Source: Clostridia bacterium
Lineage (GTDB): Bacteria > Bacillota > Clostridia > Oscillospirales > Acutalibacteraceae
Length of the DNA: 64,000 nucleotides
Assembly (NCBI GenBank): GCA_024404115.1
Contig: JAKSQM010000004.1
Coordinates: 124,001-188,000, forward strand
Reading direction: 5' to 3'
The position numbers and the translations under genes are program-made. Of this stretch, positions 1 to 64,000 are shown in pieces. The notes below the pieces were generated by a model. It was not told the origin of the DNA. It saw only the letters and a program-made list of their open reading frames with translations, and searched no databases. The first letter of the stretch is position 1. Each line of letters begins with the position of its first letter.

Positions 1-178
1 CGTCGATCTCTCTTTTTTGCAAAAGGGTGAAGCCGTCATTTTCAAGCAATGCAACATAGCTTTCAAAGTCAGAGACATCAGTGCCTTTATAAAGCTTCAT
101 AAAGCAGTTTTCTCTGCAATCATATATTTCTTCCGTGCTGTCTTTCAACATCGGGAATTTTTCAAAAATATTGTCCAT
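1..178 (-). CDS. N-terminal part of an unidentified protein, cut by the window edge
   Basis: Reads leftward from an ATG at 178, preceded by AGGAG, and runs off the window after 59 residues, beginning MDNIFEKFPMLKDSTEEIYD. No domain can be assigned from this fragment. The opening loosely recalls the N-terminal lead-in of some clostridial metallo-beta-lactamase-fold proteins, but that is only an impression. It has its own promoter just upstream and is divergent from the SEDS gene. Confidence 0.6.
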   Translation of the reverse strand, partial: MDNIFEKFPMLKDSTEEIYDCRENCFMKLYKGTDVSDFESYVALLENDGFTLLQKREID

Positions 179-208
179 AATAAACTCCTTTTTTTACAAT
201 ATATTATG

Positions 209-237
209 ATTATATTCCACTGCACCCTTTAAGTCAA
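209..237 (-). promoter_or_regulatory. Promoter of the leftmost partial gene
   Basis: On the minus strand TTGACT (232-237) and TATAAT (209-214) are separated by 17 bases, about 30 bases upstream of the ATG at 178. It is back to back with the promoter at 271-299. Confidence 0.7.
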
Positions 238-270
238 TAAATCATTAACATTACTTTAACAATACACTGC

Positions 271-299
271 TTGATTTTTTAACCTTAATATAATATAAT
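271..299 (+). promoter_or_regulatory. Promoter of the SEDS/PBP operon
   Basis: TTGATT (271-276), a 17-base spacer and TATAAT (294-299), with GGAGG at 321-325 before the ATG at 334. Confidence 0.7.
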
Positions 300-333
300 T
301 GCTAAAGCTAAGTTTTTTCAGGAGGTGAAAAGC

Positions 334-1638
334 ATGACAATCAGTGAAGATAAACCTTTCAACTGGTTTCCGCCCCTTTTCCTTATAACGCTGTTTCAGC
401 TTATTTCAGCGTCCTTTGTTGTTTTTGATGACGGCGAGTTTAAATATCTGACCGCCGCAACAGTTATGGCATATATCCTTGTTGAATGGGTTTATGCAAT
501 TATTGCAAGCGTTGCTTTTGAAATAAGGCACCTTGAGCTGGAGCTTATGGGATTTTTCCTTTCTGGCATCGGCATAATTATTTGCGGCAGTATCAGCGAA
601 AGCTATGCCATGAAGCAGGGCATTGCAATTGGTCTTGGTCTTATAGTTTATCTTATTATGCTTGCCATTCTTAGAAGAACAGATATTGTTATGAAATTGA
701 GAACACCTGTTGCCGTCTGTGCGGTTGGCATACTTATTCTCAACCTCGTTCTTGCCAAAACAACCAACGGCACGCTGAACTGGATTGAAATTGCAGGCAT
801 TTCCATTCAGCCGTCAGAGATTGTTAAAATCGCATTCGTTTTTGTTGGCGGTGCTACACTTGACAAGCTCCAGATGACAAAGAGCATCACAAAATACATT
901 ATTTTCGCAATTGCCTGCGTTGGATTCCTTTTCCTTATGCGAGATTTCGGCACAGCACTTGTTTTCTTTTTCACTTTTGTGATTATTGCATTTATGCGCT
1001 CAGGTGATATAAGAACAATCGCCCTTGTCTGCGCCATAGCTGTTTTAGGTGCGGCAATGGTTATATTCTTTAAATCAACAGTTGCCGCCAGATTTGAAAC
1101 ATACCGCCACATCTGGGATGATATGTATGGCAAGGGAATGCAGCAGACAAGAACACTTATTTACTCTGCCAGCGGTGGATTCTTTGGCTTAGGCATCGGC
1201 AAAGGTATGCTCAAATATACTTATGCCGCTTCAACCGACCTTGTTTTTGGTATGCTTTGCGAAGAATGGGGATTCATCATTGCAGGCACGGTTGTTGTTA
1301 CATTTGCATTCTTTGTTTATTATGCAATCAAAACCGCACGCAACACACGCTCTGCATTTTATGCAATTGTTGCCTGCGCCGCATCGGGTATGCTCCTTTT
1401 CCAGATGTCCCTCAATGTTTTTGGTGTTACCGACCTTTTGCCGTTCACAGGCGTTACGCTTCCCTTTATCAGCCGTGGCGGCACAAGTATGCTTTGCTCA
1501 TGGGGAATGCTGGCATTCATTAAATCGGCAGATATTCACACTTACCCCAAGCTTTCAAAAACAATTCTGCCCGATCATCCGCTTTATCCCGAAGATATTC
1601 CCATCAGCTTTAAAAGGAGGCGCAATGTAAATGGATAA
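334..1638 (+). CDS. SEDS-family peptidoglycan glycosyltransferase (FtsW/RodA/SpoVE type)
   Basis: Polytopic membrane protein of 434 residues with about ten hydrophobic segments. SEDS proteins polymerise lipid II into glycan strands and work with a class B penicillin-binding protein, which here is the next gene. The signature S300-T301-D302 followed by LVFGMLCEEWGF matches the conserved extracellular SEDS loop with its essential Asp, and RGGTSM near the C-terminus is also typical. The ATG at 334 lies 8 bases after GGAGG; an in-frame GTG at 325 overlaps that site and is unlikely. The stop overlaps the next gene by 8 bases, so the pair is probably translationally coupled. Whether it serves elongation, division or sporulation cannot be told from sequence. 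Confidence 0.93.
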   Translation: MTISEDKPFNWFPPLFLITLFQLISASFVVFDDGEFKYLTAATVMAYILVEWVYAIIASVAFEIRHLELELMGFFLSGIGIIICGSISESYAMKQGIAIGLGLIVYLIMLAILRRTDIVMKLRTPVAVCAVGILILNLVLAKTTNGTLNWIEIAGISIQPSEIVKIAFVFVGGATLDKLQMTKSITKYIIFAIACVGFLFLMRDFGTALVFFFTFVIIAFMRSGDIRTIALVCAIAVLGAAMVIFFKSTVAARFETYRHIWDDMYGKGMQQTRTLIYSASGGFFGLGIGKGMLKYTYAASTDLVFGMLCEEWGFIIAGTVVVTFAFFVYYAIKTARNTRSAFYAIVACAASGMLLFQMSLNVFGVTDLLPFTGVTLPFISRGGTSMLCSWGMLAFIKSADIHTYPKLSKTILPDHPLYPEDIPISFKRRRNVNG

Positions 1639-2998
1639 CGCCACCAAAAGAGCCTATTCACTTTTTGCCGTTATTGGCGGATTCACAATCGGCTTGCTGA
1701 TTCTTATTTATAGCTTTATTGCTCACGGCTCATCATGGGCAACCAATAAAGCCAATCAGCACCTTTATTCAAACGGAACTGTTTCCACCTTTGGCGATAT
1801 TTATGACAGAAACGATAAAGCACTTGCAGTAACAGTTGACGGCAGGCGAAAATACAACAGCGATTCTGTTATCAGAAAAGCAACGCTTCACGCAGTTGGC
1901 GATTTAAACGGCTATATTTCAACAGGTGTGCAATATACATTCAGAAACACACTTGCAGGCTATAGTCCCATTAACGGCATTGCTTCAATTGTTCAGTATG
2001 GCAAAGGCAACGATGTTCATCTGACCCTTGACGCTCAGGTATGCAGAATAGCCTATAATGCCCTCAACGGCAGAAACGGCACTGTCTGCGCATACAATTA
2101 TTACACAGGCGAAATCCTCTGCATGGTTTCCGCCCCCACATATGACCCTGAGAATAAGCCTACAGATATTGATAACAACCCCATTTATAACGGTGTTTAT
2201 CTTAACAGAGCTATCACAGGTCTTTACACACCGGGTTCAATTTTTAAGGTTGTTACAGCTGTCAGCGCAATTGAGAATATTCCAGATATAAACTCAAGAA
2301 CATATGATTGTGATGGCAAATATGAAACATCAGACGGCACAGTTATCTGCAACGATATTCATAACAGGGTGAACTTCCAGCAGGCACTTAACCGCTCGTG
2401 CAACAGTGCCTTTGCAGATATTGCCCTTGAGCTTGGCAAATCAAAATTAACCGAAACAGCCAAAGAGCTTGGCTTCAACACAAAATTTTCTGTCAACGGA
2501 GTTTCTGACCCGTCAAAGTCAATGTTCAATGTTAAGAAAGCCTCTAAGGCAGACCTTGGCTGGGCAGGTATCGGTCAGTACACAACTCTTGTGAACCCTT
2601 ACCATATGATGACAATAATGGGATGCATTGCAAATGACGGCATAGCTGTTATGCCTTTCCTCATTGACCACATTGAAACACCGCAGGGGATTAAAGTCCC
2701 CACCAAGGTTTCTGTTAGTGAAGATATACACCTTGCACCTGCCACCGCCAAAAAAATCGGTGAAATGCTCCGCTCTGATATTACAGATTATTACGGAGAC
2801 GGTCGCTTCCCAAATCTTCAGATGTGCGGCAAAACAGGCACAGCGGAGATTGATGATGGTCAGCCACATTCATGGTTTGTGGGTTACTCTCAAAACCAAA
2901 AAACACCCTATGCAATCGCTGTTATTGTAGAAAATGGCGGCACTGGATTATCGGCTGCGGCAATTATTGCAAATACGGTTATGCAGGCTATTAAATAA
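1631..2998 (+). CDS. Class B penicillin-binding protein (D,D-transpeptidase, PbpA-like)
   Basis: 455 residues with one N-terminal membrane anchor (about 12-32) and a periplasm-facing transpeptidase domain that cross-links peptidoglycan. All three active-site motifs are present: S203-I-F-K206 (SxxK), S256-C-N258 (SxN) and K401-T-G403. The short N-terminal region and lack of PASTA repeats resemble the PbpA partners of RodA-like SEDS proteins in Clostridia and Actinobacteria. It overlaps the SEDS gene, so the two likely form one synthase. No strong terminator is visible in the 200 bases that follow. Confidence 0.93.
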   Translation: MDNATKRAYSLFAVIGGFTIGLLILIYSFIAHGSSWATNKANQHLYSNGTVSTFGDIYDRNDKALAVTVDGRRKYNSDSVIRKATLHAVGDLNGYISTGVQYTFRNTLAGYSPINGIASIVQYGKGNDVHLTLDAQVCRIAYNALNGRNGTVCAYNYYTGEILCMVSAPTYDPENKPTDIDNNPIYNGVYLNRAITGLYTPGSIFKVVTAVSAIENIPDINSRTYDCDGKYETSDGTVICNDIHNRVNFQQALNRSCNSAFADIALELGKSKLTETAKELGFNTKFSVNGVSDPSKSMFNVKKASKADLGWAGIGQYTTLVNPYHMMTIMGCIANDGIAVMPFLIDHIETPQGIKVPTKVSVSEDIHLAPATAKKIGEMLRSDITDYYGDGRFPNLQMCGKTGTAEIDDGQPHSWFVGYSQNQKTPYAIAVIVENGGTGLSAAAIIANTVMQAIK

Positions 2999-3133
2999 CC
3001 GCCATATTTAAGGCAATTGTTTATAAAAGCTCACATTAAATAATAATAGTAGGTTATTTTACACAAATATAACAGCGGATTTTCTATTAAAAAAAGATTT
3101 TATTTTTTGTTTTTAGAAAAATAAAACAAATTC

Positions 3134-3157
3134 ACTGTGCTATTATTAACTCACAGT
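3134..3157. promoter_or_regulatory. Inverted repeat in the leader of the secreted protein at 3213
   Basis: ACTGTG and CACAGT flank the AT-rich core CTATTATTAACT, which contains a -10-like TATTAT. A short GCAC-TTT-GTGC hairpin follows at 3184-3194 before the ribosome site. No good -35 box is visible, so this may be an activator or repressor site. The rest of 2999-3212 is A/T-rich with nothing else recognisable. Confidence 0.3.
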
Positions 3158-3212
3158 AGAGTCTAACTCTGCAAAATTATATTGCACTTTGTGCGAAAGG
3201 AGAAAAAGTATT

Positions 3213-3998
3213 ATGAAAAAAGTATTAGCAATCGTTCTTGCTATGGCAATGATGCTTTCTTTTGTTCCTCTCATGGTTTCAGCTATGGAGATTTCTGAAG
3301 GTCAGATGTGCTTTGGCGTTAAAAACGATATCGAAGCAAATCCCGGTGAAACAGCAGTATTTGATCTTGAATTCAAATGCCTTCCTTTCCCTGAGGATAT
3401 CGAAAACATCACAGAGAATGGTACAGTTTATGTAGCTTATGCTATTTATCCTGGCGATGTTGACATGGGCCCTCTTGCAGGTGTTGAGCTTACAGACGAA
3501 GCAAAGGCAGCTGGCATTGAGAATATCTTCACAGAGGATTATGATGTTAGCGGTGAAGATGCAATCACAGGCTTCATTAAGATGCCCTCAAAGTATTTCT
3601 TCAACGGCGAAGCTATCACAATCTTAAAGCTTAAGGTTAATGTTTCTCCAGAGTGGGAAGTTATCGACTATGTTGCAACTTATCCTCTTGCAGTTAACGT
3701 TTACGCTGGCGACGATGCTGGTTATCCCGTATTCTTCGTTGACGAGAACAGCGAGCCCGTAGAGAATCCTTATGAGTACGCAGCAGAGAACTATGTATAT
3801 GGTGTTTACGGTGTTTCTGGTAACATCACAGCAAAGCCCTATCAGCCCAAGTTCTTTGAGAGAGTTTGGGAGTGGATCAAGTCAAAGATCAGATTCCTCA
3901 TCGACCTCGACAACGTTATTGATAACCTTCTCTATACAAAGGTATTCAATCCTGCTGACTGGTATGATGATTACATGCTCCGCAAGCAGGCTAAATAA
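3213..3998 (+). CDS. Secreted protein of unknown function, beta-sandwich-like
   Basis: 261 residues. The ATG at 3213 follows AAAGGAG; residues 1-24 are a clear Sec signal peptide ending near VSAM. The body has alternating strand-like segments such as NPGETAVFDLEF and ITILKLKVNV, loosely recalling cohesin or Ig-like folds, but no family can be named. From about residue 205 the C-terminus becomes aromatic and amphipathic (FFERVWEWIKSKIRFLIDL). It carries no sortase motif and is acidic. It is a single gene closed by the hairpin at 4030. A surface or cell-wall role is inference only. Confidence 0.75.
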   Translation: MKKVLAIVLAMAMMLSFVPLMVSAMEISEGQMCFGVKNDIEANPGETAVFDLEFKCLPFPEDIENITENGTVYVAYAIYPGDVDMGPLAGVELTDEAKAAGIENIFTEDYDVSGEDAITGFIKMPSKYFFNGEAITILKLKVNVSPEWEVIDYVATYPLAVNVYAGDDAGYPVFFVDENSEPVENPYEYAAENYVYGVYGVSGNITAKPYQPKFFERVWEWIKSKIRFLIDLDNVIDNLLYTKVFNPADWYDDYMLRKQAK

Positions 3999-4029
3999 TC
4001 CAGTCTGACTAAACTTAATACTTAAAATG

Positions 4030-4068
4030 AATCGGGATTTGCTTCGGCATTTCCCGATTTTATTTTTC
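4030..4068 (+). terminator. Rho-independent terminator
   Basis: AATCGGGA (4030-4037) pairs with TCCCGATT (4052-4059) around an inner TGC-TTCG-GCA stem, followed by a T-rich run to about 4067. Confidence 0.85.
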
Positions 4069-4082
4069 ACCACTTTCTTTTA

Positions 4083-4111
4083 TTGAAAATTTTGCTTGCC
4101 TGTGATATAAT
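4083..4111 (+). promoter_or_regulatory. Promoter of the secreted metallophosphoesterase
   Basis: TTGAAA (4083-4088), 17-base spacer, TATAAT (4106-4111); GGAGGAG precedes the ATG at 4141. Confidence 0.75.
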
Positions 4112-4140
4112 TAGTTAAATCTTATTTTGGAGGAGTTATT

Positions 4141-5565
4141 ATGAAAAAGATATTCACTCGCTTAACCTGCGTAGTGCTTTGCCTTGTGCTTCTTTTCAGC
4201 TTCACAAACACGGCTTTTGCCGCAGATGGCTGGCATGAATACTGGCAGGCAAACAGTGCAGACATTGAAAAGGGCATTTATATTGCCCCCGGTCAGACAG
4301 AAAGCGAAAGAACTATCAGATGGTATTCTGACAGTAAAGACGGCAACTTTGCAGAGATCAGCCTTAGCGAAGATATGGCAGACGCAAAGCAGTTCACCGC
4401 TTCTGTTACCGAAACACCTCAGGGCGATTATTCCGCAGAGGCTTATATCAGCGGACTCGAAAAGGGCGAAACTTATTATTACACCTGCAATGCAGACGGC
4501 TACAAATCATCTGTTTACAGCTTTTCAACTGTTGCAGACACAAGCTTCTCTGCTCTTTATGTAACAGATGTTCATATAAGCTATGACGAGGGCATTGAAG
4601 AGCAGTCAGGCAAATTTGCCGATATTATTTCACAGGCAAATGACAAGGCGGATGTTTCTGTTATTCTTTCAACAGGCGATCAGGCAACACTTGGCAGAAG
4701 AGATGAATATTGCGGATATGTTGCTTCTGAGGATGCAAAAAGCACAACTGTTGCTATCCTTGAGGGCAACCACGACAGAAAAAATATTGACTACAAATAT
4801 TTCAACGCTAACCCCGAAACTGATGATGCAGGCGTTAAGAGCTACATCGGCGGCGACTACTGGTTTGTTAAGGGCGATACACTTTTCCTTGTTATGGATG
4901 CTAACAATGCAGACGGCGCATATCATCACCGCTTTATGAAAAATGCAATCAAAGCCAACAAGGATGTTAAGTGGAGAGTTGCAATGTTCCACCACGATTT
5001 GCTCGGTCAAAGAATCCCTCACAGAGAGAGCGAAAACAAGCTTCTTCGCCTTATCTGGCTTCCTCTTATGGATGAATTTTCAATCGACCTTGTTCTTATG
5101 GGACACAGCCATTACTACACCCTTTCAAATGTTGTTTACAGAAAGAAAACTGTTCTTTCAACAGCAGATATTGATAAGGTAACAGACCCCAAGGGTAGCG
5201 TTTACATGGTTTCAGGTTCAATCAATCACCCCAGAGGACTTGACCCAGAGGATGTACCTCCCGTTGGTGAAAACATCGGCAAGTATGTTGACACTGAAGA
5301 GATGATTTATAATATCCTTGATTTCTCTGAGGATTCAATTGTTATCAAGAGCTATTACTCTGGCGAGGATGAGCCTTTCACAGAGTTCACAATTGAAAAA
5401 TCAACACAGCAGGGCGGACATCCCAAATATATTCAGAATCCTCTGAACGCCATTGCCCGCTTCCTTGGTGAAATTTATTCCGTTTTCAACAACATTGGTG
5501 TGCGCAGCGACCTTAAAAAGAAATACGATATTATTATTCCTTTCTTTGCAGGAATTTTTGGATAA
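4141..5565 (+). CDS. Secreted calcineurin-like metallophosphoesterase
   Basis: 474 residues with a signal peptide (1-28, cleavage near AFAA). Residues about 35-130 form a fibronectin III-like or purple-acid-phosphatase N-terminal domain (ISGLEKGETYYYTCNADG). The catalytic domain carries the two-metal motifs in order: DVHIS, STGDQA, EGNHD, FHHD and MGHSHYYT. It probably hydrolyses phosphomonoesters or diesters outside the membrane; the substrate is unknown. A C-terminal tail of about 40 residues (NAIARFLGEIYSVFNNIG) is amphipathic and outside the core domain. It is monocistronic, with its own promoter and a strong terminator. Confidence 0.9.
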   Translation: MKKIFTRLTCVVLCLVLLFSFTNTAFAADGWHEYWQANSADIEKGIYIAPGQTESERTIRWYSDSKDGNFAEISLSEDMADAKQFTASVTETPQGDYSAEAYISGLEKGETYYYTCNADGYKSSVYSFSTVADTSFSALYVTDVHISYDEGIEEQSGKFADIISQANDKADVSVILSTGDQATLGRRDEYCGYVASEDAKSTTVAILEGNHDRKNIDYKYFNANPETDDAGVKSYIGGDYWFVKGDTLFLVMDANNADGAYHHRFMKNAIKANKDVKWRVAMFHHDLLGQRIPHRESENKLLRLIWLPLMDEFSIDLVLMGHSHYYTLSNVVYRKKTVLSTADIDKVTDPKGSVYMVSGSINHPRGLDPEDVPPVGENIGKYVDTEEMIYNILDFSEDSIVIKSYYSGEDEPFTEFTIEKSTQQGGHPKYIQNPLNAIARFLGEIYSVFNNIGVRSDLKKKYDIIIPFFAGIFG

Positions 5566-5583
5566 TAATCACAGATAATAATA

Positions 5584-5617
5584 AAAGCTATGAGCCGAAA
5601 CTCATAGCTTTATTTTT
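5584..5617. terminator. Bidirectional terminator
   Basis: AAAGCTATGAG (5584-5594) pairs with CTCATAGCTTT (5601-5611) around a CCGAAA loop. There are Ts on the plus side and an A-rich left flank, so it can also end the converging alcohol dehydrogenase transcript. Confidence 0.9.
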
Positions 5618-5656
5618 ATGCAATTTTCTCTGCAAAATACGCCAGCCCTTAATCAA

Positions 5657-6871
5657 TTAAAAGCCACGGATTTTAAGAATAACAGCCTTGCAGTCTGCCT
5701 CGTCCATAACCTTTGGAACGGGATAGAGAGGATTGCCCTCTTTAAGTGCTCTTTCAACAAGTGTGGGGATGTCCTCATCCTTGATGAAATCGAAATGCTC
5801 AGGAATGTTCATATTCTTGTTCATTTCTTTAACCTTAGCAATGAAGAGCTTTGCCTTATCTTCTGTTGACATACCTGCGGTTGTGATGCCAGCGATGTCT
5901 GCAAGCTTTGCAAGGCGAACATATGCTGTTTCGCCGAAATACTCAAGAACGTAGGGGAGAATAACAGCGTTTGCAAGGCCGTGAGGTGTGCCATAAAGAC
6001 CGCCAAGGTTATGAGCGATTGCATGAACATAACCAACATATGCTCTTGTGAATGCCATACCAGCATAGTAAGAAGCAACGAGCATATTCTGTCTGCCCTC
6101 AATATCCTTACCGTTCTGATATACCTTTTCAAGGTTTTCAAAAATGAGCTTTGTTGCATCCTCTGCAAACTTCTCTGTTGATTTTACATTTGAAAGACCG
6201 ATATATGCCTCAACAGCGTGTGTAAGGGCATCCATACCAGTTGTTGATGTGATGTGAGGGGGAAGACCAACTGTAAGCTCAGGGTCAAGAACAGCATACT
6301 TAGGACGAAGCTTGGGGTCGTTGATAGCGTTCTTTTCGTGAGTTTTAGGGTTAGATACAACAGCTGCAAGAGTTGTTTCTGAGCCAGTACCTGCTGTGGT
6401 GGGAACTGCAAAGAATGGAGGAAGCTTTTTGCGGATTTTAAGCTGACCTCTCATGTCAACAACCTGCTTGTTGGGGTTAGATACACGGGCACCAGCAGCT
6501 TTAGCGCAGTCCATAGGTGAACCGCCGCCGAAAGCGATAATGCCTTCGCAGTTGTTTTTAAGATAAAGACGGCGAGCCTCTTCAATATTATCAATTGTGG
6601 GGTTGGGCTGAACTCCGTCATAAACAGTGTATTTGATTTCCTGAGCATCAAGAGCCTCAAATAAGCCTGCAAGAAGATTAAGACCCATAAGGCCCTTATC
6701 TGTTACAACAAGAACATTGTTAATGCCCTTTGACTTAACAAGTGCGGGAAGCTCCTTAACTGCGCCTGCGCCTTTGAGAATATAAGGCTCGCTCCAGTCA
6801 AAGAAGCACTCTGCAACCATAAATGCTTTCTGATATGCTCTGTAATAAGCAAGTTTTGCTTTACTTACCAT
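5657..6871 (-). CDS. Iron-containing alcohol dehydrogenase
   Basis: 404 residues, group III metal-dependent alcohol dehydrogenase. It interconverts aldehydes and alcohols with NAD(P)H in the cytoplasm, probably as a fermentative sink for reductant. The nucleotide-binding segment GGGSPMD is at 115-121. Iron ligands match the FucO pattern: D214 and H218 in GMDALTHAVEAY, then H283 and H297 in the stretch ending TPHG. The ATG at 6871 follows AAAGGAG. It stands alone between its own promoter and a terminator, next to the hydrogenase operon, which fits shared handling of NADH. Exact substrate (ethanol, butanol or a diol) is not evident. Confidence 0.93.
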   Translation of the reverse strand: MVSKAKLAYYRAYQKAFMVAECFFDWSEPYILKGAGAVKELPALVKSKGINNVLVVTDKGLMGLNLLAGLFEALDAQEIKYTVYDGVQPNPTIDNIEEARRLYLKNNCEGIIAFGGGSPMDCAKAAGARVSNPNKQVVDMRGQLKIRKKLPPFFAVPTTAGTGSETTLAAVVSNPKTHEKNAINDPKLRPKYAVLDPELTVGLPPHITSTTGMDALTHAVEAYIGLSNVKSTEKFAEDATKLIFENLEKVYQNGKDIEGRQNMLVASYYAGMAFTRAYVGYVHAIAHNLGGLYGTPHGLANAVILPYVLEYFGETAYVRLAKLADIAGITTAGMSTEDKAKLFIAKVKEMNKNMNIPEHFDFIKDEDIPTLVERALKEGNPLYPVPKVMDEADCKAVILKIRGF

Positions 6872-6904
6872 GGTAAAAACTCCTTTCAGTTTTCATATGT
6901 AATT

Positions 6905-6933
6905 ATTTTACAAAAAATAGAAACTTTTTACAA
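6905..6933 (-). promoter_or_regulatory. Promoter of the iron alcohol dehydrogenase
   Basis: Minus strand TTGTAA (6928-6933), 17-base spacer, TAAAAT (6905-6910), about 30 bases before the ATG. Confidence 0.65.
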
Positions 6934-7003
6934 GGGGTTTGAATGATTTTGTTAAAAAATTTATGGATTTTGTTTGATTGCACAAAAAAAAACATCAGAT
7001 TTT

Positions 7004-7045
7004 CAAAAAGAAAATCACGGATCAGAAAAATCCAACCCGTGATTT
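7004..7045 (-). terminator. Terminator of the hydrogenase operon
   Basis: On the minus strand AAATCACGG pairs with CCGTGATTT (arms 7037-7045 and 7012-7020), then TCTTTTT. Confidence 0.85.
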
Positions 7046-7076
7046 ATAATACATAACTAAATATAGTGTTCAGTTA

Positions 7077-8822
7077 TTAGTCTTTGTAAAGTCCACGCTT
7101 AACATAAGATGTGTGAAGAACCTCATGAGCAACATGGCTGCCAGGCTCGCCGAAGAATTCATCATAAACTCTCTTAACAGCACTGTTGTCATGTGAGAAA
7201 CGGTTTTCTCTTGCTTCATCATTTCTGTAAAGTGCGCCTGCACGAAGAGATTTAACATCAACAAAGTTCTTGATTGATGCAGGAACAACAGGCTGACCGC
7301 CGCCATTGATACAACCGCCGGGGCAGCACATGATTTCGATAAATGTGTAATCACATTCACCGCTCTTAACCTTATCCATAACAATCTTAGCGTTCTTTGT
7401 TCCGCTTGCAACGCAAACCTTGATTTCAAGTCCGCCAACATTGTATGTTGCTTCCTTAACGCCATCCATACCACGAACATCTGTGAAGTTGGGATCGCCA
7501 GGATCTTCGCCTGTGAGAGCCTTAACAGCTGTGCGGAGAGCAGCCTCCATAACACCGCCTGTTGCGCCGAAGATAACTGCTGCGCCTGTGCCCTCGCCAA
7601 GAGGATTATCAAACTGCTCGTCGGGGAGAAGCTTGAAGTTGATGCCAGCACCCTTAATCATTCTTGCAAGCTCACGGGTTGTGATAGAAATATCAACATC
7701 AGCATAGCCAGAAGCGTTCTGGTCATCTCTGCCAATCTCAAACTTCTTAGCTGTGCAGGGCATAACGCTTACGCTAACGATCTTAGCAGGGTCAATACCC
7801 ATCTTCTTTGCATACCATGTTTTAACGGTTGCGCCGAACATCTGCTGAGGAGATTTGCATGTTGAAAGATGATCAAGCTGATCAGGATAATAATGCTCGC
7901 AATATTTGATCCATCCGGGTGAGCATGATGTAATCATGGGAAGAGTGCCACCGTTCTTAACTCTTTCGATAAGCTCGTGTGATTCTTCCATAATTGTAAG
8001 GTCAGCTGAGAAGTTGGTATCAAATACCTTATCAAAGCCAAGACGACGAAGAGATGCAACCATCTTGCCCTCAACATCTGTGCCGATTTCGTAGCCGAAC
8101 TCTTCACCAAGAGCAGCACGAACAGCGGGAGCTGTCTGAACAACAACAAATTTTTCAGGATCGTTGATAGCGTCAAGAACCTTCTGAGTGTCGTCCTTCT
8201 CATAAAGTGCACCTGTTGGGCAGTTTACGATACACTGACCGCAGCCAACGCATGAGAAATTATCAATGTTAAGCTCAAAAGCTGAGCTGATATGAGTATC
8301 AAAACCTCTTGCATTTGCGCCGATAACAGATACTGACTGATTGTTACATGCTGCAACGCAACGGCGGCAGAGAACGCACTTGCTGTTATCTCTTACCATG
8401 TGAATCATTGAATCGTCATATGCGTAATCAGGTGTTGCACCGTCAAAACGGTCGGGCTTATCAACACCGTACTCAAGGCAGAGAGCCTGAAGTTCGCAGT
8501 TAGTGCTTCTTACGCATGAGAGGCACTTGCGGTTATGAGTTGAAAGGATAAGCTCAAGAGTTGTCTTTCTTGCTTTTCTTACTCTTTCTGAATTTGTCTG
8601 GATTTCCATTCCCTCATTTACAGGGAAAACGCAGGCTGCAACAAGGCTTCTTGCGCCCTTAACCTCAACCATGCACATACGGCAAGCGCCAATCTCGTTC
8701 ATCTCTTTCATGTAGCAGAGAGTGGGGATTGTGATGCCAGCATATCTTGCAGCTTCAAGAATAGAAAGTCCGTTGGGCACGCTGAAGGGCATGCCGTTAA
8801 TTTTAATATTTACCATTTCCAT
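7077..8822 (-). CDS. hydA: [FeFe]-hydrogenase catalytic subunit of the bifurcating HydABC type
   Basis: 581 residues. It reduces protons to H2, or runs in reverse, taking electrons from NADH and reduced ferredoxin through HydB and HydC. Clusters in order: a [2Fe-2S] ferredoxin domain (C36, C47, C50, C64), the His/Cys cluster (H96, C100, C103, C109), two [4Fe-4S] motifs (C149-C159 and C191-C201), then the H-cluster domain. L1 reads TSCSPGW (C300, S301) rather than the usual TSCCPxW; L2 is MPCTAKKFE (C356); L3 is EIMCCPGGC (C500, C504). It is last in the operon, 17 bases after hydB. No maturation genes (hydE, hydF, hydG) lie in the window. Confidence 0.95.
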   Translation of the reverse strand: MEMVNIKINGMPFSVPNGLSILEAARYAGITIPTLCYMKEMNEIGACRMCMVEVKGARSLVAACVFPVNEGMEIQTNSERVRKARKTTLELILSTHNRKCLSCVRSTNCELQALCLEYGVDKPDRFDGATPDYAYDDSMIHMVRDNSKCVLCRRCVAACNNQSVSVIGANARGFDTHISSAFELNIDNFSCVGCGQCIVNCPTGALYEKDDTQKVLDAINDPEKFVVVQTAPAVRAALGEEFGYEIGTDVEGKMVASLRRLGFDKVFDTNFSADLTIMEESHELIERVKNGGTLPMITSCSPGWIKYCEHYYPDQLDHLSTCKSPQQMFGATVKTWYAKKMGIDPAKIVSVSVMPCTAKKFEIGRDDQNASGYADVDISITTRELARMIKGAGINFKLLPDEQFDNPLGEGTGAAVIFGATGGVMEAALRTAVKALTGEDPGDPNFTDVRGMDGVKEATYNVGGLEIKVCVASGTKNAKIVMDKVKSGECDYTFIEIMCCPGGCINGGGQPVVPASIKNFVDVKSLRAGALYRNDEARENRFSHDNSAVKRVYDEFFGEPGSHVAHEVLHTSYVKRGLYKD

Positions 8823-8839
8823 AATGACACGCTCCTTTA

Positions 8840-10627
8840 TTATTTCTTAGATATAGCTTTAAACTTACAGTTGCTTACGCATACGCCGCACTTAATGCAC
8901 TTTGAAGAGTCAATAGTGTGGGGATTTCTAACAGTACCGCTGATAGCACCAACGGGGCAGTTTCTTGCACAAAGTGTGCATCCCTTACATTTGTCTTCAT
9001 CAATAACAAAGTTAAGAAGAGCTTTACATACGCCAGCGGGGCACTTCTTATCAACAACGTGAGCAACATACTCATCACGGAAGAAGCGAAGTGTTGCAAG
9101 AACGGGGTTGGGAGCTGTCTGACCAAGGCCGCAAAGTGAGTTGTCTTTAATATAAGAAGCAAGGCTCTCAAGTTCGTCAAGGTCTTCAAGTGTTCCCTTA
9201 CCATTTGTAATTTTTTCGAGAATTTCCATCATTCTCTTTGTGCCGATACGGCAGGGAGTACATTTACCGCAAGACTCGTCAACTGTGAAGTCGAGGAAGA
9301 ACTTAGCGATGTCAACCATACAGTTGTCTTCGTCCATAACGATAAGTCCGCCTGAACCCATCATGCAGCCGATTGCTGTAAGGTTATCATAGTCAATCTC
9401 AGTATCCATAAGAGAAGCAGGGATACATCCGCCTGAAGGACCACCAGTCTGAGCAGCCTTGAACTTTTTGCCGTTGGGGATGCCGCCGCCGATGTCTTCA
9501 ATAATCTCACGGAGTGTTGTGCCCATGGGGATTTCAACAAGACCTGTGTTGTTGATCTTACCGCCGAGAGCAAATACCTTTGTGCCCTTTGAGCGCTCTG
9601 TGCCCATTGAGTTGAAGTATTCAGCACCCCTGAGGATAATCTGAGGAATGTTTGCAAATGTTTCAACGTTGTTTTCTGTTGTGGGTTTAGCAAAAAGACC
9701 CTTAACTGCAGGATAGGGAGGTCTGGGTCTGGGCTCACCACGGTTGCCTTCGATTGATGTCATAAGAGCTGTTTCTTCGCCGCATACGAATGCGCCAGCA
9801 CCAAGTCTGATATGAAGATCAAAATCAAAGCCTGAACCGAAAATGTCTTTACCAAGAAGACCGTATTCTCTTGCCTGCTTAATAGCAATCTCAAGTCTGT
9901 GAACAGCGATAGGATACTCAGCACGAACATAGATATAACCCTCTGTTGCGCCTGTTGCGTAACCGCAGATTGTCATAGCTTCAACGATGCAGTGGGGGTC
10001 GCCTTCAAGAACTGAACGATCCATGAATGCACCGGGGTCGCCTTCGTCAGCGTTACATACAACATACTTCTGATTTGCTGAGTTCTTAGCTGTGAAGCTC
10101 CATTTAAGTCCTGTGGGGAATCCGCCGCCGCCACGGCCACGAAGTCCTGAATCCTTAACTACATTGATAACATCCTCTGGAGTCATCTCTGTAAGAGCTT
10201 TTGCGAGAGCCTGATAACCGTCCATAGCGATATATTCCTCGATGTTTTCGGGGTCGATAACGCCGCAGTTTCTAAGTGCAACTCTCTTCTGCTTTTTATA
10301 GAAGTTTGTTTCGTTAATTGATTTAATGTCGGGAGTCTGTGTTGTCTCTTCATAAAGAAGATGCTTAACAATTCTACCCTTGAGAAGATGTTCTTCAACG
10401 ATTTCGGGGATATTCTCAACCTTAACTTCGCTGTAGAAGCTGCCTTCGGGATAAACTACCATAACAGGGCCGAGAGCGCAAAGACCGAAACAGCCTGTTT
10501 TGATAACTTTAACTTCGTCTTTAAGACCTTTTGCTTCGATTTCCTTTTCAAGAGCTTCGATAATAGCTGTGCTGTTTGATGATGTACAGCCAGTACCGCC
10601 GCAAACAAGAACATGGGAACGATACAT
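8840..10627 (-). CDS. hydB: Hydrogenase NADH-binding flavoprotein subunit (NuoF-like)
   Basis: 595 residues. It has an N-terminal thioredoxin-like [2Fe-2S] domain (VCGGTGC and TGCFGLC), then a NuoF core with the NADH/FMN signature GRGGGGFPTGLKW near 165-180 and the N3-type motif CGKCTPCR, and a C-terminal double [4Fe-4S] ferredoxin (CKGCTLCARNC and CIKCGVCVSNC). This architecture is that of the beta subunit of electron-bifurcating hydrogenases. It oxidises NADH and hosts the flavin where bifurcation is thought to occur. It starts at 10627 after AAGGAGG and sits between a small ferredoxin gene and hydA. Confidence 0.95.
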   Translation of the reverse strand: MYRSHVLVCGGTGCTSSNSTAIIEALEKEIEAKGLKDEVKVIKTGCFGLCALGPVMVVYPEGSFYSEVKVENIPEIVEEHLLKGRIVKHLLYEETTQTPDIKSINETNFYKKQKRVALRNCGVIDPENIEEYIAMDGYQALAKALTEMTPEDVINVVKDSGLRGRGGGGFPTGLKWSFTAKNSANQKYVVCNADEGDPGAFMDRSVLEGDPHCIVEAMTICGYATGATEGYIYVRAEYPIAVHRLEIAIKQAREYGLLGKDIFGSGFDFDLHIRLGAGAFVCGEETALMTSIEGNRGEPRPRPPYPAVKGLFAKPTTENNVETFANIPQIILRGAEYFNSMGTERSKGTKVFALGGKINNTGLVEIPMGTTLREIIEDIGGGIPNGKKFKAAQTGGPSGGCIPASLMDTEIDYDNLTAIGCMMGSGGLIVMDEDNCMVDIAKFFLDFTVDESCGKCTPCRIGTKRMMEILEKITNGKGTLEDLDELESLASYIKDNSLCGLGQTAPNPVLATLRFFRDEYVAHVVDKKCPAGVCKALLNFVIDEDKCKGCTLCARNCPVGAISGTVRNPHTIDSSKCIKCGVCVSNCKFKAISKK

Positions 10628-10645
10628 AATCTTGTTTCCTCCTTA

Positions 10646-11017
10646 TTATTTGTCGATTGATGCTACCGTATATTCAACAACAGGATTACCGTTAACAATA
10701 TGGTCAGCAACAACACGTGCAACCTTTTCGGGAGTCATCTTTATATAGGTAACTTTTTCTTTTCCTTCTTCAAAAACCTCAACGATAGGCTCATACTGGC
10801 ACATACCGATGCAACCAGTCTGGCTTACAGAAACGCCTTTGAGATTTCTTTTTGCGATTTCGTCTGCAAAACCGCTGAGAACAGGTCTTGCGCCTGCTGC
10901 GATACCGCAAGTTGCCATGCCAACAACAATGCGTGTGCCTGCGCCTTCCTCTTCTCTGACATTCATTGCTTTTTCTGCTTTAGCTTTAATAGCAAGTAAT
11001 TCTTCAAGAGTTTTCAT
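10646..11017 (-). CDS. Thioredoxin-like [2Fe-2S] ferredoxin of the hydrogenase operon
   Basis: 123 residues resembling the C-terminal half of NuoE. Cysteines C37 (MATCGIAAGA), C69 and C73 (TGCIGMC) are seen, and a fourth obvious ligand is not, so the cluster may use another residue or differ in this subfamily. Found in many clostridial hyd operons as an accessory electron carrier; its exact role is not established. Its ATG directly abuts the stop of the upstream ATPase gene, so the two are probably coupled. The reading frame continues smoothly into the hydB spacing. Confidence 0.85.
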   Translation of the reverse strand: MKTLEELLAIKAKAEKAMNVREEEGAGTRIVVGMATCGIAAGARPVLSGFADEIAKRNLKGVSVSQTGCIGMCQYEPIVEVFEEGKEKVTYIKMTPEKVARVVADHIVNGNPVVEYTVASIDK

Positions 11018-11569
11018 TTATACTGCACCTCCACGGATAATTTGTGTTTGTTCTTTTAAATAGTCCTTTATCCACATCACCACATCTGGTAAATCAAGCG
11101 GAACATCGCCTAAAATCTCTTTAAGCTGTAATGTAGATAAGGTGAACTGACTTTCATCTACTTTTAATGTGTAGGCAAAGTCAATGTGTGTGTTCATCGT
11201 AACAAGTGTAACGATAGTTGAGTCAATATCGCCCAGCGGAGTAAAATCCACATTATCTGTTTTAAAAAGTGCCTTAACACAGGTGCCCTTTCCAACAGCG
11301 GATTCTATTCCGAAGCTGCCTCCCGTCATTTCTGCCGCCATTTTAAAAAGCGGAATACCCATTCCGACTTTTCTTGTGGTTCTTGTTGTGAAAAACGGAT
11401 CCTGAACGCTCATAAGAGTTTCTTCATTCATTCCACAGCCGTCGTCCTTAATTTCAATCAGCATTGTGTTTTCACAGGTATCTTCGCTGATATTTATTTC
11501 AATCAGCTTTGCCCCTGCTGAGATTGAATTCTGGGCAACATCAAGAATATTGAGGGAAAGCTCACGCAT
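11018..11569 (-). CDS. Histidine-kinase-type ATPase domain protein in the hydrogenase operon
   Basis: 183 residues with a GHKL ATP-binding fold: N-box LNILDVAQNSISAGA, G1 box IKDDGCGMNEE, and G2 VGMGIPLFKMAAE. There is no histidine-phosphotransfer domain, sensor or membrane segment, so it is not a complete two-component kinase. The last 70 residues are a short unrecognised tail. Genes of this kind sit between hydC and hydB in other Clostridia. A regulatory or assembly role is inferred from position only. Together with the RsbW-like gene at 14692 it gives two ATPase switches within 4 kb. Confidence 0.85.
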   Translation of the reverse strand: MRELSLNILDVAQNSISAGAKLIEINISEDTCENTMLIEIKDDGCGMNEETLMSVQDPFFTTRTTRKVGMGIPLFKMAAEMTGGSFGIESAVGKGTCVKALFKTDNVDFTPLGDIDSTIVTLVTMNTHIDFAYTLKVDESQFTLSTLQLKEILGDVPLDLPDVVMWIKDYLKEQTQIIRGGAV

Positions 11570-11572
11570 AAA

Positions 11573-12070
11573 TTATGCCTGATATTTAGCAAGAACACCG
11601 CTGATCTGGTCAGCTGTAAGCTTGCCGTAAACTTCATCGTTAATTGACAGAACAGGTGCAAGACCGCAAGCGCCAATGCAGCGGCAAGCCTCAAGTGAGA
11701 ATTTACCGTCTTCTGTGCATTCGCCTGATTCGATACCGAGAATCTCAGTTACCTTATCAATAAGGCTCTGTGCGCCCTTAACATAGCAAGCTGTGCCAAG
11801 GCAAACAGAGATGTTGTATTCACCCTTGGGTGAAAGTGCGAACTGAGCGTAGAAAGTTGATACACCATATACCTTTTCAAGCGGAATATCCATACCGTCT
11901 GCAATCATCTTCTGAACCTCGATTGGAAGATAACCGTAGATTGCCTGAGCCTGCTGCATAACATGCATAAGGAGGCTCTTGTCATCTTTGCATTCTTCGA
12001 TAACTGCTTTAAGCTGAGCTTCCTGCTCGGGAGTGCCCTTGAAAGGTATTTTGCTGATTTTCTTGAGCAT
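11573..12070 (-). CDS. hydC: Hydrogenase gamma subunit (NuoE-like)
   Basis: 165 residues. Helical N-terminus then a thioredoxin-like [2Fe-2S] domain with C90, C95 (CLGTAC) and C131, C135 (CIGAC), the standard NuoE ligand set. It passes electrons between HydB and the rest of the complex. It is the first gene of the hydC-ATPase-ferredoxin-hydB-hydA operon, with a good promoter upstream and AAAGGAGG before the ATG. Confidence 0.95.
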   Translation of the reverse strand: MLKKISKIPFKGTPEQEAQLKAVIEECKDDKSLLMHVMQQAQAIYGYLPIEVQKMIADGMDIPLEKVYGVSTFYAQFALSPKGEYNISVCLGTACYVKGAQSLIDKVTEILGIESGECTEDGKFSLEACRCIGACGLAPVLSINDEVYGKLTADQISGVLAKYQA

Positions 12071-12126
12071 TAAGTTTTTTCCTCCTTTAACTAATTGTTA
12101 AAAACCAAACAATTTGATACCATAGA

Positions 12127-12155
12127 ATATTATCATAAAAGGCTGAAAAAATCAA
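12127..12155 (-). promoter_or_regulatory. Promoter of the hydABC operon
   Basis: Minus strand TTGATT (12150-12155), 17-base spacer, TAATAT (12127-12132), 57 bases before the hydC start. Beyond it, 12156-12268 is A/T-rich; only a weak AAGCA/TGCTT hairpin follows the PHP gene, so readthrough from the upstream operon is possible. Confidence 0.7.
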
Positions 12156-12268
12156 TAAATTATTGCATTTTCAGCGTGCTTTTTCGATTTTTTCTGCTAA
12201 TATGATAAAATTTTTTGACAAGATATTGAATTGAAATGGAATATTTTTATAATTAAGCATTTATCTGC

Positions 12269-12979
12269 TTATTTTTTAAGATAATTGATAACTGCGCTGA
12301 TTGTCTTTTCGTCAATTTCAACATGCTTTGGGTTCATATTGATATTTTCAAGATAATGAGCGTCGCTGTTATAAAGAATCCTCATATTTTTTAAATCGGG
12401 ATATTTTTCTTCGTATTCTGAAAGGTTTGCGTCTGGTGTCAGCTCCGCACAGTGAAAGCCCATTTCAGCAGTGATTTCACCAAGGTTTGATATAACGCTG
12501 TATGATGCTCTGTTAATATGTGCAGGGAAAGCAACTCCGCCGTATTCTTCCATAAGCTTTGGCACCTGATAAATACCGATTGACGATGCAGTTGTAAGAA
12601 GAAGCTCCTCCTTGCCGATGATGCCGTCTTTTTCATCCATTATCAGCTGTTCGCCAAAAATCTTTTCTCTGTTTTTAACTGGTGGCATAGTTGACCTGAC
12701 ATATTTTGAAAAGTGAAGTGCGTTATCGAGGCTTTCAAAAAGGCACACCACATGAATTTCTTCGCTGGTGCAAAGCTCCATGCCTGGGATAACAAGCAAC
12801 CCTGCTTCTTCGCCTGCTTTCATGGCGGCAGGGCAGTTAAGGCAGGTGTTGTGGTCTGTAAGCGCAACAATATCAAGCCCCATAATTTTTGACATATTCA
12901 CAAAATTATAGGGTGTCATGTCGTTATCTCCGCAAGGTGAAAGACAGGAATGATTGTGAAAATCGTATCTGAAAAACAT
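12269..12979 (-). CDS. PHP-domain metal-dependent phosphoesterase
   Basis: 236 residues. Opens with the PHP metal motif FHNHSCLSPCGDND, then ALTDHNTC and PGMELCTSEEIHVVC, and ends with YNSDAHYLENI, giving the expected set of His and Asp ligands. Related proteins hydrolyse nucleotide or sugar phosphates or act as histidinol phosphatases; the substrate here is unknown. It is the last gene of the sensory operon starting at 15461 and lies between that operon and hydABC. This neighbourhood recurs in Clostridia, so a link to hydrogenase control is plausible but unproven. Confidence 0.88.
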   Translation of the reverse strand: MFFRYDFHNHSCLSPCGDNDMTPYNFVNMSKIMGLDIVALTDHNTCLNCPAAMKAGEEAGLLVIPGMELCTSEEIHVVCLFESLDNALHFSKYVRSTMPPVKNREKIFGEQLIMDEKDGIIGKEELLLTTASSIGIYQVPKLMEEYGGVAFPAHINRASYSVISNLGEITAEMGFHCAELTPDANLSEYEEKYPDLKNMRILYNSDAHYLENINMNPKHVEIDEKTISAVINYLKK

Positions 12980-12981
12980 AA

Positions 12982-13320
12982 TTATGAATTTATTTCTCCG
13001 TTAATTAAAACGGCTGTTTCGTATGTGTTTTTTTCTGTCTGCAAAACTGTGATTCCGTTCTGCTCCGCTCTCATTTTTGCCACATCATCAAATGCGGCAT
13101 TTTCTGTGAGGATTATGCAGGCTGTGTCTGCCAGAGCCGCAACACCAACTGCGTTTACATTGCCCATAACTGTCAGCCATGCATCACCGCTCTGCGCTCT
13201 TGACATAACCCAGCTTAAAAGGTCGCCGCAATAACAGCCTGTAACTTCTCTTTCAAAGCTGTCGCCCTCGCAGAGAATTTTCATATTGCCTGCAAGGCAG
13301 ATGTCTTTTACAGTTTTCAT
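12982..13320 (-). CDS. DRTGG-domain protein (second of two)
   Basis: 112 residues, a stand-alone small domain of the DRTGG type, related to regulatory domains in phosphotransacetylase and CBS proteins. Visible features are the opening VKDICLAGNMKILCEGD, a central CYCGDLLSWVM and ADTACIILTENAAFDD. The similar protein at 15111 suggests duplication. The start ATG overlaps the stop of the hydrogenase-like gene (ATGA), so it is translationally coupled. Probably a ligand-binding or protein-protein switch module; the ligand is unknown. Confidence 0.75.
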   Translation of the reverse strand: MKTVKDICLAGNMKILCEGDSFEREVTGCYCGDLLSWVMSRAQSGDAWLTVMGNVNAVGVAALADTACIILTENAAFDDVAKMRAEQNGITVLQTEKNTYETAVLINGEINS

Positions 13321-14663
13321 TTGGTTTCCTCCTTGGATGCCTGAAATGATGCAGGAAGATTATCCATAAACATCTCTGCCTGCGGTTCGTGTGATTCTTT
13401 ATATTTATCTCTTGTAAGGAAAATGCACTCTCTCTTTTCTGCAAAGAGCCTTACAATATCCTCTGCAAGTGCTTTACATGAGGGTGCGCCGCAGGTTCCG
13501 CAGTCAAGCTTAGGCAGCTCTTTTTCAAGCTCGTTGATTTCATTCATAATACGCATTGCATCTTTGAAATTATCTGCAAGGCGCATAATGTTTGCAGGCT
13601 CAGGAATTTTTTGCCATCTAAGAATGTCCCCGTCCTTTTCTTCGTCATCTTTTGTGTATTTCTCTGCGGTTATTGGCATGTAATGGGTCAGATGATGCAA
13701 ACGGCGTTTTGCTACAAATGGGTTTTCAACTGTAAGCACACCGCCAACACATCCGCAGGTGCAGGAATTAAGCTCAATAAATTTTACATTGTTAAGCTTG
13801 CCGTCCTCAATTTCATCAAGAATTGCTTTGACATTTTCAATGCCGTCTGCGGCAATATAATTTTCTTCAAAAAGTGCCGCACTTTCGCCGCCACTTGTTG
13901 CCCAGCCGACACCGCTTTTGCCAGAACGTTTTAATTCTGGAATTTCTTCTCCGCTTTTTGCAAGTCGGTTCATTTGCTGCAAAAGAACAGGATAAATATC
14001 GCTGATTGCAATTGCACCGTCAATAATCGGTCCGTCAAGGGTGATTGGATTTTTTGCCGCTGTGATTTTTGCAGGGCAGGGGGTGATGAAGAAAATGCCG
14101 ATTTCATTTGGTGAAAGACCAGTTTTTTCTGCCGCATCTCTTCTTGCCGCCAGTGCCGCAATTTCCATTGGTGCGTTGATGTCAACCAACTGCTCAAGAA
14201 GTGAAGGATAGCACACTCTTATAAGTCTGCACACAGCAGGGCAGGCGGATGAAATAAGCGGCTTGCCTGTGTTGTTTTTAGCAATCATTTCACGGGTCAG
14301 CTTTGATACAATTTCTGCCGCATGAGAAACCTCATACACCTCGTCAAAGCCCATATCTATAAGACCTGCCAGCACATAATCTATGTTCCCAAGGTTATTG
14401 AACTGACCGTAAAGTGATGGCGCAGGAAGCGCAATGTTATATTTATAGTTAATTATATTTTGAAGTCTGTCCCTTTCGGCATACTTTGCGTGGTGAGGGC
14501 AGACAGATATACATTTTCCGCAGTCGATACATTTTTCTTTTATTATTTTTGCTTTTCCGTTTCTAACTCTTATTGCCTCTGTTGGACAACGCTTAATGCA
14601 GTTCATGCATCCAACGCATTTTTCTCTGTCCATTCTTACGGAATGAAAAATGTTTTTATCCAT
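13317..14663 (-). CDS. HydS-type (putative sensory) [FeFe]-hydrogenase-like protein without PAS domain
   Basis: 448 residues. Two [4Fe-4S] ferredoxin motifs (C16-C26, C45-C55), a hydrogenase large-subunit core, and a C-terminal Fe-S domain with C388, C391, C396 and C413 (CGTCGAPSC), as in RnfB or CODH-associated proteins. H-cluster ligands are kept: C141 in L1 (SSACPA), C196 in L2 (TPCPAK), C301 and C305 in L3 (SCTCGC). The proton-relay Cys of L1 is Ala140, and the methionines of L2 and L3 are Thr and Asn. Such changes mark putative H2-sensing enzymes like HydS of Ruminococcus albus, which however end in a PAS domain that is missing here. Confidence 0.85.
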   Translation of the reverse strand: MDKNIFHSVRMDREKCVGCMNCIKRCPTEAIRVRNGKAKIIKEKCIDCGKCISVCPHHAKYAERDRLQNIINYKYNIALPAPSLYGQFNNLGNIDYVLAGLIDMGFDEVYEVSHAAEIVSKLTREMIAKNNTGKPLISSACPAVCRLIRVCYPSLLEQLVDINAPMEIAALAARRDAAEKTGLSPNEIGIFFITPCPAKITAAKNPITLDGPIIDGAIAISDIYPVLLQQMNRLAKSGEEIPELKRSGKSGVGWATSGGESAALFEENYIAADGIENVKAILDEIEDGKLNNVKFIELNSCTCGCVGGVLTVENPFVAKRRLHHLTHYMPITAEKYTKDDEEKDGDILRWQKIPEPANIMRLADNFKDAMRIMNEINELEKELPKLDCGTCGAPSCKALAEDIVRLFAEKRECIFLTRDKYKESHEPQAEMFMDNLPASFQASKEETK

Positions 14664-14691
14664 GCTAAGCTCCTTTCGGCAACTTTATATG

Positions 14692-15111
14692 TTATATGTT
14701 GAATTTCAATGTGATTGTGGTGCCTACACCAACTTCTGTTTCAATGTTCATTTCGTCAGAATATTTTTTGATATTGGGCAGACCCATACCTGCACCAAAG
14801 CCGAGGGCACGTACATTTTCAGGTGCTGTTGAGTAACCCTCCTGCATTGCCAGCTGGACATCCTTGATTCCGGGACCCACGTCTTTAAGCACAACGGTGA
14901 TTGTATCAGGTGAAATTTCAGCGTCGATACATCCGCCTTCTGCGTGAATTACCATGTTTATTTCGCCCTCATAAACCGCAATTGCAACATTGCGCACCAG
15001 CGCAGAGTCAAGTCCAAGTCCTTTGAGGGTTTTCTTGATTTTTCCCGATGCTTCGCCAGCACACGAAAAATCATCCTTTATAACATCGTAATGAAGTTTG
15101 ATATTTTCCAT
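14692..15111 (-). CDS. RsbW/SpoIIAB-like serine kinase-type ATPase
   Basis: 139 residues with an anti-sigma-factor kinase (HATPase_c_2) layout: VAIAVYEGEINMVIHAEGG, VVLKDVGPGIKDV and GFGAGMGLPNIKKYSDEM. These proteins bind a sigma factor or anti-sigma antagonist and phosphorylate partners on Ser. No sigma factor or STAS antagonist gene is nearby, so its partner is probably a neighbour (DRTGG or HydS-like) or lies elsewhere. It overlaps the upstream DRTGG gene by one base (TAATG). Confidence 0.88.
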   Translation of the reverse strand: MENIKLHYDVIKDDFSCAGEASGKIKKTLKGLGLDSALVRNVAIAVYEGEINMVIHAEGGCIDAEISPDTITVVLKDVGPGIKDVQLAMQEGYSTAPENVRALGFGAGMGLPNIKKYSDEMNIETEVGVGTTITLKFNI

Positions 15112-15461
15112 TATTTGCCGCTTGCTCCTCTCAGTCCGTTTTCATAAAGCTTGCCGCAGGCGGTGAACATTTCAAGCTTTGTGCAAACAAGCACAATATC
15201 TCTTTCTTCTGCAAGGTCAATCATGCTCATATCGGGGCGTTTTCCCCTGACAAAAACAATACATTTCATATCCATCATCTCTGCGGTGCGCACAACCTGA
15301 GGATTAACAAGACCTGTGAGCATAACAGCCTGCTCCTTAACAAAGGCAAGCACGTCGCTCATCATATCACTGCCGCAGGCGCTGAATACTTCGTTTTCAA
15401 CAAAATCTTTACCGTAAACAATTTCTCCGTCAATAACTGAAACAAGTTCTCTGATTTTCAT
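15111..15461 (-). CDS. DRTGG-domain protein (first of two)
   Basis: 116 residues from the ATG at 15461 (MKIRELVSVIDGEIVYG), preceded by GGGGTGGC; an upstream in-frame start would lie at the transcription start and is rejected. It shows the same plan as the protein at 12982: an N-terminal strand-turn, FSACGSDMMSDVLAFV in place of CYCGDLLSWVM, and MDMKCIVFVRGKRPD. First gene of the sensory operon DRTGG, RsbW-like, HydS-like, DRTGG, PHP. It likely forms a regulatory pair with the second copy. Confidence 0.75.
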   Translation of the reverse strand: MKIRELVSVIDGEIVYGKDFVENEVFSACGSDMMSDVLAFVKEQAVMLTGLVNPQVVRTAEMMDMKCIVFVRGKRPDMSMIDLAEERDIVLVCTKLEMFTACGKLYENGLRGASGK

Positions 15462-15512
15462 TTTTGCCACCCCGAAAACATTTTTTATTTTGCCGTTTTT
15501 ACAGCTAAGCAC

Positions 15513-15541
15513 ATTATAGCATACAAATATATATAAATCAA
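15513..15541 (-). promoter_or_regulatory. Promoter of the DRTGG/HydS-like operon
   Basis: Minus strand TTGATT (15536-15541), 17-base spacer, TATAAT (15513-15518), giving a leader of about 45 bases to the ATG at 15461. Confidence 0.72.
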
Positions 15542-15619
15542 TAACCGCTTGATTGACAGTTAATGCTATGCAGAAACAGAGATTTACAATTCATTTTTTA
15601 TCTTTTTTTGATAAAAGGG

Positions 15620-15648
15620 TTGAAAATATTTTGATTATGGTTTAAAAT
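15620..15648 (+). promoter_or_regulatory. Promoter of efp
   Basis: TTGAAA (15620-15625), 17-base spacer, TAAAAT (15643-15648); CGGAGG at 15691 precedes the ATG. Confidence 0.72.
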
Positions 15649-15705
15649 ATATGCGAGATAGAACGGTTTTGACCGTATTGAATTAAAAATCGGAGGAATA
15701 ATACT

Positions 15706-16263
15706 ATGGTATCAGCAGGCGATTTCAGAAACGGCGTAACTTTTGAAGAAGACGGCAATGTGCTTCAGGTTGTAGAATTCCAGCATGTTAAGCCCGGCAA
15801 AGGCGCTGCTTTTGTTAGAACTAAGACTAAGAACGTTCTTACCGGTGCAGTAGTTGAAAAGAGCTACAACCCCACCGCTAAGTTCCCCACAGCTTTCATT
15901 GAGAGAAAGGATATGGAATATTCATACAGCGACGGCGATCTTTACTATTTCATGGATCCCGAAAGCTATGAGCTTATCCCTGTTAACGCATCAGACCTTC
16001 CTGACACATTCAAGTTTGTTAAGGACGGCATGGTTTGCAAAATTCTTTCATACAAAGGCAAGATTTTCGGCGTTGAGCCCCCAACATTCGTTGTACTTCA
16101 GGTTACTAAGACTGACCCCGGCTTCAAGGGCGACACAGCAACTAACGCAACAAAGCCTGCAACTGTTGAAACAGGTGCAGAGATTAAAGTTCCCCTTTTC
16201 ATTGATGAGGGCGAAATGATTCAGATCGACACAAGAACAGGCGAGTATCTCAGCAGAGCATAA
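15706..16263 (+). CDS. efp: Translation elongation factor P
   Basis: 185 residues, the standard length. EF-P binds between the P and E sites and relieves stalling at polyproline. It shows the KOW-like N-terminal domain ([21 protein letters not shown]), the modification loop [10 protein letters not shown] with Lys at its tip, and the C-terminal OB folds ending RTGEYLSRA. No lysine-modifying enzymes are adjacent. It is followed after 26 bases by the CD1247-like gene. Confidence 0.97.
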
Positions 16264-16289
16264 TTGCCAACGAAAGGAAGGTAATAACT

Positions 16290-16724
16290 ATGATGACAGT
16301 TACTGAAAAAGCAGCATATCTTAAAGGTCTTGCAGAGGGTCTTAATCTTGATGAGAGCAAGCCCGAAACAAAGCTTATCAAGGCTATGCTTGATGTTATT
16401 GACGAAATGGCTCTTTCAATTGCCGACCTTGAGGACGATGTAGATATGATCGTTGACCAGCTTGACGCTGTTGACGAGGATCTTTCAGAGGTTGAGGATT
16501 TCGTTTTTGGCGAGGATGACTTTGAAGATGAGTATTCATCATGCGAAGGCTGCCCTGGCTGCGGCGAAGGCGATTACTTTGAGGTTGAGTGCCCCGCTTG
16601 CGGCGAGGTTATCTGCCTTGACGAAAGTATGCTTGACGAAGAATCAATCGAGTGCCCCGCTTGCGGCGAAACACTTGAGTTTGATTTTGACGCTGACGAA
16701 GACCTTGAAGAGGACGAGGACTAA
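16290..16724 (+). CDS. CD1247-like acidic protein with zinc-ribbon C-terminus
   Basis: 144 residues and very acidic. The N-terminal helical part (TEKAAYLKGLAEGLNLDESKPETKLIKA) matches the domain first noted in Clostridioides CD1247. The C-terminal half has three CxxC knuckles (CEGCPGC, CPACGEVIC, CPACGE), which suggests a zinc ribbon. The position directly behind efp is common in Clostridia, but the function is unknown. Confidence 0.85.
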   Translation: MMTVTEKAAYLKGLAEGLNLDESKPETKLIKAMLDVIDEMALSIADLEDDVDMIVDQLDAVDEDLSEVEDFVFGEDDFEDEYSSCEGCPGCGEGDYFEVECPACGEVICLDESMLDEESIECPACGETLEFDFDADEDLEEDED

Positions 16725-16748
16725 TTTGTCATTTTGACCATATCTGTT

Positions 16749-16786
16749 GCGGTGCTTGTGGTTGCAGGCACCGCATTTCTACTTTT
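16749..16786 (+). terminator. Terminator of the efp operon
   Basis: GCGGTGCTTG (16749-16758) pairs with CAGGCACCGC (16765-16774), followed by a pyrimidine-rich run. The rest of the 300-base gap to 17036 holds A/T-rich sequence and the next promoter at 16930. Confidence 0.7.
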
Positions 16787-16929
16787 AAACGCTTTATTAG
16801 TTAAAATCACCAAAGCAATATTTTTGCATTTTTAGAAAGAGTTTTTGTTATTTTTCCTTAAATCAGCCCATTTTGGCTGTTAAAATTCAAAGATTTGTTA
16901 AAAGATTGTAAATTTTTTTGCAAAATGAC

Positions 16930-16958
16930 TTGAAAATAATACAATAATTGTGTAATAT
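16930..16958 (+). promoter_or_regulatory. Promoter of the PucR-like regulator and probably ftsEX
   Basis: TTGAAA (16930-16935), 17-base spacer, TAATAT (16953-16958). The leader is about 70 bases and contains an AAGGAG site before the ATG at 17037. Confidence 0.65.
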
Positions 16959-17036
16959 GTATATTGTCGGGTTGTCATATTGTCCAAAAGGGCAATAGGA
17001 CGATAGTTTTATGTATTGTTAAGGAGCGGATTGTAT

Positions 17037-18122
17037 ATGTCTAACAGACTTTTTCAGGGCGTTGTTCATCAGATGCGTGGAGCAATCGACAGAACGATTG
17101 GTATAATTGATGAGACAGGCACTGTTATTTCATGCAGTGATCTTGTAAGAATCGGAGAAATTAACGCACCCGCAGCAGCCAAGGCTTTTCAAGAGGCTGA
17201 TAGTGTAATTATTGAGGGATTCACATACAAAACCTTTGGCACACAGGGTCATCCTGAGTATGCTGTTTTTGTTGACGGCGAAGACGAACAGGCTAAAAAG
17301 TTTGCAGATCTCAGCGCTGTTACTCTCGGCAATCTCAAGCAGTATTTTGATGAAAAATTTGACAGAAGCATTTTTATCAAAAATGTTATTCTTGATAACA
17401 TCCTTCCGGGTGATATTTATCTCAAGGCGAGAGAGCTTCGCTTCAACAGCGAGTCCTCACGTGTTGTTCTGCTTATCCGTGTTCCAGATCAGACAGATGC
17501 TTCAACATTTGATGTTATTCAGAATCTTTTCCCCGACAAAACAAAGGATTTTGTTATAAATGTAAGCGAAACAGATATTGCACTTGTTAAAGATATTAAA
17601 ACAGGCATTTCTCCCAAAGATATTGAGAAGCTTGCCCGTTCAATTGCGGATTCTCTTAACACAGAGCTTTATACACATGCCGTTATCGGTATAGGTACCC
17701 CCGTTGTGGGTATCAGGGAGCTTGCAAAATCTTTCAAAGAGGCTCAGGTTTCACTTGAAGTAAGCAAGGTTTTTGACACTGAAAAAACTATTGTAAGCTA
17801 TGACAGCCTCGGCATTGCCAGATTGATTTATCAGCTTCCCACAACACTTTGCGATATGTTCCTTCGTGAAGTATTCAAAATGGGCTCAATTGACAGCCTT
17901 GATCAGGAAACACTTTTCACAATTCAGCGTTTCTTTGAGAATAACCTTAATGTGAGCGAAACATCAAGAAAGCTCTTCGTTCACAGAAACACCCTTGTTT
18001 ACAGACTTGAAAAAATTAAAAAGATTACAGGCCTTGATTTGAGAGAATTTGACGATGCTATTGTTTTCAAAGTAGCACTTATGGTTAAGAAATATCTTGA
18101 TGCCAACCCTGTAAAGTATTGA
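17037..18122 (+). CDS. PucR/CdaR-type helix-turn-helix regulator
   Basis: 361 residues. The C-terminal 60 residues are the PucR-type HTH (FENNLNVSETSRKLFVHRNT, then LVYRLEKIKKITGLDLREF). The N-terminal half is a probable ligand-sensing domain with no clear family. The ATG at 17037 lies 9 bases after AAGGAGCGG; an in-frame upstream TTG overlaps that site. It precedes ftsE by 60 bases on the same strand. Control of ftsEX is possible, but this gene order may only reflect shared ancestry. The regulated ligand is unknown. Confidence 0.82.
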   Translation: MSNRLFQGVVHQMRGAIDRTIGIIDETGTVISCSDLVRIGEINAPAAAKAFQEADSVIIEGFTYKTFGTQGHPEYAVFVDGEDEQAKKFADLSAVTLGNLKQYFDEKFDRSIFIKNVILDNILPGDIYLKARELRFNSESSRVVLLIRVPDQTDASTFDVIQNLFPDKTKDFVINVSETDIALVKDIKTGISPKDIEKLARSIADSLNTELYTHAVIGIGTPVVGIRELAKSFKEAQVSLEVSKVFDTEKTIVSYDSLGIARLIYQLPTTLCDMFLREVFKMGSIDSLDQETLFTIQRFFENNLNVSETSRKLFVHRNTLVYRLEKIKKITGLDLREFDDAIVFKVALMVKKYLDANPVKY

Positions 18123-18182
18123 TGATTTGCATTAACGGTTCTGAGCTAAGCTCATTACAGAAAGGACAGGTGAGTAGCGCAA

Positions 18183-19214
18183 ATGATCGAGTTTAAAAAC
18201 GTGTCTAAAGTTTATTCCAACGGCACGAAAGCACTTAATAACGTTAATATTAAGATTGAAAAAGGCGAGTTCGTATTTGTTGTAGGTGCCTCCGGCGCAG
18301 GTAAAAGTACATTTTTAAAGCTTATGATGAGGGAAGAGGTTCCCACATCAGGCTCAATTGTAATCAAAGATTACGACCTTGTTAATATGAAAAAAAGACA
18401 GATTCCTTATTTCAGAAGAAATATGGGTATCGTTTTTCAGGATTTCAGACTTATCCCTTCAATGGATGTTTACAACAATGTTGCATTTGCAATGCGTGTT
18501 GTAAACGCAAGGAAGAAAGAAATCCGTAAAAGAGTTCCCTATGTTATAAGCGTTGTTGGCCTTGCATCAAAGGCACGCTGTATGCCTAACGAGCTTTCAG
18601 GCGGTGAACAGCAGCGAGTTGCCCTTGCAAGAGCACTTGCAAACAATGCTGAAATTATTATTGCAGACGAGCCCACAGGTAACGTTGACCCTCAGATGTC
18701 AATGGAAATTGTTGAGCTTCTTACAAGACTGAATGAGGCTGGCACAACCGTTATCATGGTTACACATGCCCACGACCTTGTTAAAAAATTCAACAAGCGT
18801 GTTATCGTTCTTGAATCGGGTCAGGTTGCATCTGACGGAGTTGTTACAGACGGCAATATGCCTGAGTCTTCAACAGCACATCTTCCCACTGCTATCAGAG
18901 CAGACAGCAACAGCTTCAGAAGAAGACATGGCGCAATGGGTCAGAGCACAGGTGCTTTTGAAGTTAAAGAGCCTGTTTATACAGAAGAGATTGAAGAAGT
19001 TGCCGAAGAGGCTGAAAGCGAAGCAGCAGAAGCTGTTGAAGAAATTTCAGCTGAGGTTGAGGAAGTTAAGGAAGCTCCCGTTGAGCAGACACCTCCACCT
19101 GTTAAGCGCAAGCCCCGTGAGGTAAACGACGAATATCTCAATTCCATTCTTGGCGATAATGACGCCTACAGAGTTTATCTTGACTCAACAGGGGAAGGCG
19201 GTGCTGAAGAATGA
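18183..19214 (+). CDS. ftsE: Cell-division ABC ATPase FtsE with acidic C-terminal extension
   Basis: 343 residues. It hydrolyses ATP at the membrane with FtsX to switch on a septal or lateral peptidoglycan hydrolase. Walker A is GASGAGKST (about 37-45), the signature is LSGGEQQRVALARAL, and Walker B is IIIADEPTGNVDP. The core ends near residue 225, as usual; the remaining 115 residues are low-complexity, rich in Glu, Ala and Pro, and absent from typical FtsE of about 230 residues. It overlaps ftsX by 4 bases. Confidence 0.95.
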   Translation: MIEFKNVSKVYSNGTKALNNVNIKIEKGEFVFVVGASGAGKSTFLKLMMREEVPTSGSIVIKDYDLVNMKKRQIPYFRRNMGIVFQDFRLIPSMDVYNNVAFAMRVVNARKKEIRKRVPYVISVVGLASKARCMPNELSGGEQQRVALARALANNAEIIIADEPTGNVDPQMSMEIVELLTRLNEAGTTVIMVTHAHDLVKKFNKRVIVLESGQVASDGVVTDGNMPESSTAHLPTAIRADSNSFRRRHGAMGQSTGAFEVKEPVYTEEIEEVAEEAESEAAEAVEEISAEVEEVKEAPVEQTPPPVKRKPREVNDEYLNSILGDNDAYRVYLDSTGEGGAEE

Positions 19215-20137
19215 GAAGAAGCTTCGGTTATTTAACAAAAGAAGGATTCCGCAATATCTGGACAAACAGACTTATGTCAATCGCTTCAATTGCAGTTCTT
19301 CTTTCATGCCTTATTATGATAGGCTCAGCATTTATGGTGCTTATGAACATTCAGCAGGTAATTGATGATATTGAAGATATGAACGTTATCGTTGTTTATG
19401 TTCAGTCAGATGTTGATGAAGCTCAGACAAAGTTCCTTGGCGACGAGCTTAAATCACTTGCAAATGTAGCAAGCGTTCAGTTTGTTGATAAAGAAACTGC
19501 ATTCAAAGAGCAGATTGATGCTATGGGCACAAATGCTGATTACTTTGCAGATGCAGAAAATGTTCTTCCTGATACATATAAAGTTACTGTTGAAGATATG
19601 AATAAGTTTGACAGAACAGCAGAGAAGATTTCAAAGCTTAACGGTGTTGACAGTATAAGAGATAATAAAGATGTTGCAATGGCTCTTTCAAGCATCCGCT
19701 CATCTGTAACATACATAAGCATCGGTATCATCACATTGCTTATGCTCGTTTCACTCTTCATTATTTCAAACACTGTAAGAATTACAATGTTCAGCCGCCG
19801 ACTTGAAATCAGCATTATGAAATCAGTTGGTGCAACAAACGGATTCATCCGTTGGCCATTTGTTATTGAGGGTATTTTGCTTGGTATTATATCAGCATTC
19901 ATTTCTCTCGGTGCAGTATGGGGCGTTTATGAAATTGTTAAAAAATCCATCACCGCAATGATTGGCAACATCATGGGCATCGGCAAGAGCCTGCTTGATT
20001 TTAAAGATTATGCACTTTTGCTTCTTGTTGCATTCCTTGCAATAGGCGTGCTTTCAGGTGTTGTGGGCAGTATGGTTTCAATCAGAAGATATCTTAAAGA
20101 ACAGGGAGGTGTTATTGATGAAGACAGCGAACTTTAA
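19211..20137 (+). CDS. ftsX: Cell-division ABC permease FtsX
   Basis: 308 residues with four membrane segments (near 22-45, 175-200, 220-250, 275-300) and an extracellular loop of about 120 residues after the first, the usual FtsX plan. The loop recruits the coiled-coil hydrolase encoded next. Motif SIMKSVGATNGFIRWPFVIEG is the coupling-helix region that contacts FtsE. It overlaps both neighbours, by 4 and 20 bases. Confidence 0.95.
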   Translation: MRRSFGYLTKEGFRNIWTNRLMSIASIAVLLSCLIMIGSAFMVLMNIQQVIDDIEDMNVIVVYVQSDVDEAQTKFLGDELKSLANVASVQFVDKETAFKEQIDAMGTNADYFADAENVLPDTYKVTVEDMNKFDRTAEKISKLNGVDSIRDNKDVAMALSSIRSSVTYISIGIITLLMLVSLFIISNTVRITMFSRRLEISIMKSVGATNGFIRWPFVIEGILLGIISAFISLGAVWGVYEIVKKSITAMIGNIMGIGKSLLDFKDYALLLLVAFLAIGVLSGVVGSMVSIRRYLKEQGGVIDEDSEL

Positions 20138-21488
20138 GCGCATCACATCTATTGTGGTTTCAGTTGCACTTTTCTTCACATATGCCTGTGCTTTAGGTCC
20201 AATCAGAAGCTATGCCGCAACTCTTGAGCAGCAGAAAGCGGCTTATAACTCCAAAATTCAGAGCGCAGAGAATGAAATTGCAAGGCTGAGAAAAGAAAAA
20301 GCTCCTCAGCAGGCAATTGCAAACACTCTTCAGTCTCAGCTCGCAGATCTTACAAGTCAGTCATATGTTATTCAGTGCCAGAGAGATCAGGTTGATAAGC
20401 AGGTTACATCACTTACAGCTGATATTAAATCTCTCTCAAATCAGATAACTAAGACAGAGAATAATCTTAAAGATATGAACGACAGCATTGACGCAACCGT
20501 TGATGTTTTCTGCCAGAGACTTCGTACAAACTATATGAACGGTCCCACATCATATCTTGACGTTCTGCTTAACTCAAAAGATATTTCAAGCATGCTTAAC
20601 CAGCTTGAGCTTATGAAGAGAGTTACAGACAGCGATCAGAAAATTGTTGACAAGCTTAACAGCGATATTGATAAAGCTGAAAAGCTTAAAGTTAAACTCA
20701 GCAGAGATAAAAACGAAGCTGAAGTTAAAAAGACAGAGCTTGGCGCAAAGAAAATCGAGCTTGATAAATCCAAGGCAGAGTATGACAAGCTTATTTTGAG
20801 CGCAGAGGCAAAGGCTGCTGAAGTTAACAAGATCCTCTATGGCTACAACGCAAAGATTGAAGCACTTAATGACAGCGTTGAGGCTTACAGAGGCGCAGAG
20901 GCAAAGATTGATCAGGCTATTAAAGCAGCTGAGCTTCAAAGACAGCGTGAAGCTGCCGCCGCCGCAGCCGCTGCAGCAGCTGCCGCAAAGAAGCAGAATT
21001 CTGGTAGTTCATCATCATCAGGTTCATCCAGCAGCTCAGGCTCCACAAGCTATGTTACACCCACATATTCAAGCGGTTCAATCAGCTCATCAGGCTGGAT
21101 GTGGCCAGTACCTGCAGGATACATCAGCTCGTATTACGGCTACAGATCAGACCCTGCAACAGGTGCTTCAAAATTCCACGGCGGTCTTGATATTGCCGCA
21201 CCGTGCAATTCAAATATTCTTGCCGCAAAGTCAGGAACAGTTGCGAGCGTAAACTATGGCAACACAGGCTACGGTAACTATATTATGATAAACCATGGTG
21301 ATGGTTCATACACACTTTACGGTCATTGCCTTGCAAACTTCCCTGTTTCATCAGGTCAGCACGTTTCACAGGGTCAGGTTATTGCCCATGTTGGTACATC
21401 AGGTTATTCAACTGGTTACCATTGCCACTTCGAAGTCAGAGATGGCAGCGGCAACAGACTCAACCCCTTAAACTACGTTCATAAATAA
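20118..21488 (+). CDS. Coiled-coil M23 peptidoglycan hydrolase, FtsX effector
   Basis: 456 residues, secreted. The ATG at 20118 follows GGGAGGTG inside ftsX. Signal peptide (1-36), long coiled coil (about 37-280), a poly-Ala/Ser/Gly linker, then an M23 LytM domain with zinc ligands H354 and D358 (FHGGLDIAAP) and H435, H437 (YHCHFEVR). All catalytic residues are present, so unlike E. coli EnvC it should cut peptidoglycan itself. The layout is that of PcsB/CwlO-type enzymes, autoinhibited by the coil and released by FtsEX. Confidence 0.93.
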   Translation: MKTANFKRITSIVVSVALFFTYACALGPIRSYAATLEQQKAAYNSKIQSAENEIARLRKEKAPQQAIANTLQSQLADLTSQSYVIQCQRDQVDKQVTSLTADIKSLSNQITKTENNLKDMNDSIDATVDVFCQRLRTNYMNGPTSYLDVLLNSKDISSMLNQLELMKRVTDSDQKIVDKLNSDIDKAEKLKVKLSRDKNEAEVKKTELGAKKIELDKSKAEYDKLILSAEAKAAEVNKILYGYNAKIEALNDSVEAYRGAEAKIDQAIKAAELQRQREAAAAAAAAAAAAKKQNSGSSSSSGSSSSSGSTSYVTPTYSSGSISSSGWMWPVPAGYISSYYGYRSDPATGASKFHGGLDIAAPCNSNILAAKSGTVASVNYGNTGYGNYIMINHGDGSYTLYGHCLANFPVSSGQHVSQGQVIAHVGTSGYSTGYHCHFEVRDGSGNRLNPLNYVHK

Positions 21489-21569
21489 TGTTTTAAGCAG
21501 TCGGCCTTGTGTCGGCTGCTGACATTATATGACCCTTTAGACAAATTATGCTTTATTTCGGGAGATCGT

Positions 21570-22745
21570 ATGAATAAAAAAATCTCACTGGGCATTGCAA
21601 TCACAATAGTTATTGCTTCAATTGCGGCAACATTTGCAATCACAATGTCTGTATCTCAGCGAATTTATAACCGCCTTATAGCCAATTTGCAGGATAGAAT
21701 TGCTTCTTATGCCCTTATTGACGAGCTTGACGCAGTTATACAGGAAAATTATTATGGCACAGTTGTTAATGACACACGCAACGGCAAAATGCTGAGCGGT
21801 TATGTGGATTCACTTAATGACCCATCAAGCTATTATCTTTCAAAATCGGCATACAGTGCATATCTTTCATCTATGAACGGTGAAATCAACGGCATTGGTG
21901 TGAATGTTTCAACAGATAAAAAAAGCGGTTATTTAAAAGTAACATCTGTTTTTGATAACTCACCTGCGTCATCTGCGGGCATCAAAGAGGGCGACCTTAT
22001 TTCTGTTGTTGACGGCGAAAGAGTTACAAAAAAGAATGCTTCAAAAATGACAGATGCGCTTAACGGCAACAAGCTCACAAGTGTTAAAATCACTTATATT
22101 CATAACAACAAAGCAAAGAATGTTTCAGTTATGATGGGCTACTCTGCAAAGTCGGTTTATTATAAAGAAACAGGCTCAGCGGCATATATTAAAATTGACG
22201 GATTTTATGCCAACACCGCAAAACAGCTGGATGAAGTTATAAAATCCCTGCCAGACGGAACTGAATCTATCATCTTTGATTTAAGAGGAACATCGGGCGG
22301 AACGGTTGAATACACAACAGACGCACTGAAACAGATTGTTCCCATAGCAGGCGAGGGCAGTGGCGCACTTGCAACTGAAATTGATAAAAAAGGCAACAAA
22401 ACCTATTATGCTTCAAGCTCAGCAAGCCTCAGCGGTTACTCAATCGTTGTGCTGACAGATAGCGAAACCTCCTGCTGCGGCGAGCTTTTTGCCTGCGATT
22501 TGAGAGATTTCGGTATGGCGCAGATTGTTGGCGAAACCACAAAGGGCAATGCAGATGTGAGCAGGGCATTTGCTTTAAGCAACGGCAGCGGTGTTGTGCT
22601 TACAGTTGCCAAGGTTTACCCTTATATTACCGAAACATTTGACGGCGTTGGTGTTGAGCCAGACATCAAGGTGCTTTCTGAAAAGAATACAGAAGATAAA
22701 GATGTTCAGCTTCTCACAGCTATTGATTATCTTTCAAAAAAATAA
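21570..22745 (+). CDS. S41-family C-terminal processing peptidase with altered active site
   Basis: 391 residues. ATG at 21570 after GGGAG; an N-terminal membrane anchor (about 5-27), a PDZ domain (about 105-195) and an S41 domain. In CtpA-type enzymes the catalytic Ser and Lys lie in SASAxE and GKG. Here the matching segment reads T300-S-C-C-G-E305, with C302 at the Ser position, and N327 stands at the Lys position with K325 two residues earlier. So the strict Ser-Lys dyad is missing; a shifted S301/K325 pair or a Cys nucleophile is possible. The gene follows the FtsX effector, as ctpA often does. Confidence 0.88.
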   Translation: MNKKISLGIAITIVIASIAATFAITMSVSQRIYNRLIANLQDRIASYALIDELDAVIQENYYGTVVNDTRNGKMLSGYVDSLNDPSSYYLSKSAYSAYLSSMNGEINGIGVNVSTDKKSGYLKVTSVFDNSPASSAGIKEGDLISVVDGERVTKKNASKMTDALNGNKLTSVKITYIHNNKAKNVSVMMGYSAKSVYYKETGSAAYIKIDGFYANTAKQLDEVIKSLPDGTESIIFDLRGTSGGTVEYTTDALKQIVPIAGEGSGALATEIDKKGNKTYYASSSASLSGYSIVVLTDSETSCCGELFACDLRDFGMAQIVGETTKGNADVSRAFALSNGSGVVLTVAKVYPYITETFDGVGVEPDIKVLSEKNTEDKDVQLLTAIDYLSKK

Positions 22746-22748
22746 AAC

Positions 22749-22777
22749 TTGCAAAATTTAACATTGTGTGATATACT
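22749..22777 (+). promoter_or_regulatory. Promoter of the fur-znuACB operon
   Basis: TTGCAA (22749-22754), 17-base spacer, TATACT (22772-22777). The -10 box runs into the palindromic operator. Confidence 0.7.
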
Positions 22778-22806
22778 CCAATTTGATAGTTACTATCAAA
22801 TTGGAG
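22776..22806. promoter_or_regulatory. Perfect palindrome, probable metal-regulator operator
   Basis: CTCCAATTTGATAG (22776-22789), centre TTA, then its exact reverse complement (22793-22806). It covers the end of the -10 box and the transcription start, 10 bases before the fur-family ATG. Position and symmetry fit autorepression by the Fur/Zur protein it precedes. Confidence 0.8.
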
Positions 22807-22815
22807 CGTTTTATT

Positions 22816-23214
22816 ATGGGAACAGAAAAATCATATCACACAAAACAAAAAGACAAATTGCTTTCACTTTTTAAATCCGACCCTGACAGATGCTTTACAT
22901 CCCGTGAGATTATCGGCAACAGCTCACTGGGGCTTAGCGAGGCAACTGTTTATCGCCTTATTTCTCAATTTGTTAAAGAGGGCAAGCTGAAAAAATTCAA
23001 GGGCGAAAAGGGCGCACTTTATCAGTATAATCACTGCGCAGGTTGCACGCACTTTCATATGAAGTGCCTTCAGTGCGGTGAGCTTTATCATATTGATTCG
23101 CCTATACTGAAATCGGCTGAGGAAAGTATCGCAGAAAGCTATGACTTTTTTGTTGACAACGCAAACACCACACTTTACGGATATTGCAAAGGATGCAAAA
23201 AAGCAGACCAATGA
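22816..23214 (+). CDS. Fur-family metal-dependent repressor (Zur-like)
   Basis: 132 residues. Winged-helix N-terminus (LGLSEATVYRLISQF) and dimerisation domain with H73-C74-x2-C77, H79, H81 and the structural zinc pairs C84/C87 and C124/C127. ATG at 22816 is favoured because an upstream in-frame start would sit before the promoter. The weak ribosome site GGAG at 22803-22806 is part of the operator, so binding could also block translation. It overlaps znuA (ATGA). Zinc is the likely co-repressor, given the transporter it leads. Confidence 0.9.
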   Translation: MGTEKSYHTKQKDKLLSLFKSDPDRCFTSREIIGNSSLGLSEATVYRLISQFVKEGKLKKFKGEKGALYQYNHCAGCTHFHMKCLQCGELYHIDSPILKSAEESIAESYDFFVDNANTTLYGYCKGCKKADQ

Positions 23215-24158
23215 AACGGCTTTTTGCAATAATTCTTTCTGTGTGTATGATTTTTGCTTTTGCATCCTGCTCTGCTCCCCCAAAAAATCAAAATAAAATC
23301 AGCATAATTTCAAGCATTTTCCCGTCATATGATTTTGCCCGTCAGATAACCGCAGGTGTTGACGGCGTGAGCGTTTCAATGCTCATTATCCCCGGCACAG
23401 AGCCGCATTCTTATGAGCCTGCTGTCAGACATATGGCAGAGATAAAAGAAAGCTCGCTTTTTATTTATCTTGGCGGTGAATCTGATGAATGGGTTGAAGC
23501 ATTGCTTGAAACATTTGGCGAAAATGAAATCAACACATTAAAAATGACCGATTGCGTTCCGCTTCTTAATGAAGAAGAAAAAGAGGGAATGCAGACAGGA
23601 AAAGAAAAGCCTGAGGGCGATGTTTCTGCCGAGGGTGAGAATGACGAGCATGTGTGGACTTCGCCGAAAAATGCAATTCTTATCAGCGAAAAAATAAAAA
23701 ACTGCCTTTGTGAAATTGACAAAGACAATGAAGATAAATACACAGAGAATTTTGAAAATTACAAGAAAAAGCTTGAGAAATTAGATGGCGAATTCAGAAA
23801 AACTTTCAGCCAAAAAGAAACGCTGATGGTGGCAGACCGATTCCCGTTCCGCTATCTTGCAAATGAATACGGCTTTGAATATTTTGCCGCTTTCCCCGGA
23901 TGCTCAACAGAAAGCGACCCAAGTGCGGCAACCATTGCTTTCCTTGAAAAAAAGACAAGGGAGCTGAAAACAAAGGCTGTTTTTTATACAGAATTTTCAT
24001 CACAAAAAGTGGCAGACACAATCTGCGAAGCAACAGGCGTTAAAAAGCTGAGGCTTCATTCCTGCCACAATGTTTCTCTTGAAGATTTTGAAAACGGAGA
24101 AACCTACCTTTCCTTAATGGAGCAAAATTTAAAGAATATACAAGAGGCTTTGAAATAA
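23211..24158 (+). CDS. znuA: Metal (probably zinc) ABC transporter substrate-binding lipoprotein
   Basis: 315 residues with a lipoprotein signal (FAFASC, Cys at about 21). Cluster A-I/ZnuA-type binding protein: PHSYEP and the acidic EDEHVW-like stretch DEHVWTSPKNA supply metal ligands, then ADRFPFRYLANEYGF and FPGCSTESDPS. A Glu-rich loop before the DEHVW segment resembles the metal-gathering loops of zinc binders. Translationally coupled to the Fur-like gene and 2 bases from the ATPase gene. Confidence 0.9.
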   Translation: MKRLFAIILSVCMIFAFASCSAPPKNQNKISIISSIFPSYDFARQITAGVDGVSVSMLIIPGTEPHSYEPAVRHMAEIKESSLFIYLGGESDEWVEALLETFGENEINTLKMTDCVPLLNEEEKEGMQTGKEKPEGDVSAEGENDEHVWTSPKNAILISEKIKNCLCEIDKDNEDKYTENFENYKKKLEKLDGEFRKTFSQKETLMVADRFPFRYLANEYGFEYFAAFPGCSTESDPSAATIAFLEKKTRELKTKAVFYTEFSSQKVADTICEATGVKKLRLHSCHNVSLEDFENGETYLSLMEQNLKNIQEALK

Positions 24159-24159
24159 A

Positions 24160-24867
24160 ATGTCATTGATAGAATGTAAAAATCTTTCTGTTGCCTATGA
24201 GGGCAGAATCGTAGTTAAAAATTTATCTTTCAGCATCAATTCGGGCGATGCTGTGTGCATTGTGGGCGAAAACGGCTCTGGCAAATCCACGCTGATGAAA
24301 TCTATGCTTGGGCTTATGAAAACGGCAGGCGGCTCAATTAAATTTGGCGACGGACTTAAACAGAGCGAAATCGGCTATCTTCCTCAGCAGACCGATGTTC
24401 AGCGTGATTTCCCTGCCTCAGTTGGCGAAATCGTTCTTTCAGGATGCCTTAATAAAATGGGAATTTTTCCGTTTTTTAATAAAAAAATCAAGCTTCGTGC
24501 AAATGAAAATATGGAAAAGCTGGGAATTCTTGATTTAAAAGATAGATGCTATCACGAGCTTTCGGGCGGTCAGCAGCAGAGAGTTCTCCTTGCAAGGGCA
24601 TTGTGCGCAACAGACAAGCTTCTTTTGCTTGACGAGCCTGTTGCGGGGCTTGACCCAATTGTTACAGGTGAGCTTTATGAGCTTATTAAAAAGCTTCACG
24701 AAGAGGGGATTACCGTTGTAATGGTGTCCCACGATATTGAAGCTTCTCTCGGTTTTGCCGACCATATTCTTCATCTGAATCACGATAATTCTTTCTTTGG
24801 CACAACTGAAGAATACAAGCGTTCACCTTTTGGCAAGCGCTTTATGGGAGGTGTGCAAAGTGAGTAA
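24160..24867 (+). CDS. znuC: Metal ABC transporter ATPase
   Basis: 235 residues. Walker A GENGSGKST (about 37-45), Q-loop LPQQTD, signature LSGGQQQRVLLARAL, Walker B LLLLDEPVAGLDP and H-loop VSHDIE. It drives uptake through the adjacent permease. Start is inferred from the ATG 2 bases after the znuA stop. No unusual residues. Confidence 0.93.
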   Translation: MSLIECKNLSVAYEGRIVVKNLSFSINSGDAVCIVGENGSGKSTLMKSMLGLMKTAGGSIKFGDGLKQSEIGYLPQQTDVQRDFPASVGEIVLSGCLNKMGIFPFFNKKIKLRANENMEKLGILDLKDRCYHELSGGQQQRVLLARALCATDKLLLLDEPVAGLDPIVTGELYELIKKLHEEGITVVMVSHDIEASLGFADHILHLNHDNSFFGTTEEYKRSPFGKRFMGGVQSE

Positions 24868-25714
24868 CACTTTCTCGTTGCTCTCCTATTATTTTGGATT
24901 CACATTCGTTCAGCGAGCTGTAATTGCAGGCGTGCTGATTTCCCTCTGCGCCGCACTTCTTGGTGTGAGCCTTGTGCTTAAACGCTACTCAATGATTGGC
25001 GACGGACTTTCACATGTTGGCTTTGGCGCAACAGCCATTGCGGCTGCGCTTAACCTTGCGGATGTTTCACTTTATGTGTCGATTCCCATTGTTGTTGTGT
25101 CTGCATTTTTCTTGCTCCGTTTAAGTGAAAACAGCAAAATAAAGGGCGATGCGGCTATCGGAATTATATCGTCTGGTGCGCTGGCAATCGGAACAGTTAT
25201 TATATCATTCACCAACGGAATGAACACCGATGTGTGCAACTATCTTTTCGGAAGTCCTTTAACAATGACACGAAGCGATGTTTATTTAAGCGTTGGACTT
25301 TCTGTTGTTGTTATCCTTTTATATGTGCTTTTTTACAACAAGATTTTTGCCGTAACATTTGACGAAAACTTTATGAAAGCCACAGGCTTGAGAGCTAACC
25401 TTTACAACACAGTTATTGCCGTGCTCACAGCGGTTACAATTGTTCTTGGAATGAAAGTTATGGGAGCACTGCTGATTTCTGCACTGATAATTTTCCCTGC
25501 CGTCAGCTCAATGAGGCTTTGCAAATCATTCTTTTCAGTTACAATCAGCTCAGCAATTATTTCGGTTGTGTGCTTCCTCGTTGGCTTGGGCGTTTCCTGT
25601 GTTTATGTCAGCCCCAACGGATACACACTTCCCACTGGCGCAACAATCGTTATAATGAACATTATAGTTTTTGTTGTGTTCACAATAATTCATAAAATAA
25701 GAAAAATGTCGTAA
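24860..25714 (+). CDS. znuB: Metal ABC transporter permease
   Basis: 284 residues with about eight membrane helices, ABC-3 family. Start chosen at the GTG at 24860, 7 bases after GGAGGT, overlapping the ATPase gene by 8 bases; an upstream in-frame ATG has no ribosome site. Motif GDGLSHVGFGATAIAAAL is the EAA-like loop contacting the ATPase. Completes the Fur-regulated zinc uptake operon. Confidence 0.92.
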   Translation: MSNTFSLLSYYFGFTFVQRAVIAGVLISLCAALLGVSLVLKRYSMIGDGLSHVGFGATAIAAALNLADVSLYVSIPIVVVSAFFLLRLSENSKIKGDAAIGIISSGALAIGTVIISFTNGMNTDVCNYLFGSPLTMTRSDVYLSVGLSVVVILLYVLFYNKIFAVTFDENFMKATGLRANLYNTVIAVLTAVTIVLGMKVMGALLISALIIFPAVSSMRLCKSFFSVTISSAIISVVCFLVGLGVSCVYVSPNGYTLPTGATIVIMNIIVFVVFTIIHKIRKMS

Positions 25715-25747
25715 CAAAATATTAACATTCATTTTATCATCTGTTAA

Positions 25748-25776
25748 TTGACAATAATCAATCATAAGAATATAAT
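25748..25776 (+). promoter_or_regulatory. Promoter of the zinc-ribbon/DUF4234 gene
   Basis: TTGACA (25748-25753), 17-base spacer, TATAAT (25771-25776): close to consensus. Confidence 0.82.
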
Positions 25777-25809
25777 TATAGTATGATAAATAATCAAGGA
25801 GGAAAATAT

Positions 25810-26430
25810 ATGCCATTTTGCACTAATTGCGGAAAAGAAATTCTTGAAGGGCAGAAGTTTTGCACCAACTGCGGCGTGCCTGTTGAATTTGCACCCGTTC
25901 AGAATGAAAATACAGAACCTGTTCAGGATGAGAACACTCAGCCTAATCAGAACATAGACACACAGCCAATTCAGAATGAAGAGAATGCACAGGGCGGATT
26001 TTATCCACCTTACGGTGAAAACGCACAGCCTGAGGGAAACAAATCTTTTGAATTTTTCCAGCAGCCTGCCGATCTCACTGCACCTGTTAAAAGCAGAAGT
26101 ATCCTTACCTGCATTCTTCTTTCAATCGTAACTTGCGGAATTTACGGTCTTTACTGGCACTACTGCGTTGTTCAGGATGTTGCGGCAGCATCTGGTAAAG
26201 CAGACGATATGTCCCCTGCAATGGTAGTTCTTGTTTCAGTTATTACCTGCGGAATCTACGGTTGGATCTGGTTCTACAATGCTGGCTCAAAGGTTGATGA
26301 AATCAAAAAGCGCAACGGCGAGCAGGAATCCAGCCTTAGTATCATCTATCTGATTCTTGCAGTTTGTGGTCTTTCAATTGTAGATTTAGCTCTTATTCAG
26401 ACAGAGCTTAACAAAATCGCTGTTGAATAA
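25810..26430 (+). CDS. Zinc-ribbon plus DUF4234 membrane protein
   Basis: 206 residues. N-terminal zinc ribbon (C5xxC8, C22xxC25), then a low-complexity linker with a repeated Pro-x-Gln-x-Glu pattern (about 35-90), then two paired hydrophobic segments each containing TCGIYG (ILLSIVTCGIYGLYWHYC and SVITCGIYGWIWFYN), which is DUF4234. ATG at 25810 follows AAGGAGG. Function unknown. The next gene, DUF2752, starts 3 bases after its stop, and these two families are often neighbours. Confidence 0.85.
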   Translation: MPFCTNCGKEILEGQKFCTNCGVPVEFAPVQNENTEPVQDENTQPNQNIDTQPIQNEENAQGGFYPPYGENAQPEGNKSFEFFQQPADLTAPVKSRSILTCILLSIVTCGIYGLYWHYCVVQDVAAASGKADDMSPAMVVLVSVITCGIYGWIWFYNAGSKVDEIKKRNGEQESSLSIIYLILAVCGLSIVDLALIQTELNKIAVE

Positions 26431-26433
26431 TCA

Positions 26434-26814
26434 ATGAAACAAAGATTATTGAAGGTTATAAAGATTGGCGCAGTCATTTTTGCAGTGGGCTGCGCCTATG
26501 CTTTATTTGTAATGAAAACGGGTGTTACAATTCCCTGTATGGTGAATTTAATTACAGGACTTAAATGCCCTGGGTGCGGAATCACCCATATGGCGGTCAA
26601 TATTATGAGGCTTCATTTTAAAGAAGCGTTCAGATGCAACCCTGCCATTTTTGTGATGCTGCCTGTGTTTGCTTACCTTGCGGCGGCAAAGCTTTATCGG
26701 TACATAAAATTCGACAGCAAAAAGGAACCGACAGTCGAAAAGGTTATTGAAATAACCCTGATTTTTGCACTGGTTGCCTTTGGAATTGTGAGAAATTTAG
26801 TGTCGATTCTCTGA
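26434..26814 (+). CDS. DUF2752 membrane protein
   Basis: 126 residues with three membrane segments. Signature KCPGCGITHMAVNIMRLHFKEAF identifies DUF2752. No ribosome site is obvious in the 3-base gap, so it is probably coupled to the upstream gene. Function unknown. Confidence 0.85.
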   Translation: MKQRLLKVIKIGAVIFAVGCAYALFVMKTGVTIPCMVNLITGLKCPGCGITHMAVNIMRLHFKEAFRCNPAIFVMLPVFAYLAAAKLYRYIKFDSKKEPTVEKVIEITLIFALVAFGIVRNLVSIL

Positions 26815-26891
26815 TATTTTGTGTTTATGGATGGCGATTAACACAATTTGCAGACTAAAGCCGAAAATATAAAAAATTATGAAAATTTTGC

Positions 26892-26920
26892 TTGACAAGA
26901 ACCCCTCTGTATGATAAAAT
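26892..26920 (+). promoter_or_regulatory. Promoter of rpmG-secE-nusG
   Basis: TTGACA (26892-26897), 17-base spacer, TAAAAT (26915-26920). The leader to rpmG is about 110 bases and includes a CCGGG-ATGA-CCCGG hairpin at 27009-27022. Confidence 0.85.
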
Positions 26921-26951
26921 TATCGTACCTCTTATAGAGGGTTCTTTTTTT
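26897..26951 (+). terminator. Terminator-like hairpin that encloses the rpmG promoter
   Basis: AAGAACCCCTCT (26897-26908) can pair with AGAGGGTTCTT (26936-26946) with one bulged C, followed by Ts to 26951. RNA reading in from the DUF2752 gene contains both arms; RNA starting at the promoter inside it lacks the left arm and keeps only a weak CCTCT/AGAGG stem. Confidence 0.6.
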
Positions 26952-27040
26952 GTGCCCTTATTTAAAAGCTGATAGGGTAAAGCTTTTATTAAGAGGGAGG
27001 CTAAATTCCCGGGATGACCCGGTTAAACGGAGGTGCCGAT

Positions 27041-27190
27041 ATGAGAGTAAAAGTTACCCTTGCGTGTACTGAGTGCAAACAGCGCAACTATGACACGATG
27101 AAAAACAAGAAAAACACACCGGACAGGTTGGAGATGAACAAGTATTGCAGATTCTGCAAGAAACACACTCTCCACAGAGAAACAAAGTAA
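27041..27190 (+). CDS. rpmG: Ribosomal protein L33
   Basis: 49 residues, [19 protein letters not shown] onward, with two zinc-binding CxxC pairs (CTEC and CRFC), so the zinc-containing type of L33. ACGGAGG precedes the ATG. It lies in the standard clostridial position ahead of secE and nusG; no tRNA-Trp gene is between them. The presence of the zinc form near a zinc-regulated operon does not itself imply control. Confidence 0.95.
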
Positions 27191-27205
27191 GCGGAGGTAA
27201 CCAGT

Positions 27206-27631
27206 ATGGCTAAAAAAGAAAAATCCGAAGCTGCTGAAAAAATTGAAAAGGCCGCAAAAGCAAAGAAGGCTGGCGCAGCAAAGAAGAAAGAAAACATCTT
27301 TGTTCGCATTGGCAAATGGTTTGCTAAATTCTTCAAGGACCTTAAAGGCGACATCAAAAAGATCACCTGGCCTAACGGCAAAACAGTTCTGAAGAGTACA
27401 TTGGTCGTAATTGTTTCAATAGCAGTTATCGGTCTTGCTGTTTTCCTGGTTGACTTAGCCCTTTCAAAGGGCGTTGACGGACTTGAAAGTCTCGCTAGTC
27501 ACTATTCACAGAGCCAGACCGCTGATGAGGAATCTGCTGATAAGAAAGAAGATTCCAAAACTGCTGACGCTGCCGCTAAGGCTGAAACTGCTGTTAAGGC
27601 AGACGCTGCCGATGCTAAAGCTGCAGAATAA
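27206..27631 (+). CDS. secE: Preprotein translocase subunit SecE, extended form
   Basis: 141 residues, about twice the usual bacterial length. The core (about 28-90) has the amphipathic helix FFKDLKGDIKKITWPNGKTV and one membrane helix, which clamps SecY. The N-terminus is a Lys/Ala-rich tail and the C-terminus an Ala/Asp/Glu/Lys-rich tail of about 45 residues, both low complexity. GCGGAGG precedes the ATG. Confidence 0.93.
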   Translation: MAKKEKSEAAEKIEKAAKAKKAGAAKKKENIFVRIGKWFAKFFKDLKGDIKKITWPNGKTVLKSTLVVIVSIAVIGLAVFLVDLALSKGVDGLESLASHYSQSQTADEESADKKEDSKTADAAAKAETAVKADAADAKAAE

Positions 27632-27663
27632 CTGAAATAAGGCTGTTTTTCGGAGGAAATGCA

Positions 27664-28221
27664 ATGTCTATTAACTCCAGATGGTATGTTGTGCATACCT
27701 ACTCAGGCTACGAAAACAAAGTAGCGGGCAACATTGAAAAGGTCGCCGAAAACCGAAAAATGCAGGATCAGATTCTTGAGGTTAAAATCCCCACAGAAAC
27801 CGTTACAGAGGTTAGAGAGGACAAGACCAAGGAATATGAGCGTAAAATTTTCCCCGGTTATGTAATGGTCAAAATGGCCGTTGAAATGGACGACAACGAT
27901 CTCCCCGTTATCAGCGATGAAGCATGGTTTGTTGTTAGAAACACCAGAGGTGTTACAGGCTTCGTAGGCCCAGAGAGCAAACCCACTCCTCTTACAGAAG
28001 AGGAAGTTTATCGCCTTGGCGTTGAAAAACGCACGGTTGAGGTCAACTATGCTGTTGGAGATACTGTTAATATTATTGACGAAATCTTTGACGGCTTCAC
28101 TGGCAGAGTTGAATCTATCGACGTTGAAAACAATAGAGTTAACGTTACTGTTTCAGCTCTTTTCGGCAAGGAAACCATGGTAGAACTTGAGCTTGACCAG
28201 GTTGAACCCATTGCCGACTGA
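27664..28221 (+). CDS. nusG: Transcription termination/antitermination factor NusG
   Basis: 185 residues. NGN domain (WYVVHTYSGYENKVAGNI, FPGYVMVKM, VRNTRGVTGFVG) followed by a KOW domain (YAVGDTVNIIDEIFDGFTG). Binds RNA polymerase and links it to ribosomes and pausing. Ends with TGA, which shows UGA is used as a stop here. Standard order secE-nusG-rplK. Confidence 0.97.
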   Translation: MSINSRWYVVHTYSGYENKVAGNIEKVAENRKMQDQILEVKIPTETVTEVREDKTKEYERKIFPGYVMVKMAVEMDDNDLPVISDEAWFVVRNTRGVTGFVGPESKPTPLTEEEVYRLGVEKRTVEVNYAVGDTVNIIDEIFDGFTGRVESIDVENNRVNVTVSALFGKETMVELELDQVEPIAD

Positions 28222-28229
28222 AACACTGA

Positions 28230-28330
28230 TAATTAACGGCTTCGCTGTTTAATTATATGCGTCGGCCTTGACGCATGGAGCTTCACGGCTCCCTGTGGGA
28301 GGAGCATAAATTCATTCACTTAGATGCTCC
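28230..28330 (+). promoter_or_regulatory. Structured leader of rplK with serial and competing hairpins
   Basis: In order: TAATTAA/TTAATTA (28230-28255), ATGCGTC/GACGCAT (28257-28276), GGAGC/GCTCC (28277-28292) and GGAGCAT/ATGCTCC (28301-28330). CTCCC-TGT-GGGAG (28289-28301) overlaps the last two, so alternative folds are possible. It probably carries an autogenous ribosomal-protein site or attenuator. Confidence 0.55.
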
Positions 28331-28362
28331 GCCATAACCACATATTTTTGGAGGTGCAAGAA

Positions 28363-28788
28363 ATGGCTCAGAAGGTTGTAGGCTTTATTAAGCTTCAGAT
28401 CCCCGCCGGTAAAGCAACCCCGGCTCCGCCCGTTGGTCCTGCATTAGGTCAGCACGGCGTTAACATTATGGCGTTCACAAAGGAATTCAACGAGCGCACA
28501 AAGAACGATGTAGGTCTTACAATTCCTGTTGTTATCACAGTTTATGCAGACCGTACATTCACCTTTATCACAAAGACTCCACCCGCTGCTGTTCTTATTA
28601 AGAAGGCTTGCGGAATCGAGAGCGGCTCAGGTGTTCCTAACAGAACAAAGGTTGCAACTATTACCGGTGAGCAGATTAGAAAAATCGCAGAAACAAAAAT
28701 GCCTGACTTAAATGCAGCAACTATCGAAACAGCTATGAGCATGATCGCTGGTACTGCACGCAGCATGGGCGTTACTGTTGTTGACTAA
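28363..28788 (+). CDS. rplK: Ribosomal protein L11
   Basis: 141 residues, full length. [20 protein letters not shown] and the [10 protein letters not shown] motif are diagnostic. It binds the GTPase centre of 23S rRNA. ATG at 28363 lies after TTGGAGGTG; an in-frame TTG-type start farther up is not needed. Confidence 0.97.
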
Positions 28789-28790
28789 TG

Positions 28791-28804
28791 CTCCCTGGTG
28801 GGAG
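28791..28804 (+). promoter_or_regulatory. Second CTCCC/GGGAG hairpin, between rplK and rplA
   Basis: CTCCC-TGGT-GGGAG, almost the same as 28289-28301 in the rplK leader. The CTGGTGGGAG string resembles the L1-stalk site of 23S rRNA (CUGGUGGGUAG), which suggests an L1 target. Confidence 0.45.
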
Positions 28805-28846
28805 GAAAAATCCGATTAACCACTTATTTGGGAGGTAATTTTACAA

Positions 28847-29557
28847 ATGAAACACGGCAAAAAGTATGTCGAAAGCGCTAAGCTCGTAGATAGAGCTAAG
28901 CTTTATGAGCCCACAGAGGCTCTTGAAACAGTTATTAAGACTGCTTCAGCTAAATTTGATGAAACAGTTGAAATGCACATTCGTCTCGGCGTTGACTCTC
29001 GTCATGCTGACCAGCAGGTTAGAGGCGCAGTAGTTCTTCCCAACGGTACAGGTAAAACTGTAAGAGTTGCTGTTTTCGCAAAGGGCGATGCAGCAGATGC
29101 AGCTGCAGCAGCAGGTGCAGAGATCGTTGGCGCTGAAGATCTTGTTGCAAAAATCCAGGGCGAAGGCTTCCTTGATTTCGATGTTGCTATCGCAGCACCT
29201 AACATGATGGGTCTTGTTGGTCGTCTTGGTAAAATCCTCGGTCCTCGTGGTCTTATGCCCAGCCCCAAGGCAGGCACAGTTACACCCGATGTTGCTAAGG
29301 CTGTTGTTGAAGCTAAAGCAGGTAAGATCGAGTACCGTCTTGATAAGACAAATATTATTCACTGCCCCATTGGTAAGGTATCTTTCGGTGCTGACAAACT
29401 GATGGAAAACTACAGCACACTTATCACTGCTGTTGAAAAGGCAAAGCCCGCAGCTGCAAAAGGTCAGTACATTAAGTCCTGCGTTCTTGCAACTACAATG
29501 GGTCCTGGCGTTCGTATTAACCCCGCAAAGGCTACAGTATCGGGCACAGAAGAATAA
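28847..29557 (+). CDS. rplA: Ribosomal protein L1
   Basis: 236 residues, full length. Signatures: [37 protein letters not shown] and the end [15 protein letters not shown]. It binds the mobile 23S stalk and often represses its own operon by binding the mRNA, relevant to the hairpins near rplK. GGGAGG precedes the ATG. Confidence 0.97.
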
Positions 29558-29567
29558 TAAAAAATAC

Positions 29568-29596
29568 TTGACACAAAGCAATTTGTGTGGTATTAT
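29568..29596 (+). promoter_or_regulatory. Promoter of rplJ-rplL
   Basis: TTGACA (29568-29573), 17-base spacer, TATTAT (29591-29596). Confidence 0.82.
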
Positions 29597-29600
29597 ATCT

Positions 29601-29745
29601 AAGCTGTTCTTTGCTTAAGACAGCAGGTGCATTTTGCATAAAGGTTTATCCACCTGCCGAGGTTAGGACATATAAAAGTCAATTACTTTTAGTTGATTTA
29701 TGTATGATTCATCCCTGCCTGCGGTTTTGTGGGCAGGGATTTTGC
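29601..29745 (+). promoter_or_regulatory. L10 leader RNA with attenuator-like hairpin
   Basis: Typical L10 leader features: AGACAGCAGGTGC (29619-29630 region) pairing with CCACCTGCCGAGG at 29650-29662, then a strong stem ATCCCTGCC/GGCAGGGAT (29711-29740) and TTTT. In Firmicutes the L10(L12)4 complex binds this leader and limits rplJL expression. Confidence 0.88.
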
Positions 29746-29784
29746 ATTGAACACCGTACTTTATTTAAAGAGGTGAAATAGAAA

Positions 29785-30309
29785 ATGCCAAGTGCAAGCG
29801 TATTGGAACAAAAGAAGCAGGTTGTAGCTCAGATCGCTGACAGAATCTCAAACTCTGTTGCTGGTGTTGTTGTTGAGTTCAAAGGCATCACAGTTGCTGA
29901 TGATACAGCAATGCGTAAGGAGCTTCGTGAAGCTGGTGTTGAATACACAGTTGTAAAGAATACCCTTCTCAACCTTGCTATTAAAGACACAAGCCTTGAG
30001 AGCATGAACACAGTTCTTGAAGGCACAACCGCTATTGCAACCAGCAAAGAGGATTATGTAGCAGCTGCTCGTATCCTTAACAATTATGCTGATAAGATTG
30101 AGTCTTTCAATCTTAAGTCAGGCTACCTTGACGGTGAGGTTATCTCACTTGACAAGCTTAAAGAGCTTGCAACACTTCCTTCAAGAGAAGTATTGCTTTC
30201 TATGGTTGCAAACGTATTCAGCGCACCTATCGCATCTTTCGCACGTGCGGTTCAGGCTATTGCTGATAAAAACGGCGAAGGAGCAGAAGAGGCTCCCGCA
30301 GAGGCTTAA
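29785..30309 (+). CDS. rplJ: Ribosomal protein L10
   Basis: 174 residues. N-terminal rRNA-binding domain with VVEFKGITVADDTAMRKELR and TVVKNTLLNLAI, C-terminal helix that holds L12 dimers (about 140-165). Start ATG after AAAGAGGTG. Expression is controlled by the leader before it. Confidence 0.97.
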   Translation: MPSASVLEQKKQVVAQIADRISNSVAGVVVEFKGITVADDTAMRKELREAGVEYTVVKNTLLNLAIKDTSLESMNTVLEGTTAIATSKEDYVAAARILNNYADKIESFNLKSGYLDGEVISLDKLKELATLPSREVLLSMVANVFSAPIASFARAVQAIADKNGEGAEEAPAEA

Positions 30310-30361
30310 TTGCCCAATTTAATTTTAAAAAAACAACTATTATATTAGGAGGATGACTATC

Positions 30362-30736
30362 ATGGCATCAGAAAAGATTACAGCAATCGTTGAAGAGTTA
30401 AAGACTCTCTCAGTTCTTGAGCTTTCAGAGCTCGTTAAAGCAGTAGAAGAAGAATTCGGCGTTTCAGCAGCAGCAGCAGTTGTAGCAGGCCCCGCAGCAG
30501 GCGCAGCAGCAGCAGTTGAAGAGAAGACAGAGTTCGACGTAATCCTTGCAGAAGTTGGCGGCCAGAAGATTAAGGTTGTTAAGGCTGTTAAGGACATCAC
30601 AGGTCTTGGCCTTGCAGAAGCTAAGGCTCTCGTTGATGGCGCTCCCAAGGCTGTTAAAGAAGCAGTTTCTAAGGACGAAGCTGAAGAAATCAAAGCTAAG
30701 CTCGAAGAAGTTGGCGCAAAAGTTGAGGTTAAATAA
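30362..30736 (+). CDS. rplL: Ribosomal protein L7/L12
   Basis: 124 residues. N-terminal dimer domain, Ala-rich hinge (about 38-52), and factor-binding C-terminal domain with [23 protein letters not shown] at 30362 is 9 bases after AGGAGGA; the ATG at 30353 overlaps the site. Ends the operon ahead of a strong terminator. Confidence 0.97.
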
Positions 30737-30755
30737 GTTAATTACTTATACCGAA

Positions 30756-30792
30756 AAGACCGTAGGATTTGTTCCTACGGTCTTGTTTTTTT
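30756..30792. terminator. Terminator between rplL and maf
   Basis: AAGACCGTAGGA (30756-30767) pairs with TCCTACGGTCTT (30773-30784), then Ts into the last codons of the converging maf gene. The A-run on the other side suggests it works both ways. Confidence 0.92.
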
Positions 30793-31348
30793 ATAAAAGC
30801 GTTTTAAGTTTTCGTGCGGTCTGTGCAATGGGAAGTCCAACCACATTGTAGTAATCGCCGTTGATTCTTTTTATCAAAGTGCAGCCGCCTGTCTGAATTC
30901 CGTATCCGCCAGCCTTGTCAAAGCAATCGCCAGTTGCAATATAAGCGTTGATTTCATCATCGGTGAGGTCGAAAAATTCAACCTCTGTCTTTTCGCTGAA
31001 AGAAATTTCTTCTTTTCCGTCTGTAATGAAAACGCCTGTGTAAACATAATGGCTTCTGCCAGAAAAAGAGGAGAGCATAGCGTATGCTTCGTCTCTGGTT
31101 TTAGGCTTGCCGAGAATTTTATTGTCAATAACAACAACCGTGTCAGCACCGATAACAATTGAATCCTTGCATTGCTCCGCTACGGCGAGAGCTTTTCTTT
31201 TTGAAAGGGTTTTCACTGTTTCTTCGGGGGTAACGGCTTCGGTAATTGTTTCGTCAGTGTCGGCTGTTTTAACTGTGAAGTCAAAGCCTGCAAGAGATAA
31301 AAGCTCCCTGCGTCTTGGCGAAGCGGAGGCGAGAATTATATTTTTCAT
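30791..31348 (-). CDS. maf: Maf-family nucleoside triphosphate pyrophosphatase
   Basis: 185 residues. ILASASPRRRELLSLAGFDF is the Maf nucleotide-binding opening; GADTVVVIDNKILGKP and the FDKAGGYGIQ segment complete it. Removes modified or non-canonical NTPs, mainly dTTP/UTP analogues in this family. It overlaps the NUDIX gene by 4 bases, forming a housekeeping pair. Confidence 0.93.
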   Translation of the reverse strand: MKNIILASASPRRRELLSLAGFDFTVKTADTDETITEAVTPEETVKTLSKRKALAVAEQCKDSIVIGADTVVVIDNKILGKPKTRDEAYAMLSSFSGRSHYVYTGVFITDGKEEISFSEKTEVEFFDLTDDEINAYIATGDCFDKAGGYGIQTGGCTLIKRINGDYYNVVGLPIAQTARKLKTLL

Positions 31349-31893
31349 TCTTCAATTCCGCCTTTGACTTTAAGATATGTTTTAAGAATTGCCGCCTGTG
31401 TTTTGCCGTCGGGGATTTCATTGTTGAGAACCATCTGAACAGCTTTTTTAAGCGGAATTTTTTCAAGGTCAACAAATTCATCATCGTCAAGGTGCTGACC
31501 CTTGAATGTGAGATTTTTTGCAAGATAAAGATAAATTATCTCATCAGTGTATCCGCAGGAGGGATAGAATTTGCCGAGAAAATCGTATTCAGCGGCTTCG
31601 TATCCTGTTTCTTCAAGAAGCTCACGCTTGCCAGCGGGGAAAGCATCCTCGCCCTTTTCAAGCTTACCTGCAGGAAGCTCAAGGAGAATATCCATATAAG
31701 GATAACGGAACTGACGAACAAAAATCAGCTCTTCGTCATCTGTTAATGCGGCAACGCAAACACCGCCGTTATGCTCAACAACCTCTCTTACGCATGGACG
31801 ACCGTCGGGAAGCTCAGCATCATCACGGCGCAGGTTTATGATTCTGCCGTTATAAATATAATTCTTTTTGATTGTTTTTTCTTCAAGTTTCAT
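31345..31893 (-). CDS. NUDIX hydrolase, ADP-ribose pyrophosphatase type
   Basis: 182 residues. Complete Nudix box GKLEKGE-x7-RELLEETG (about 76-97), and the preceding VRQFRYPYMDILLELPAG is typical of NudF-like ADP-ribose pyrophosphatases. Start ATG at 31893 follows a GGAGAA site. Coupled to maf and 9 bases downstream of the dipeptidase gene. Confidence 0.92.
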   Translation of the reverse strand: MKLEEKTIKKNYIYNGRIINLRRDDAELPDGRPCVREVVEHNGGVCVAALTDDEELIFVRQFRYPYMDILLELPAGKLEKGEDAFPAGKRELLEETGYEAAEYDFLGKFYPSCGYTDEIIYLYLAKNLTFKGQHLDDDEFVDLEKIPLKKAVQMVLNNEIPDGKTQAAILKTYLKVKGGIEE

Positions 31894-31902
31894 AGTTTTC
31901 TC

Positions 31903-33285
31903 CTATTTGCACATATCATAAATTACGCCTGCATAAACCTTGGCGGCTGTGATTAAATCCTCAACGGGCATAAATTCGTCCGCACCGTGCATATTGGTGT
32001 TCAGCCCTCTTTTAATTGCACCAAATGCAACACCACCGTCAATATTATGAACATAAGTGCCACCGCCCATTGAGATACATTCGCCTTTGTCGCCTGTGAA
32101 CTCCTCGTAGTTTTTCAGAAGTGTCTGAATAAACGATGAGTTTTCGTCAACATAGTGAGGCGGTTTCATATTGTTATTTTTAAGGAAAAATCCTTTTTCA
32201 TTCAGCTTGCCTGCAATAATATCTGCGCAATTTTCATTGTTAGCTTTCATGGGCGTTCTTGAATCAAAATAGCCTTTGATTTTGCCGTCAGAAAGGTTGA
32301 GAATATCAAGAGTCAGTGTAAGCTCACCAAGAATATCTTCCATCTCAACACCAAATGACTTGCCAAGCCAATCCCCGTGAGGGAAAAGTACGCTCAAAGC
32401 TTTGATTTTTTCTGTGCTTTCACAAGCGCTCAGAGGGAGAGATGAAAGGAAAGCAACCATTGCAGTAATCGGATTGTTGCCCATAAAGGGGAGAGAAGCG
32501 TGAGCAGAAGTGCCTTTGCAGAGGATTTTGCCGCCGCTTATTTCAAACTGCGCCTTTGTTTCTGCTTCCGCTTTTTTAGAGAATGCAAGAAGCGTTTCAT
32601 CGTCTATGCCGACAACCTCTGCTTCACAAACAGCAGGGACAGCATTGCCTGCAACGCCGCCATTTATTGATTTAACATACTTTTCGGGGCAATTATCCTT
32701 GTATTCGCAGGTGAATTCCTTTGAAAAACCGCCTTTTTCACCGTTGGTAACAGGGAAGTTGGCGTCTGGTGTAATTGACCACGGAGCCGCCTTTTCTTTT
32801 GTGAAATAATATTTAAGGTCGCTTGACCCACATTCTTCGTTTGTGCCAAGAACAAGGCGAACATTTTTTGAAAGTGAAACACCGCTCTCTTTCAGCGCAC
32901 GCATTGCATAAAGAGCCGCAAGTGCAGGGCCTTTATCGTCGCTGACACCTCTGCCGTAAAGGACACCGTCTTTTTCAACAACCGTAAAGGGGTCTGTGTG
33001 CCAGCCATCGCCTGCGGCAACAACATCAAGGTGAGCAAATATGTTCATTTCAGTTTCAGCGTTGTTAAAGTCAACTGCGCCAACATAATTGTCATAATTT
33101 TTTGTTGCAAAGCCGTAACCCTCTGCCATAGAAAGGGCAGCTTCAAGAGCCTTGCAGGACATTTCGCCAAAAGGCATGCCATCCTGTGCTTCACCACGGA
33201 CACTGGGAATAGCCACAAGAGTGCTGATGTCATCAACCAACTGCTGTGTGTGGGTTGAAAAATATTTATCAAGTAATTCTTTCAT
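31903..33285 (-). CDS. M20-family metallodipeptidase (PepV/Sapep-like)
   Basis: 460 residues from the ATG at 33285 (MKELLDKYFSTHTQQLVDDI). Di-zinc or manganese dipeptidase acting in the cytoplasm on imported dipeptides. Metal motifs: IFAHLDVVAAGDGW, GVSDDKGPALAALYAM, TNEECGSSDLKYY, and a late MGGGTYVHNID with the last His. A central lid domain (about 190-330) is present. The start sits 1 base after the stop of the small zinc-ribbon gene, with only a weak ribosome site, so it is probably coupled to it. Confidence 0.9.
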   Translation of the reverse strand: MKELLDKYFSTHTQQLVDDISTLVAIPSVRGEAQDGMPFGEMSCKALEAALSMAEGYGFATKNYDNYVGAVDFNNAETEMNIFAHLDVVAAGDGWHTDPFTVVEKDGVLYGRGVSDDKGPALAALYAMRALKESGVSLSKNVRLVLGTNEECGSSDLKYYFTKEKAAPWSITPDANFPVTNGEKGGFSKEFTCEYKDNCPEKYVKSINGGVAGNAVPAVCEAEVVGIDDETLLAFSKKAEAETKAQFEISGGKILCKGTSAHASLPFMGNNPITAMVAFLSSLPLSACESTEKIKALSVLFPHGDWLGKSFGVEMEDILGELTLTLDILNLSDGKIKGYFDSRTPMKANNENCADIIAGKLNEKGFFLKNNNMKPPHYVDENSSFIQTLLKNYEEFTGDKGECISMGGGTYVHNIDGGVAFGAIKRGLNTNMHGADEFMPVEDLITAAKVYAGVIYDMCK

Positions 33286-33286
33286 G

Positions 33287-33475
33287 TTAAAACTCGCTTT
33301 CCGAAACGCATCTTCTGGTGGAGATAAGTGCACCTTTTTCAATGCAGCCGTTCTCACATCCGCACCAAGGGCAATAAATGCTTTCGGCAGGAGCCTTTAA
33401 ATCGGGTGAAATTGGCACAGAAGTATCTCTGATAATTTCAAAACGCTTGTAACAGCCTTCGCACTGTTTTTTCAT
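33287..33475 (-). CDS. Small cysteine-rich (zinc-ribbon-like) protein
   Basis: 62 residues, MKKQCEGCYKRFEII onward, with CEGC and CPWCGCENGC, likely one zinc site. ATG at 33475 is preferred, 27 bases after the predicted transcription start; an in-frame GTG at 33493 would leave almost no leader. First gene of the small-protein, dipeptidase, NUDIX, maf operon. No known family; role unknown. Confidence 0.6.
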   Translation of the reverse strand: MKKQCEGCYKRFEIIRDTSVPISPDLKAPAESIYCPWCGCENGCIEKGALISTRRCVSESEF

Positions 33476-33508
33476 ATTATCACTGTCTTTCACTAAAATT
33501 TCAAATAC

Positions 33509-33537
33509 ATTATACCCCTATGGCATAAAATAGTCAA
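33509..33537 (-). promoter_or_regulatory. Promoter of the zinc-ribbon/dipeptidase/NUDIX/maf operon
   Basis: Minus strand TTGACT (33532-33537), 17-base spacer, TATAAT (33509-33514). Confidence 0.78.
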
Positions 33538-33584
33538 CAAAAAGGAGCCGTACAATTAAGTACAGCTCCTTGAATTTATTTTTT

Positions 33585-34706
33585 TCAGATAACTCTGATT
33601 TTGATTATTCCGTCAATGTCGTCAAGTGCGCTTTCATCAGCATCATCTTTAACTGCATAAGCGTAACCTTTTCTTGCAGCAGCAAAAACGCCCTCGCCAA
33701 GAGCTGATTTAACAGCATCAAGCGCAGACTCTTTGCAGATAACGCATATACGCTTGCCGCTCTTTTCGGGAAGTCCTGTAAGGTTGGGGAGATTAACTGA
33801 ATTCTTGATTTCGCCTTTTTCAATATAAAGCATAAGCTGGTCGGCAGCCATCATAGCGCAGTTATCTTCACTTTCGGGGGTTGATGCACCAAGGTGGGGC
33901 AGAGCAGTAACACCCTCAACACCAATCATCTCATCACTGGGGAAGTCAACAACATATGCTGCGCATTTGCCACTTGCAAGTGCTTCAAGCATAGCGTCAG
34001 AGTCAACAAGTCCGCCACGGGCAAAGTTGAGGATTCTTACACCGTATTTGCAAAGAGCAAAAGTATCTTTGTTTACAGTGCCTTTAGTTGCATCGTTAAG
34101 AGGAAGATGAAGTGTGATATAATCACTCTTTTTGAAAATATCGTTAATATCTGTAACAACCTCTGTTTCGTCAGAAAGCTGAGCTTTAACAGCATCTGAA
34201 AGGAACGGGTCATAACCTACGATTTTCATTCCGAGAGCTTCAGCAGCCTTTGCAACCTTAAAGCCGATTGCGCCAAGACCGATAACACCAAGTGTTTTAC
34301 CGCCGATTTCTGGGCCTGCAAAGTTTGACTTGCCTTTTTCAACAAGCTTGCCAACAGCTTCACCCTCGCCCTTTAAGGTCTTGCACCACTCCAGTGAAGC
34401 GGCAACCTTTCTTGAAGCCATGAAAAGACCGCAGATAACAAGCTCCTTAACAGCGTTTGCATTAGCACCAGGGGTGTTAAAAACAACAACGCCTTTCTCT
34501 GCACAAGTTTCAACAGGGATGTTGTTTGTGCCTGCACCTGCTCTTGCAATGGCAATTGTGCTGTCGCTCAAAGGTATATCGTGCATAGAAGCGGAGCGAA
34601 CCATAATAGCTGTGGGGTTCTCTATATCAGCGCCGCAAACATAGTCAGAGGAGAATCTGTCTGTTCCGCAGGCGGCAATTTTATTAAGAGTTAAAATACT
34701 GAACAT
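33585..34706 (-). CDS. serA: D-3-phosphoglycerate dehydrogenase
   Basis: 373 residues. First step of serine synthesis, oxidising 3-phosphoglycerate with NAD. Rossmann motif GLGAIGFKVAKAAEALGMKI, catalytic segments ARAGAGTNNI, LNFARGGLVD and LPHLGASTPE (His). Short C-terminal ACT-like segment (about 315-373). ATG at 34706, 8 bases after AAAGGA, is favoured over an in-frame TTG that abuts the ribosome site. It follows serC by 27 bases, in the same operon. Confidence 0.93.
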   Translation of the reverse strand: MFSILTLNKIAACGTDRFSSDYVCGADIENPTAIMVRSASMHDIPLSDSTIAIARAGAGTNNIPVETCAEKGVVVFNTPGANANAVKELVICGLFMASRKVAASLEWCKTLKGEGEAVGKLVEKGKSNFAGPEIGGKTLGVIGLGAIGFKVAKAAEALGMKIVGYDPFLSDAVKAQLSDETEVVTDINDIFKKSDYITLHLPLNDATKGTVNKDTFALCKYGVRILNFARGGLVDSDAMLEALASGKCAAYVVDFPSDEMIGVEGVTALPHLGASTPESEDNCAMMAADQLMLYIEKGEIKNSVNLPNLTGLPEKSGKRICVICKESALDAVKSALGEGVFAAARKGYAYAVKDDADESALDDIDGIIKIRVI

Positions 34707-34733
34707 TAGTTTCAATCCTTTCGCAGGGATTAC

Positions 34734-35816
34734 TTATGAATTTTCTTCTTCAAACTTTTTGAGGAATTCAACGAGCTTTTCAACGCCCTCGATAGGCATA
34801 GCGTTATAGATTGATGCTCTCATACCGCCAACTGTTTTGTAGCCCTTAATGTTAATAAAGCCAGCCTCTGCAGCTTCTTTAATAAGCTTTGCGTCAAGCT
34901 CTTTATCTCCGCTTACAAATGGAACATTCATAAGTGAACGGTCTTCGGGAACAACTGTACTGCTGAACATTTTGCTTGAATCAAGGAAATCGTAAAGAAT
35001 CTTTGCCTTTGCAATGTTTCTCTTTTTCATTTCTTCAAGACCGCCAAGCTCTTTTATCCATTCAAGAACGAGCTTGCACATATAAATGATGTAGCAGGGG
35101 GGAGTGTTATACATTGAGCCGTTATCAGCGTGAACCTGCCAGTTGAGCATCTTAGGAGTAATATCTCTTGCTTTGCCCAGCATATCTTCACGAACGATAG
35201 CAATAACAACGCCAGCAGGGGCAACGTTCTTCTGTGCACCGCCATAAACAACAGCGAATTTTGAAATATCAAGAGGCTCTGAGAAGAAGCATGATGATAC
35301 GTCTGTAATAAGAGGAATATCGCCAGTGTCGGGGATATAGGGAGCTTTAGTGCCGAAAATTGTGTTGTTCATGCAATAATAAACATAGTCGGCATCTTCT
35401 CTGAAATCTTCTTTTTTAGTTTTGGGGAAATATGAATAATTCTTATCAACTGAATTAGCTGTAACAACAACATCACCGTATCTTGCAGCCTCTTCATAAG
35501 CACGCTTGCCCCACTGACCAGAAACAATGTAGTCAGCCTTGCCTGTACCATTCATAAAGTTAAGCGGAATTGCTGCAAACTGTGTTGAAGCGCCGCCCTG
35601 CAAGAAAAGAACCTTGTAGTTATCAGGGACATTATAAAGCTCACGAACGAGAGCCTCTGCTTCATCAATAATTTCTTTGTACTCTTTTGAGCGGTGAGAC
35701 ATTTCCATTACGGACTGACCTGTGGATTTGTACTCAAGCATTTCTGCCGCAGCTTTTTTAAGGACTTCCTCAGGAAGCATTGAGGGTCCTGCTGAAAAGT
35801 TATAAACTCGGGACAT
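34734..35816 (-). CDS. serC: Phosphoserine aminotransferase
   Basis: 360 residues. Class V PLP aminotransferase giving phosphoserine from phosphohydroxypyruvate and glutamate. Opening FSAGPSMLPEEVL, HRSKEYKEI, LFLQGGASTQF and the PLP lysine in YGGAQKNVAPAGV are diagnostic. GGAGG precedes the ATG. With serA it gives two of three serine-pathway steps; no serB is in the window. Confidence 0.96.
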   Translation of the reverse strand: MSRVYNFSAGPSMLPEEVLKKAAAEMLEYKSTGQSVMEMSHRSKEYKEIIDEAEALVRELYNVPDNYKVLFLQGGASTQFAAIPLNFMNGTGKADYIVSGQWGKRAYEEAARYGDVVVTANSVDKNYSYFPKTKKEDFREDADYVYYCMNNTIFGTKAPYIPDTGDIPLITDVSSCFFSEPLDISKFAVVYGGAQKNVAPAGVVIAIVREDMLGKARDITPKMLNWQVHADNGSMYNTPPCYIIYMCKLVLEWIKELGGLEEMKKRNIAKAKILYDFLDSSKMFSSTVVPEDRSLMNVPFVSGDKELDAKLIKEAAEAGFINIKGYKTVGGMRASIYNAMPIEGVEKLVEFLKKFEEENS

Positions 35817-35839
35817 AATTTTTCCTCCAAAAAGTTATT

Positions 35840-35855
35840 TGGTGAAGCTTCACCA
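35840..35855. promoter_or_regulatory. Perfect 16-base palindrome in the serC leader
   Basis: TGGTGAAGCTTCACCA lies just after the predicted transcription start and before the serC ribosome site. It could be an operator or a short RNA hairpin; no regulator gene is adjacent. Confidence 0.5.
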
Positions 35856-35864
35856 TCTGAGTGT

Positions 35865-35893
35865 ATTATAAAACTTTGTTTCTGTTTAGTCAA
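35865..35893 (-). promoter_or_regulatory. Promoter of serC-serA
   Basis: Minus strand TTGACT (35888-35893), 17-base spacer, TATAAT (35865-35870). Confidence 0.8.
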
Positions 35894-35915
35894 TATTAAA
35901 ATTAGCCAATGAGTT

Positions 35916-38483
35916 TTAACCATTTTTTATAGCATCACCAAAGAGAATTTCGGGTGCATCATCCTTCATTTTTTTGAGGACTTCACTGATTTTTCCGTGA
36001 ACTCTGTCAACTTCTTCTTCAAATTCTCTTGCAGACATTCTCAAAACACCTGCCCTCACTGCAGAAAGCTGAATAAGTCCGTCAGATGTTACAACTCGTA
36101 CTCTTTCGTTTTTGCCAATTTCTGAAATGAGCTTTTCAATATAAACATCGCCAAGCTCCCTTTCTTTTGTGAAAACAACGTGGATGTTGTGAAAATCAAA
36201 CCGTTTTGTTTGATTGCCTGGGACTTTATAAGCGTCAAAAACAAGCACAACATTATTTTTAGTGAATGCCGCATAGTTGCAAAGAATGTGCATAAGTCGT
36301 TCTCTTGCAGATTCAAGGCTGATTTCTGCCATCTGCTTCAAATCATCCCACGCAAAAATAACATTGTAGCCGTCAACAATAACATATTGCTTGCGTATTT
36401 CAAAGTCGATTACACGCTCTGTCTGCTTCTGTGGCTGATTTTTGGGGCGATAAAGGTCATACTTGACCTTGCCAAATTCACGCTCCATAATAGCCTCTAA
36501 CTCTTTGTCATCTATGTGCAGATTTCGGTGATTGACCTGCGCAGAATATGGCTTCTCTTTTTTTATACAGGATTCAAGGTGCATATATTCGTGAACTTTG
36601 TTCCACTTAACATTGAATCCGCCGCCGTGAGCGCAGAAAACTGAATCGGGAGTGTTTTCAAGGTCAGCTTCGGGGTTATAAGCAAATTCTTCAATAACTT
36701 GCTGTGCGTTATGACATTCGCCATAGCCTGCAACCTCACAAAAAAGTCTGCCTCGACCGCCTGTGTATGAGGCAACCTCTGCCGCATAGCCGTTAAGGCT
36801 TGTAACAGGTGCGGTACCCTTTAAAAGGGACATTTCACCTGAGTCCTCCGGGGAGTCAAAGGTGCCTGATCTCATTCTTATATCGTTTATGGCTCTGCCA
36901 AGCTGTTCGGGCGGAACTTCAAGGCGGAAGTTGTAGTATGGCTCAAGGAGCTTGCTTTCGGCATTCATAAGACCGTGGCGGATTGCACGGTATGTTGCCT
37001 GCCTGAAATCGCCGCCCTCTGTATGTTTAATATGTGCTCTGCCAGCAGCAAGGGTGATTTTCATATCTGTAATGGGTGAACCTGTGAGAACGCCTAAATG
37101 CTGTTTCTCTTTAAGGTGCATCATAATAAGTCGCTGCCAGTTTCTGTCAAGGCTATCCTCACTGCAAAGAGTTTCTAACTTTATGCCACTGCCAACGGGC
37201 AATGGCTCCATAATAAGGTGAACCTCGGCATAGTGGCGAAGCGGTTCATAATGCCCCACACCCTCAACACGGTTAGTGATTGTTTCTTTATATAGCACAC
37301 GGCCGCTGTCGATTTCAACATCAACAGAGAAACGCTCAGAAATAAGACTTTTCAGAATTTCGGTCTGCACCTCGCCCATAAGTCCCACATGAATTTCCTG
37401 TAAATGGCTGTTCCACGTGATTTTAAGCTGAGGGTCTTCCTCCTCCAACATACGAAGCTTTGGCAGCATTACCTGCGGGTCGCAACCCTTTGGCAAAACA
37501 ATTCTGTAATTCATAACAGGTTCAAGAACAGCCTTGGATGTGGATGCTTCAAAGCCAAGACCTTGCCCGTTTTTAAGAGAATCAAGACCTGCAACGGCGC
37601 AGATCTCGCCTGCGCAGACTTCATCTGCCGTCTGATATTTTGCCCCAGAGTAAATTCTTATCTGACCAATTTTTTCTTCTTTTTCGCCAGTGTTTATAGA
37701 ATCACGCACCCTTATTTTGCCACCTGTTACTTTTATATGCACAAGTCGGGTGCTTTGTTCACGGGTAATTTTAAATGCCTTTGCACCGAATGTGTCGGGG
37801 TAGCTGTTGGGGGTGATGAATCTGTCAAGGGAGTCAAGGAAATATTCGATGCCGTCAATTTTTAATCCAGAGCCAAAAAAGCAGGGGAAAACAAGACGGC
37901 TTTTAATAGCCTTTGAAATATCTTCGTCAGAGATTTCTCCGTCAGAAAGATATTTTTCAAGTAAATCCTCTTTGCACATGGCAACAGCTTCGTTTCGCTC
38001 ATCTTCATTTTCTGGCGAAAAATCAACACAACCCTCGCCAAGCTCACTTGTCAGCTCGTCCATAAGCTCCTGACGGCTCTTTCGTGCAAAATCCATTTTG
38101 GTAATAAAAATAAACGCAGGTATCCCGTAATGAGAAAGAAGTTTCCACAGAGTTCTTGTGTGAGCCTGAACACCGTCAATGCCGCTGATAACCATAACCG
38201 CATAGTCAAGCACACGCAAAGTGCGCTCCGTTTCGGCAGAGAAATCCACATGACCTGGTGTATCAAGCAAAGTGAACTGTGAATTTTTATAATTCAGCAC
38301 AGCCTGACTTGAAAAAATAGTGATTCCACGCTCTTTTTCAAGGGAATGGGTGTCAAGCGCTGTGTCGCCATTGTCAACCCTGCCAAGCTTTCTGACACTG
38401 CCCGTTACATAAAGCATAGCCTCTGCAAGGGTGGTTTTGCCAGCGTCAACATGGGCAAGTATTCCTATAACAGATTTTTTCAT
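35916..38483 (-). CDS. TetM/EF-G-like ribosomal GTPase fused to a YacP/Rae1-type NYN nuclease domain
   Basis: 855 residues. Residues 1-650 are an EF-G/TetM-type translation GTPase: P-loop AHVDAGKTT (10-18), RGITIFSS, DTPGHVDF, TKMD, then domain II and domains III-V (KLRMLEEEDPQLKI, GHYEPLRHYAEV, LLEPYYNFRLEVP). After a linker, 700-855 is a NYN domain with D704-G-Y-N707, D750 (VFDAY), D779 (LGDVYIE) and D801 (TSDGLIQ). That is the acidic set of YacP, the B. subtilis A-site mRNA endonuclease Rae1. ATG at 38483 after GGGGA. It probably enters the ribosomal A site and cuts mRNA there; tetracycline protection is possible but unproven. It is monocistronic. Confidence 0.88.
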   Translation of the reverse strand: MKKSVIGILAHVDAGKTTLAEAMLYVTGSVRKLGRVDNGDTALDTHSLEKERGITIFSSQAVLNYKNSQFTLLDTPGHVDFSAETERTLRVLDYAVMVISGIDGVQAHTRTLWKLLSHYGIPAFIFITKMDFARKSRQELMDELTSELGEGCVDFSPENEDERNEAVAMCKEDLLEKYLSDGEISDEDISKAIKSRLVFPCFFGSGLKIDGIEYFLDSLDRFITPNSYPDTFGAKAFKITREQSTRLVHIKVTGGKIRVRDSINTGEKEEKIGQIRIYSGAKYQTADEVCAGEICAVAGLDSLKNGQGLGFEASTSKAVLEPVMNYRIVLPKGCDPQVMLPKLRMLEEEDPQLKITWNSHLQEIHVGLMGEVQTEILKSLISERFSVDVEIDSGRVLYKETITNRVEGVGHYEPLRHYAEVHLIMEPLPVGSGIKLETLCSEDSLDRNWQRLIMMHLKEKQHLGVLTGSPITDMKITLAAGRAHIKHTEGGDFRQATYRAIRHGLMNAESKLLEPYYNFRLEVPPEQLGRAINDIRMRSGTFDSPEDSGEMSLLKGTAPVTSLNGYAAEVASYTGGRGRLFCEVAGYGECHNAQQVIEEFAYNPEADLENTPDSVFCAHGGGFNVKWNKVHEYMHLESCIKKEKPYSAQVNHRNLHIDDKELEAIMEREFGKVKYDLYRPKNQPQKQTERVIDFEIRKQYVIVDGYNVIFAWDDLKQMAEISLESARERLMHILCNYAAFTKNNVVLVFDAYKVPGNQTKRFDFHNIHVVFTKERELGDVYIEKLISEIGKNERVRVVTSDGLIQLSAVRAGVLRMSAREFEEEVDRVHGKISEVLKKMKDDAPEILFGDAIKNG

Positions 38484-38513
38484 ATAATCCCCGCATTTAA
38501 ATTTGATTAACCT

Positions 38514-38542
38514 ATTATAATGCTTTTTCAAAAAAATTGCAA
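38514..38542 (-). promoter_or_regulatory. Promoter of the GTPase-NYN fusion gene
   Basis: Minus strand TTGCAA (38537-38542), 17-base spacer, TATAAT (38514-38519). The leader is about 25 bases, too short for the attenuator peptides known upstream of tet(M). Confidence 0.75.
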
Positions 38543-38549
38543 TTGAAAA

Positions 38550-38590
38550 AGTAAAACAAAAATGGCTGTGGGAATATCACTCACAGCCAT
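38550..38590 (-). terminator. Terminator of the alpha/beta hydrolase transcript
   Basis: ATGGCTGTG (38582-38590 on the minus strand) pairs with CACAGCCAT (38562-38570), then TTTTTGTTTT. Confidence 0.85.
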
Positions 38591-38606
38591 CGGGTTAGGT
38601 TTTTAT

Positions 38607-39536
38607 TTATCCAACATATTTGTCGGCAAATGCAATAATATCTGCCGCAACTGTATCACGGTCAAGTTCATTGAGAATTTCGTGTCTGTCGCCCTCATAA
38701 AGCTTCATTTCAGCCTTGTCATGACCTGTTTCAACAAGCATATCAAAAACTTTCTTTACGCCCTCACCATAAGAACCAACGGGGTCCTCTGCACCAGCAA
38801 TAAGAAGCAGGGGAAGTCTTTCGGGAACTCGCTGCGCCCAGCCTTTTTTAGAAACAAAATTCAGCGCACTGAAAAGATCTCTGTAGCCTGCTGTTGTGAA
38901 CATAAATCCGCAATATTTATCGTCAATATATTTATCAACAATTGCCTCATCTTTTGTGAGCCAGTCAAAAGGAGTTCTGCCGGGGCAACGCTTGTTGTAT
39001 GCGCCAAATGCCATTTTATCAATAAGAGGACTGCGATACATAACGCCCTTTGTTTTGCCGATTGTGTTTGCAACTGCAATGCCCATAGCGGCGGCAGGGT
39101 TAGGTCCGCCTGTTCCGCAATAAATAGCGGCATCAATATCGGTGTACATGCTTGTGTATGCACGGCAGATAAATGAGCCCATGCTATGACCAAAAACAAT
39201 AAAGGGCAGGTCGGGATATTCTTTCTTTGCCAGCTCAGTTGTTTTGCGCATATCCTCAACAAGGTTCATCCAGCCGTCTTTTTTGCCAAAGAAGCCAAGC
39301 ATATCATCATCTTTAACAGATTCTTTATGACCGAGGTGGTTATTCATAAAAACAGCATAGCCTGCATCGCAAAGCTTCTCTGCAAACCAGTTGTAGCGGT
39401 CTGCGTGCTCTGCCATGCCGTGAGCCATCTGAAAAACAGCCTTGATTTTTGACTCGTCTTCAGGCAGCCAGCAACGAACATAAATATCGCCTAATTCAGA
39501 AACAGAGGGGAAAGAGTATTCTTTAATTGTGCTCAT
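38607..39536 (-). CDS. Alpha/beta hydrolase, monoacylglycerol-lipase-like
   Basis: 309 residues, cytoplasmic (no signal). Serine hydrolase fold of the Hydrolase_4 type: early VFQMAHGMAEHADRYNWFAE, nucleophile elbow GHSMGS (Ser near 118), acid in AGAEDPVGSYG and the His in YEGDRHEILNE. Related enzymes cleave monoacylglycerols or lysophospholipids. It follows the broken C1 peptidase by 27 bases and may share its transcript. Confidence 0.9.
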   Translation of the reverse strand: MSTIKEYSFPSVSELGDIYVRCWLPEDESKIKAVFQMAHGMAEHADRYNWFAEKLCDAGYAVFMNNHLGHKESVKDDDMLGFFGKKDGWMNLVEDMRKTTELAKKEYPDLPFIVFGHSMGSFICRAYTSMYTDIDAAIYCGTGGPNPAAAMGIAVANTIGKTKGVMYRSPLIDKMAFGAYNKRCPGRTPFDWLTKDEAIVDKYIDDKYCGFMFTTAGYRDLFSALNFVSKKGWAQRVPERLPLLLIAGAEDPVGSYGEGVKKVFDMLVETGHDKAEMKLYEGDRHEILNELDRDTVAADIIAFADKYVG

Positions 39537-39563
39537 GGAAAATTCTCCTTTATTTTGGGTTAA

Positions 39564-41597
39564 TTATATATACCACAGCCAGCCAAAGAGCAGAATAATA
39601 ATCAGCCATTGTGCGAAGCTGTATTTAACAGTTACATTACATTTAGCGGTTAAGGTGTTGCCGTATTTATCTTTAGCGGTGCAGATAACAGTTGCAGGGG
39701 TTTTGGTGCGTCTGTAGCCTAAAACTGAACCGTCTGGTGCGGCAATAACATAATCTGGGTCGTTTGAGTGGTATGTAATTTCGTATTCAACACCACTGCC
39801 AATGTCAACCGAAACAGGGATTTTTGCAATATCAAGATAGTTAATGGTAACATCCTTTGCAGAGAAGCTCTTTAAACCGTCTTTTGGAATTTCTTTAACA
39901 GTTATTTGGAAGCTGACGGATTTGCCGCCATAGGTTATTGTAACATTTTTTGCGCCAGCGGTGTCAAGCTTCGGAGCATTGCAGGCGAAACCACTTGAAA
40001 TAATAACCTTTTCACCGTTTTTAAGTGTGGCAAGAAGCGAAAGACCGTCTGTTGAGAAAGTGCTTCCTTTGTAATACTCTGTTTTTAATGGAAGCGTTTT
40101 AATTGAAATGGAAGAAACATCTTTGCCTGTTGTTAAAAAAGCTTTTACAGGAACATTTCCATAGGAGCCTGTGCTTTGCCATTTGCTGTTGGCGGATTTA
40201 TAAAAGCTCTGCCCGTCTGATGAAGCATAAGAAATGGTAAGACCGCTTTCTCTGATAGGCTCGCCCTCACACGGAATGTAGCAGGCATCATCATAGCAAT
40301 AAAGCTTTGCCACAACAGAGAAATAACTGCCTTTCTTTACCGAATAAGTATTGTTGAAATTCACCATATAATACCCCTGCTCAACAGAAGAAACGGTCTG
40401 CGTTTCGCAAAGCTTTCCGCTTGCGGGGTCAGATTTATCTTTTAAATCGGTATAAAGAGAAATCTGTGCCTTATACCAGCACGGTGCATTGAGAAGAATT
40501 GATGCGGCGCTGATAACTGCATTTTTACGGGCAGGGAAAATATTTGCCATATATGCTTCTTTGTTTTCACATGGAAGTATGTCGGAGCAATATACACCGT
40601 CATACTGATAAATTTCGTCATAACTGCCTGCGGGCACAACCCTTATCTGCGTAAATTCATCGAATGTCATATCGTAGAAAGAGAGATAGAAATAGCCGTT
40701 TGTTCCCCAGTCGGTACCCCAGCTGTTTTTAACAATCCATGCACCGTTGCCCTCTGGCTTTACAGAGAAATTATCGGCAGAAAAGTTGTCATCCCAGCCA
40801 ACAATTGTAACCATATGGTTGGATTCATAATAGCTTGGGCAGTAATAGCAGTAGCCGTTTTTTGAGTTTTTATAATAGCGGTTTACATCCGCACAGTAGC
40901 AGGCGGTAACACTTCCGCTTTCAAGGATAGCTTTTTTAACATTATTAACGCTTGTGTCATAGCTGGTTTCAGATGAAACAAGCTGATAATTACATTTGTA
41001 TTTGGAGGAGGTGCTGTATCCCGATTTCGCTTTTTCATCAGAATAAGGAAAATCTTTTTCTTTTGCAAAGCCAGAACCTCTTGCAAGGGTGGCGTCTGCA
41101 ATAAAAGAGTTACCGCCAAAATCAAACGGATCTTTAACTGAGAGCGTGTCTTCGTCTGCATCTCATAAAATATCGCTTTTTGTGTGCCCTGTGAACCATG
41201 CAAGATGACCCTCTGAAAGGTCAACTGTGTTTTTCTTTTCAAAGCCCTGCATAATAAGGCTTGTTTCAGCGGCGGAGCAATATGCAAATGCCCAGCAGGC
41301 ACCGTAAGGCTCCTGATTTTTAACGCTGGTTACATAGCCGAAATCCCTTGAATCATATTTTGCAGGGTAATTAGCATTATATATTTCATCGGCAGTGAAT
41401 TCTGCCACGGAGCGGTTGCGTGGGATAGGCTTGCCATATTCATCATAATAAACGAGCTTTGATACTTCACCGTTTGTTATGATTTCACTTCTTTTGGCAG
41501 GTGAAGAATTTTTGCTTTCTGCCTGCACAGATACATTGGATATGAATGGAATAATTATTAAAACAGCCATAAAAAATGATGTAAACTTTTTCAACAT
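39564..41597 (-). pseudogene. Secreted C1-family (papain-like) cysteine peptidase interrupted by one in-frame TGA
   Basis: One frame of 677 sense codons broken only by TGA at codon 145 (41163-41165). Signal peptide 1-26; catalytic Cys101 (YGACWAF) is before the stop, His261 (NHMVTIVGW) and Asn291 (VKNSWG) after it. Then a Big_3 Ig-like domain (about 440-520), a second strand-rich domain and the hydrophobic tail FAQWLIIILLFGWLWYI. Everything else is intact, so the change is recent, a sequencing error or a read-through site. The first product alone would be 144 residues and inactive. It has its own promoter and GGAGTGG ribosome site. Confidence 0.85.
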
Positions 41598-41619
41598 TTT
41601 TACCACTCCAATCAAGTTA

Positions 41620-41648
41620 ATTTTATTCTGTTTTTCACAATTTGTCAA
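41620..41648 (-). promoter_or_regulatory. Promoter of the C1 peptidase gene
   Basis: Minus strand TTGACA (41643-41648), 17-base spacer, TAAAAT (41620-41625). Confidence 0.75.
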
Positions 41649-41649
41649 T

Positions 41650-41685
41650 AAAAAAATAGCAGAGAAACATTTCTGCTTCTCTGCT
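41650..41685 (-). terminator. Terminator after the 39-residue peptide gene
   Basis: Minus strand AGCAGAGAA (41677-41685) pairs with TTCTCTGCT (41658-41666), then ATTTTTTTATT. Confidence 0.85.
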
Positions 41686-41720
41686 GTGGATTCATTGCCC
41701 GACAATGCTGTTAAATCAGA

Positions 41721-41840
41721 TTACATAAGTTTACCAAGAAGATTGTTGATAATAGTATCCCAAGGGATTCTGTTGAAAATAGCAGCAAAATTTGTAAGGA
41801 AGTTTACGAATCCTTCGATAAAGCTGTTAATATACTCCAT
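41721..41840 (-). CDS. 39-residue hydrophobic/amphipathic peptide
   Basis: Reads MEYINSFIEGFVNFLTNFAA, ending INNLLGKLM. ATG at 41840 follows AAAGGTGG, and a strong terminator follows the stop, so it looks like a real gene. No signal peptide. Rich in Phe, Ile, Leu and Asn, one predicted amphipathic helix. It lies 33 bases after the FAD oxidoreductase stop and may be co-transcribed. It resembles in style the aromatic tails of the secreted proteins at 3213 and 4141. Function unknown. Confidence 0.6.
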   Translation of the reverse strand: MEYINSFIEGFVNFLTNFAAIFNRIPWDTIINNLLGKLM

Positions 41841-41873
41841 TATTTTACACCACCTTTCTCTCTGTTTTTTATC

Positions 41874-43499
41874 TTAATTTTTAGTAGTGAACCAGTTTAA
41901 ATATTCTCCGCTTAAAACGGCGTTTGCACAGCGCATTCCGTCAACCGCAGATGAAACAATTCCGCCTGCGTAGCCTGCACCCTCGCCACAGGGGTAAAGT
42001 CCACGGAGACTCACGCTCTGATAATATTCATCACGCAAAATGCGAACAGGGGAGGACGAGCGTGTTTCGGGAGCGGTGAGGACAGCATCAGGTCTGTCAA
42101 AGCCTTTAAGCTGAGTTCCCATTTTAACAAGTGCGTCTGCCATAATATCTGTAACTTTTTTTGGCAACGTTTTTCTTATATCGCCCAGCTTAACTCCAGT
42201 GGGGCAGGTGGGCTCAATATCGCCAAAAGCGGTTGATGGTTTGTTATTAAGAAAATCGCCAACAAGCTGAGCTGGTGCAGAGTAATCACTTCCGCCCTCA
42301 ATGAATGCTTTATGCTCAATCTCGTGCTGGAGGTCAAAGCCTGCAAGTGGATGCTCGCTGCCGAAATCCTCTGGCTCAACACCAACAAGGATAGCGGAGT
42401 TTGAGTTTCTGCCATCTCGTGCATGGTAACTCATACCGTTGACAACAACAGTGTTTTCTTCACTTGCCGCCGCAACAACTGTACCGCCCGGGCACATACA
42501 GAATGTATAAGCACCTCTGCCGCCCTGAGGATGGCATGATAATTTGTAGCTTGCCGCACCAAGAGCAGGATGCCCTGCATAGTCGCCATACTGTGCTTTA
42601 TCAATCATCTCACGGGGATGCTCAATTCGTGCGCCAACGCTGAAAGGCTTCTGCATCATCTTGATGCCTTTATTATAAAGCATTTCAACTGTGTCCCTTG
42701 CAGAATGTCCGATTGCTAAAATCAGTGCATCTGTTTCAAGGTCGTGCTTTTCGCCTTGTGCGTCAACATAGCTTACGCCCTGAATAACGCCGTTGAATGC
42801 GAAAATATCTGTCAGCTGACAATTAAATCGAACCTCACCGCCAAGACGGATAATTTCTTTTCTTATATTTTTAACAATGGAGCAGAGTTTGTCTGTTCCT
42901 ATATGGGGGAGCCACGAATAAAGAATATCTTCGTTTGCTCCGAATTCAACAAAATCAATTGCAACCTGACGGCAAAGCGGGTCTTTGATGCCCGTTGTCA
43001 GCTTGCCGTCTGAAAATGTTCCTGCGCCACCCTCGCCAAACTGAACGTTGGATTTCACATTCAGCTTGCCAGTGCTCCAGAAAGCATCAACATCCTTTTG
43101 CCTTGTGTCAACATCTGCGCCACGCTCAAGGACTATGGGGCAGGCACCTGCCCTTGCAAGGTTAAGGGCGGCGAACATTCCACCTGGGCCAAAACCTGCA
43201 ACAACAGGTCTTAATGTGCCTGTGCGCCTGTTTTCGGGTACAGTGTATGAAAAAGGCTCAACAATAGAAGCTTTTTTATATTTTGATTTTGCAAGAATTT
43301 TTTCTTCATCTCCGTCAACAGTGATGTCAACGCTATAAACAAAAAACAGATTATCTTTCTTTCGTGAGTCAAGAGATTTCTTAATTATCTGAAGCGATTT
43401 AATCTTGTCTTTTGGAATTTTCAATGCTCTTGCGGCATAAAATTCAAGCTCTGCATCAAGTTTATCAACAGAGATTTTAATTTCATTAACTCTTATCAT
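41874..43499 (-). CDS. Uncharacterised FAD-dependent dehydrogenase (COG2509 type)
   Basis: 541 residues. An N-terminal ferredoxin-like domain (about 1-90) precedes the FAD-binding core GFGPGGMFAALNLARAG, QFGEGGAGTFSDGKL, ALILAIGHSARDT and C-terminal CGEGAGYAGGIVSSAVDG. This family is widespread in Firmicutes without a known substrate. Start ATG at 43499. Follows ychF on the same strand. Confidence 0.9.
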   Translation of the reverse strand: MIRVNEIKISVDKLDAELEFYAARALKIPKDKIKSLQIIKKSLDSRKKDNLFFVYSVDITVDGDEEKILAKSKYKKASIVEPFSYTVPENRRTGTLRPVVAGFGPGGMFAALNLARAGACPIVLERGADVDTRQKDVDAFWSTGKLNVKSNVQFGEGGAGTFSDGKLTTGIKDPLCRQVAIDFVEFGANEDILYSWLPHIGTDKLCSIVKNIRKEIIRLGGEVRFNCQLTDIFAFNGVIQGVSYVDAQGEKHDLETDALILAIGHSARDTVEMLYNKGIKMMQKPFSVGARIEHPREMIDKAQYGDYAGHPALGAASYKLSCHPQGGRGAYTFCMCPGGTVVAAASEENTVVVNGMSYHARDGRNSNSAILVGVEPEDFGSEHPLAGFDLQHEIEHKAFIEGGSDYSAPAQLVGDFLNNKPSTAFGDIEPTCPTGVKLGDIRKTLPKKVTDIMADALVKMGTQLKGFDRPDAVLTAPETRSSSPVRILRDEYYQSVSLRGLYPCGEGAGYAGGIVSSAVDGMRCANAVLSGEYLNWFTTKN

Positions 43500-43543
43500 A
43501 ATATATCTCGGTTAACCTGCTATAAATAATTTATAAACAAATC

Positions 43544-44638
43544 TTAAACATTGAATCTGAAAAGAACAATGTCGCCGTCTTTCATTACATATTCCTTGCC
43601 CTCACTGCGAACAAGACCCTTTTCTTTTGCAGCAGCCATTGAGCCGTTTGCAATAAGGTCGTCAAATGCAATAACCTCTGCACGGATAAATCCACGCTCA
43701 AAATCTGAATGGATTTTACCTGCTGCCTGAGGAGCTTTTGTGCCGTCTTTAATAGTCCATGCTCTTACTTCGGGAGTGCCTGCTGTAAGGTAAGAAATAA
43801 GACCGAGAAGAGAGTAACTGCGCTGGATAAGCAGGTCAAGACCGCCCTGCTCAACACCAAGCTCTGAAAGGAACATTTCTTTTTCGTCCTTGTCAAGTGA
43901 AGCGATTTCTGCCTCAAGCTCTGCACAGATAGGAAGAACCTCTGCACCCTCTGCCTTTGCAATTTCGCAAACCTTTTTGTAGCCCTCGTTTGAGTCAAGA
44001 CCATTTGCAAAATCGTCCTCGCTCATATTGCAGGCATAAATAACAGGCTTTGCTGTGAGAAGTGCGGTTGTGTTGATAATTTCCTGCTCGTCATCATCAC
44101 ATTCAACGTTTCTTGCAGGGATTCCGTTTTCAAGGGACTCTTTAAGACGCTTTAAGAATTCAACCTCTTTTGCAAGGGATTTATCGCCTTTCATAGCCTT
44201 TATTGTTCTGTCAAGTCTGCGCTCAACAATTTCAATATCAGAGAAAATAAGCTCAAGGTTGATTGTTTCAATATCTCTTGCAGGGTCAATGCTGCCGTCA
44301 ACATGGATAATGTCATCATTTATGAAGCAGCGAACAACATGGATAATAGCGTCAACCTCACGAATGTGTGAAAGGAACTTGTTGCCAAGACCCTCGCCCT
44401 TTGATGCGCCCTTAACAAGACCAGCAATGTCAACGAATTCGATTGTGGCAGGTGTGGTCTTTGCAGGGTTATACATTTCTGTAAGCTTATCAAGCCTTTT
44501 ATCGGGCACTGCAACAACGCCAACATTTGGCTCGATTGTGCAGAAAGCGTAGTTTGCAGACTGTGCGCCTGCATTTGTGATTGCGTTAAAAAGTGTGCTC
44601 TTGCCAACGTTGGGCAAGCCGACAATACCTAATTTCAT
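43544..44638 (-). CDS. ychF: Redox-regulated Obg-like ATPase
   Basis: 364 residues, full length. P-loop GLPNVGKSTLFNAIT, VDIAGLV switch, and the altered G4 motif NMSED, which marks ATP rather than GTP preference in YchF. The C-terminal TGS-like domain ends IRAEVIAFDDL. Universal ribosome-associated factor. Overlaps nothing but is tightly placed between neighbours of the same strand. Confidence 0.97.
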   Translation of the reverse strand: MKLGIVGLPNVGKSTLFNAITNAGAQSANYAFCTIEPNVGVVAVPDKRLDKLTEMYNPAKTTPATIEFVDIAGLVKGASKGEGLGNKFLSHIREVDAIIHVVRCFINDDIIHVDGSIDPARDIETINLELIFSDIEIVERRLDRTIKAMKGDKSLAKEVEFLKRLKESLENGIPARNVECDDDEQEIINTTALLTAKPVIYACNMSEDDFANGLDSNEGYKKVCEIAKAEGAEVLPICAELEAEIASLDKDEKEMFLSELGVEQGGLDLLIQRSYSLLGLISYLTAGTPEVRAWTIKDGTKAPQAAGKIHSDFERGFIRAEVIAFDDLIANGSMAAAKEKGLVRSEGKEYVMKDGDIVLFRFNV

Positions 44639-44653
44639 AGTTAAGACATCCTT

Positions 44654-47293
44654 TTATTCTTTTATAAGATTATTATATAACTCTTCTGAGTGATTTTCAA
44701 TATCGAAGAAAAGACCGTTCATTTTATTAACATATTTCTCTTCTGGAACACAGTTGTTTTCAATAAGAGAAATAACATCGTCAATTGCCTTTTCGCAGGT
44801 GGTGGAAAGCTCACCAAATCCCTTGTCAAGAGGAATATCAAGCTCACGGTAATGGTTAAGACCTGCGTCAAACAAATCCTTATCGGGAACAAAATAAAGA
44901 ATTGGTCTTTTAAGATAAATGAAGTCAAAAACAAAAGATGAAAAATCTGTTATGAAAATGCTGTAAGAAAATTCATCAACAGTTTTGTCTGCAATGCGGA
45001 TTGTTTCACCGTCAACATCATAATATTTATCATAAAATTTAAAGTTGGGGTGAAGCTTGAAATCAAGCACATATCCGTTATCTTCAAGAGCCTTTTTAAG
45101 GCGGGGACTTGAAAGAAATTCAGAAGTGATTTTGTAAAATTCTGAATTAAGGAACGGCTTCTCTTTCGGCTTCCAGTAGCCTTTGCCGTCTGCCTGAACA
45201 AGGAATTTACGCCACGAGGGAGCGAAAAGAATTTTCTTCTCTGCTTTTTTGGTTGTGTCAATGTGGTCATATCTTGGCATACCGCATTTAATAAGGAAGC
45301 TCTCATCAAAGCAGTAATTCTCACAAAGATTCTCTGCCTCAAATTCTGTTGAAACAACCTCTTTATCAAGAATCATTCTGTCAAGTGAATACATTGTGGG
45401 CAGGTGAGCGTGAAGAACACCGTGCTGTAAATAAATAACATCAAAATTAATGAGGTCAAAGAAATATTTCATAGCACCGCTGGGGTATGAAAGTATATCA
45501 CGAAGTCCGTAAAAAGAAGTGAGAACCTTGTCAGCACACAAGCCATAAAGTCTGTGCTTCAAAGAGCCGTAGGGGACAAGGTGGCTCTTTAAAGAATCGT
45601 CAAACCAGCCCTTGATGTCTGTTTGCGGATTATAAATATAATATCGCTCAATACCGTCTTTCTTTTTAACATCGTGGAGGAACTGATAATATGCGTTGTC
45701 TTTAACAGTTTTGGATGAATCACAATAAAGCCAGATTTTGTGCTGAGCTTTATAAGACGGAGCCTGAAGCCTTGTGATAGTGTTGCGATAGCCGATTTTT
45801 GGTGCAAATCGAATATTTCTCAAAAGGTCATAGAGGCGGTTGAAAACAGAAGTCTTTTTGAAAATGAATGATGCAACATCGTCTGTTTCGTAATATTTTA
45901 TGTGAAGTCCCTCGCAGTTGTAGGACATTCTTTTAAGCCCTCTGTTAAAGGGACTTGTGTTGCCTGCAAAAGAGAAATGGACAGGGTAATTAACTCCGTT
46001 TACAGCCGCTTTGAATTCAATTGATTTCAAGCCTGCAACAGGTCTTTTTATAACAAACATTTTGAATTTGTTTGTTTCGGTTTTTGATGCACAGATGCTA
46101 AGTGAAGAACGCTTCAATTGAAGGTCAACTGTTTCATCTGTTTCGCCCTTAAAAATTGCCTGAGCGGATATGTCATCTGTGAAGTTTGCCGCAAGGCATT
46201 TAATAACACCGATAAGGGTGAGCATACCGTTCTTGACTTTGAATCTTGTGGTATAAATCTCGATTTTTTCAAATGTCAGCTTCGGCTCGTCATCAAGGCA
46301 GATTGAGTATTCTTTTTCGTCTGTTTTAACACTCATTCTGTCGCCGTATTTCATTTCAAAAATATATGTTTTGTGGGCAGGGATAAGCCACGGGAAGCTT
46401 TCAATAACATCATCGTCAACACGCTTGAAAAGCTCAACAATTCTGTTTCTCTGCTTTACAAATTCTTCGCCTGTGTAGTGATATGGCCACACAACGTCAG
46501 AGCGGATTTTCCATCTGAAATCATTAACAAAATAAGCCTGAACATATTTTGGAACATTCTCTGTGTTAAAGAAATGCTCCCACATTTCGATAGTTTTGTC
46601 ATAGATATAGTAGGGGTGAGATCTGTTCATTCCGCTGGCACCGTCTGCATTGTCAAGGTAAATATAACTTGCCTTGGCGCAGAAGCCGATTTTTTGCTTA
46701 TCTTCAAGAACAGAGAGGATGAATTTCTGATCCTCATGATAAATCATTGTGGTGTCAAATTTTACATTGTTTTCGCCACGGTTTTTGATGCAGATGTTCA
46801 TATGAGTCTGAACAAAATACATATACTCAGGGTCGTTCAGATCATAAACACCTGTTTTATTTATTACATTATATCTGTAATGATTTATCTTTTTGATTTC
46901 ATCATCTTTGCAGCGAAGCTCTTCGTATGTAACAATATCAATTTCATCATAATGCTTGTTGAAAAATGATACGATATTTTTAATAGATTTTTTGGTAAGC
47001 CAGTCGTCAGAATCAAGGAACAGAATATACTTGCCGTGGGCGTTATCTATACCGTAATTTCTTGCAGAAGAAACACCGCCGTTCTCAACATGGTGAACGT
47101 GAATGAAGTCATATTCTTTTGCGAATTTGTCGCAGATTTCAGGGCTGGAATCTGTTGAGCCGTCATCAACAAGAACAACTTCAATTTTTGACTTGTCGAT
47201 TGTCTGTTCAAGCAGAGAGTTAATACATTTTTCAAGGTATTTCTCTACATTATAAACAGGGATGACGATTGAAACTTCATATTCAAAATTCAA
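44654..47293 (-). CDS. GT2 glycosyltransferase fused to CDP-glycerol glycerophosphotransferase
   Basis: 879 residues. Domain 1 (about 1-220) is GT2: SIVIPVYNVEKYLEKCINSL, VLVDDGSTDSS and the metal motif FLDSDDW. The middle 220-490 is a linker with beta-rich segments. Domain 2 (about 500-870) is the teichoic-acid polymerase type, with IYLQHGVLHAHLPT, CGMPRYDH and ILFAPSWRKFL. It probably links a sugar and polyol-phosphate units in a wall teichoic acid or capsule. Start chosen at TTG 47293, 7 bases after GGAGGG; upstream ATG codons overlap the ribosome site. It acts at the inner face of the membrane. Confidence 0.9.
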   Translation of the reverse strand: MNFEYEVSIVIPVYNVEKYLEKCINSLLEQTIDKSKIEVVLVDDGSTDSSPEICDKFAKEYDFIHVHHVENGGVSSARNYGIDNAHGKYILFLDSDDWLTKKSIKNIVSFFNKHYDEIDIVTYEELRCKDDEIKKINHYRYNVINKTGVYDLNDPEYMYFVQTHMNICIKNRGENNVKFDTTMIYHEDQKFILSVLEDKQKIGFCAKASYIYLDNADGASGMNRSHPYYIYDKTIEMWEHFFNTENVPKYVQAYFVNDFRWKIRSDVVWPYHYTGEEFVKQRNRIVELFKRVDDDVIESFPWLIPAHKTYIFEMKYGDRMSVKTDEKEYSICLDDEPKLTFEKIEIYTTRFKVKNGMLTLIGVIKCLAANFTDDISAQAIFKGETDETVDLQLKRSSLSICASKTETNKFKMFVIKRPVAGLKSIEFKAAVNGVNYPVHFSFAGNTSPFNRGLKRMSYNCEGLHIKYYETDDVASFIFKKTSVFNRLYDLLRNIRFAPKIGYRNTITRLQAPSYKAQHKIWLYCDSSKTVKDNAYYQFLHDVKKKDGIERYYIYNPQTDIKGWFDDSLKSHLVPYGSLKHRLYGLCADKVLTSFYGLRDILSYPSGAMKYFFDLINFDVIYLQHGVLHAHLPTMYSLDRMILDKEVVSTEFEAENLCENYCFDESFLIKCGMPRYDHIDTTKKAEKKILFAPSWRKFLVQADGKGYWKPKEKPFLNSEFYKITSEFLSSPRLKKALEDNGYVLDFKLHPNFKFYDKYYDVDGETIRIADKTVDEFSYSIFITDFSSFVFDFIYLKRPILYFVPDKDLFDAGLNHYRELDIPLDKGFGELSTTCEKAIDDVISLIENNCVPEEKYVNKMNGLFFDIENHSEELYNNLIKE

Positions 47294-47351
47294 AGCTTGT
47301 CCCTCCATCAAATTTGAATTGAAAAAGCGTATAATTACACATATTCAATTT

Positions 47352-47380
47352 ATTCTAACACATATGTTAAAATTTATCAA
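47352..47380 (-). promoter_or_regulatory. Promoter of the teichoic acid enzyme gene
   Basis: Minus strand TTGATA (47375-47380), 17-base spacer, TAGAAT (47352-47357). Confidence 0.65.
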
Positions 47381-47413
47381 TGAGAAAACGAAAAATAAAT
47401 TGCAAAAGAAAAA

Positions 47414-47625
47414 GGGACTGTCGAATTTAGATGCAGAAAGCGTTCTTTCGCTCCGAAGGTGTATGCGATACTCCGAGAGGGCGAAAAAACGCTTAGAAAA
47501 ACTTCTGTTACTTATTAGTTAACATAAAAATAAGGGATTTAAAGTTTAAACCTGAGTTTCAGTTAACCTTAAATCCCTTTTATTTTTTATTTTGTTTTTC
47601 GGTCTGCGCTAAATGCGGCAGTCCC
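47414..47625. repeat. 212-bp inverted-repeat, hairpin-rich element (MITE-like)
   Basis: Left end GGGACTGTCGAATTTAGATG and right end (reverse complement) GGGACTGCCGCATTTAGCGC are imperfect inverted repeats. Inside are two hairpins: AAGCGTTCTTTCGC/GCGAAAAAACGCTT (47438-47494) and AAGGGATTTAA/TTAAATCCCTT (47532-47579). The right-hand 29 bases (47596-47624) recur exactly at 62644-62672 on the other strand. No open reading frame inside. It fills the gap between the teichoic gene and ispH and likely acts as terminator for ispH-S1. No target duplication is clear. Confidence 0.6.
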
Positions 47626-47640
47626 TCGGCGAAAACTTAA

Positions 47641-49686
47641 TTATTCAACAACTTCCTCTGCGGGAGCTTCTTCTGCTGCTTCTTCAGCAACTTCTTCCTC
47701 TGCTGCGAGGAGCTCACGGATTGAAAGGCTTACACGGCTCTTCTCAAAATCAACAGCTGTGATTTTAACCTGAACCTTCTCACCAACTTTAAGTACATCT
47801 GCAGGATGCTTGATGTGCTGGTTAGCGATCTGTGAAATGTGGATAAGACCGTCAATGCCGGGGATAACTGTTGCGAATGCACCGAAAGCTGTAAGGCCAA
47901 CGATTTCTGATTCAACAACTGTGCCAACGGGATAATCTCTCTTGAGGATTTCCCAGGGATTGTCCTCAGCTTTTTTGTAGCCAAGAGAAATCTTCTTGTT
48001 CTCTTTGTCAACAGCCTTAACAAAAACGTTAACGTCCTGACCAACTGTGAGAACATCTGAAGGATGCTTAATTCTCTTCCATGAAAGCTCAGAAATATGT
48101 ACCATTCCGTCTACGCCGCCGATGTCAACAAATGCACCGTAGCTTGTGAGAGACTTAACTTTTCCGTCATATGTCTGACCTTCTTCGATCTGTGCCCAAA
48201 AAGCTTCTTCCTTAGCCTTGCGCTCTTCTTTAAGTACGCTGCGGATTGAACCAACAGCTCTTCTGCGCTGACGGTTAACGTCGATGATTCTGAGTTTAAC
48301 TTTTGTTTTAAGGAGCTCTTCAAGAGAGTCGCCCTTAGATGCAGTTGCAAGTGATGCGGGAACGAATACACGAACGCCGTTTGCAACAACGATGATGCCG
48401 CCCTTGATAACTTCTGTAACTGTGCCTTCAAGAATCTCTTCTGATTCCTGAGCTGCAGTCATCTTGTCCCAAGCACCCTGAGCATCAAAACGCTTCTTAG
48501 AAAGCATGATTGTGCCTTCCTGATCGTTAGTCTTCATGATGATAAGACCGATTTCGTCGCCAATCTTGAGCTCTTTCATTGGGTCGGCTGTAGGATCTGC
48601 ACTGTATTCATCAGCGGGAACATAGCCTGTCTGTTTTCTGCCTATATCAACCTGAATCTCGCCAGCTGAAATAGCTGTAACGATACCACGAACCTTCTGG
48701 TCGTTGTTCATATTTTTAAGATTCTCTTCAAGTAAGTTAGAGAAGTCTAATTCTTCATCTGGCTGAGCAGCTTCCTGCACCTCCTCTGTCTGAGCCTGCA
48801 CTGCAGTCTCAATGATTTCGTTTTCCTGTTCGTTTAAAATTTCGGACATGGTTGTTAGTACCTCCTTTATTATGCCAGCGGGAGTGGATGCCCCCGCAGT
48901 AACGCCAATACGGCTAAAACCGCTAAGGTCGATTTCTGATAACTCTTTTGCGGTTTCAATAAGATAAGTCGGGCAATTGCCCTCACACACAGCTTTGAGC
49001 TTTGCCGTGTTGGAGCTTTGCCTGCCACCGATGATTATCATAGCGTCGCACTGACCCGAAAGTTTAAGTGCTTCACTCTGACGTTCATTGGTTGCATTAC
49101 ATATTGTATCAAAAATAATTGCGTTTGTATAGTGTTTTTTTATTTTTTTTATACAAATTTCCCACTCTTTTATACTAAAAGTGGTCTGCGCAACGCAAAT
49201 TATTTTCTTTTTTGTCAAATCTGAGGGATTTTGCGTAATTTCTTCCAGTTCATCTGAATTTATGAAGGTGAAAATCTCGCCGCTGCAATAGCTCATAATG
49301 CCTTTGACTTCGGGATGATTTTTATCTCCTGCAACAAAAACGGCTGTATTTTCGTCAGAATTCTCTTTTACAATTCTGTGAATTTTCTTAACAAACGGGC
49401 AGGTGGCATCGCAATAATCCATCTTTGCATTGTCAAGAAAATCAAGAATATTCCTTTCAACACCGTGTGTTCTTAACACAAGCTTAGTGTCTTTCGGGAG
49501 CTTTTCGGGGCTGTCAATTATCATAACGCCCTTGCTTTCAAGGTCAGAAATTACCTGCGGATTATGTATGATAGGTCCTAATGTGCAGACCTTTTCGCCA
49601 TCATCAACCATTTTATAAAGCATATCAACAGCACGGTTAACGCCGAAGCAGAAGCCTGCTGTTTTGGCAAGAATTATCTCATGCAT
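47641..49686 (-). CDS. ispH: IspH (HMBPP reductase) fused to four S1 RNA-binding domains
   Basis: 681 residues. Residues 1-285 are IspH, last step of the MEP isoprenoid pathway, with [4Fe-4S] cysteines C13 (FCFGV), C96 (DATCPF) and C196 (ICNATNERQ). After an acidic linker, residues about 325-665 hold four S1 domains (for example DGKVKSLTSYGAFVDIGG and ESEIVGLTAFGAFATVIPG), like ribosomal protein S1. This fusion is known in Clostridia. ATG at 49686 follows GGAGG and overlaps plsC by 8 bases. Confidence 0.95.
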   Translation of the reverse strand: MHEIILAKTAGFCFGVNRAVDMLYKMVDDGEKVCTLGPIIHNPQVISDLESKGVMIIDSPEKLPKDTKLVLRTHGVERNILDFLDNAKMDYCDATCPFVKKIHRIVKENSDENTAVFVAGDKNHPEVKGIMSYCSGEIFTFINSDELEEITQNPSDLTKKKIICVAQTTFSIKEWEICIKKIKKHYTNAIIFDTICNATNERQSEALKLSGQCDAMIIIGGRQSSNTAKLKAVCEGNCPTYLIETAKELSEIDLSGFSRIGVTAGASTPAGIIKEVLTTMSEILNEQENEIIETAVQAQTEEVQEAAQPDEELDFSNLLEENLKNMNNDQKVRGIVTAISAGEIQVDIGRKQTGYVPADEYSADPTADPMKELKIGDEIGLIIMKTNDQEGTIMLSKKRFDAQGAWDKMTAAQESEEILEGTVTEVIKGGIIVVANGVRVFVPASLATASKGDSLEELLKTKVKLRIIDVNRQRRRAVGSIRSVLKEERKAKEEAFWAQIEEGQTYDGKVKSLTSYGAFVDIGGVDGMVHISELSWKRIKHPSDVLTVGQDVNVFVKAVDKENKKISLGYKKAEDNPWEILKRDYPVGTVVESEIVGLTAFGAFATVIPGIDGLIHISQIANQHIKHPADVLKVGEKVQVKITAVDFEKSRVSLSIRELLAAEEEVAEEAAEEAPAEEVVE

Positions 49687-50296
49687 GACCCTGCCTCCAC
49701 AGCTCAATAATTCTGTTCATAATAACATCGGCAATCTGCTGGTAATCGTTTCTGCCTTTTTCTTTTATTCCCAGCTCTTCAACAGAAATGGGCTCGCCGA
49801 ATCTTACAGTCAGCTTTGTGAAAAGCTTGCCCTTTTTTTCGTTATAAAGGCTGATGGGAATAACGGGGCATTTACATCTGCTTGCAAGGAAGCCGACGCC
49901 TGCCTTGGCACGCTTTGGAAGGTCGGCTTCAAGGTTACATCTTCCCTCGGGGAAAATGCCGATTGAGCCGCCTGCCTTAATAATCTCCTCTGCACGCCTT
50001 AAAGATGTTCTGTCTGAAGTATCTCTCTTAACAGGGAAAGCATTCATCTTTCTTAAAAAAGCGGCAAGAAGCTTATTCTGGAATAATTCACTTTTAGCCA
50101 TATAATAAAGCTCTTTACGGCTGCCAAGACCAACATAAAAGGGGTCAAGGATAGTGATGTGGTTGGCGGCATAAATAAAGTTGCCGTCTTTCGGAATATT
50201 CTCTCTTCCCACAAACTTCACTCTGAAAAGAATGTGCATAAGAAGATTATTGTATTTTATAAAATTAAGTGCGAATTTGTTTGGTTTAAGTTCCAT
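49679..50296 (-). CDS. plsC: 1-acyl-sn-glycerol-3-phosphate acyltransferase
   Basis: 205 residues. NHITILD (the HxxxxD catalytic motif, near 46) and FPEGRC are conserved PlsC signatures. Forms phosphatidic acid at the membrane. Its stop overlaps ispH and its start abuts cmk, giving the common clostridial order flavoprotein-cmk-plsC-ispH/S1. Confidence 0.95.
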   Translation of the reverse strand: MELKPNKFALNFIKYNNLLMHILFRVKFVGRENIPKDGNFIYAANHITILDPFYVGLGSRKELYYMAKSELFQNKLLAAFLRKMNAFPVKRDTSDRTSLRRAEEIIKAGGSIGIFPEGRCNLEADLPKRAKAGVGFLASRCKCPVIPISLYNEKKGKLFTKLTVRFGEPISVEELGIKEKGRNDYQQIADVIMNRIIELWRQGHA

Positions 50297-50968
50297 TTAT
50301 TTATCCAACTTTTCTTTTATTACTGCCATAACAGCGTCAACGCTTCCGTCAAAATCATAATTGCTTGTGTCAACAAGAACAGCGTCATCTGCCTGCTTGA
50401 GAGGAGCGATTTCACGGTGAGTATCCTGATAATCTCTCTTGATAAGATCGTCGAGAACATCCTCAAATTTTACATCAGAGCCTTTTTCAACAAGCTCCTT
50501 GTATCTGCGCATTGCTCTTGTTTCAGGTGAAGCAGTGAGGAAGATTTTAACCTGTGCATCTGGCAAAACAACTGTGCCGATATCTCTGCCGTCCATAAGG
50601 CAATCGTTCTCTTTTGCAATGTCTTTCTGTAAATCAAAAAGGAATTCTCGTACCTTTGGGATAGATGAAACATTTGATGCGCCCATTGATGCTTCTGGTG
50701 TGCGGATTGCTTCTGAAACATCCTCGCCGTTAAGATAAACTCTCTGCTCTCCGTCTTTAAAACCAAGTGTGATTTTAATATCGCCAAGTGTTTCAACAAC
50801 GCTTTCTGCATTTTTTGTGTCAAAGCCTTTTCTGATTGAATAAAGACCGACGGTGCGGTAAAGAGCACCTGTATCCACATAAATATAACCGAGCTTTTTA
50901 GCGGCTGTTCTTGCAATTGTGCTTTTGCCTGCACCTGCAGGGCCGTCTATTGCTACATTAACTGACAT
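50297..50968 (-). CDS. cmk: Cytidylate kinase
   Basis: 223 residues. P-loop DGPAGAGKSTIART (9-21), CMP-binding segment DTGALYRTVGL, and DGRDIGTVVLPDA. Phosphorylates CMP and dCMP. Tightly packed between the flavoprotein and plsC. No unusual residues. Confidence 0.96.
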   Translation of the reverse strand: MSVNVAIDGPAGAGKSTIARTAAKKLGYIYVDTGALYRTVGLYSIRKGFDTKNAESVVETLGDIKITLGFKDGEQRVYLNGEDVSEAIRTPEASMGASNVSSIPKVREFLFDLQKDIAKENDCLMDGRDIGTVVLPDAQVKIFLTASPETRAMRRYKELVEKGSDVKFEDVLDDLIKRDYQDTHREIAPLKQADDAVLVDTSNYDFDGSVDAVMAVIKEKLDK

Positions 50969-50983
50969 AATATTTCCTCCATT

Positions 50984-52213
50984 TTATACATTCTCACCAG
51001 CCAGATGACCAGTTGAAAATGCTATTTGCAAATTGAATCCGCCGGTGTAGGCATCAACATCAATAACCTCACCTGCAAAATACAAATTACTTACTAATTT
51101 TGATTCCATTGTTTTGGGATTTATCTCGCTTGTTTTTACTCCGCCCGATGTAACAATTGCTTCCTCAACGGGGCTGAAATCGGTAACAGTAACCTTAATA
51201 TCTTTAAGAACCTGCACCAGCTTCTGACGTTGCTCTTTTGTTATCTGATTTACCTTTTCAGTGGGGCGGATCCCGCTTAATTTAACTGCAACGGGAATCA
51301 TTTTTCGTGGCAGTAATCCACCAAGAGAATTGATGAAATTTTTATTATTATTCTCAGAAAAATCTCTTAATATTCTTGTGTCAAGCTGTTCAGCTGTGAG
51401 CCTCGGTTTAAGGTCAATGTGAATCTCATATCTTCCTTTTTCCATCTCTCTCATATGAGAGCTGGCAGAGAGAATCATAGGACCTGAAACACCGAAGTGG
51501 GTGAAAAGCATTTCACCAAAATCTTCATAAATGATTTTATTCTTTTTAGTGTCAACAGCTTTTATTTCAACATTTTTTAATGCAAGACCCATTAAGTCTG
51601 TGCAGAATCCCTCATGACATTCAAGTGAAACAAGAGAGGGCTTAATTGGAACAATCGTATGACCTGCCTGCTGAGCGAGGATATAGCCATCACCGCTTGA
51701 GCCTGTTGCAGGGTAAGATTTTCCTCCTGTGGCAATAATCACTTTTTCTGCAAAAATCTTTTCGCCGTCATATGTAACTGCACCTTTAACAGTGCCGTTT
51801 TCAATTATAAGCTCCTTAGCTCTGCCTTTGATGATTTTTGCGCCGTCATCTGTTGCAAATGCCACAAGTGCATCAACAATATCTGCCGCTTTATCAGAAA
51901 CAGGGAAAACTCTGTTGCCTCTTTCTGTTTTTAATTCAACACCCATATCTTCAATAAGCTCCATTGTGTCTGCGGGCATGAAGCGTGAAAATGCGCTGTA
52001 AAGAAATCTGCCGTTTACGGGAACATTTGCAATAAGGTCGTCAAGGGAATTGCAGTTGTTTGTAACATTGCATCTTCCTTTGCCTGTTATCATAACCTTG
52101 CGTGCGGGGCGGTCATTTCTTTCAAGCAAAACTACACTTTTGCCTGCCATGGAGGCAACGCCTGCCGCCATAAGCCCAGCCGCACCGGCACCAATAATAA
52201 GAACATCTGACAT
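50984..52213 (-). CDS. NAD(P)/FAD-dependent oxidoreductase (HI0933/BaiN family)
   Basis: 409 residues. FAD motif IIGAGAAGLMAAGVASMAGK (5-24), GRCNVTNNCNSLDD, IIATGGKSYPATGSSGDGY and the C-terminal LYFAGEVIDVDAYTGGFNLQ. The family includes BaiN, but the match to this family does not show bile-acid reduction. First gene of the minus-strand cmk-plsC-ispH set, with a divergent promoter. Confidence 0.92.
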   Translation of the reverse strand: MSDVLIIGAGAAGLMAAGVASMAGKSVVLLERNDRPARKVMITGKGRCNVTNNCNSLDDLIANVPVNGRFLYSAFSRFMPADTMELIEDMGVELKTERGNRVFPVSDKAADIVDALVAFATDDGAKIIKGRAKELIIENGTVKGAVTYDGEKIFAEKVIIATGGKSYPATGSSGDGYILAQQAGHTIVPIKPSLVSLECHEGFCTDLMGLALKNVEIKAVDTKKNKIIYEDFGEMLFTHFGVSGPMILSASSHMREMEKGRYEIHIDLKPRLTAEQLDTRILRDFSENNNKNFINSLGGLLPRKMIPVAVKLSGIRPTEKVNQITKEQRQKLVQVLKDIKVTVTDFSPVEEAIVTSGGVKTSEINPKTMESKLVSNLYFAGEVIDVDAYTGGFNLQIAFSTGHLAGENV

Positions 52214-52242
52214 TTTTGTATCTCCAACTATATAATAAAAAT

Positions 52243-52271
52243 ATTCTACTATATTATTTCTGAAATTGCAA
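52243..52271 (-). promoter_or_regulatory. Promoter of the flavoprotein-cmk-plsC-ispH operon
   Basis: Minus strand TTGCAA (52266-52271), 17-base spacer, TAGAAT (52243-52248); a GGAG site precedes the ATG. Confidence 0.65.
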
Positions 52272-52290
52272 GATTATACTTTATATTTAA

Positions 52291-52320
52291 TTGACTTTAC
52301 TGACGCTAAAATGATATAAT
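52291..52320 (+). promoter_or_regulatory. Promoter of the GH95 gene
   Basis: TTGACT (52291-52296), 18-base spacer, TATAAT (52315-52320), divergent from the previous promoter. Confidence 0.72.
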
Positions 52321-52346
52321 TTAAAAAAATCCACGGAGGGAAAACA

Positions 52347-54641
52347 ATGACAAACGCTTCAAATACATTATGGTATAACCATCCTGCAAAAACATGGGTT
52401 CATTCATTGCTTCTTGGCAACGGAAGCCTTGGCGCCGCACTTTATGGCAGAACAGACACAGAGTGCGTTGAATTGAACCTTGATACTCTCTGGTCAGGCT
52501 ATCCCGACAGAGTTGCACCTTTTGACGGCGACCCATATGAAACATTCAAAAAGGCAAGGGAGCTTTCACTTGAAGGCAAAAACTTCGAGGCACAGGAGCT
52601 TATTGAAAAGAAATTTTCATCCCATAACAGCCAGTTTTATCTGCCCCTTGGCAAATTGCTTATTACATCAAAAAGCGGCTTGAAGCCAAGAAAATATAAA
52701 AGACAGCTTGATTTAAAAACCGCTGTTCATAAGGTTACATATACCCTTGGGGGCAAGTGCGTTGAAAGTGAAGCTTTCGTAAGTGCGCCAGCAGATGTTT
52801 TTGTAATGAAAACAAAGTCAGAGGGAATACTTCCCGATTACAGCTACACAATCACAAATGTTGTAAAGCACGATGTTACAACTGACGGCGAGTTCCTTAT
52901 TCTCAAAGGTCTTTGCCCCTCTGAAATCACAGATGACGGCGAGGATGTTTACCTTGACGGCAAAAAGAAAGGTATGGAATTCTGTGCCGCAGTTAAATTT
53001 GTTACAGACGGCGAAGTTAAATTCAACAAAAATAATGTAAGCATCAGCGGTGCAAAAGAGATTACAATAATCCTCGGTGCTGACGATAGCTTTAAGAAGT
53101 GGAACGAAGTTCCCGATAAAGAATATTTTGAGCCCTGCAAGGCTAAAGTAAGAGCCGCCGCAGAGGTCAAGTATGAAACACTCAAGGCAGAGCATATTAA
53201 AGATTATCAGAGCCTTTACAACCGTGTTTCTCTCGATCTTGGGGAAAGCAACAAAGAAAACACCGTTACATCATCCCGCCTGCTTCAGTTCCTCAGATGC
53301 AAAAATGACATTGAGCTTTATACACTTCTCTTTAACTTCGGCAGATACCTTGCAATCTCTGCTTCAAGAGAGGGCAGTCAGGCAATGACATTGCAGGGCA
53401 TATGGACTTATAAAAAAGTATCTCCATGGCGCTCAAATTACACTGTAAACATCAATACAGAGATGAACTACTGGCCGCTTCTCGCTTGCAATCTTCCCGA
53501 GCTTTGCAAACCGCTTAATTCTTTTGTTGAGGAGCTTGCAGAATCGGGCAAGGAAACAGCAAAAAGACTTTATGGCGCAAGAGGCTTTACCTGCCACCAC
53601 AATGTTGATTTGTGGCGAATGACAACACCTGTAAACGGATGTGCTTCATGGCTTTTCTGGAATATGTCTGGTGCATGGTTCACAAGGCATCTTTATGAAT
53701 ATTATGAATACACAGGCGATAAAGAATATTTAAGAAACGAGGCTTATCCCGTTATTCTTGAATCTGCAAAATTCTGCATGGATATTCTTGTTGACGATGG
53801 AAACGGCTACCTTATTGCCGCACCCTCAACCTCACCAGAGAATAAATATCTTGATGAAAAGGGCAATGATGTTGCAGTAAGTCAGACAACAACAATGACT
53901 ATGAGCATTATTAAAGATAATCTTCAAAATGCGTTGAATTGTGCTGAAATCCTTGGCGATAATGACCCTGCGATTGACGAAATTAAAGAGGTGCTTCCAA
54001 AGCTTCTTCCATTTAAAATCGGCAAAGACGGCAGACTTCTTGAATGGTATGAGGAAAAGCCTGAGGAAGAAGTTAAGCACAGACATGTTTCACATCTTTA
54101 CGGACTTTTCCCTGCAAATCTTATTGATGTTGAGCGCACACCCGAGCTTGTTGATGCGGCAGTGAAAACCCTTAAAAAGAGAGGGGACGGCGGCACAGGC
54201 TGGAGCCTTGGCTGGAAAATCAACTTCTTTGCAAGACTTCGAGACGGCAACCACGCATTGAAGCTTATCAATAATCAGCTCCGTTACATTCCCAACCCAG
54301 AGGTAAGGGGCAGAGGCGGCACATACCCCAATATGCTTGACGCTCATCCACCTTTCCAGATTGACGGTAACTTCGGCGCAGTCAGCGGAATTGCACAGCT
54401 TTTCGTTCAGTCATTCGGCAACAGAGTGCTTGTACTTCCTGCACTTCCCGATGCGTGGAAAGACGGCTCAATTAAGGGCATGCTTGTTAAAGGCGGTGCA
54501 ACTGTAAATATTGAGTGGAAAGACGGCAAGCTTTCAAAGCTTACAGCTTGTGGCAAAGGCGAATTTGAATTTGTTTATGGCGGCAAGAGCGTTACTGTTA
54601 CACTTGACGGCAGTGAGAAAGAGATAGGCGAGCTTGTATGA
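52347..54641 (+). CDS. Glycoside hydrolase family 95, alpha-L-fucosidase-like
   Basis: 764 residues without signal peptide, so probably cytoplasmic. The N-terminal GH95 beta domain opens LWYNHPAKTWVHSLLLGNGS, followed by the (alpha/alpha)6 barrel with WRSNYTVNINTEMNYWPLL, TCHHNVDLWRMT, and the C-terminal AHPPFQIDGNFGAVSGIAQL. GH95 enzymes invert alpha-1,2-L-fucosides or L-galactosides of glycans and plant walls. Cytoplasmic location suggests work on imported oligosaccharides, but no transporter is nearby. CCACGGAGGG precedes the ATG. Overlaps the HAD gene by 4 bases. Confidence 0.93.
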   Translation: MTNASNTLWYNHPAKTWVHSLLLGNGSLGAALYGRTDTECVELNLDTLWSGYPDRVAPFDGDPYETFKKARELSLEGKNFEAQELIEKKFSSHNSQFYLPLGKLLITSKSGLKPRKYKRQLDLKTAVHKVTYTLGGKCVESEAFVSAPADVFVMKTKSEGILPDYSYTITNVVKHDVTTDGEFLILKGLCPSEITDDGEDVYLDGKKKGMEFCAAVKFVTDGEVKFNKNNVSISGAKEITIILGADDSFKKWNEVPDKEYFEPCKAKVRAAAEVKYETLKAEHIKDYQSLYNRVSLDLGESNKENTVTSSRLLQFLRCKNDIELYTLLFNFGRYLAISASREGSQAMTLQGIWTYKKVSPWRSNYTVNINTEMNYWPLLACNLPELCKPLNSFVEELAESGKETAKRLYGARGFTCHHNVDLWRMTTPVNGCASWLFWNMSGAWFTRHLYEYYEYTGDKEYLRNEAYPVILESAKFCMDILVDDGNGYLIAAPSTSPENKYLDEKGNDVAVSQTTTMTMSIIKDNLQNALNCAEILGDNDPAIDEIKEVLPKLLPFKIGKDGRLLEWYEEKPEEEVKHRHVSHLYGLFPANLIDVERTPELVDAAVKTLKKRGDGGTGWSLGWKINFFARLRDGNHALKLINNQLRYIPNPEVRGRGGTYPNMLDAHPPFQIDGNFGAVSGIAQLFVQSFGNRVLVLPALPDAWKDGSIKGMLVKGGATVNIEWKDGKLSKLTACGKGEFEFVYGGKSVTVTLDGSEKEIGELV

Positions 54642-55195
54642 CAGCCGACCTTTACGATTTTGACAAAACAGTTTTCCCGAAAGATTCTGCATCGGCATTC
54701 TGGCTTTTTTGCTTAAAAAAGAAGCCTGCGATTATAAAACATCTTCCCCGTCAGGTAATGGGCGCAGTAAAATTTTTCTTAAAAAAATATACGCTTACCC
54801 AGTTTAAAGAGCAGTTTTTTTGCTTCTTGAAATCTGTTGACGGCGAAGAAATGGCAGAGCTTTTCTGGCAGAAAAATGAAGATAAAATTTTCGAGTGGTT
54901 TAATCCAAAAGAAAATGATGTTTTGACAGTTGTCTGCTCCGCTTCACCAGAATTTGAAATAAGTCCTATTTTAAAAAGGTTAGGTGTTGATATAATTCTC
55001 GGCACACAAATGGACCCGAAAACAGGAAAAATCACAGGCGAAAACTGCAAAGGCAAAGAAAAAGTGAAACGCATAAAAGAAGTGCTTCCCGATTGCAAAT
55101 TCAGAAACGCATTTACTGATAATCCAAAATCCGACGCGCCAATGCTTTCCCTTGCCGAAAACAAATTTATTGTTAAAAATAAAAAAGTGATGTAA
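54638..55195 (+). CDS. HAD-superfamily phosphatase (HAD-IB type)
   Basis: 185 residues. Motif I DFDKTVFPKDS (nucleophile Asp near 8), motif II VCSASPEF, and motif III region NAFTDNPKSDAPML. Resembles SerB-like/HAD-IB hydrolases. Because serB is missing from the serine genes here, phosphoserine phosphatase is a possible role but there is no positional support. Coupled to the GH95 gene (ATGA). Confidence 0.85.
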   Translation: MTADLYDFDKTVFPKDSASAFWLFCLKKKPAIIKHLPRQVMGAVKFFLKKYTLTQFKEQFFCFLKSVDGEEMAELFWQKNEDKIFEWFNPKENDVLTVVCSASPEFEISPILKRLGVDIILGTQMDPKTGKITGENCKGKEKVKRIKEVLPDCKFRNAFTDNPKSDAPMLSLAENKFIVKNKKVM

Positions 55196-55200
55196 TAAAA

Positions 55201-55237
55201 AAATCACCGCAGAGAGCAAATCTTTGCGGTGATTTTT
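55201..55237. terminator. Bidirectional terminator
   Basis: AAATCACCGCA (55201-55211) pairs with TGCGGTGATTT (55225-55235); Ts on the right, As on the left. Serves both the HAD gene and the converging secreted protein gene. Confidence 0.88.
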
Positions 55238-55255
55238 GTTAGTTAAAATGCTTTA

Positions 55256-55957
55256 TCAATACCATATAAAACCGAGAAGTAAAATCCATATAATCCACTG
55301 AACAAAAGTGAATTTTACATTGAATGTTACATCAACAATTTTGTAGTTGCCTTTTGTATCAACAACAATTGCAGAGATTGTGTCTGTTCCTTTTTTGATG
55401 CCACGAACGCAATCACTGCCCTCAACTGAAACGGCATCCCCGTAAAAATGATTGGGCAAAATGATGTATGTAAAAGCATCCCCGTTCGTTTTAACGCTGG
55501 GTGAAATATATGTTGTGTCTTTATAATTCATATTTACTGTTATGTCATAAGCCGCTGCAAGTGTGCCCTTTGCCGCCTTGCTCACAGAATCAACAACAAT
55601 GCCTATGCAGGTGATTGCCCAGATGAGATTGTGGTTTTTGTCATATTCATAAATTGTTATGATTGTTGCACCGCAGTTTACTCCACGAAGCTTCATATCG
55701 CCTGCAACAGATATAATGCTTTCGTCATCAGAATAAAACTCAAAATATTTTGCACCGCTGTAAATTTTCGGCACAGTAACTGTTGTGGTTTTGCCAGAAT
55801 CAATAATGAATGTTCCTGCATTCTGATAATTTTTGTATGTGGTGATGTAGTCGTCATTACGGCTCATGGTAGATATTGCGGCGGCAGAAACCGAGCCGCC
55901 CATAAGCAGAATGAGAGCCATAACCAGTGCTAAAGTACGCCTAAAAATTTTTTTCAT
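55256..55957 (-). CDS. Secreted protein of unknown function with aromatic hydrophobic C-terminal tail
   Basis: 233 residues. ATG at 55957 after AAGGAGTGG; signal peptide 1-28 (cleavage near VSAAA). The body consists of strand-rich segments resembling bacterial Ig-like domains (NCGATIITIYEYDKN, FNVKFTF). The last residues FVQWIIWILLLGFIWY closely match the tail of the C1 peptidase at 39564. No catalytic motif seen. Could be a surface protein held in the membrane by the tail. Confidence 0.75.
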   Translation of the reverse strand: MKKIFRRTLALVMALILLMGGSVSAAAISTMSRNDDYITTYKNYQNAGTFIIDSGKTTTVTVPKIYSGAKYFEFYSDDESIISVAGDMKLRGVNCGATIITIYEYDKNHNLIWAITCIGIVVDSVSKAAKGTLAAAYDITVNMNYKDTTYISPSVKTNGDAFTYIILPNHFYGDAVSVEGSDCVRGIKKGTDTISAIVVDTKGNYKIVDVTFNVKFTFVQWIIWILLLGFIWY

Positions 55958-55985
55958 TTTACCACTCCTTTTCTTTGGTAAAAAT

Positions 55986-56014
55986 AATATAACATATATT
56001 TTAAAACGGCACAA
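55986..56014 (-). promoter_or_regulatory. Probable promoter of the tailed secreted protein
   Basis: Minus strand TTGTGC (56009-56014), 17-base spacer, TATATT (55986-55991); weak -35. The remaining bases to 56158 hold an imperfect GGAGGA/TTCTCC hairpin with Ts and an AAAGGCA/TGCCTTT repeat, no clear plus-strand promoter for the phage genes. Confidence 0.45.
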
Positions 56015-56158
56015 GTGAAGAAAATATACAAATTTTTGGGAGGATTTTTTAATTCTCCTTTATTTTTGCAGTTTTTTCATTCACAAAAGGTGAATTTCAA
56101 AGTAAGGATGAAAGGCATCATCAAAAACACTCAGTGCCTTTTAACGAAAGGAGCGCAA

Positions 56159-56650
56159 ATGGATAATAAACTTAAACCAAGAGAAAGGCTTTTTTGCTTT
56201 TATTTTTGTCAAAGCAGAAGCCCACGGTTGGCGGCGGCAAACGCAGGCTACGGAGTCTTTGCAAAACGAGCGGCTGCAAAGCTTATATGCAGAACTGATA
56301 TTCAATCGGAAATTGAAAGACTTGATTCTGTGATGCCTGTCAGCGAAAAAGAAATTGTCAGCGGATACCGCAATCTTGCATTCGGCTCAGCGGCAGACGC
56401 TTTTTCGCTTGTTTTGTGCGATGCCGAAACTCTTGGCGAAATGGAAATTGAGAACCTTGACCTTTTAAATGTGAGCGAAATAAAAAAGCCAAAAGGCGGC
56501 GGAATTGAAATAAAATTTTTTGACCGCCTTAAAGCTCTTGAAAAATTGCAGGAGCTTTCATCCTCACAGGGTGGCGGTGAAACGCCTGCATTTTATGACG
56601 CAATTGAAAAAAGTGCCGCTGCATTAAAGGAGGATTTTAATGCGGAATAG
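56159..56650 (+). CDS. Phage terminase small subunit
   Basis: 163 residues from ATG 56159 after AAAGGAGCG. N-terminal helix-turn-helix region (PRERLFCFYFCQSRSPRLAA and GYGVFAKRAAAKLI) is the DNA-binding domain of TerS, here of the small terminase_2 kind. C-terminus is helical. Recognises phage DNA for packaging. It overlaps the large subunit by 11 bases. First gene of the head cluster. Confidence 0.85.
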   Translation: MDNKLKPRERLFCFYFCQSRSPRLAAANAGYGVFAKRAAAKLICRTDIQSEIERLDSVMPVSEKEIVSGYRNLAFGSAADAFSLVLCDAETLGEMEIENLDLLNVSEIKKPKGGGIEIKFFDRLKALEKLQELSSSQGGGETPAFYDAIEKSAAALKEDFNAE

Positions 56651-57932
56651 CACAGCGGCAAATTTTGAAAAATTCTCACAAAAACAGCTCACCGTTCTTA
56701 ACTGGTGGAGCAGAACATCGCCTTACAGAGAAAAGGATGCAATTATCTGTGATGGCGCAGTTCGCTCCGGCAAAACCGTGTGTACTTCTCTTTCGTTTAT
56801 TATCTGGTCCTTTTATGATTTCAACGATACTTCATTTGCTCTTTGCGGCAAAACCATTGCATCATTAAAACGAAATTTAATTGTGCCAATGAAGCCTTTA
56901 CTTACCTCCCTCGGTTTTGAATGTAAAGAAAAAATGTCAAAGAATCTTATGGAAATTTCATACAGGAACAGAACAAACCGATTTTATCTTTTCGGCGGAA
57001 AAGATGAAGGCTCAGCTTCACTTATTCAGGGCATGACCTTAGGCGGAATTCTCCTTGACGAGGTGGCGCTTATGCCACGCTCCTTTGTGGAGCAGGCTAT
57101 CGCCCGATGCTCCCTCGAAAACTCTCGCCTTTGGTTTAACTGTAATCCAGAGCATCCAATGCACTGGTTTTACAGGGAATGGATAAAGAAAGCACAAGAG
57201 AAAAACTGCCTTTATCTTCACTTCACAATGAAAGATAATCCAGGTCTTTCAGCAGGTATCAGAAAGCGATATGAATCTCTTTATTCGGGTGCTTTTTATC
57301 AGAGATTTGTGGAGGGTAAATGGGTTGCCGCCTATGGCACTGTTTACCCGATGTTCAGCCACGATATTCATGTTAAAGAGCCACCCGAAGGTGAGGCAGA
57401 GGAATATTATATTTCCTGCGACTACGGAACAGTGAACCCATGCTCGGCGGGGCTTTGGGGAAGATTTGGCGGCAAGTGGTACAGAATAGACGAATACTAT
57501 TATGATTCACGCAGGGAGGGGGAGCAGAAAACCGATTTTGAGCATTACCTTGCAATCGATAAGCTTGCAAGGCAAAGAGAAATCGAAGCGATTATTGTTG
57601 ACCCCTCTGCCGCCAGCTTCATTCAGTGTATCCGCCGTGAGGGAAAATTCAAGGTTATTCCAGCCAAAAATGATGTTGTTGACGGCATAAGGCTGGTGTC
57701 TGACGCTCTTAAAAAAAGAGAGTTTTTTATATCGCCAAGGTGCCACGATATTCTGAGAGAATTTTCACTTTACAGATGGGACGAAAAGTCGTTGAGGGAC
57801 GCACCTCTTAAAGAGAATGACCACGCAATGGACGATATGCGTTATTTCATTGCAACGGCATTGAACAGACCCGAAAGCGACTTTTTCGCCCTGAGTGTTG
57901 ACAGAAAGGAGAAACAGAATTGGGACTTTTAA
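56640..57932 (+). CDS. Phage terminase large subunit (PBSX type)
   Basis: 430 residues. Packaging motor ATPase with Walker A DGAVRSGKTVC (about 38-48), Walker B GILLDEVALM (about 136-145), then a nuclease domain with CDYGTVNPCSAGLW, IIVDPSAASF and NDHAMDDMRYF. All key residues appear present. Overlaps both neighbours, as in active phage operons. Confidence 0.95.
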   Translation: MRNSTAANFEKFSQKQLTVLNWWSRTSPYREKDAIICDGAVRSGKTVCTSLSFIIWSFYDFNDTSFALCGKTIASLKRNLIVPMKPLLTSLGFECKEKMSKNLMEISYRNRTNRFYLFGGKDEGSASLIQGMTLGGILLDEVALMPRSFVEQAIARCSLENSRLWFNCNPEHPMHWFYREWIKKAQEKNCLYLHFTMKDNPGLSAGIRKRYESLYSGAFYQRFVEGKWVAAYGTVYPMFSHDIHVKEPPEGEAEEYYISCDYGTVNPCSAGLWGRFGGKWYRIDEYYYDSRREGEQKTDFEHYLAIDKLARQREIEAIIVDPSAASFIQCIRREGKFKVIPAKNDVVDGIRLVSDALKKREFFISPRCHDILREFSLYRWDEKSLRDAPLKENDHAMDDMRYFIATALNRPESDFFALSVDRKEKQNWDF

Positions 57933-59068
57933 AAAGACTTTCTGAATCTAAAACGGCTGTATCGGTGCCGCAGACATATAAGCCCAATCCGTTCAACTTC
58001 TTAAACGGCTATGTTCCGCTTTTTAACGGCTACACAAGCCTTTACCGTGAGCTTCGTGAGGCAATCCCCATAATTGATGCGGCAATTTACAAGCTTGTTC
58101 GCCTTACAGTGGGGTTCAGAATAGAATGTACCGATGAAAAAAATACAGAGAAAATCAACAGCTTTTTAGGTGAAATCCCAGTTGGTTCAAACAGATACGG
58201 CATTTATGAGTTTATCTCCTCTTATTTTGAACAGCTTCTCACCTATGGCACAGCAGTTGGTGAAATGGTAACAGATAAAAGAGGAAATCTTGCCGCTCTT
58301 TTTAATGCGGATTTAAGAAATATCGAGCTTAAAAAGAGTGATGACGGCATGAAAACTCTTGTCTGCACAGGCTCCTTAGGAATGGCTGAGCCTGTGAAAT
58401 ATCAGAATCTTGTGCTTTTATCGGTGCTTAACCCTGAGGGGGACAGCATTTGCGGTGTATCGCTTCTGAAAGGATTGCCTTTTGTCAGCGGAATTATCAC
58501 AAAAATTTTCACCACAATCGGTGAAAACTGGGAGAGGGCAGGCAATGTCCGCTATGCCGTTACATACAAGCCTCAGAATGATGTAATGGATAGAGCCTAT
58601 GCCAGAGAACGGGCACAGCAGGTTGCAAAGGAATGGGGCGAAGCTATGAAAGCAGGCGGCCCCGTAAGAGATTTTGTTGCTGTTGGCGATGTTTCAATCA
58701 AAGCCATTGGTGCAGATAATCAGATACTTGACTGCGAAGTTCCCGCAAGGCTTATGCTGGAGCAGATAGTGGCAAAAACGGGCATTCCTCCTTTTCTTTT
58801 AGGTCTTTCATGGTCATCAACAGAGCGAATGTCAAGCCAGCAGGCAGATTTGCTCACAAGCGAGCTTGAAGCTTACAGGCGAATACTCACACCCGTCATT
58901 CTGAAAATCTGCAGCACTTACCTTAAACTTAACGGTATTGCAGATAAGCCCACCGTTGTGTGGGATGACATAACGCTTCAGGATGAGGTTGAGCAGAGCA
59001 GGGCAAGGCTTTATGATGCCCAGAGGATGAAAATTGAAAACGAACTGAAAGGAGAAAACAATGGCTGA
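57920..59068 (+). CDS. Phage portal protein
   Basis: 382 residues. Starts at TTG 57920, 8 bases after AAAGGAG, overlapping the terminase end by 13 bases. Portal family features include the early IIDAAIYKLVRLTVGF, the central LLSVLNPEGDSICGVSLLKGL and GIPPFLLGLSWSSTERMSSQ. Forms the ring through which DNA enters the capsid. Overlaps the protease gene. Confidence 0.9.
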   Translation: MGLLKRLSESKTAVSVPQTYKPNPFNFLNGYVPLFNGYTSLYRELREAIPIIDAAIYKLVRLTVGFRIECTDEKNTEKINSFLGEIPVGSNRYGIYEFISSYFEQLLTYGTAVGEMVTDKRGNLAALFNADLRNIELKKSDDGMKTLVCTGSLGMAEPVKYQNLVLLSVLNPEGDSICGVSLLKGLPFVSGIITKIFTTIGENWERAGNVRYAVTYKPQNDVMDRAYARERAQQVAKEWGEAMKAGGPVRDFVAVGDVSIKAIGADNQILDCEVPARLMLEQIVAKTGIPPFLLGLSWSSTERMSSQQADLLTSELEAYRRILTPVILKICSTYLKLNGIADKPTVVWDDITLQDEVEQSRARLYDAQRMKIENELKGENNG

Positions 59069-60029
59069 AAACTATAAACCGCAGGCAAAGGGCGTTTCAG
59101 CACAGGAGCTGGCGCTGATAAATAAATTAACCTATAAAGAGCTTTCGGCAGAAGAGGTTTTTTCATTCAGCGTTAATCTTTGCGATAATGAAATTGACAG
59201 GGACGGCGATTGCTTTGACGACATGGCACTTGAAAAACTCAGTGAGCTTTTTATAGGCGTAACGGGAATTTTTGACCATATTCATTCAAGCAAGAATCAG
59301 ACAGCAAGAATATATTCTGCCTCTGTTGTGGGTGCAGAGGGCAGGCTCACTTCACAGGGCAAGCCTTATAAAGCACTGAGAGCCAAGGCGTATATGCCAA
59401 AAACTGATGACACTGTCCCCATCATGGAAAAAATAAATGCAGGCATTTTAAAGGAGGTCAGCGTTTGCTGTTCCGTTGAAAATTACACCTGCTCAATTTG
59501 CGGAAACGATTTAAGAAGTGAAAAATGCACCCATATCAAGGGTGTGGAATATAACGGCAGTCTTTGTTATTGCGTTCTCAAAGAGCCTAAAGATGCCTAC
59601 GAGTGGTCTTTCGTCGCCATACCTGCTCAGCCGGGTGCAGGCGTAACAAAAGGTTTTGAAAAAAGCAAGGTTGCCAAAACCTTTTCTGAATGCGAAAAAT
59701 CCTTGAAATCAGGACGAGAAATCCTGATAGACAGCGTTCTTTCAAAAAAGATGGGCGAAAAGCTCACAAAGCTTCAGAAAGATGCGGCTTTGGGCAGAGA
59801 ATACAAAAACGATATTACGGCGCAGATTATCCGTTATTCATCAATGATTCTTGATGATTTCGATTCCGCCTCTGTTAAGAAAATGTGCGAAACACTTGAT
59901 ATTGACGAGCTGAAAGCATTGCGTGAATCACTTGTTTCAAAGGTGGCACAGCAGGTTCCACTTGAGCCTCAGCTTGTGTGCGCACCTGTTAAGGCAGAGA
60001 GCGGCTCAAACAACGATTTTATATTTTAA
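59061..60029 (+). CDS. Probable prohead maturation protease
   Basis: 322 residues. Sits between portal and capsid genes where the HK97-type serine protease is expected, and residues about 40-200 fit that fold: DGDCFDDMALEKL, a His in FDHIHSSKNQ, and Ser in ILKEVSVCCSV. An inserted CSICG-x6-KCTH segment may bind zinc. A helical tail of about 110 residues could act as scaffold. The catalytic residues are assigned by position only. Confidence 0.75.
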   Translation: MAENYKPQAKGVSAQELALINKLTYKELSAEEVFSFSVNLCDNEIDRDGDCFDDMALEKLSELFIGVTGIFDHIHSSKNQTARIYSASVVGAEGRLTSQGKPYKALRAKAYMPKTDDTVPIMEKINAGILKEVSVCCSVENYTCSICGNDLRSEKCTHIKGVEYNGSLCYCVLKEPKDAYEWSFVAIPAQPGAGVTKGFEKSKVAKTFSECEKSLKSGREILIDSVLSKKMGEKLTKLQKDAALGREYKNDITAQIIRYSSMILDDFDSASVKKMCETLDIDELKALRESLVSKVAQQVPLEPQLVCAPVKAESGSNNDFIF

Positions 60030-60043
60030 CAAGGAGGTTTTTT

Positions 60044-61087
60044 ATGTCTTTTGACAATTTAAGACTTGAAAAAGGAATGTACGGCAACGGCTGCACATTC
60101 ACTCAGATGCTCGAAAAGGCAGACCCATCTGAAAATTACAGAGGTACTGCCCTTGAGGGTCTTGACGCATTCCAGCGTCAGCTTAAAAGATTTGATATAA
60201 AGGTGTCGGGACCCGACAGCAGTGTTGTTGGCAAATTCTTCCAGACATCAGATGCGGCGGTGCTTTTCCCCGAATATCTCACAAGGGTTATCCGCTGCGG
60301 AATTGACGAGGCAAATTATCTTTCAAGCATTGTTGCAACCACAACAAATGTTGACTCAATGGATTACAGAGCTGTTGATTTCAAGCTGGATTATGACACT
60401 GCAACAGATGCAAAGAAAAGAGAAATATGGCCGTCTCTTCCTGAGGGTGAGCTGGTGCCCGAGGTACAGTATACAATCGGGGACAGGCTTGTAAGGCTTC
60501 GCAAAAGAGGCAAAATGTTCTCTGCTTCTTACGATGCTATCCGCTTCCAGCGTCTTGATGTTGTGGCGGTTGCGCTCAAAAAAATCGGTGCATCAATGGC
60601 TCACAATATTACAGCCGACGCTATGAAAACAATCTATGACGGTGATGATGCAGACGGCACAAACGCTGCCGAGGTCAAATCCGTCAGCACATTCAATTTC
60701 AACAATCTTGTTGATTTCTGGGCAGGCTTTTCGCCCTATAAGCTGACAACGCTTATCACAACCCCTGCGGTGGCGGCAACGCTTATTAAAATGACCGAAT
60801 TCAGAGATGCGGCGGCAGGTCTTGACTTCCACGGCACAGGCAAGCTCATTTCGCCATTTGGTGCAGACCTTATCTCTGCAAAGGGACTTGTGCCCGACTC
60901 CGCAATTGTTGGCCTTGATAAGAGCTGTGCCCTTGAACATCTCAAGGTTGGCGATATTGAGGTTGAATACGGCAAGCTTATTGACCATCAGCTGGAGCAG
61001 GTGGTTATAACATCAATTAACGGCTTTGCAAAAATCTTTGAGGGCGCAAGCGGAGTTATGGCAACCTCCGGTGGCGATAAATGGTAA
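60044..61087 (+). CDS. Phage major capsid protein
   Basis: 347 residues with AAGGAGG before the ATG. Position after the protease and a large beta-rich domain around LFPEYLTRVIRCGIDEANYL, VQYTIGDRLVRLRKRGKMFS and the end AKIFEGASGVMATS suggest an HK97-fold capsid protein, related to major capsid proteins of Clostridium phages. No delta domain is apparent; the preceding protease tail may supply scaffolding. Confidence 0.88.
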   Translation: MSFDNLRLEKGMYGNGCTFTQMLEKADPSENYRGTALEGLDAFQRQLKRFDIKVSGPDSSVVGKFFQTSDAAVLFPEYLTRVIRCGIDEANYLSSIVATTTNVDSMDYRAVDFKLDYDTATDAKKREIWPSLPEGELVPEVQYTIGDRLVRLRKRGKMFSASYDAIRFQRLDVVAVALKKIGASMAHNITADAMKTIYDGDDADGTNAAEVKSVSTFNFNNLVDFWAGFSPYKLTTLITTPAVAATLIKMTEFRDAAAGLDFHGTGKLISPFGADLISAKGLVPDSAIVGLDKSCALEHLKVGDIEVEYGKLIDHQLEQVVITSINGFAKIFEGASGVMATSGGDKW

Positions 61088-61461
61088 ACGAGCTTGATGT
61101 TTATGAGGTTCTGAAGCATCTGACAGCGGTGGACAGCACTCAGGAAATCATTGATTTATGCGCCCAGTGCTTTGAGTCAATCGTTAAAGAGCTGAAAAGC
61201 GGAACGGATACAGACGACCCGAGAATCCTTAATGCGGCTGCGGCAAAGGCGTTTTATCTTCTTTGCGTTAAAGAGAAATCAGCTCAGACGGGCGGTGAAA
61301 TCACTTCCTTTAAAGCAGGCGATTTAAGCGTTTCACAAAAAAGCAGTGAGGCTGGCAGTAAGCTTGAAGCTGCCAGAAAGCTCTATGAATCTGAATTGAA
61401 AAAGCTCACCCCTTTATATGAGGACACAGGCTTTTTTGCAGGAAAGGTTGATATTACATGA
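61081..61461 (+). CDS. Probable head-tail connector (adaptor)
   Basis: 126 residues, mostly helical (VYEVLKHLTAVDSTQEIIDL). Overlaps the capsid gene by 7 bases and the next gene by 4. Size and position fit a gp6/gp15-like adaptor that docks on the portal, but similarity is not recognisable by eye. It lacks any catalytic motif. Confidence 0.6.
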   Translation: MVNELDVYEVLKHLTAVDSTQEIIDLCAQCFESIVKELKSGTDTDDPRILNAAAAKAFYLLCVKEKSAQTGGEITSFKAGDLSVSQKSSEAGSKLEAARKLYESELKKLTPLYEDTGFFAGKVDIT

Positions 61462-61805
61462 ATGGACTTGATATCAGCACAATGTTCAAAAAATTCGGCA
61501 GAGAAATAAGGCTTACCCGCGATGACGGCTGGTATTCGCCGATTTTTCACGGATTCATTCAGCCGCTGCGTTATAAAAATAAAATCTACCTTGACGGTGT
61601 TTATACGGTTATCGGCTTTGATAATCAGGGCAAATATCTTTATATCGGTCCGCCGGAGCATGACCTTACAGTTTTTGACACAACGCAGGGTTATATTGAG
61701 GCGGACGGAGTTAAATACACCGTTGACCGAGCAGAAAAAGTTTATTATTCAGACACGCCTGTTTATATATGGGCAATTATCAGAGAAGTTGTGGAGGTGT
61801 TATAA
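61458..61805 (+). CDS. Small phage protein, probable head-closure or neck protein
   Basis: 115 residues, beta-rich and aromatic, with YLYIGPPEHDLTVFD. Position after the adaptor fits a head stopper or neck protein. No family recognised. Shares one base with the next start. Confidence 0.55.
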   Translation: MNGLDISTMFKKFGREIRLTRDDGWYSPIFHGFIQPLRYKNKIYLDGVYTVIGFDNQGKYLYIGPPEHDLTVFDTTQGYIEADGVKYTVDRAEKVYYSDTPVYIWAIIREVVEVL

Positions 61806-62638
61806 TGGATTCAATAGTTGCACTGCCCTCAAAAATTGTTGACTGGCTTTCAACAAGACCTCAGCTCAGGGATATAAATTTCTTTACTGAATTTCCTCCT
61901 ATCAATAAAGCTGTCCCCCTTAAAAAAGCCATTGTTGCAGTTGGCATACAGGAGCTGAAAATCGTTGACAAGTTTGTTGAGAATGCAGAGGGCATTCTTG
62001 AAAGGCAGGAATATTGCAGAACGGCAGATATTCACGCAAGGCTCAGCATATGTGTGCCTTATTCGTACGGTGGCTCAGCTTGCCATGAGATTTTCACAAA
62101 AATTATGGACGAGCTGACATTCTGCACGGATCTGAATATTACAGAATCTGACTGCGGAGAGATTGAATCCGACAGAAACACCAGCGCACTTGTGCTGGGA
62201 GGCGGCTTTAAAATCAGCGCAGATTTCTGCCCTGGCGAGGTTGCCGATGACCATTATATTTCATTTCTTGATAAGGAGTTCCTTTGCGGCTCTCATATCA
62301 GAAATGAAGAGGTTCATGTTACCAACGAGGATAAAGCCAAATGGAACAACCCGTTTTTTGTGGGTACATATTTTGGCACAGGCTCAACCAGCAGGACAAT
62401 TGAAGTCGGTTTCAAGCCAAGAATGATAATTCTTTTTTGCAGCGATTGCGCACCGTTTGAAATAAATTTCGGCACGCAAAAGATTTTTGTGAATTTTGCC
62501 TTTGGTTCGGGCAATTACTGCACGCAGGGCATTTCGCTTACATCAAACGGATTCAAGGTCAGCAAAAGCACATTCAATAACTGCACCACTTCATTTAATG
62601 ATACGGGCATGATATATTGCTATGCGGCAATGAAATAA
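61805..62638 (+). CDS. Phage tail-completion-like protein with tail-fibre-like C-terminal domain
   Basis: 277 residues; ATG at 61805 after GGAGG. N-terminal half (about 1-165) resembles tail-terminator/completion proteins (VPYSYGGSACHEIFTKIMDE). A hinge EVHVTNEDKAKWN, typical of phage fibre proteins, leads to a C-terminal domain of about 95 residues (YFGTGSTSRTIEVGFKPRMI) like receptor-binding fibre tips. This fusion is odd, as these parts normally belong to different proteins. It is the last phage gene. Confidence 0.6.
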   Translation: MDSIVALPSKIVDWLSTRPQLRDINFFTEFPPINKAVPLKKAIVAVGIQELKIVDKFVENAEGILERQEYCRTADIHARLSICVPYSYGGSACHEIFTKIMDELTFCTDLNITESDCGEIESDRNTSALVLGGGFKISADFCPGEVADDHYISFLDKEFLCGSHIRNEEVHVTNEDKAKWNNPFFVGTYFGTGSTSRTIEVGFKPRMIILFCSDCAPFEINFGTQKIFVNFAFGSGNYCTQGISLTSNGFKVSKSTFNNCTTSFNDTGMIYCYAAMK

Positions 62639-62643
62639 AAAAT

Positions 62644-62672
62644 GGACTGCCGCATTTAGCGCAGACCGAAAA
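62644..62672 (-). repeat. 29-base dispersed tag, exact copy of the right end of the element at 47414
   Basis: Opens GGACTGCCGCATTTAGCG, six bases after the phage operon stop. Identical to the reverse complement of 47596-47624, and followed in both places by an A-rich linker and a long hairpin. The matching left end found in the first copy is not seen here. Confidence 0.75.
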
Positions 62673-62684
62673 GTAAAAAATAAA

Positions 62685-62736
62685 AAAGATGGTTTTAAAA
62701 GTAGAAACTACTGTTTAAGACCATCTTTGTTTTATT
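62685..62736. terminator. Long terminator hairpin after the phage cluster
   Basis: AAAGATGGTTTTAAA (62685-62699) pairs with TTTAAGACCATCTTT (62714-62728), with AGTAG/CTACT extending it, then GTTTTATT. Bidirectional in form; the remaining bases to 62781 are A/T-rich. Confidence 0.8.
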
Positions 62737-62781
62737 GTGAAATATTATTTAAAATTGATTTTACTTTTCTAAGTGTTTTTG

Positions 62782-63996
62782 CTAGCTTTCAGAGTCATCA
62801 AGAATCTGCGATACACTTTCTTTACTGCTCTGTGTTCGCTTTTCAACTTCTTTTGCATATTCACGGTAAAAATCATTGATGTTTATATCTTTTAAATCAA
62901 CAAGATTATCGTCTTTAGCATCATCTGAAAAAGAGGATGAGCCGTGGTGCATATGAAGATTTGTATGTGAAAATTCGTCGATTTTCTGCTGAACGCTGCC
63001 TTTTGAAAAATCATCAAGAAGCTTTTCGTTAGACTTTGCGTTAATATCATTCTGCTCTTTCATTCCGTCAATGGCTTCAACGCCACGCTCACGCTTTTGG
63101 CGGTATTCAATCTCTGCAAGCTCCTTTTGAAGCTTGTACTTTTCTCTTTCTGCCATTTTCTTTTTATAATAAATCCAGACCATTACGAAAGAGATAATCT
63201 GAACAAGCATCAGCTTTATCATTGTTTGCCAGTTTGTGATTTTGCTCTGAGAAAAGAAAAGAGAAAATGCAAGGAAATTATAAATATAATGGTCAAAGAA
63301 AACGAGCCATATATCGCCGCTGACTCTTGCCAGAAGACCCCATTTAATGCCTGTCATAAATTCATGAATTACATAAAATGCAGCAATGGCAATCATAAAT
63401 GTGATTCGTTCAAAAGCATAACCGTATGTATTGAAAACAACATTTCTTGCGTGATTCACAAGTGGCAGGGGAATATAAAGAATTGCCTGAATCAGGTTGG
63501 CATCAAAGAACTGATAAACGGGTCTTGCACTTCTTAAAGCGTAGCCTCTGAAAAACAGTTCTTTCATAAAAACGCTCACAGCGATTGTTACAGCATAAAT
63601 AAATGTAGCTTTTGGTATGCTTGCACCGTTACTGTAGTTAAGATTGGGAGGAATAAACTGAACCTTTGCCCACTCAAAACCAAGTGCTGCATAAATAAGC
63701 GCAAAAAGCCCAGCCACAATTGCAATGGGGACAAGAGAGAAAATTGCACCTCTGTAAAGACCTTTGAAGATTCTTTTTGGGCGGAGGTCAACGCCATACG
63801 CCCTTACATCTTTTTTCTTAATAAGGCAGGCGACAAAAATGCAGATTATGCCAATAACATGACCGTAAAGATTTGTGCCAAAAATTGTTGAATCGCCCCT
63901 GAGCTTCAGTGCAAAAACATCAATGCAGTGAGCTACAAGAACAAACAGATAAACATTAAAAATCTGAGGGAGAACTTTACTTTTCGGATTCGCCAT
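62782..63996 (-). CDS. CPBP (CAAX protease/bacteriocin-processing) family membrane protein
   Basis: 404 residues, about eight membrane helices then a charged cytosolic tail (about 270-404). Motif 1 of the ABI/CPBP family is KELFFRGY, with Lys where the first Glu of EExxxR is expected; motifs 2 (FYVIHEF, FxxxH) and 3 (HYIYN, HxxxN) are intact. Active-site change may reduce or abolish protease activity. The TTAG just before the ATG suggests an overlapping upstream gene beyond the window. Confidence 0.88.
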   Translation of the reverse strand: MANPKSKVLPQIFNVYLFVLVAHCIDVFALKLRGDSTIFGTNLYGHVIGIICIFVACLIKKKDVRAYGVDLRPKRIFKGLYRGAIFSLVPIAIVAGLFALIYAALGFEWAKVQFIPPNLNYSNGASIPKATFIYAVTIAVSVFMKELFFRGYALRSARPVYQFFDANLIQAILYIPLPLVNHARNVVFNTYGYAFERITFMIAIAAFYVIHEFMTGIKWGLLARVSGDIWLVFFDHYIYNFLAFSLFFSQSKITNWQTMIKLMLVQIISFVMVWIYYKKKMAEREKYKLQKELAEIEYRQKRERGVEAIDGMKEQNDINAKSNEKLLDDFSKGSVQQKIDEFSHTNLHMHHGSSSFSDDAKDDNLVDLKDININDFYREYAKEVEKRTQSSKESVSQILDDSES

Positions 63997-64000
63997 CTAA

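Follow-up and report, generated by a model that had tools for sequence, protein, structure and literature searches.

The gene at positions 35,916–38,483 (minus strand) of a 64,000-nucleotide stretch of the genome of a Clostridia gut bacterium (hereafter the window) encodes one polypeptide in which an EF-G/TetM-type GTPase is followed by a disordered tether and a YacP/Rae1-type NYN domain. With moderate confidence, we read this protein as a Rae1-type mRNA endonuclease that is tethered to its own ribosome-binding GTPase and serves housekeeping quality control or mRNA decay in Clostridia, and not as acquired tetracycline resistance. The architecture is already known; the present analysis adds its spread, the pattern of replacement, its conservation and a motif in the tether.

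Gene, domains and tether

The open reading frame begins with ATG and runs for 855 residues with zero internal stops; a TTG upstream of this ATG, as an alternative start, would give 871 residues. Pfam recognizes GTP_EFTU at residues 6–223 (E = 1.9e-49), EF-G_D2 at 245–307, EFG_III at 321–391, EFG_IV at 394–508, EFG_C at 511–593 and NYN_YacP at 701–842 (E = 1.3e-45; 155.9 bits against a curated cut-off of 24.6). The features are as follows.

35916–38483, minus strand: whole fused gene, 855 amino acids, single open frame
37815–38468, minus strand: G domain, residues 6–223 (Pfam GTP_EFTU), with motifs AHVDAGKTT, GITIF, DTPGH and TKMD
36960–37304, minus strand: EF-G domain IV, residues 394–508 (Pfam EFG_IV)
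37002–37028, minus strand: domain IV tip loop KHTEGGDFR, residues 486–494, replacing PVSTPADFR of Tet proteins (alignments)
36705–36953, minus strand: EF-G domain V, residues 511–593 (Pfam EFG_C)
36573–36704, minus strand: C-terminal extension of the GTPase, residues 594–637, SVFCxHGxGFxVxW...EYMH (alignments)
36390–36572, minus strand: tether, residues 638–698, predicted disordered (low pLDDT; flanks of the motif poorly conserved)
36468–36518, minus strand: tether motif, residues 656–672, HIDDKELEAIMEREFGK (pattern [LIV]xxI[FMILY])
35958–36383, minus strand: NYN_YacP (Rae1-type) endoribonuclease domain, residues 701–842 (Pfam, chains 5mq8/5mq9, kept residues)
38514–38542, minus strand: sigma-A-like promoter match TTGCAA-17-TATAAT (consensus match)

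The uninterrupted frame and the Pfam matches to both domains bear out the claim of a first-pass annotation that the two activities share one polypeptide. That annotation had assigned residues 1–650 to the GTPase and 700–855 to the NYN domain; the EF-G/TetM type is upheld but its boundary lies nearer 637, and the NYN assignment holds for 701–842 but the tail past 842 is poorly conserved. Nor did we find a frameshift, or a start within the linker, that would yield two proteins: in all 96 fused loci sampled from other genomes, which were retrieved and checked, both domains lie inside one open reading frame. The stretch from residue 630 to 705 has just two start-like codons, ATG 634 and ATG 666; residue 666 is Met in 13 of the 47 fused rows of our alignment, so initiation at that point is not conserved. 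The four G-domain motifs are kept across fused and unfused rows, and EF-G domain IV is the most conserved domain of the protein (mean column conservation 0.81 over 26 rows).

By sequence, the NYN part is related to two solved chains of Bacillus subtilis YacP, 5mq8 and 5mq9 (E = 6.9e-25). D704, N707, D750, D779 and D801, which had been listed as kept and which we take to have catalytic roles in the NYN domain of Rae1/YacP, are identical in 47/47 fused rows, the window protein included. An alignment of 49 stand-alone NYN rows has 27 columns conserved at 90% or more; the 56 fused rows retain 21 of these at the 90% level, and the window protein has 24 of them. The six weaker columns lie at 776–778 (three) and 813–820 (three). 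The window domain aligns to Pfam positions 1–144 of 166, with the last 22 unmatched, so that the end of Rae1 that holds R166P, given as a loss-of-function change in the available text of PMC6613710, lacks a clear counterpart in the fusion. Residue 752, two residues past the active-site Asp750, is Tyr in 98% of the 56 fused NYN rows and His in 39 of the 49 free ones.

An AlphaFold model based on a 26-row alignment (mean pLDDT 76.7, pTM 0.49) folds both ends of the protein, with pLDDT block means of 59–91 over residues 701–840. A NYN fold in the structure prediction is thus supported, the YacP chains matching by sequence. The best 50 Foldseek matches listed comprise EF-G-type and TetM chains at TM scores of about 0.3–0.4, a loose overall superposition, and no NYN protein is among them; it is thus sequence that supports the NYN assignment.

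Between the two folded ends, pLDDT falls below 50 at residues 642–695, where a helix (658–670) is drawn at low confidence. The tether is 61 residues long in the window protein and 59–119 in the 47 fused rows. All 47 carry the pattern [LIV]xxI[FMILY] at 656–672 and none carries it elsewhere in the tether; a Glu precedes it in 45 of them. The motif is absent from unfused relatives, which terminate shortly past the YMH of the C-terminal extension. By eye, we recognized no known family in it.

The tetracycline-resistance label

By Pfam and by its solved relatives, the GTPase half is a five-domain EF-G-like translational GTPase, as expected of a TetM/TetO-type protein. One reading, suggested in the available text of Atkinson 2015 (PMC4342817), is a ribosome protection protein of the tetracycline type that has an accessory RNase, in which the GTPase would dislodge the drug and the NYN domain would aid resistance. 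TetO and TetM are indeed the best-scoring solved relatives (4.1e-81 and 6.5e-78), and in the GTPase tree the family is sister to the four Tet rows, with two EF-G-type rows as the sole outgroup. We nonetheless hold this reading to be very unlikely. Pro-509 of TetM, which the available text of a review places directly in the tetracycline site (PMC8161019), is kept in 4/4 Tet rows but corresponds to Lys486 in 46/47 fused and 20/21 unfused rows, and the NCBIfam Tet equivalog model NF012153 scores the protein at 424.4 bits, below its cut-off of 775. Together these speak against a TetM-like way of displacing the drug, and the drug-tolerance branch of the first-pass annotation is not supported. The domain IV tip as a whole reads HIKHTEGGDFR in the fusion as against YYSPVSTPADFR in the four Tet rows, and YHEVDSSEMAFK in the EF-G of the same genome; His487 and Thr488 occur in 68/68 fused and unfused rows, where the four Tet proteins have Val and Ser.

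The leader also counts against resistance, as no attenuator-like element was found in it. The promoter-like match TTGCAA-17-TATAAT ends 30 bases 5′ of the ATG (three such sites occur in the region, against 1.1 expected), and an Rfam scan found no family at cut-off, in agreement with the earlier description of a short leader that lacks the tet(M) attenuator. A regulatory RNA was considered and rejected, the sole Rfam match being sub-threshold and lying within the gene.

Judged from these residues and scores, the label ‘Tet’ is doubtful for the fusion. The expectation that database names would miss the architecture is not supported: Atkinson 2015 described it, and NCBI has ‘translation factor GTPase family protein’ for one fused relative. 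An unfused protein on the Ligilactobacillus salivarius plasmid pR1, which NCBI names a Tet protein, is encoded next to rpsN, with HTVGGDFR where the Tet loop would be. In Clostridia, similarity to tetracycline protection genes may go together with a missing drug-displacing loop and a function in translation quality control, and resistance may be overcalled where genes are named from similarity alone.

Spread and history in Clostridia

We searched a class sample of 293 Clostridia genomes for NYN_YacP (E 0.001) and for the GTPase (E 1e-40 or better), which occur in 192 and 123 genomes, respectively. The fusion is present in 96 genomes; 8 have fragmentary or contig-edge reading frames and were kept apart from the fused count, 19 have an unfused GTPase (13 of them with a NYN elsewhere and 6 without any), 76 have a NYN only and 94 have neither. 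At least one of the NYN-only genomes holds a fusion cut by a contig end. In 92 of the 96 fused genomes the fusion is the only NYN_YacP found at E 0.001, so that free Rae1 seems to have been replaced by it; a second copy occurs in the other four (G408, G462, G496 and G572). The window genome, 84% complete, has one copy. Across the 189 non-fused genomes, GTPase and NYN are weakly associated (Fisher p = 0.056, kinship ignored). In a phylum sample, NYN_YacP is matched in 163 of 299 genomes; among the genomes listed each has one match except G205, which has two, and among the matches listed the reading frames are mostly of 167–221 residues, with a few of 249–349 and one group of 863–914.

To reconstruct the history, we built a GTPase tree of 74 rows by a quick method (SH-aLRT support only, midpoint root) and a NYN tree of 107 rows, in which two loci were entered twice (L058/L171 and L060/L160). 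Four loci were left out of all alignments, one masked (L095), two at contig ends (L096 and L097) and one distant (L098), and a fifth, with its frame split in two (L166), was left out of the trees; alignment A2 comprises 22 of the 26 rows of alignment A1. In the GTPase tree, 20 unfused Clostridia proteins form one clade (support 95), and the fused rows group together (84) except for one at the base (L163). The unfused L. salivarius protein sits inside the fused side (94) and so reads as a loss of the NYN domain; the label ‘fused’ needs two changes on the 74 rows. In the NYN tree, all 54 fused-labelled rows form one clade (100/98) together with four rows labelled stand-alone, three of which are really fused or contig-cut (L060, L067 and L068), leaving one true separate NYN (L057, genome G497); the remaining 49 stand-alone rows lie outside. 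Genome G497, which has this NYN of the fused clade on its own, has its GTPase (L151) in the unfused clade, which looks like fission or replacement. The window’s own family is mixed, with two fused genomes (G432 and G530) and two with an unfused GTPase and no NYN (G466 and G576). On these sequences, one fusion with a few later losses would be the simplest account of both trees.

Both halves are kept by selection, as their sequences show. In five close pairs, all of them fused (the unfused pair L137/L138 was left out), dN/dS is 0.036–0.203 for the GTPase part and 0.016–0.262 for the NYN part, with the parts split by fraction of length and synonymous change near saturation in one pair.

A single origin, which fits both trees, could also mean that two independent factors were joined once and kept without mechanical coupling. 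The functions are separable, as no NYN is found in 6 of the 19 unfused-GTPase genomes and 76 of the 293 have a NYN but no GTPase of this kind, which counts against coupling. We still regard a fusion of convenience as improbable: of the 123 genomes with the GTPase, 96 have it in fused form, besides the eight fragmentary cases set apart, and the tether motif is kept in every fused row.

The surroundings of the gene vary. In the window its neighbours encode an alpha/beta hydrolase and a class V aminotransferase, presumably SerC; a papain-like peptidase frame (39564–41705, minus strand; named by eye) appears to be broken by an in-frame TGA near 41163, which probably marks a decayed gene or a mistake in the assembly. 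When the genes around the fusion in the 96 loci were grouped by blastp, without annotation, no family lay within 300 bases of it in more than five loci, and a conserved operon was rejected. Among 72,556 plasmid records, two contain a match over 80% or more of the fusion protein, one of them a 518-kb Monoglobus replicon. This rarity on plasmids and the lack of fixed neighbours fit a mostly chromosomal housekeeping gene. The fusion occurs in two records titled ‘Bacteriophage sp.’, one of them labelled UNVERIFIED; a phage origin was rejected, as none of 49 IMG/VR loci matches past residue 646.

A YlmH-family RNA-binding protein, of a family tied to ribosome quality control, adjoins the fused gene on the same strand in four loci (L075, L076, L077 and L092), overlapping it by about 13 bases in two loci, and lies 1.7 kb off in a fifth (L083). 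These are 5 of 29 clustered loci, with the identity given by Pfam for two of the five. A model of the five YlmH proteins matched at none of 96 other sampled loci, 92 of which have at least 900 bases downstream. Because four of the five loci (all except L092) group together in the GTPase tree, the adjacency is only a lead.

Action on the ribosome and known relatives

Rae1 of B. subtilis is described as a ribosomal A-site endoribonuclease and is proposed to enter stalled ribosomes, in the available text of PMC6613710, PMC12320835 and PMC10100781. A role on the ribosome, which the first-pass annotation had put forward, is likely for the fusion, a single polypeptide that joins the GTPase to an intact Rae1-type active site. 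Its ribosome binding, cleavage and targets are presumptive, and we infer translation-dependent A-site mRNA cleavage for the window NYN domain. In the proposed order of events, the GTPase half would bind the factor site of paused ribosomes with an accessible A site, with domain IV inserted into that site. On GTP hydrolysis, domain IV would withdraw or the factor would leave; the tethered NYN would then move into the A site left free, as has been suggested for B. subtilis Rae1, and the mRNA would be cut. The ribosome with its cleaved mRNA would be passed on to rescue.

Domain IV and the NYN domain exclude each other spatially in the A site, so that a sequential, two-step action must be assumed, and this steric conflict is the main difficulty for the A-site model. 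The earlier wording, that the enzyme enters the A site and cuts, is therefore plausible only with two steps, the two domains competing for one place. Stretched out, the 61-residue tether could reach from the factor site as far as the A site or the mRNA entry.

The same conflict lends some weight to a ribosome-guided nuclease with a target outside the A site, such as mRNA in the entry channel, mRNA between collided ribosomes, or rRNA or tRNA precursors in assembly. The NYN domain must lie somewhere else for as long as domain IV occupies the A site, a tether of 59–119 residues would reach well past that site, and RNase ability towards rRNA was named as a point to test in the available text of Atkinson 2015 (PMC4342817). 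We consider such a target unlikely, because the NYN domain keeps most of the signature of Rae1, whose reported site of action is the A site (available text of PMC6613710 and PMC12320835).

We return to the tethered A-site nuclease as the preferred reading. A more elaborate version, offered tentatively, is a two-stroke rescue enzyme in which the KHT-tipped domain IV probes or clears the A site and the tethered nuclease then cuts the mRNA; this GTP-gated pathway would have replaced the diffusible Rae1, and the tether motif would dock a further partner. A Rae1–GTPase lineage in which a free form is mostly not seen makes directly testable how Rae1 finds ribosomes and whether it needs a helper.

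Four known systems can be set beside the fusion. TetM, TetO, TetS and TetW share its EF-G-type GTPase, at about 31–32% identity over residues 1–587 or 1–604, but have another domain IV tip loop and another C-terminal extension, and the fusion adds the tether and the NYN domain. Closer are the unfused relatives from other Clostridia and the L. salivarius plasmid pR1, whose GTPase is about 40–50% identical, with HTxGGDFR in 21/21 rows and a similar C-terminal extension, but without tether or NYN domain.

Rae1/YacP of B. subtilis (5mq8 and 5mq9) has in common with the fusion a NYN domain with the same active-site residues. Whereas Rae1 is a free, single-domain protein, the NYN of the fusion is the C-terminal domain of a GTPase in one open reading frame; the end of the Rae1 model is unmatched in the fusion, and Tyr752 stands where most free NYN domains have His.

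A literature search, whose coverage took in few subscription papers and not the main Rae1 ones, found PMC4342817 as the only paper describing the fusion and no experimental study of it. In its available text, Atkinson 2015 (PMC4342817) reports the acquisition of a YacP-like NYN RNase domain by Tet proteins from ten species of Clostridiales. The window protein has the same two parts, a Tet/EF-G-like GTPase and a YacP-like NYN, in the same taxonomic group, and so is of this type as judged by description; the ten species of that account compare with 96 of 293 genomes in the present sample.
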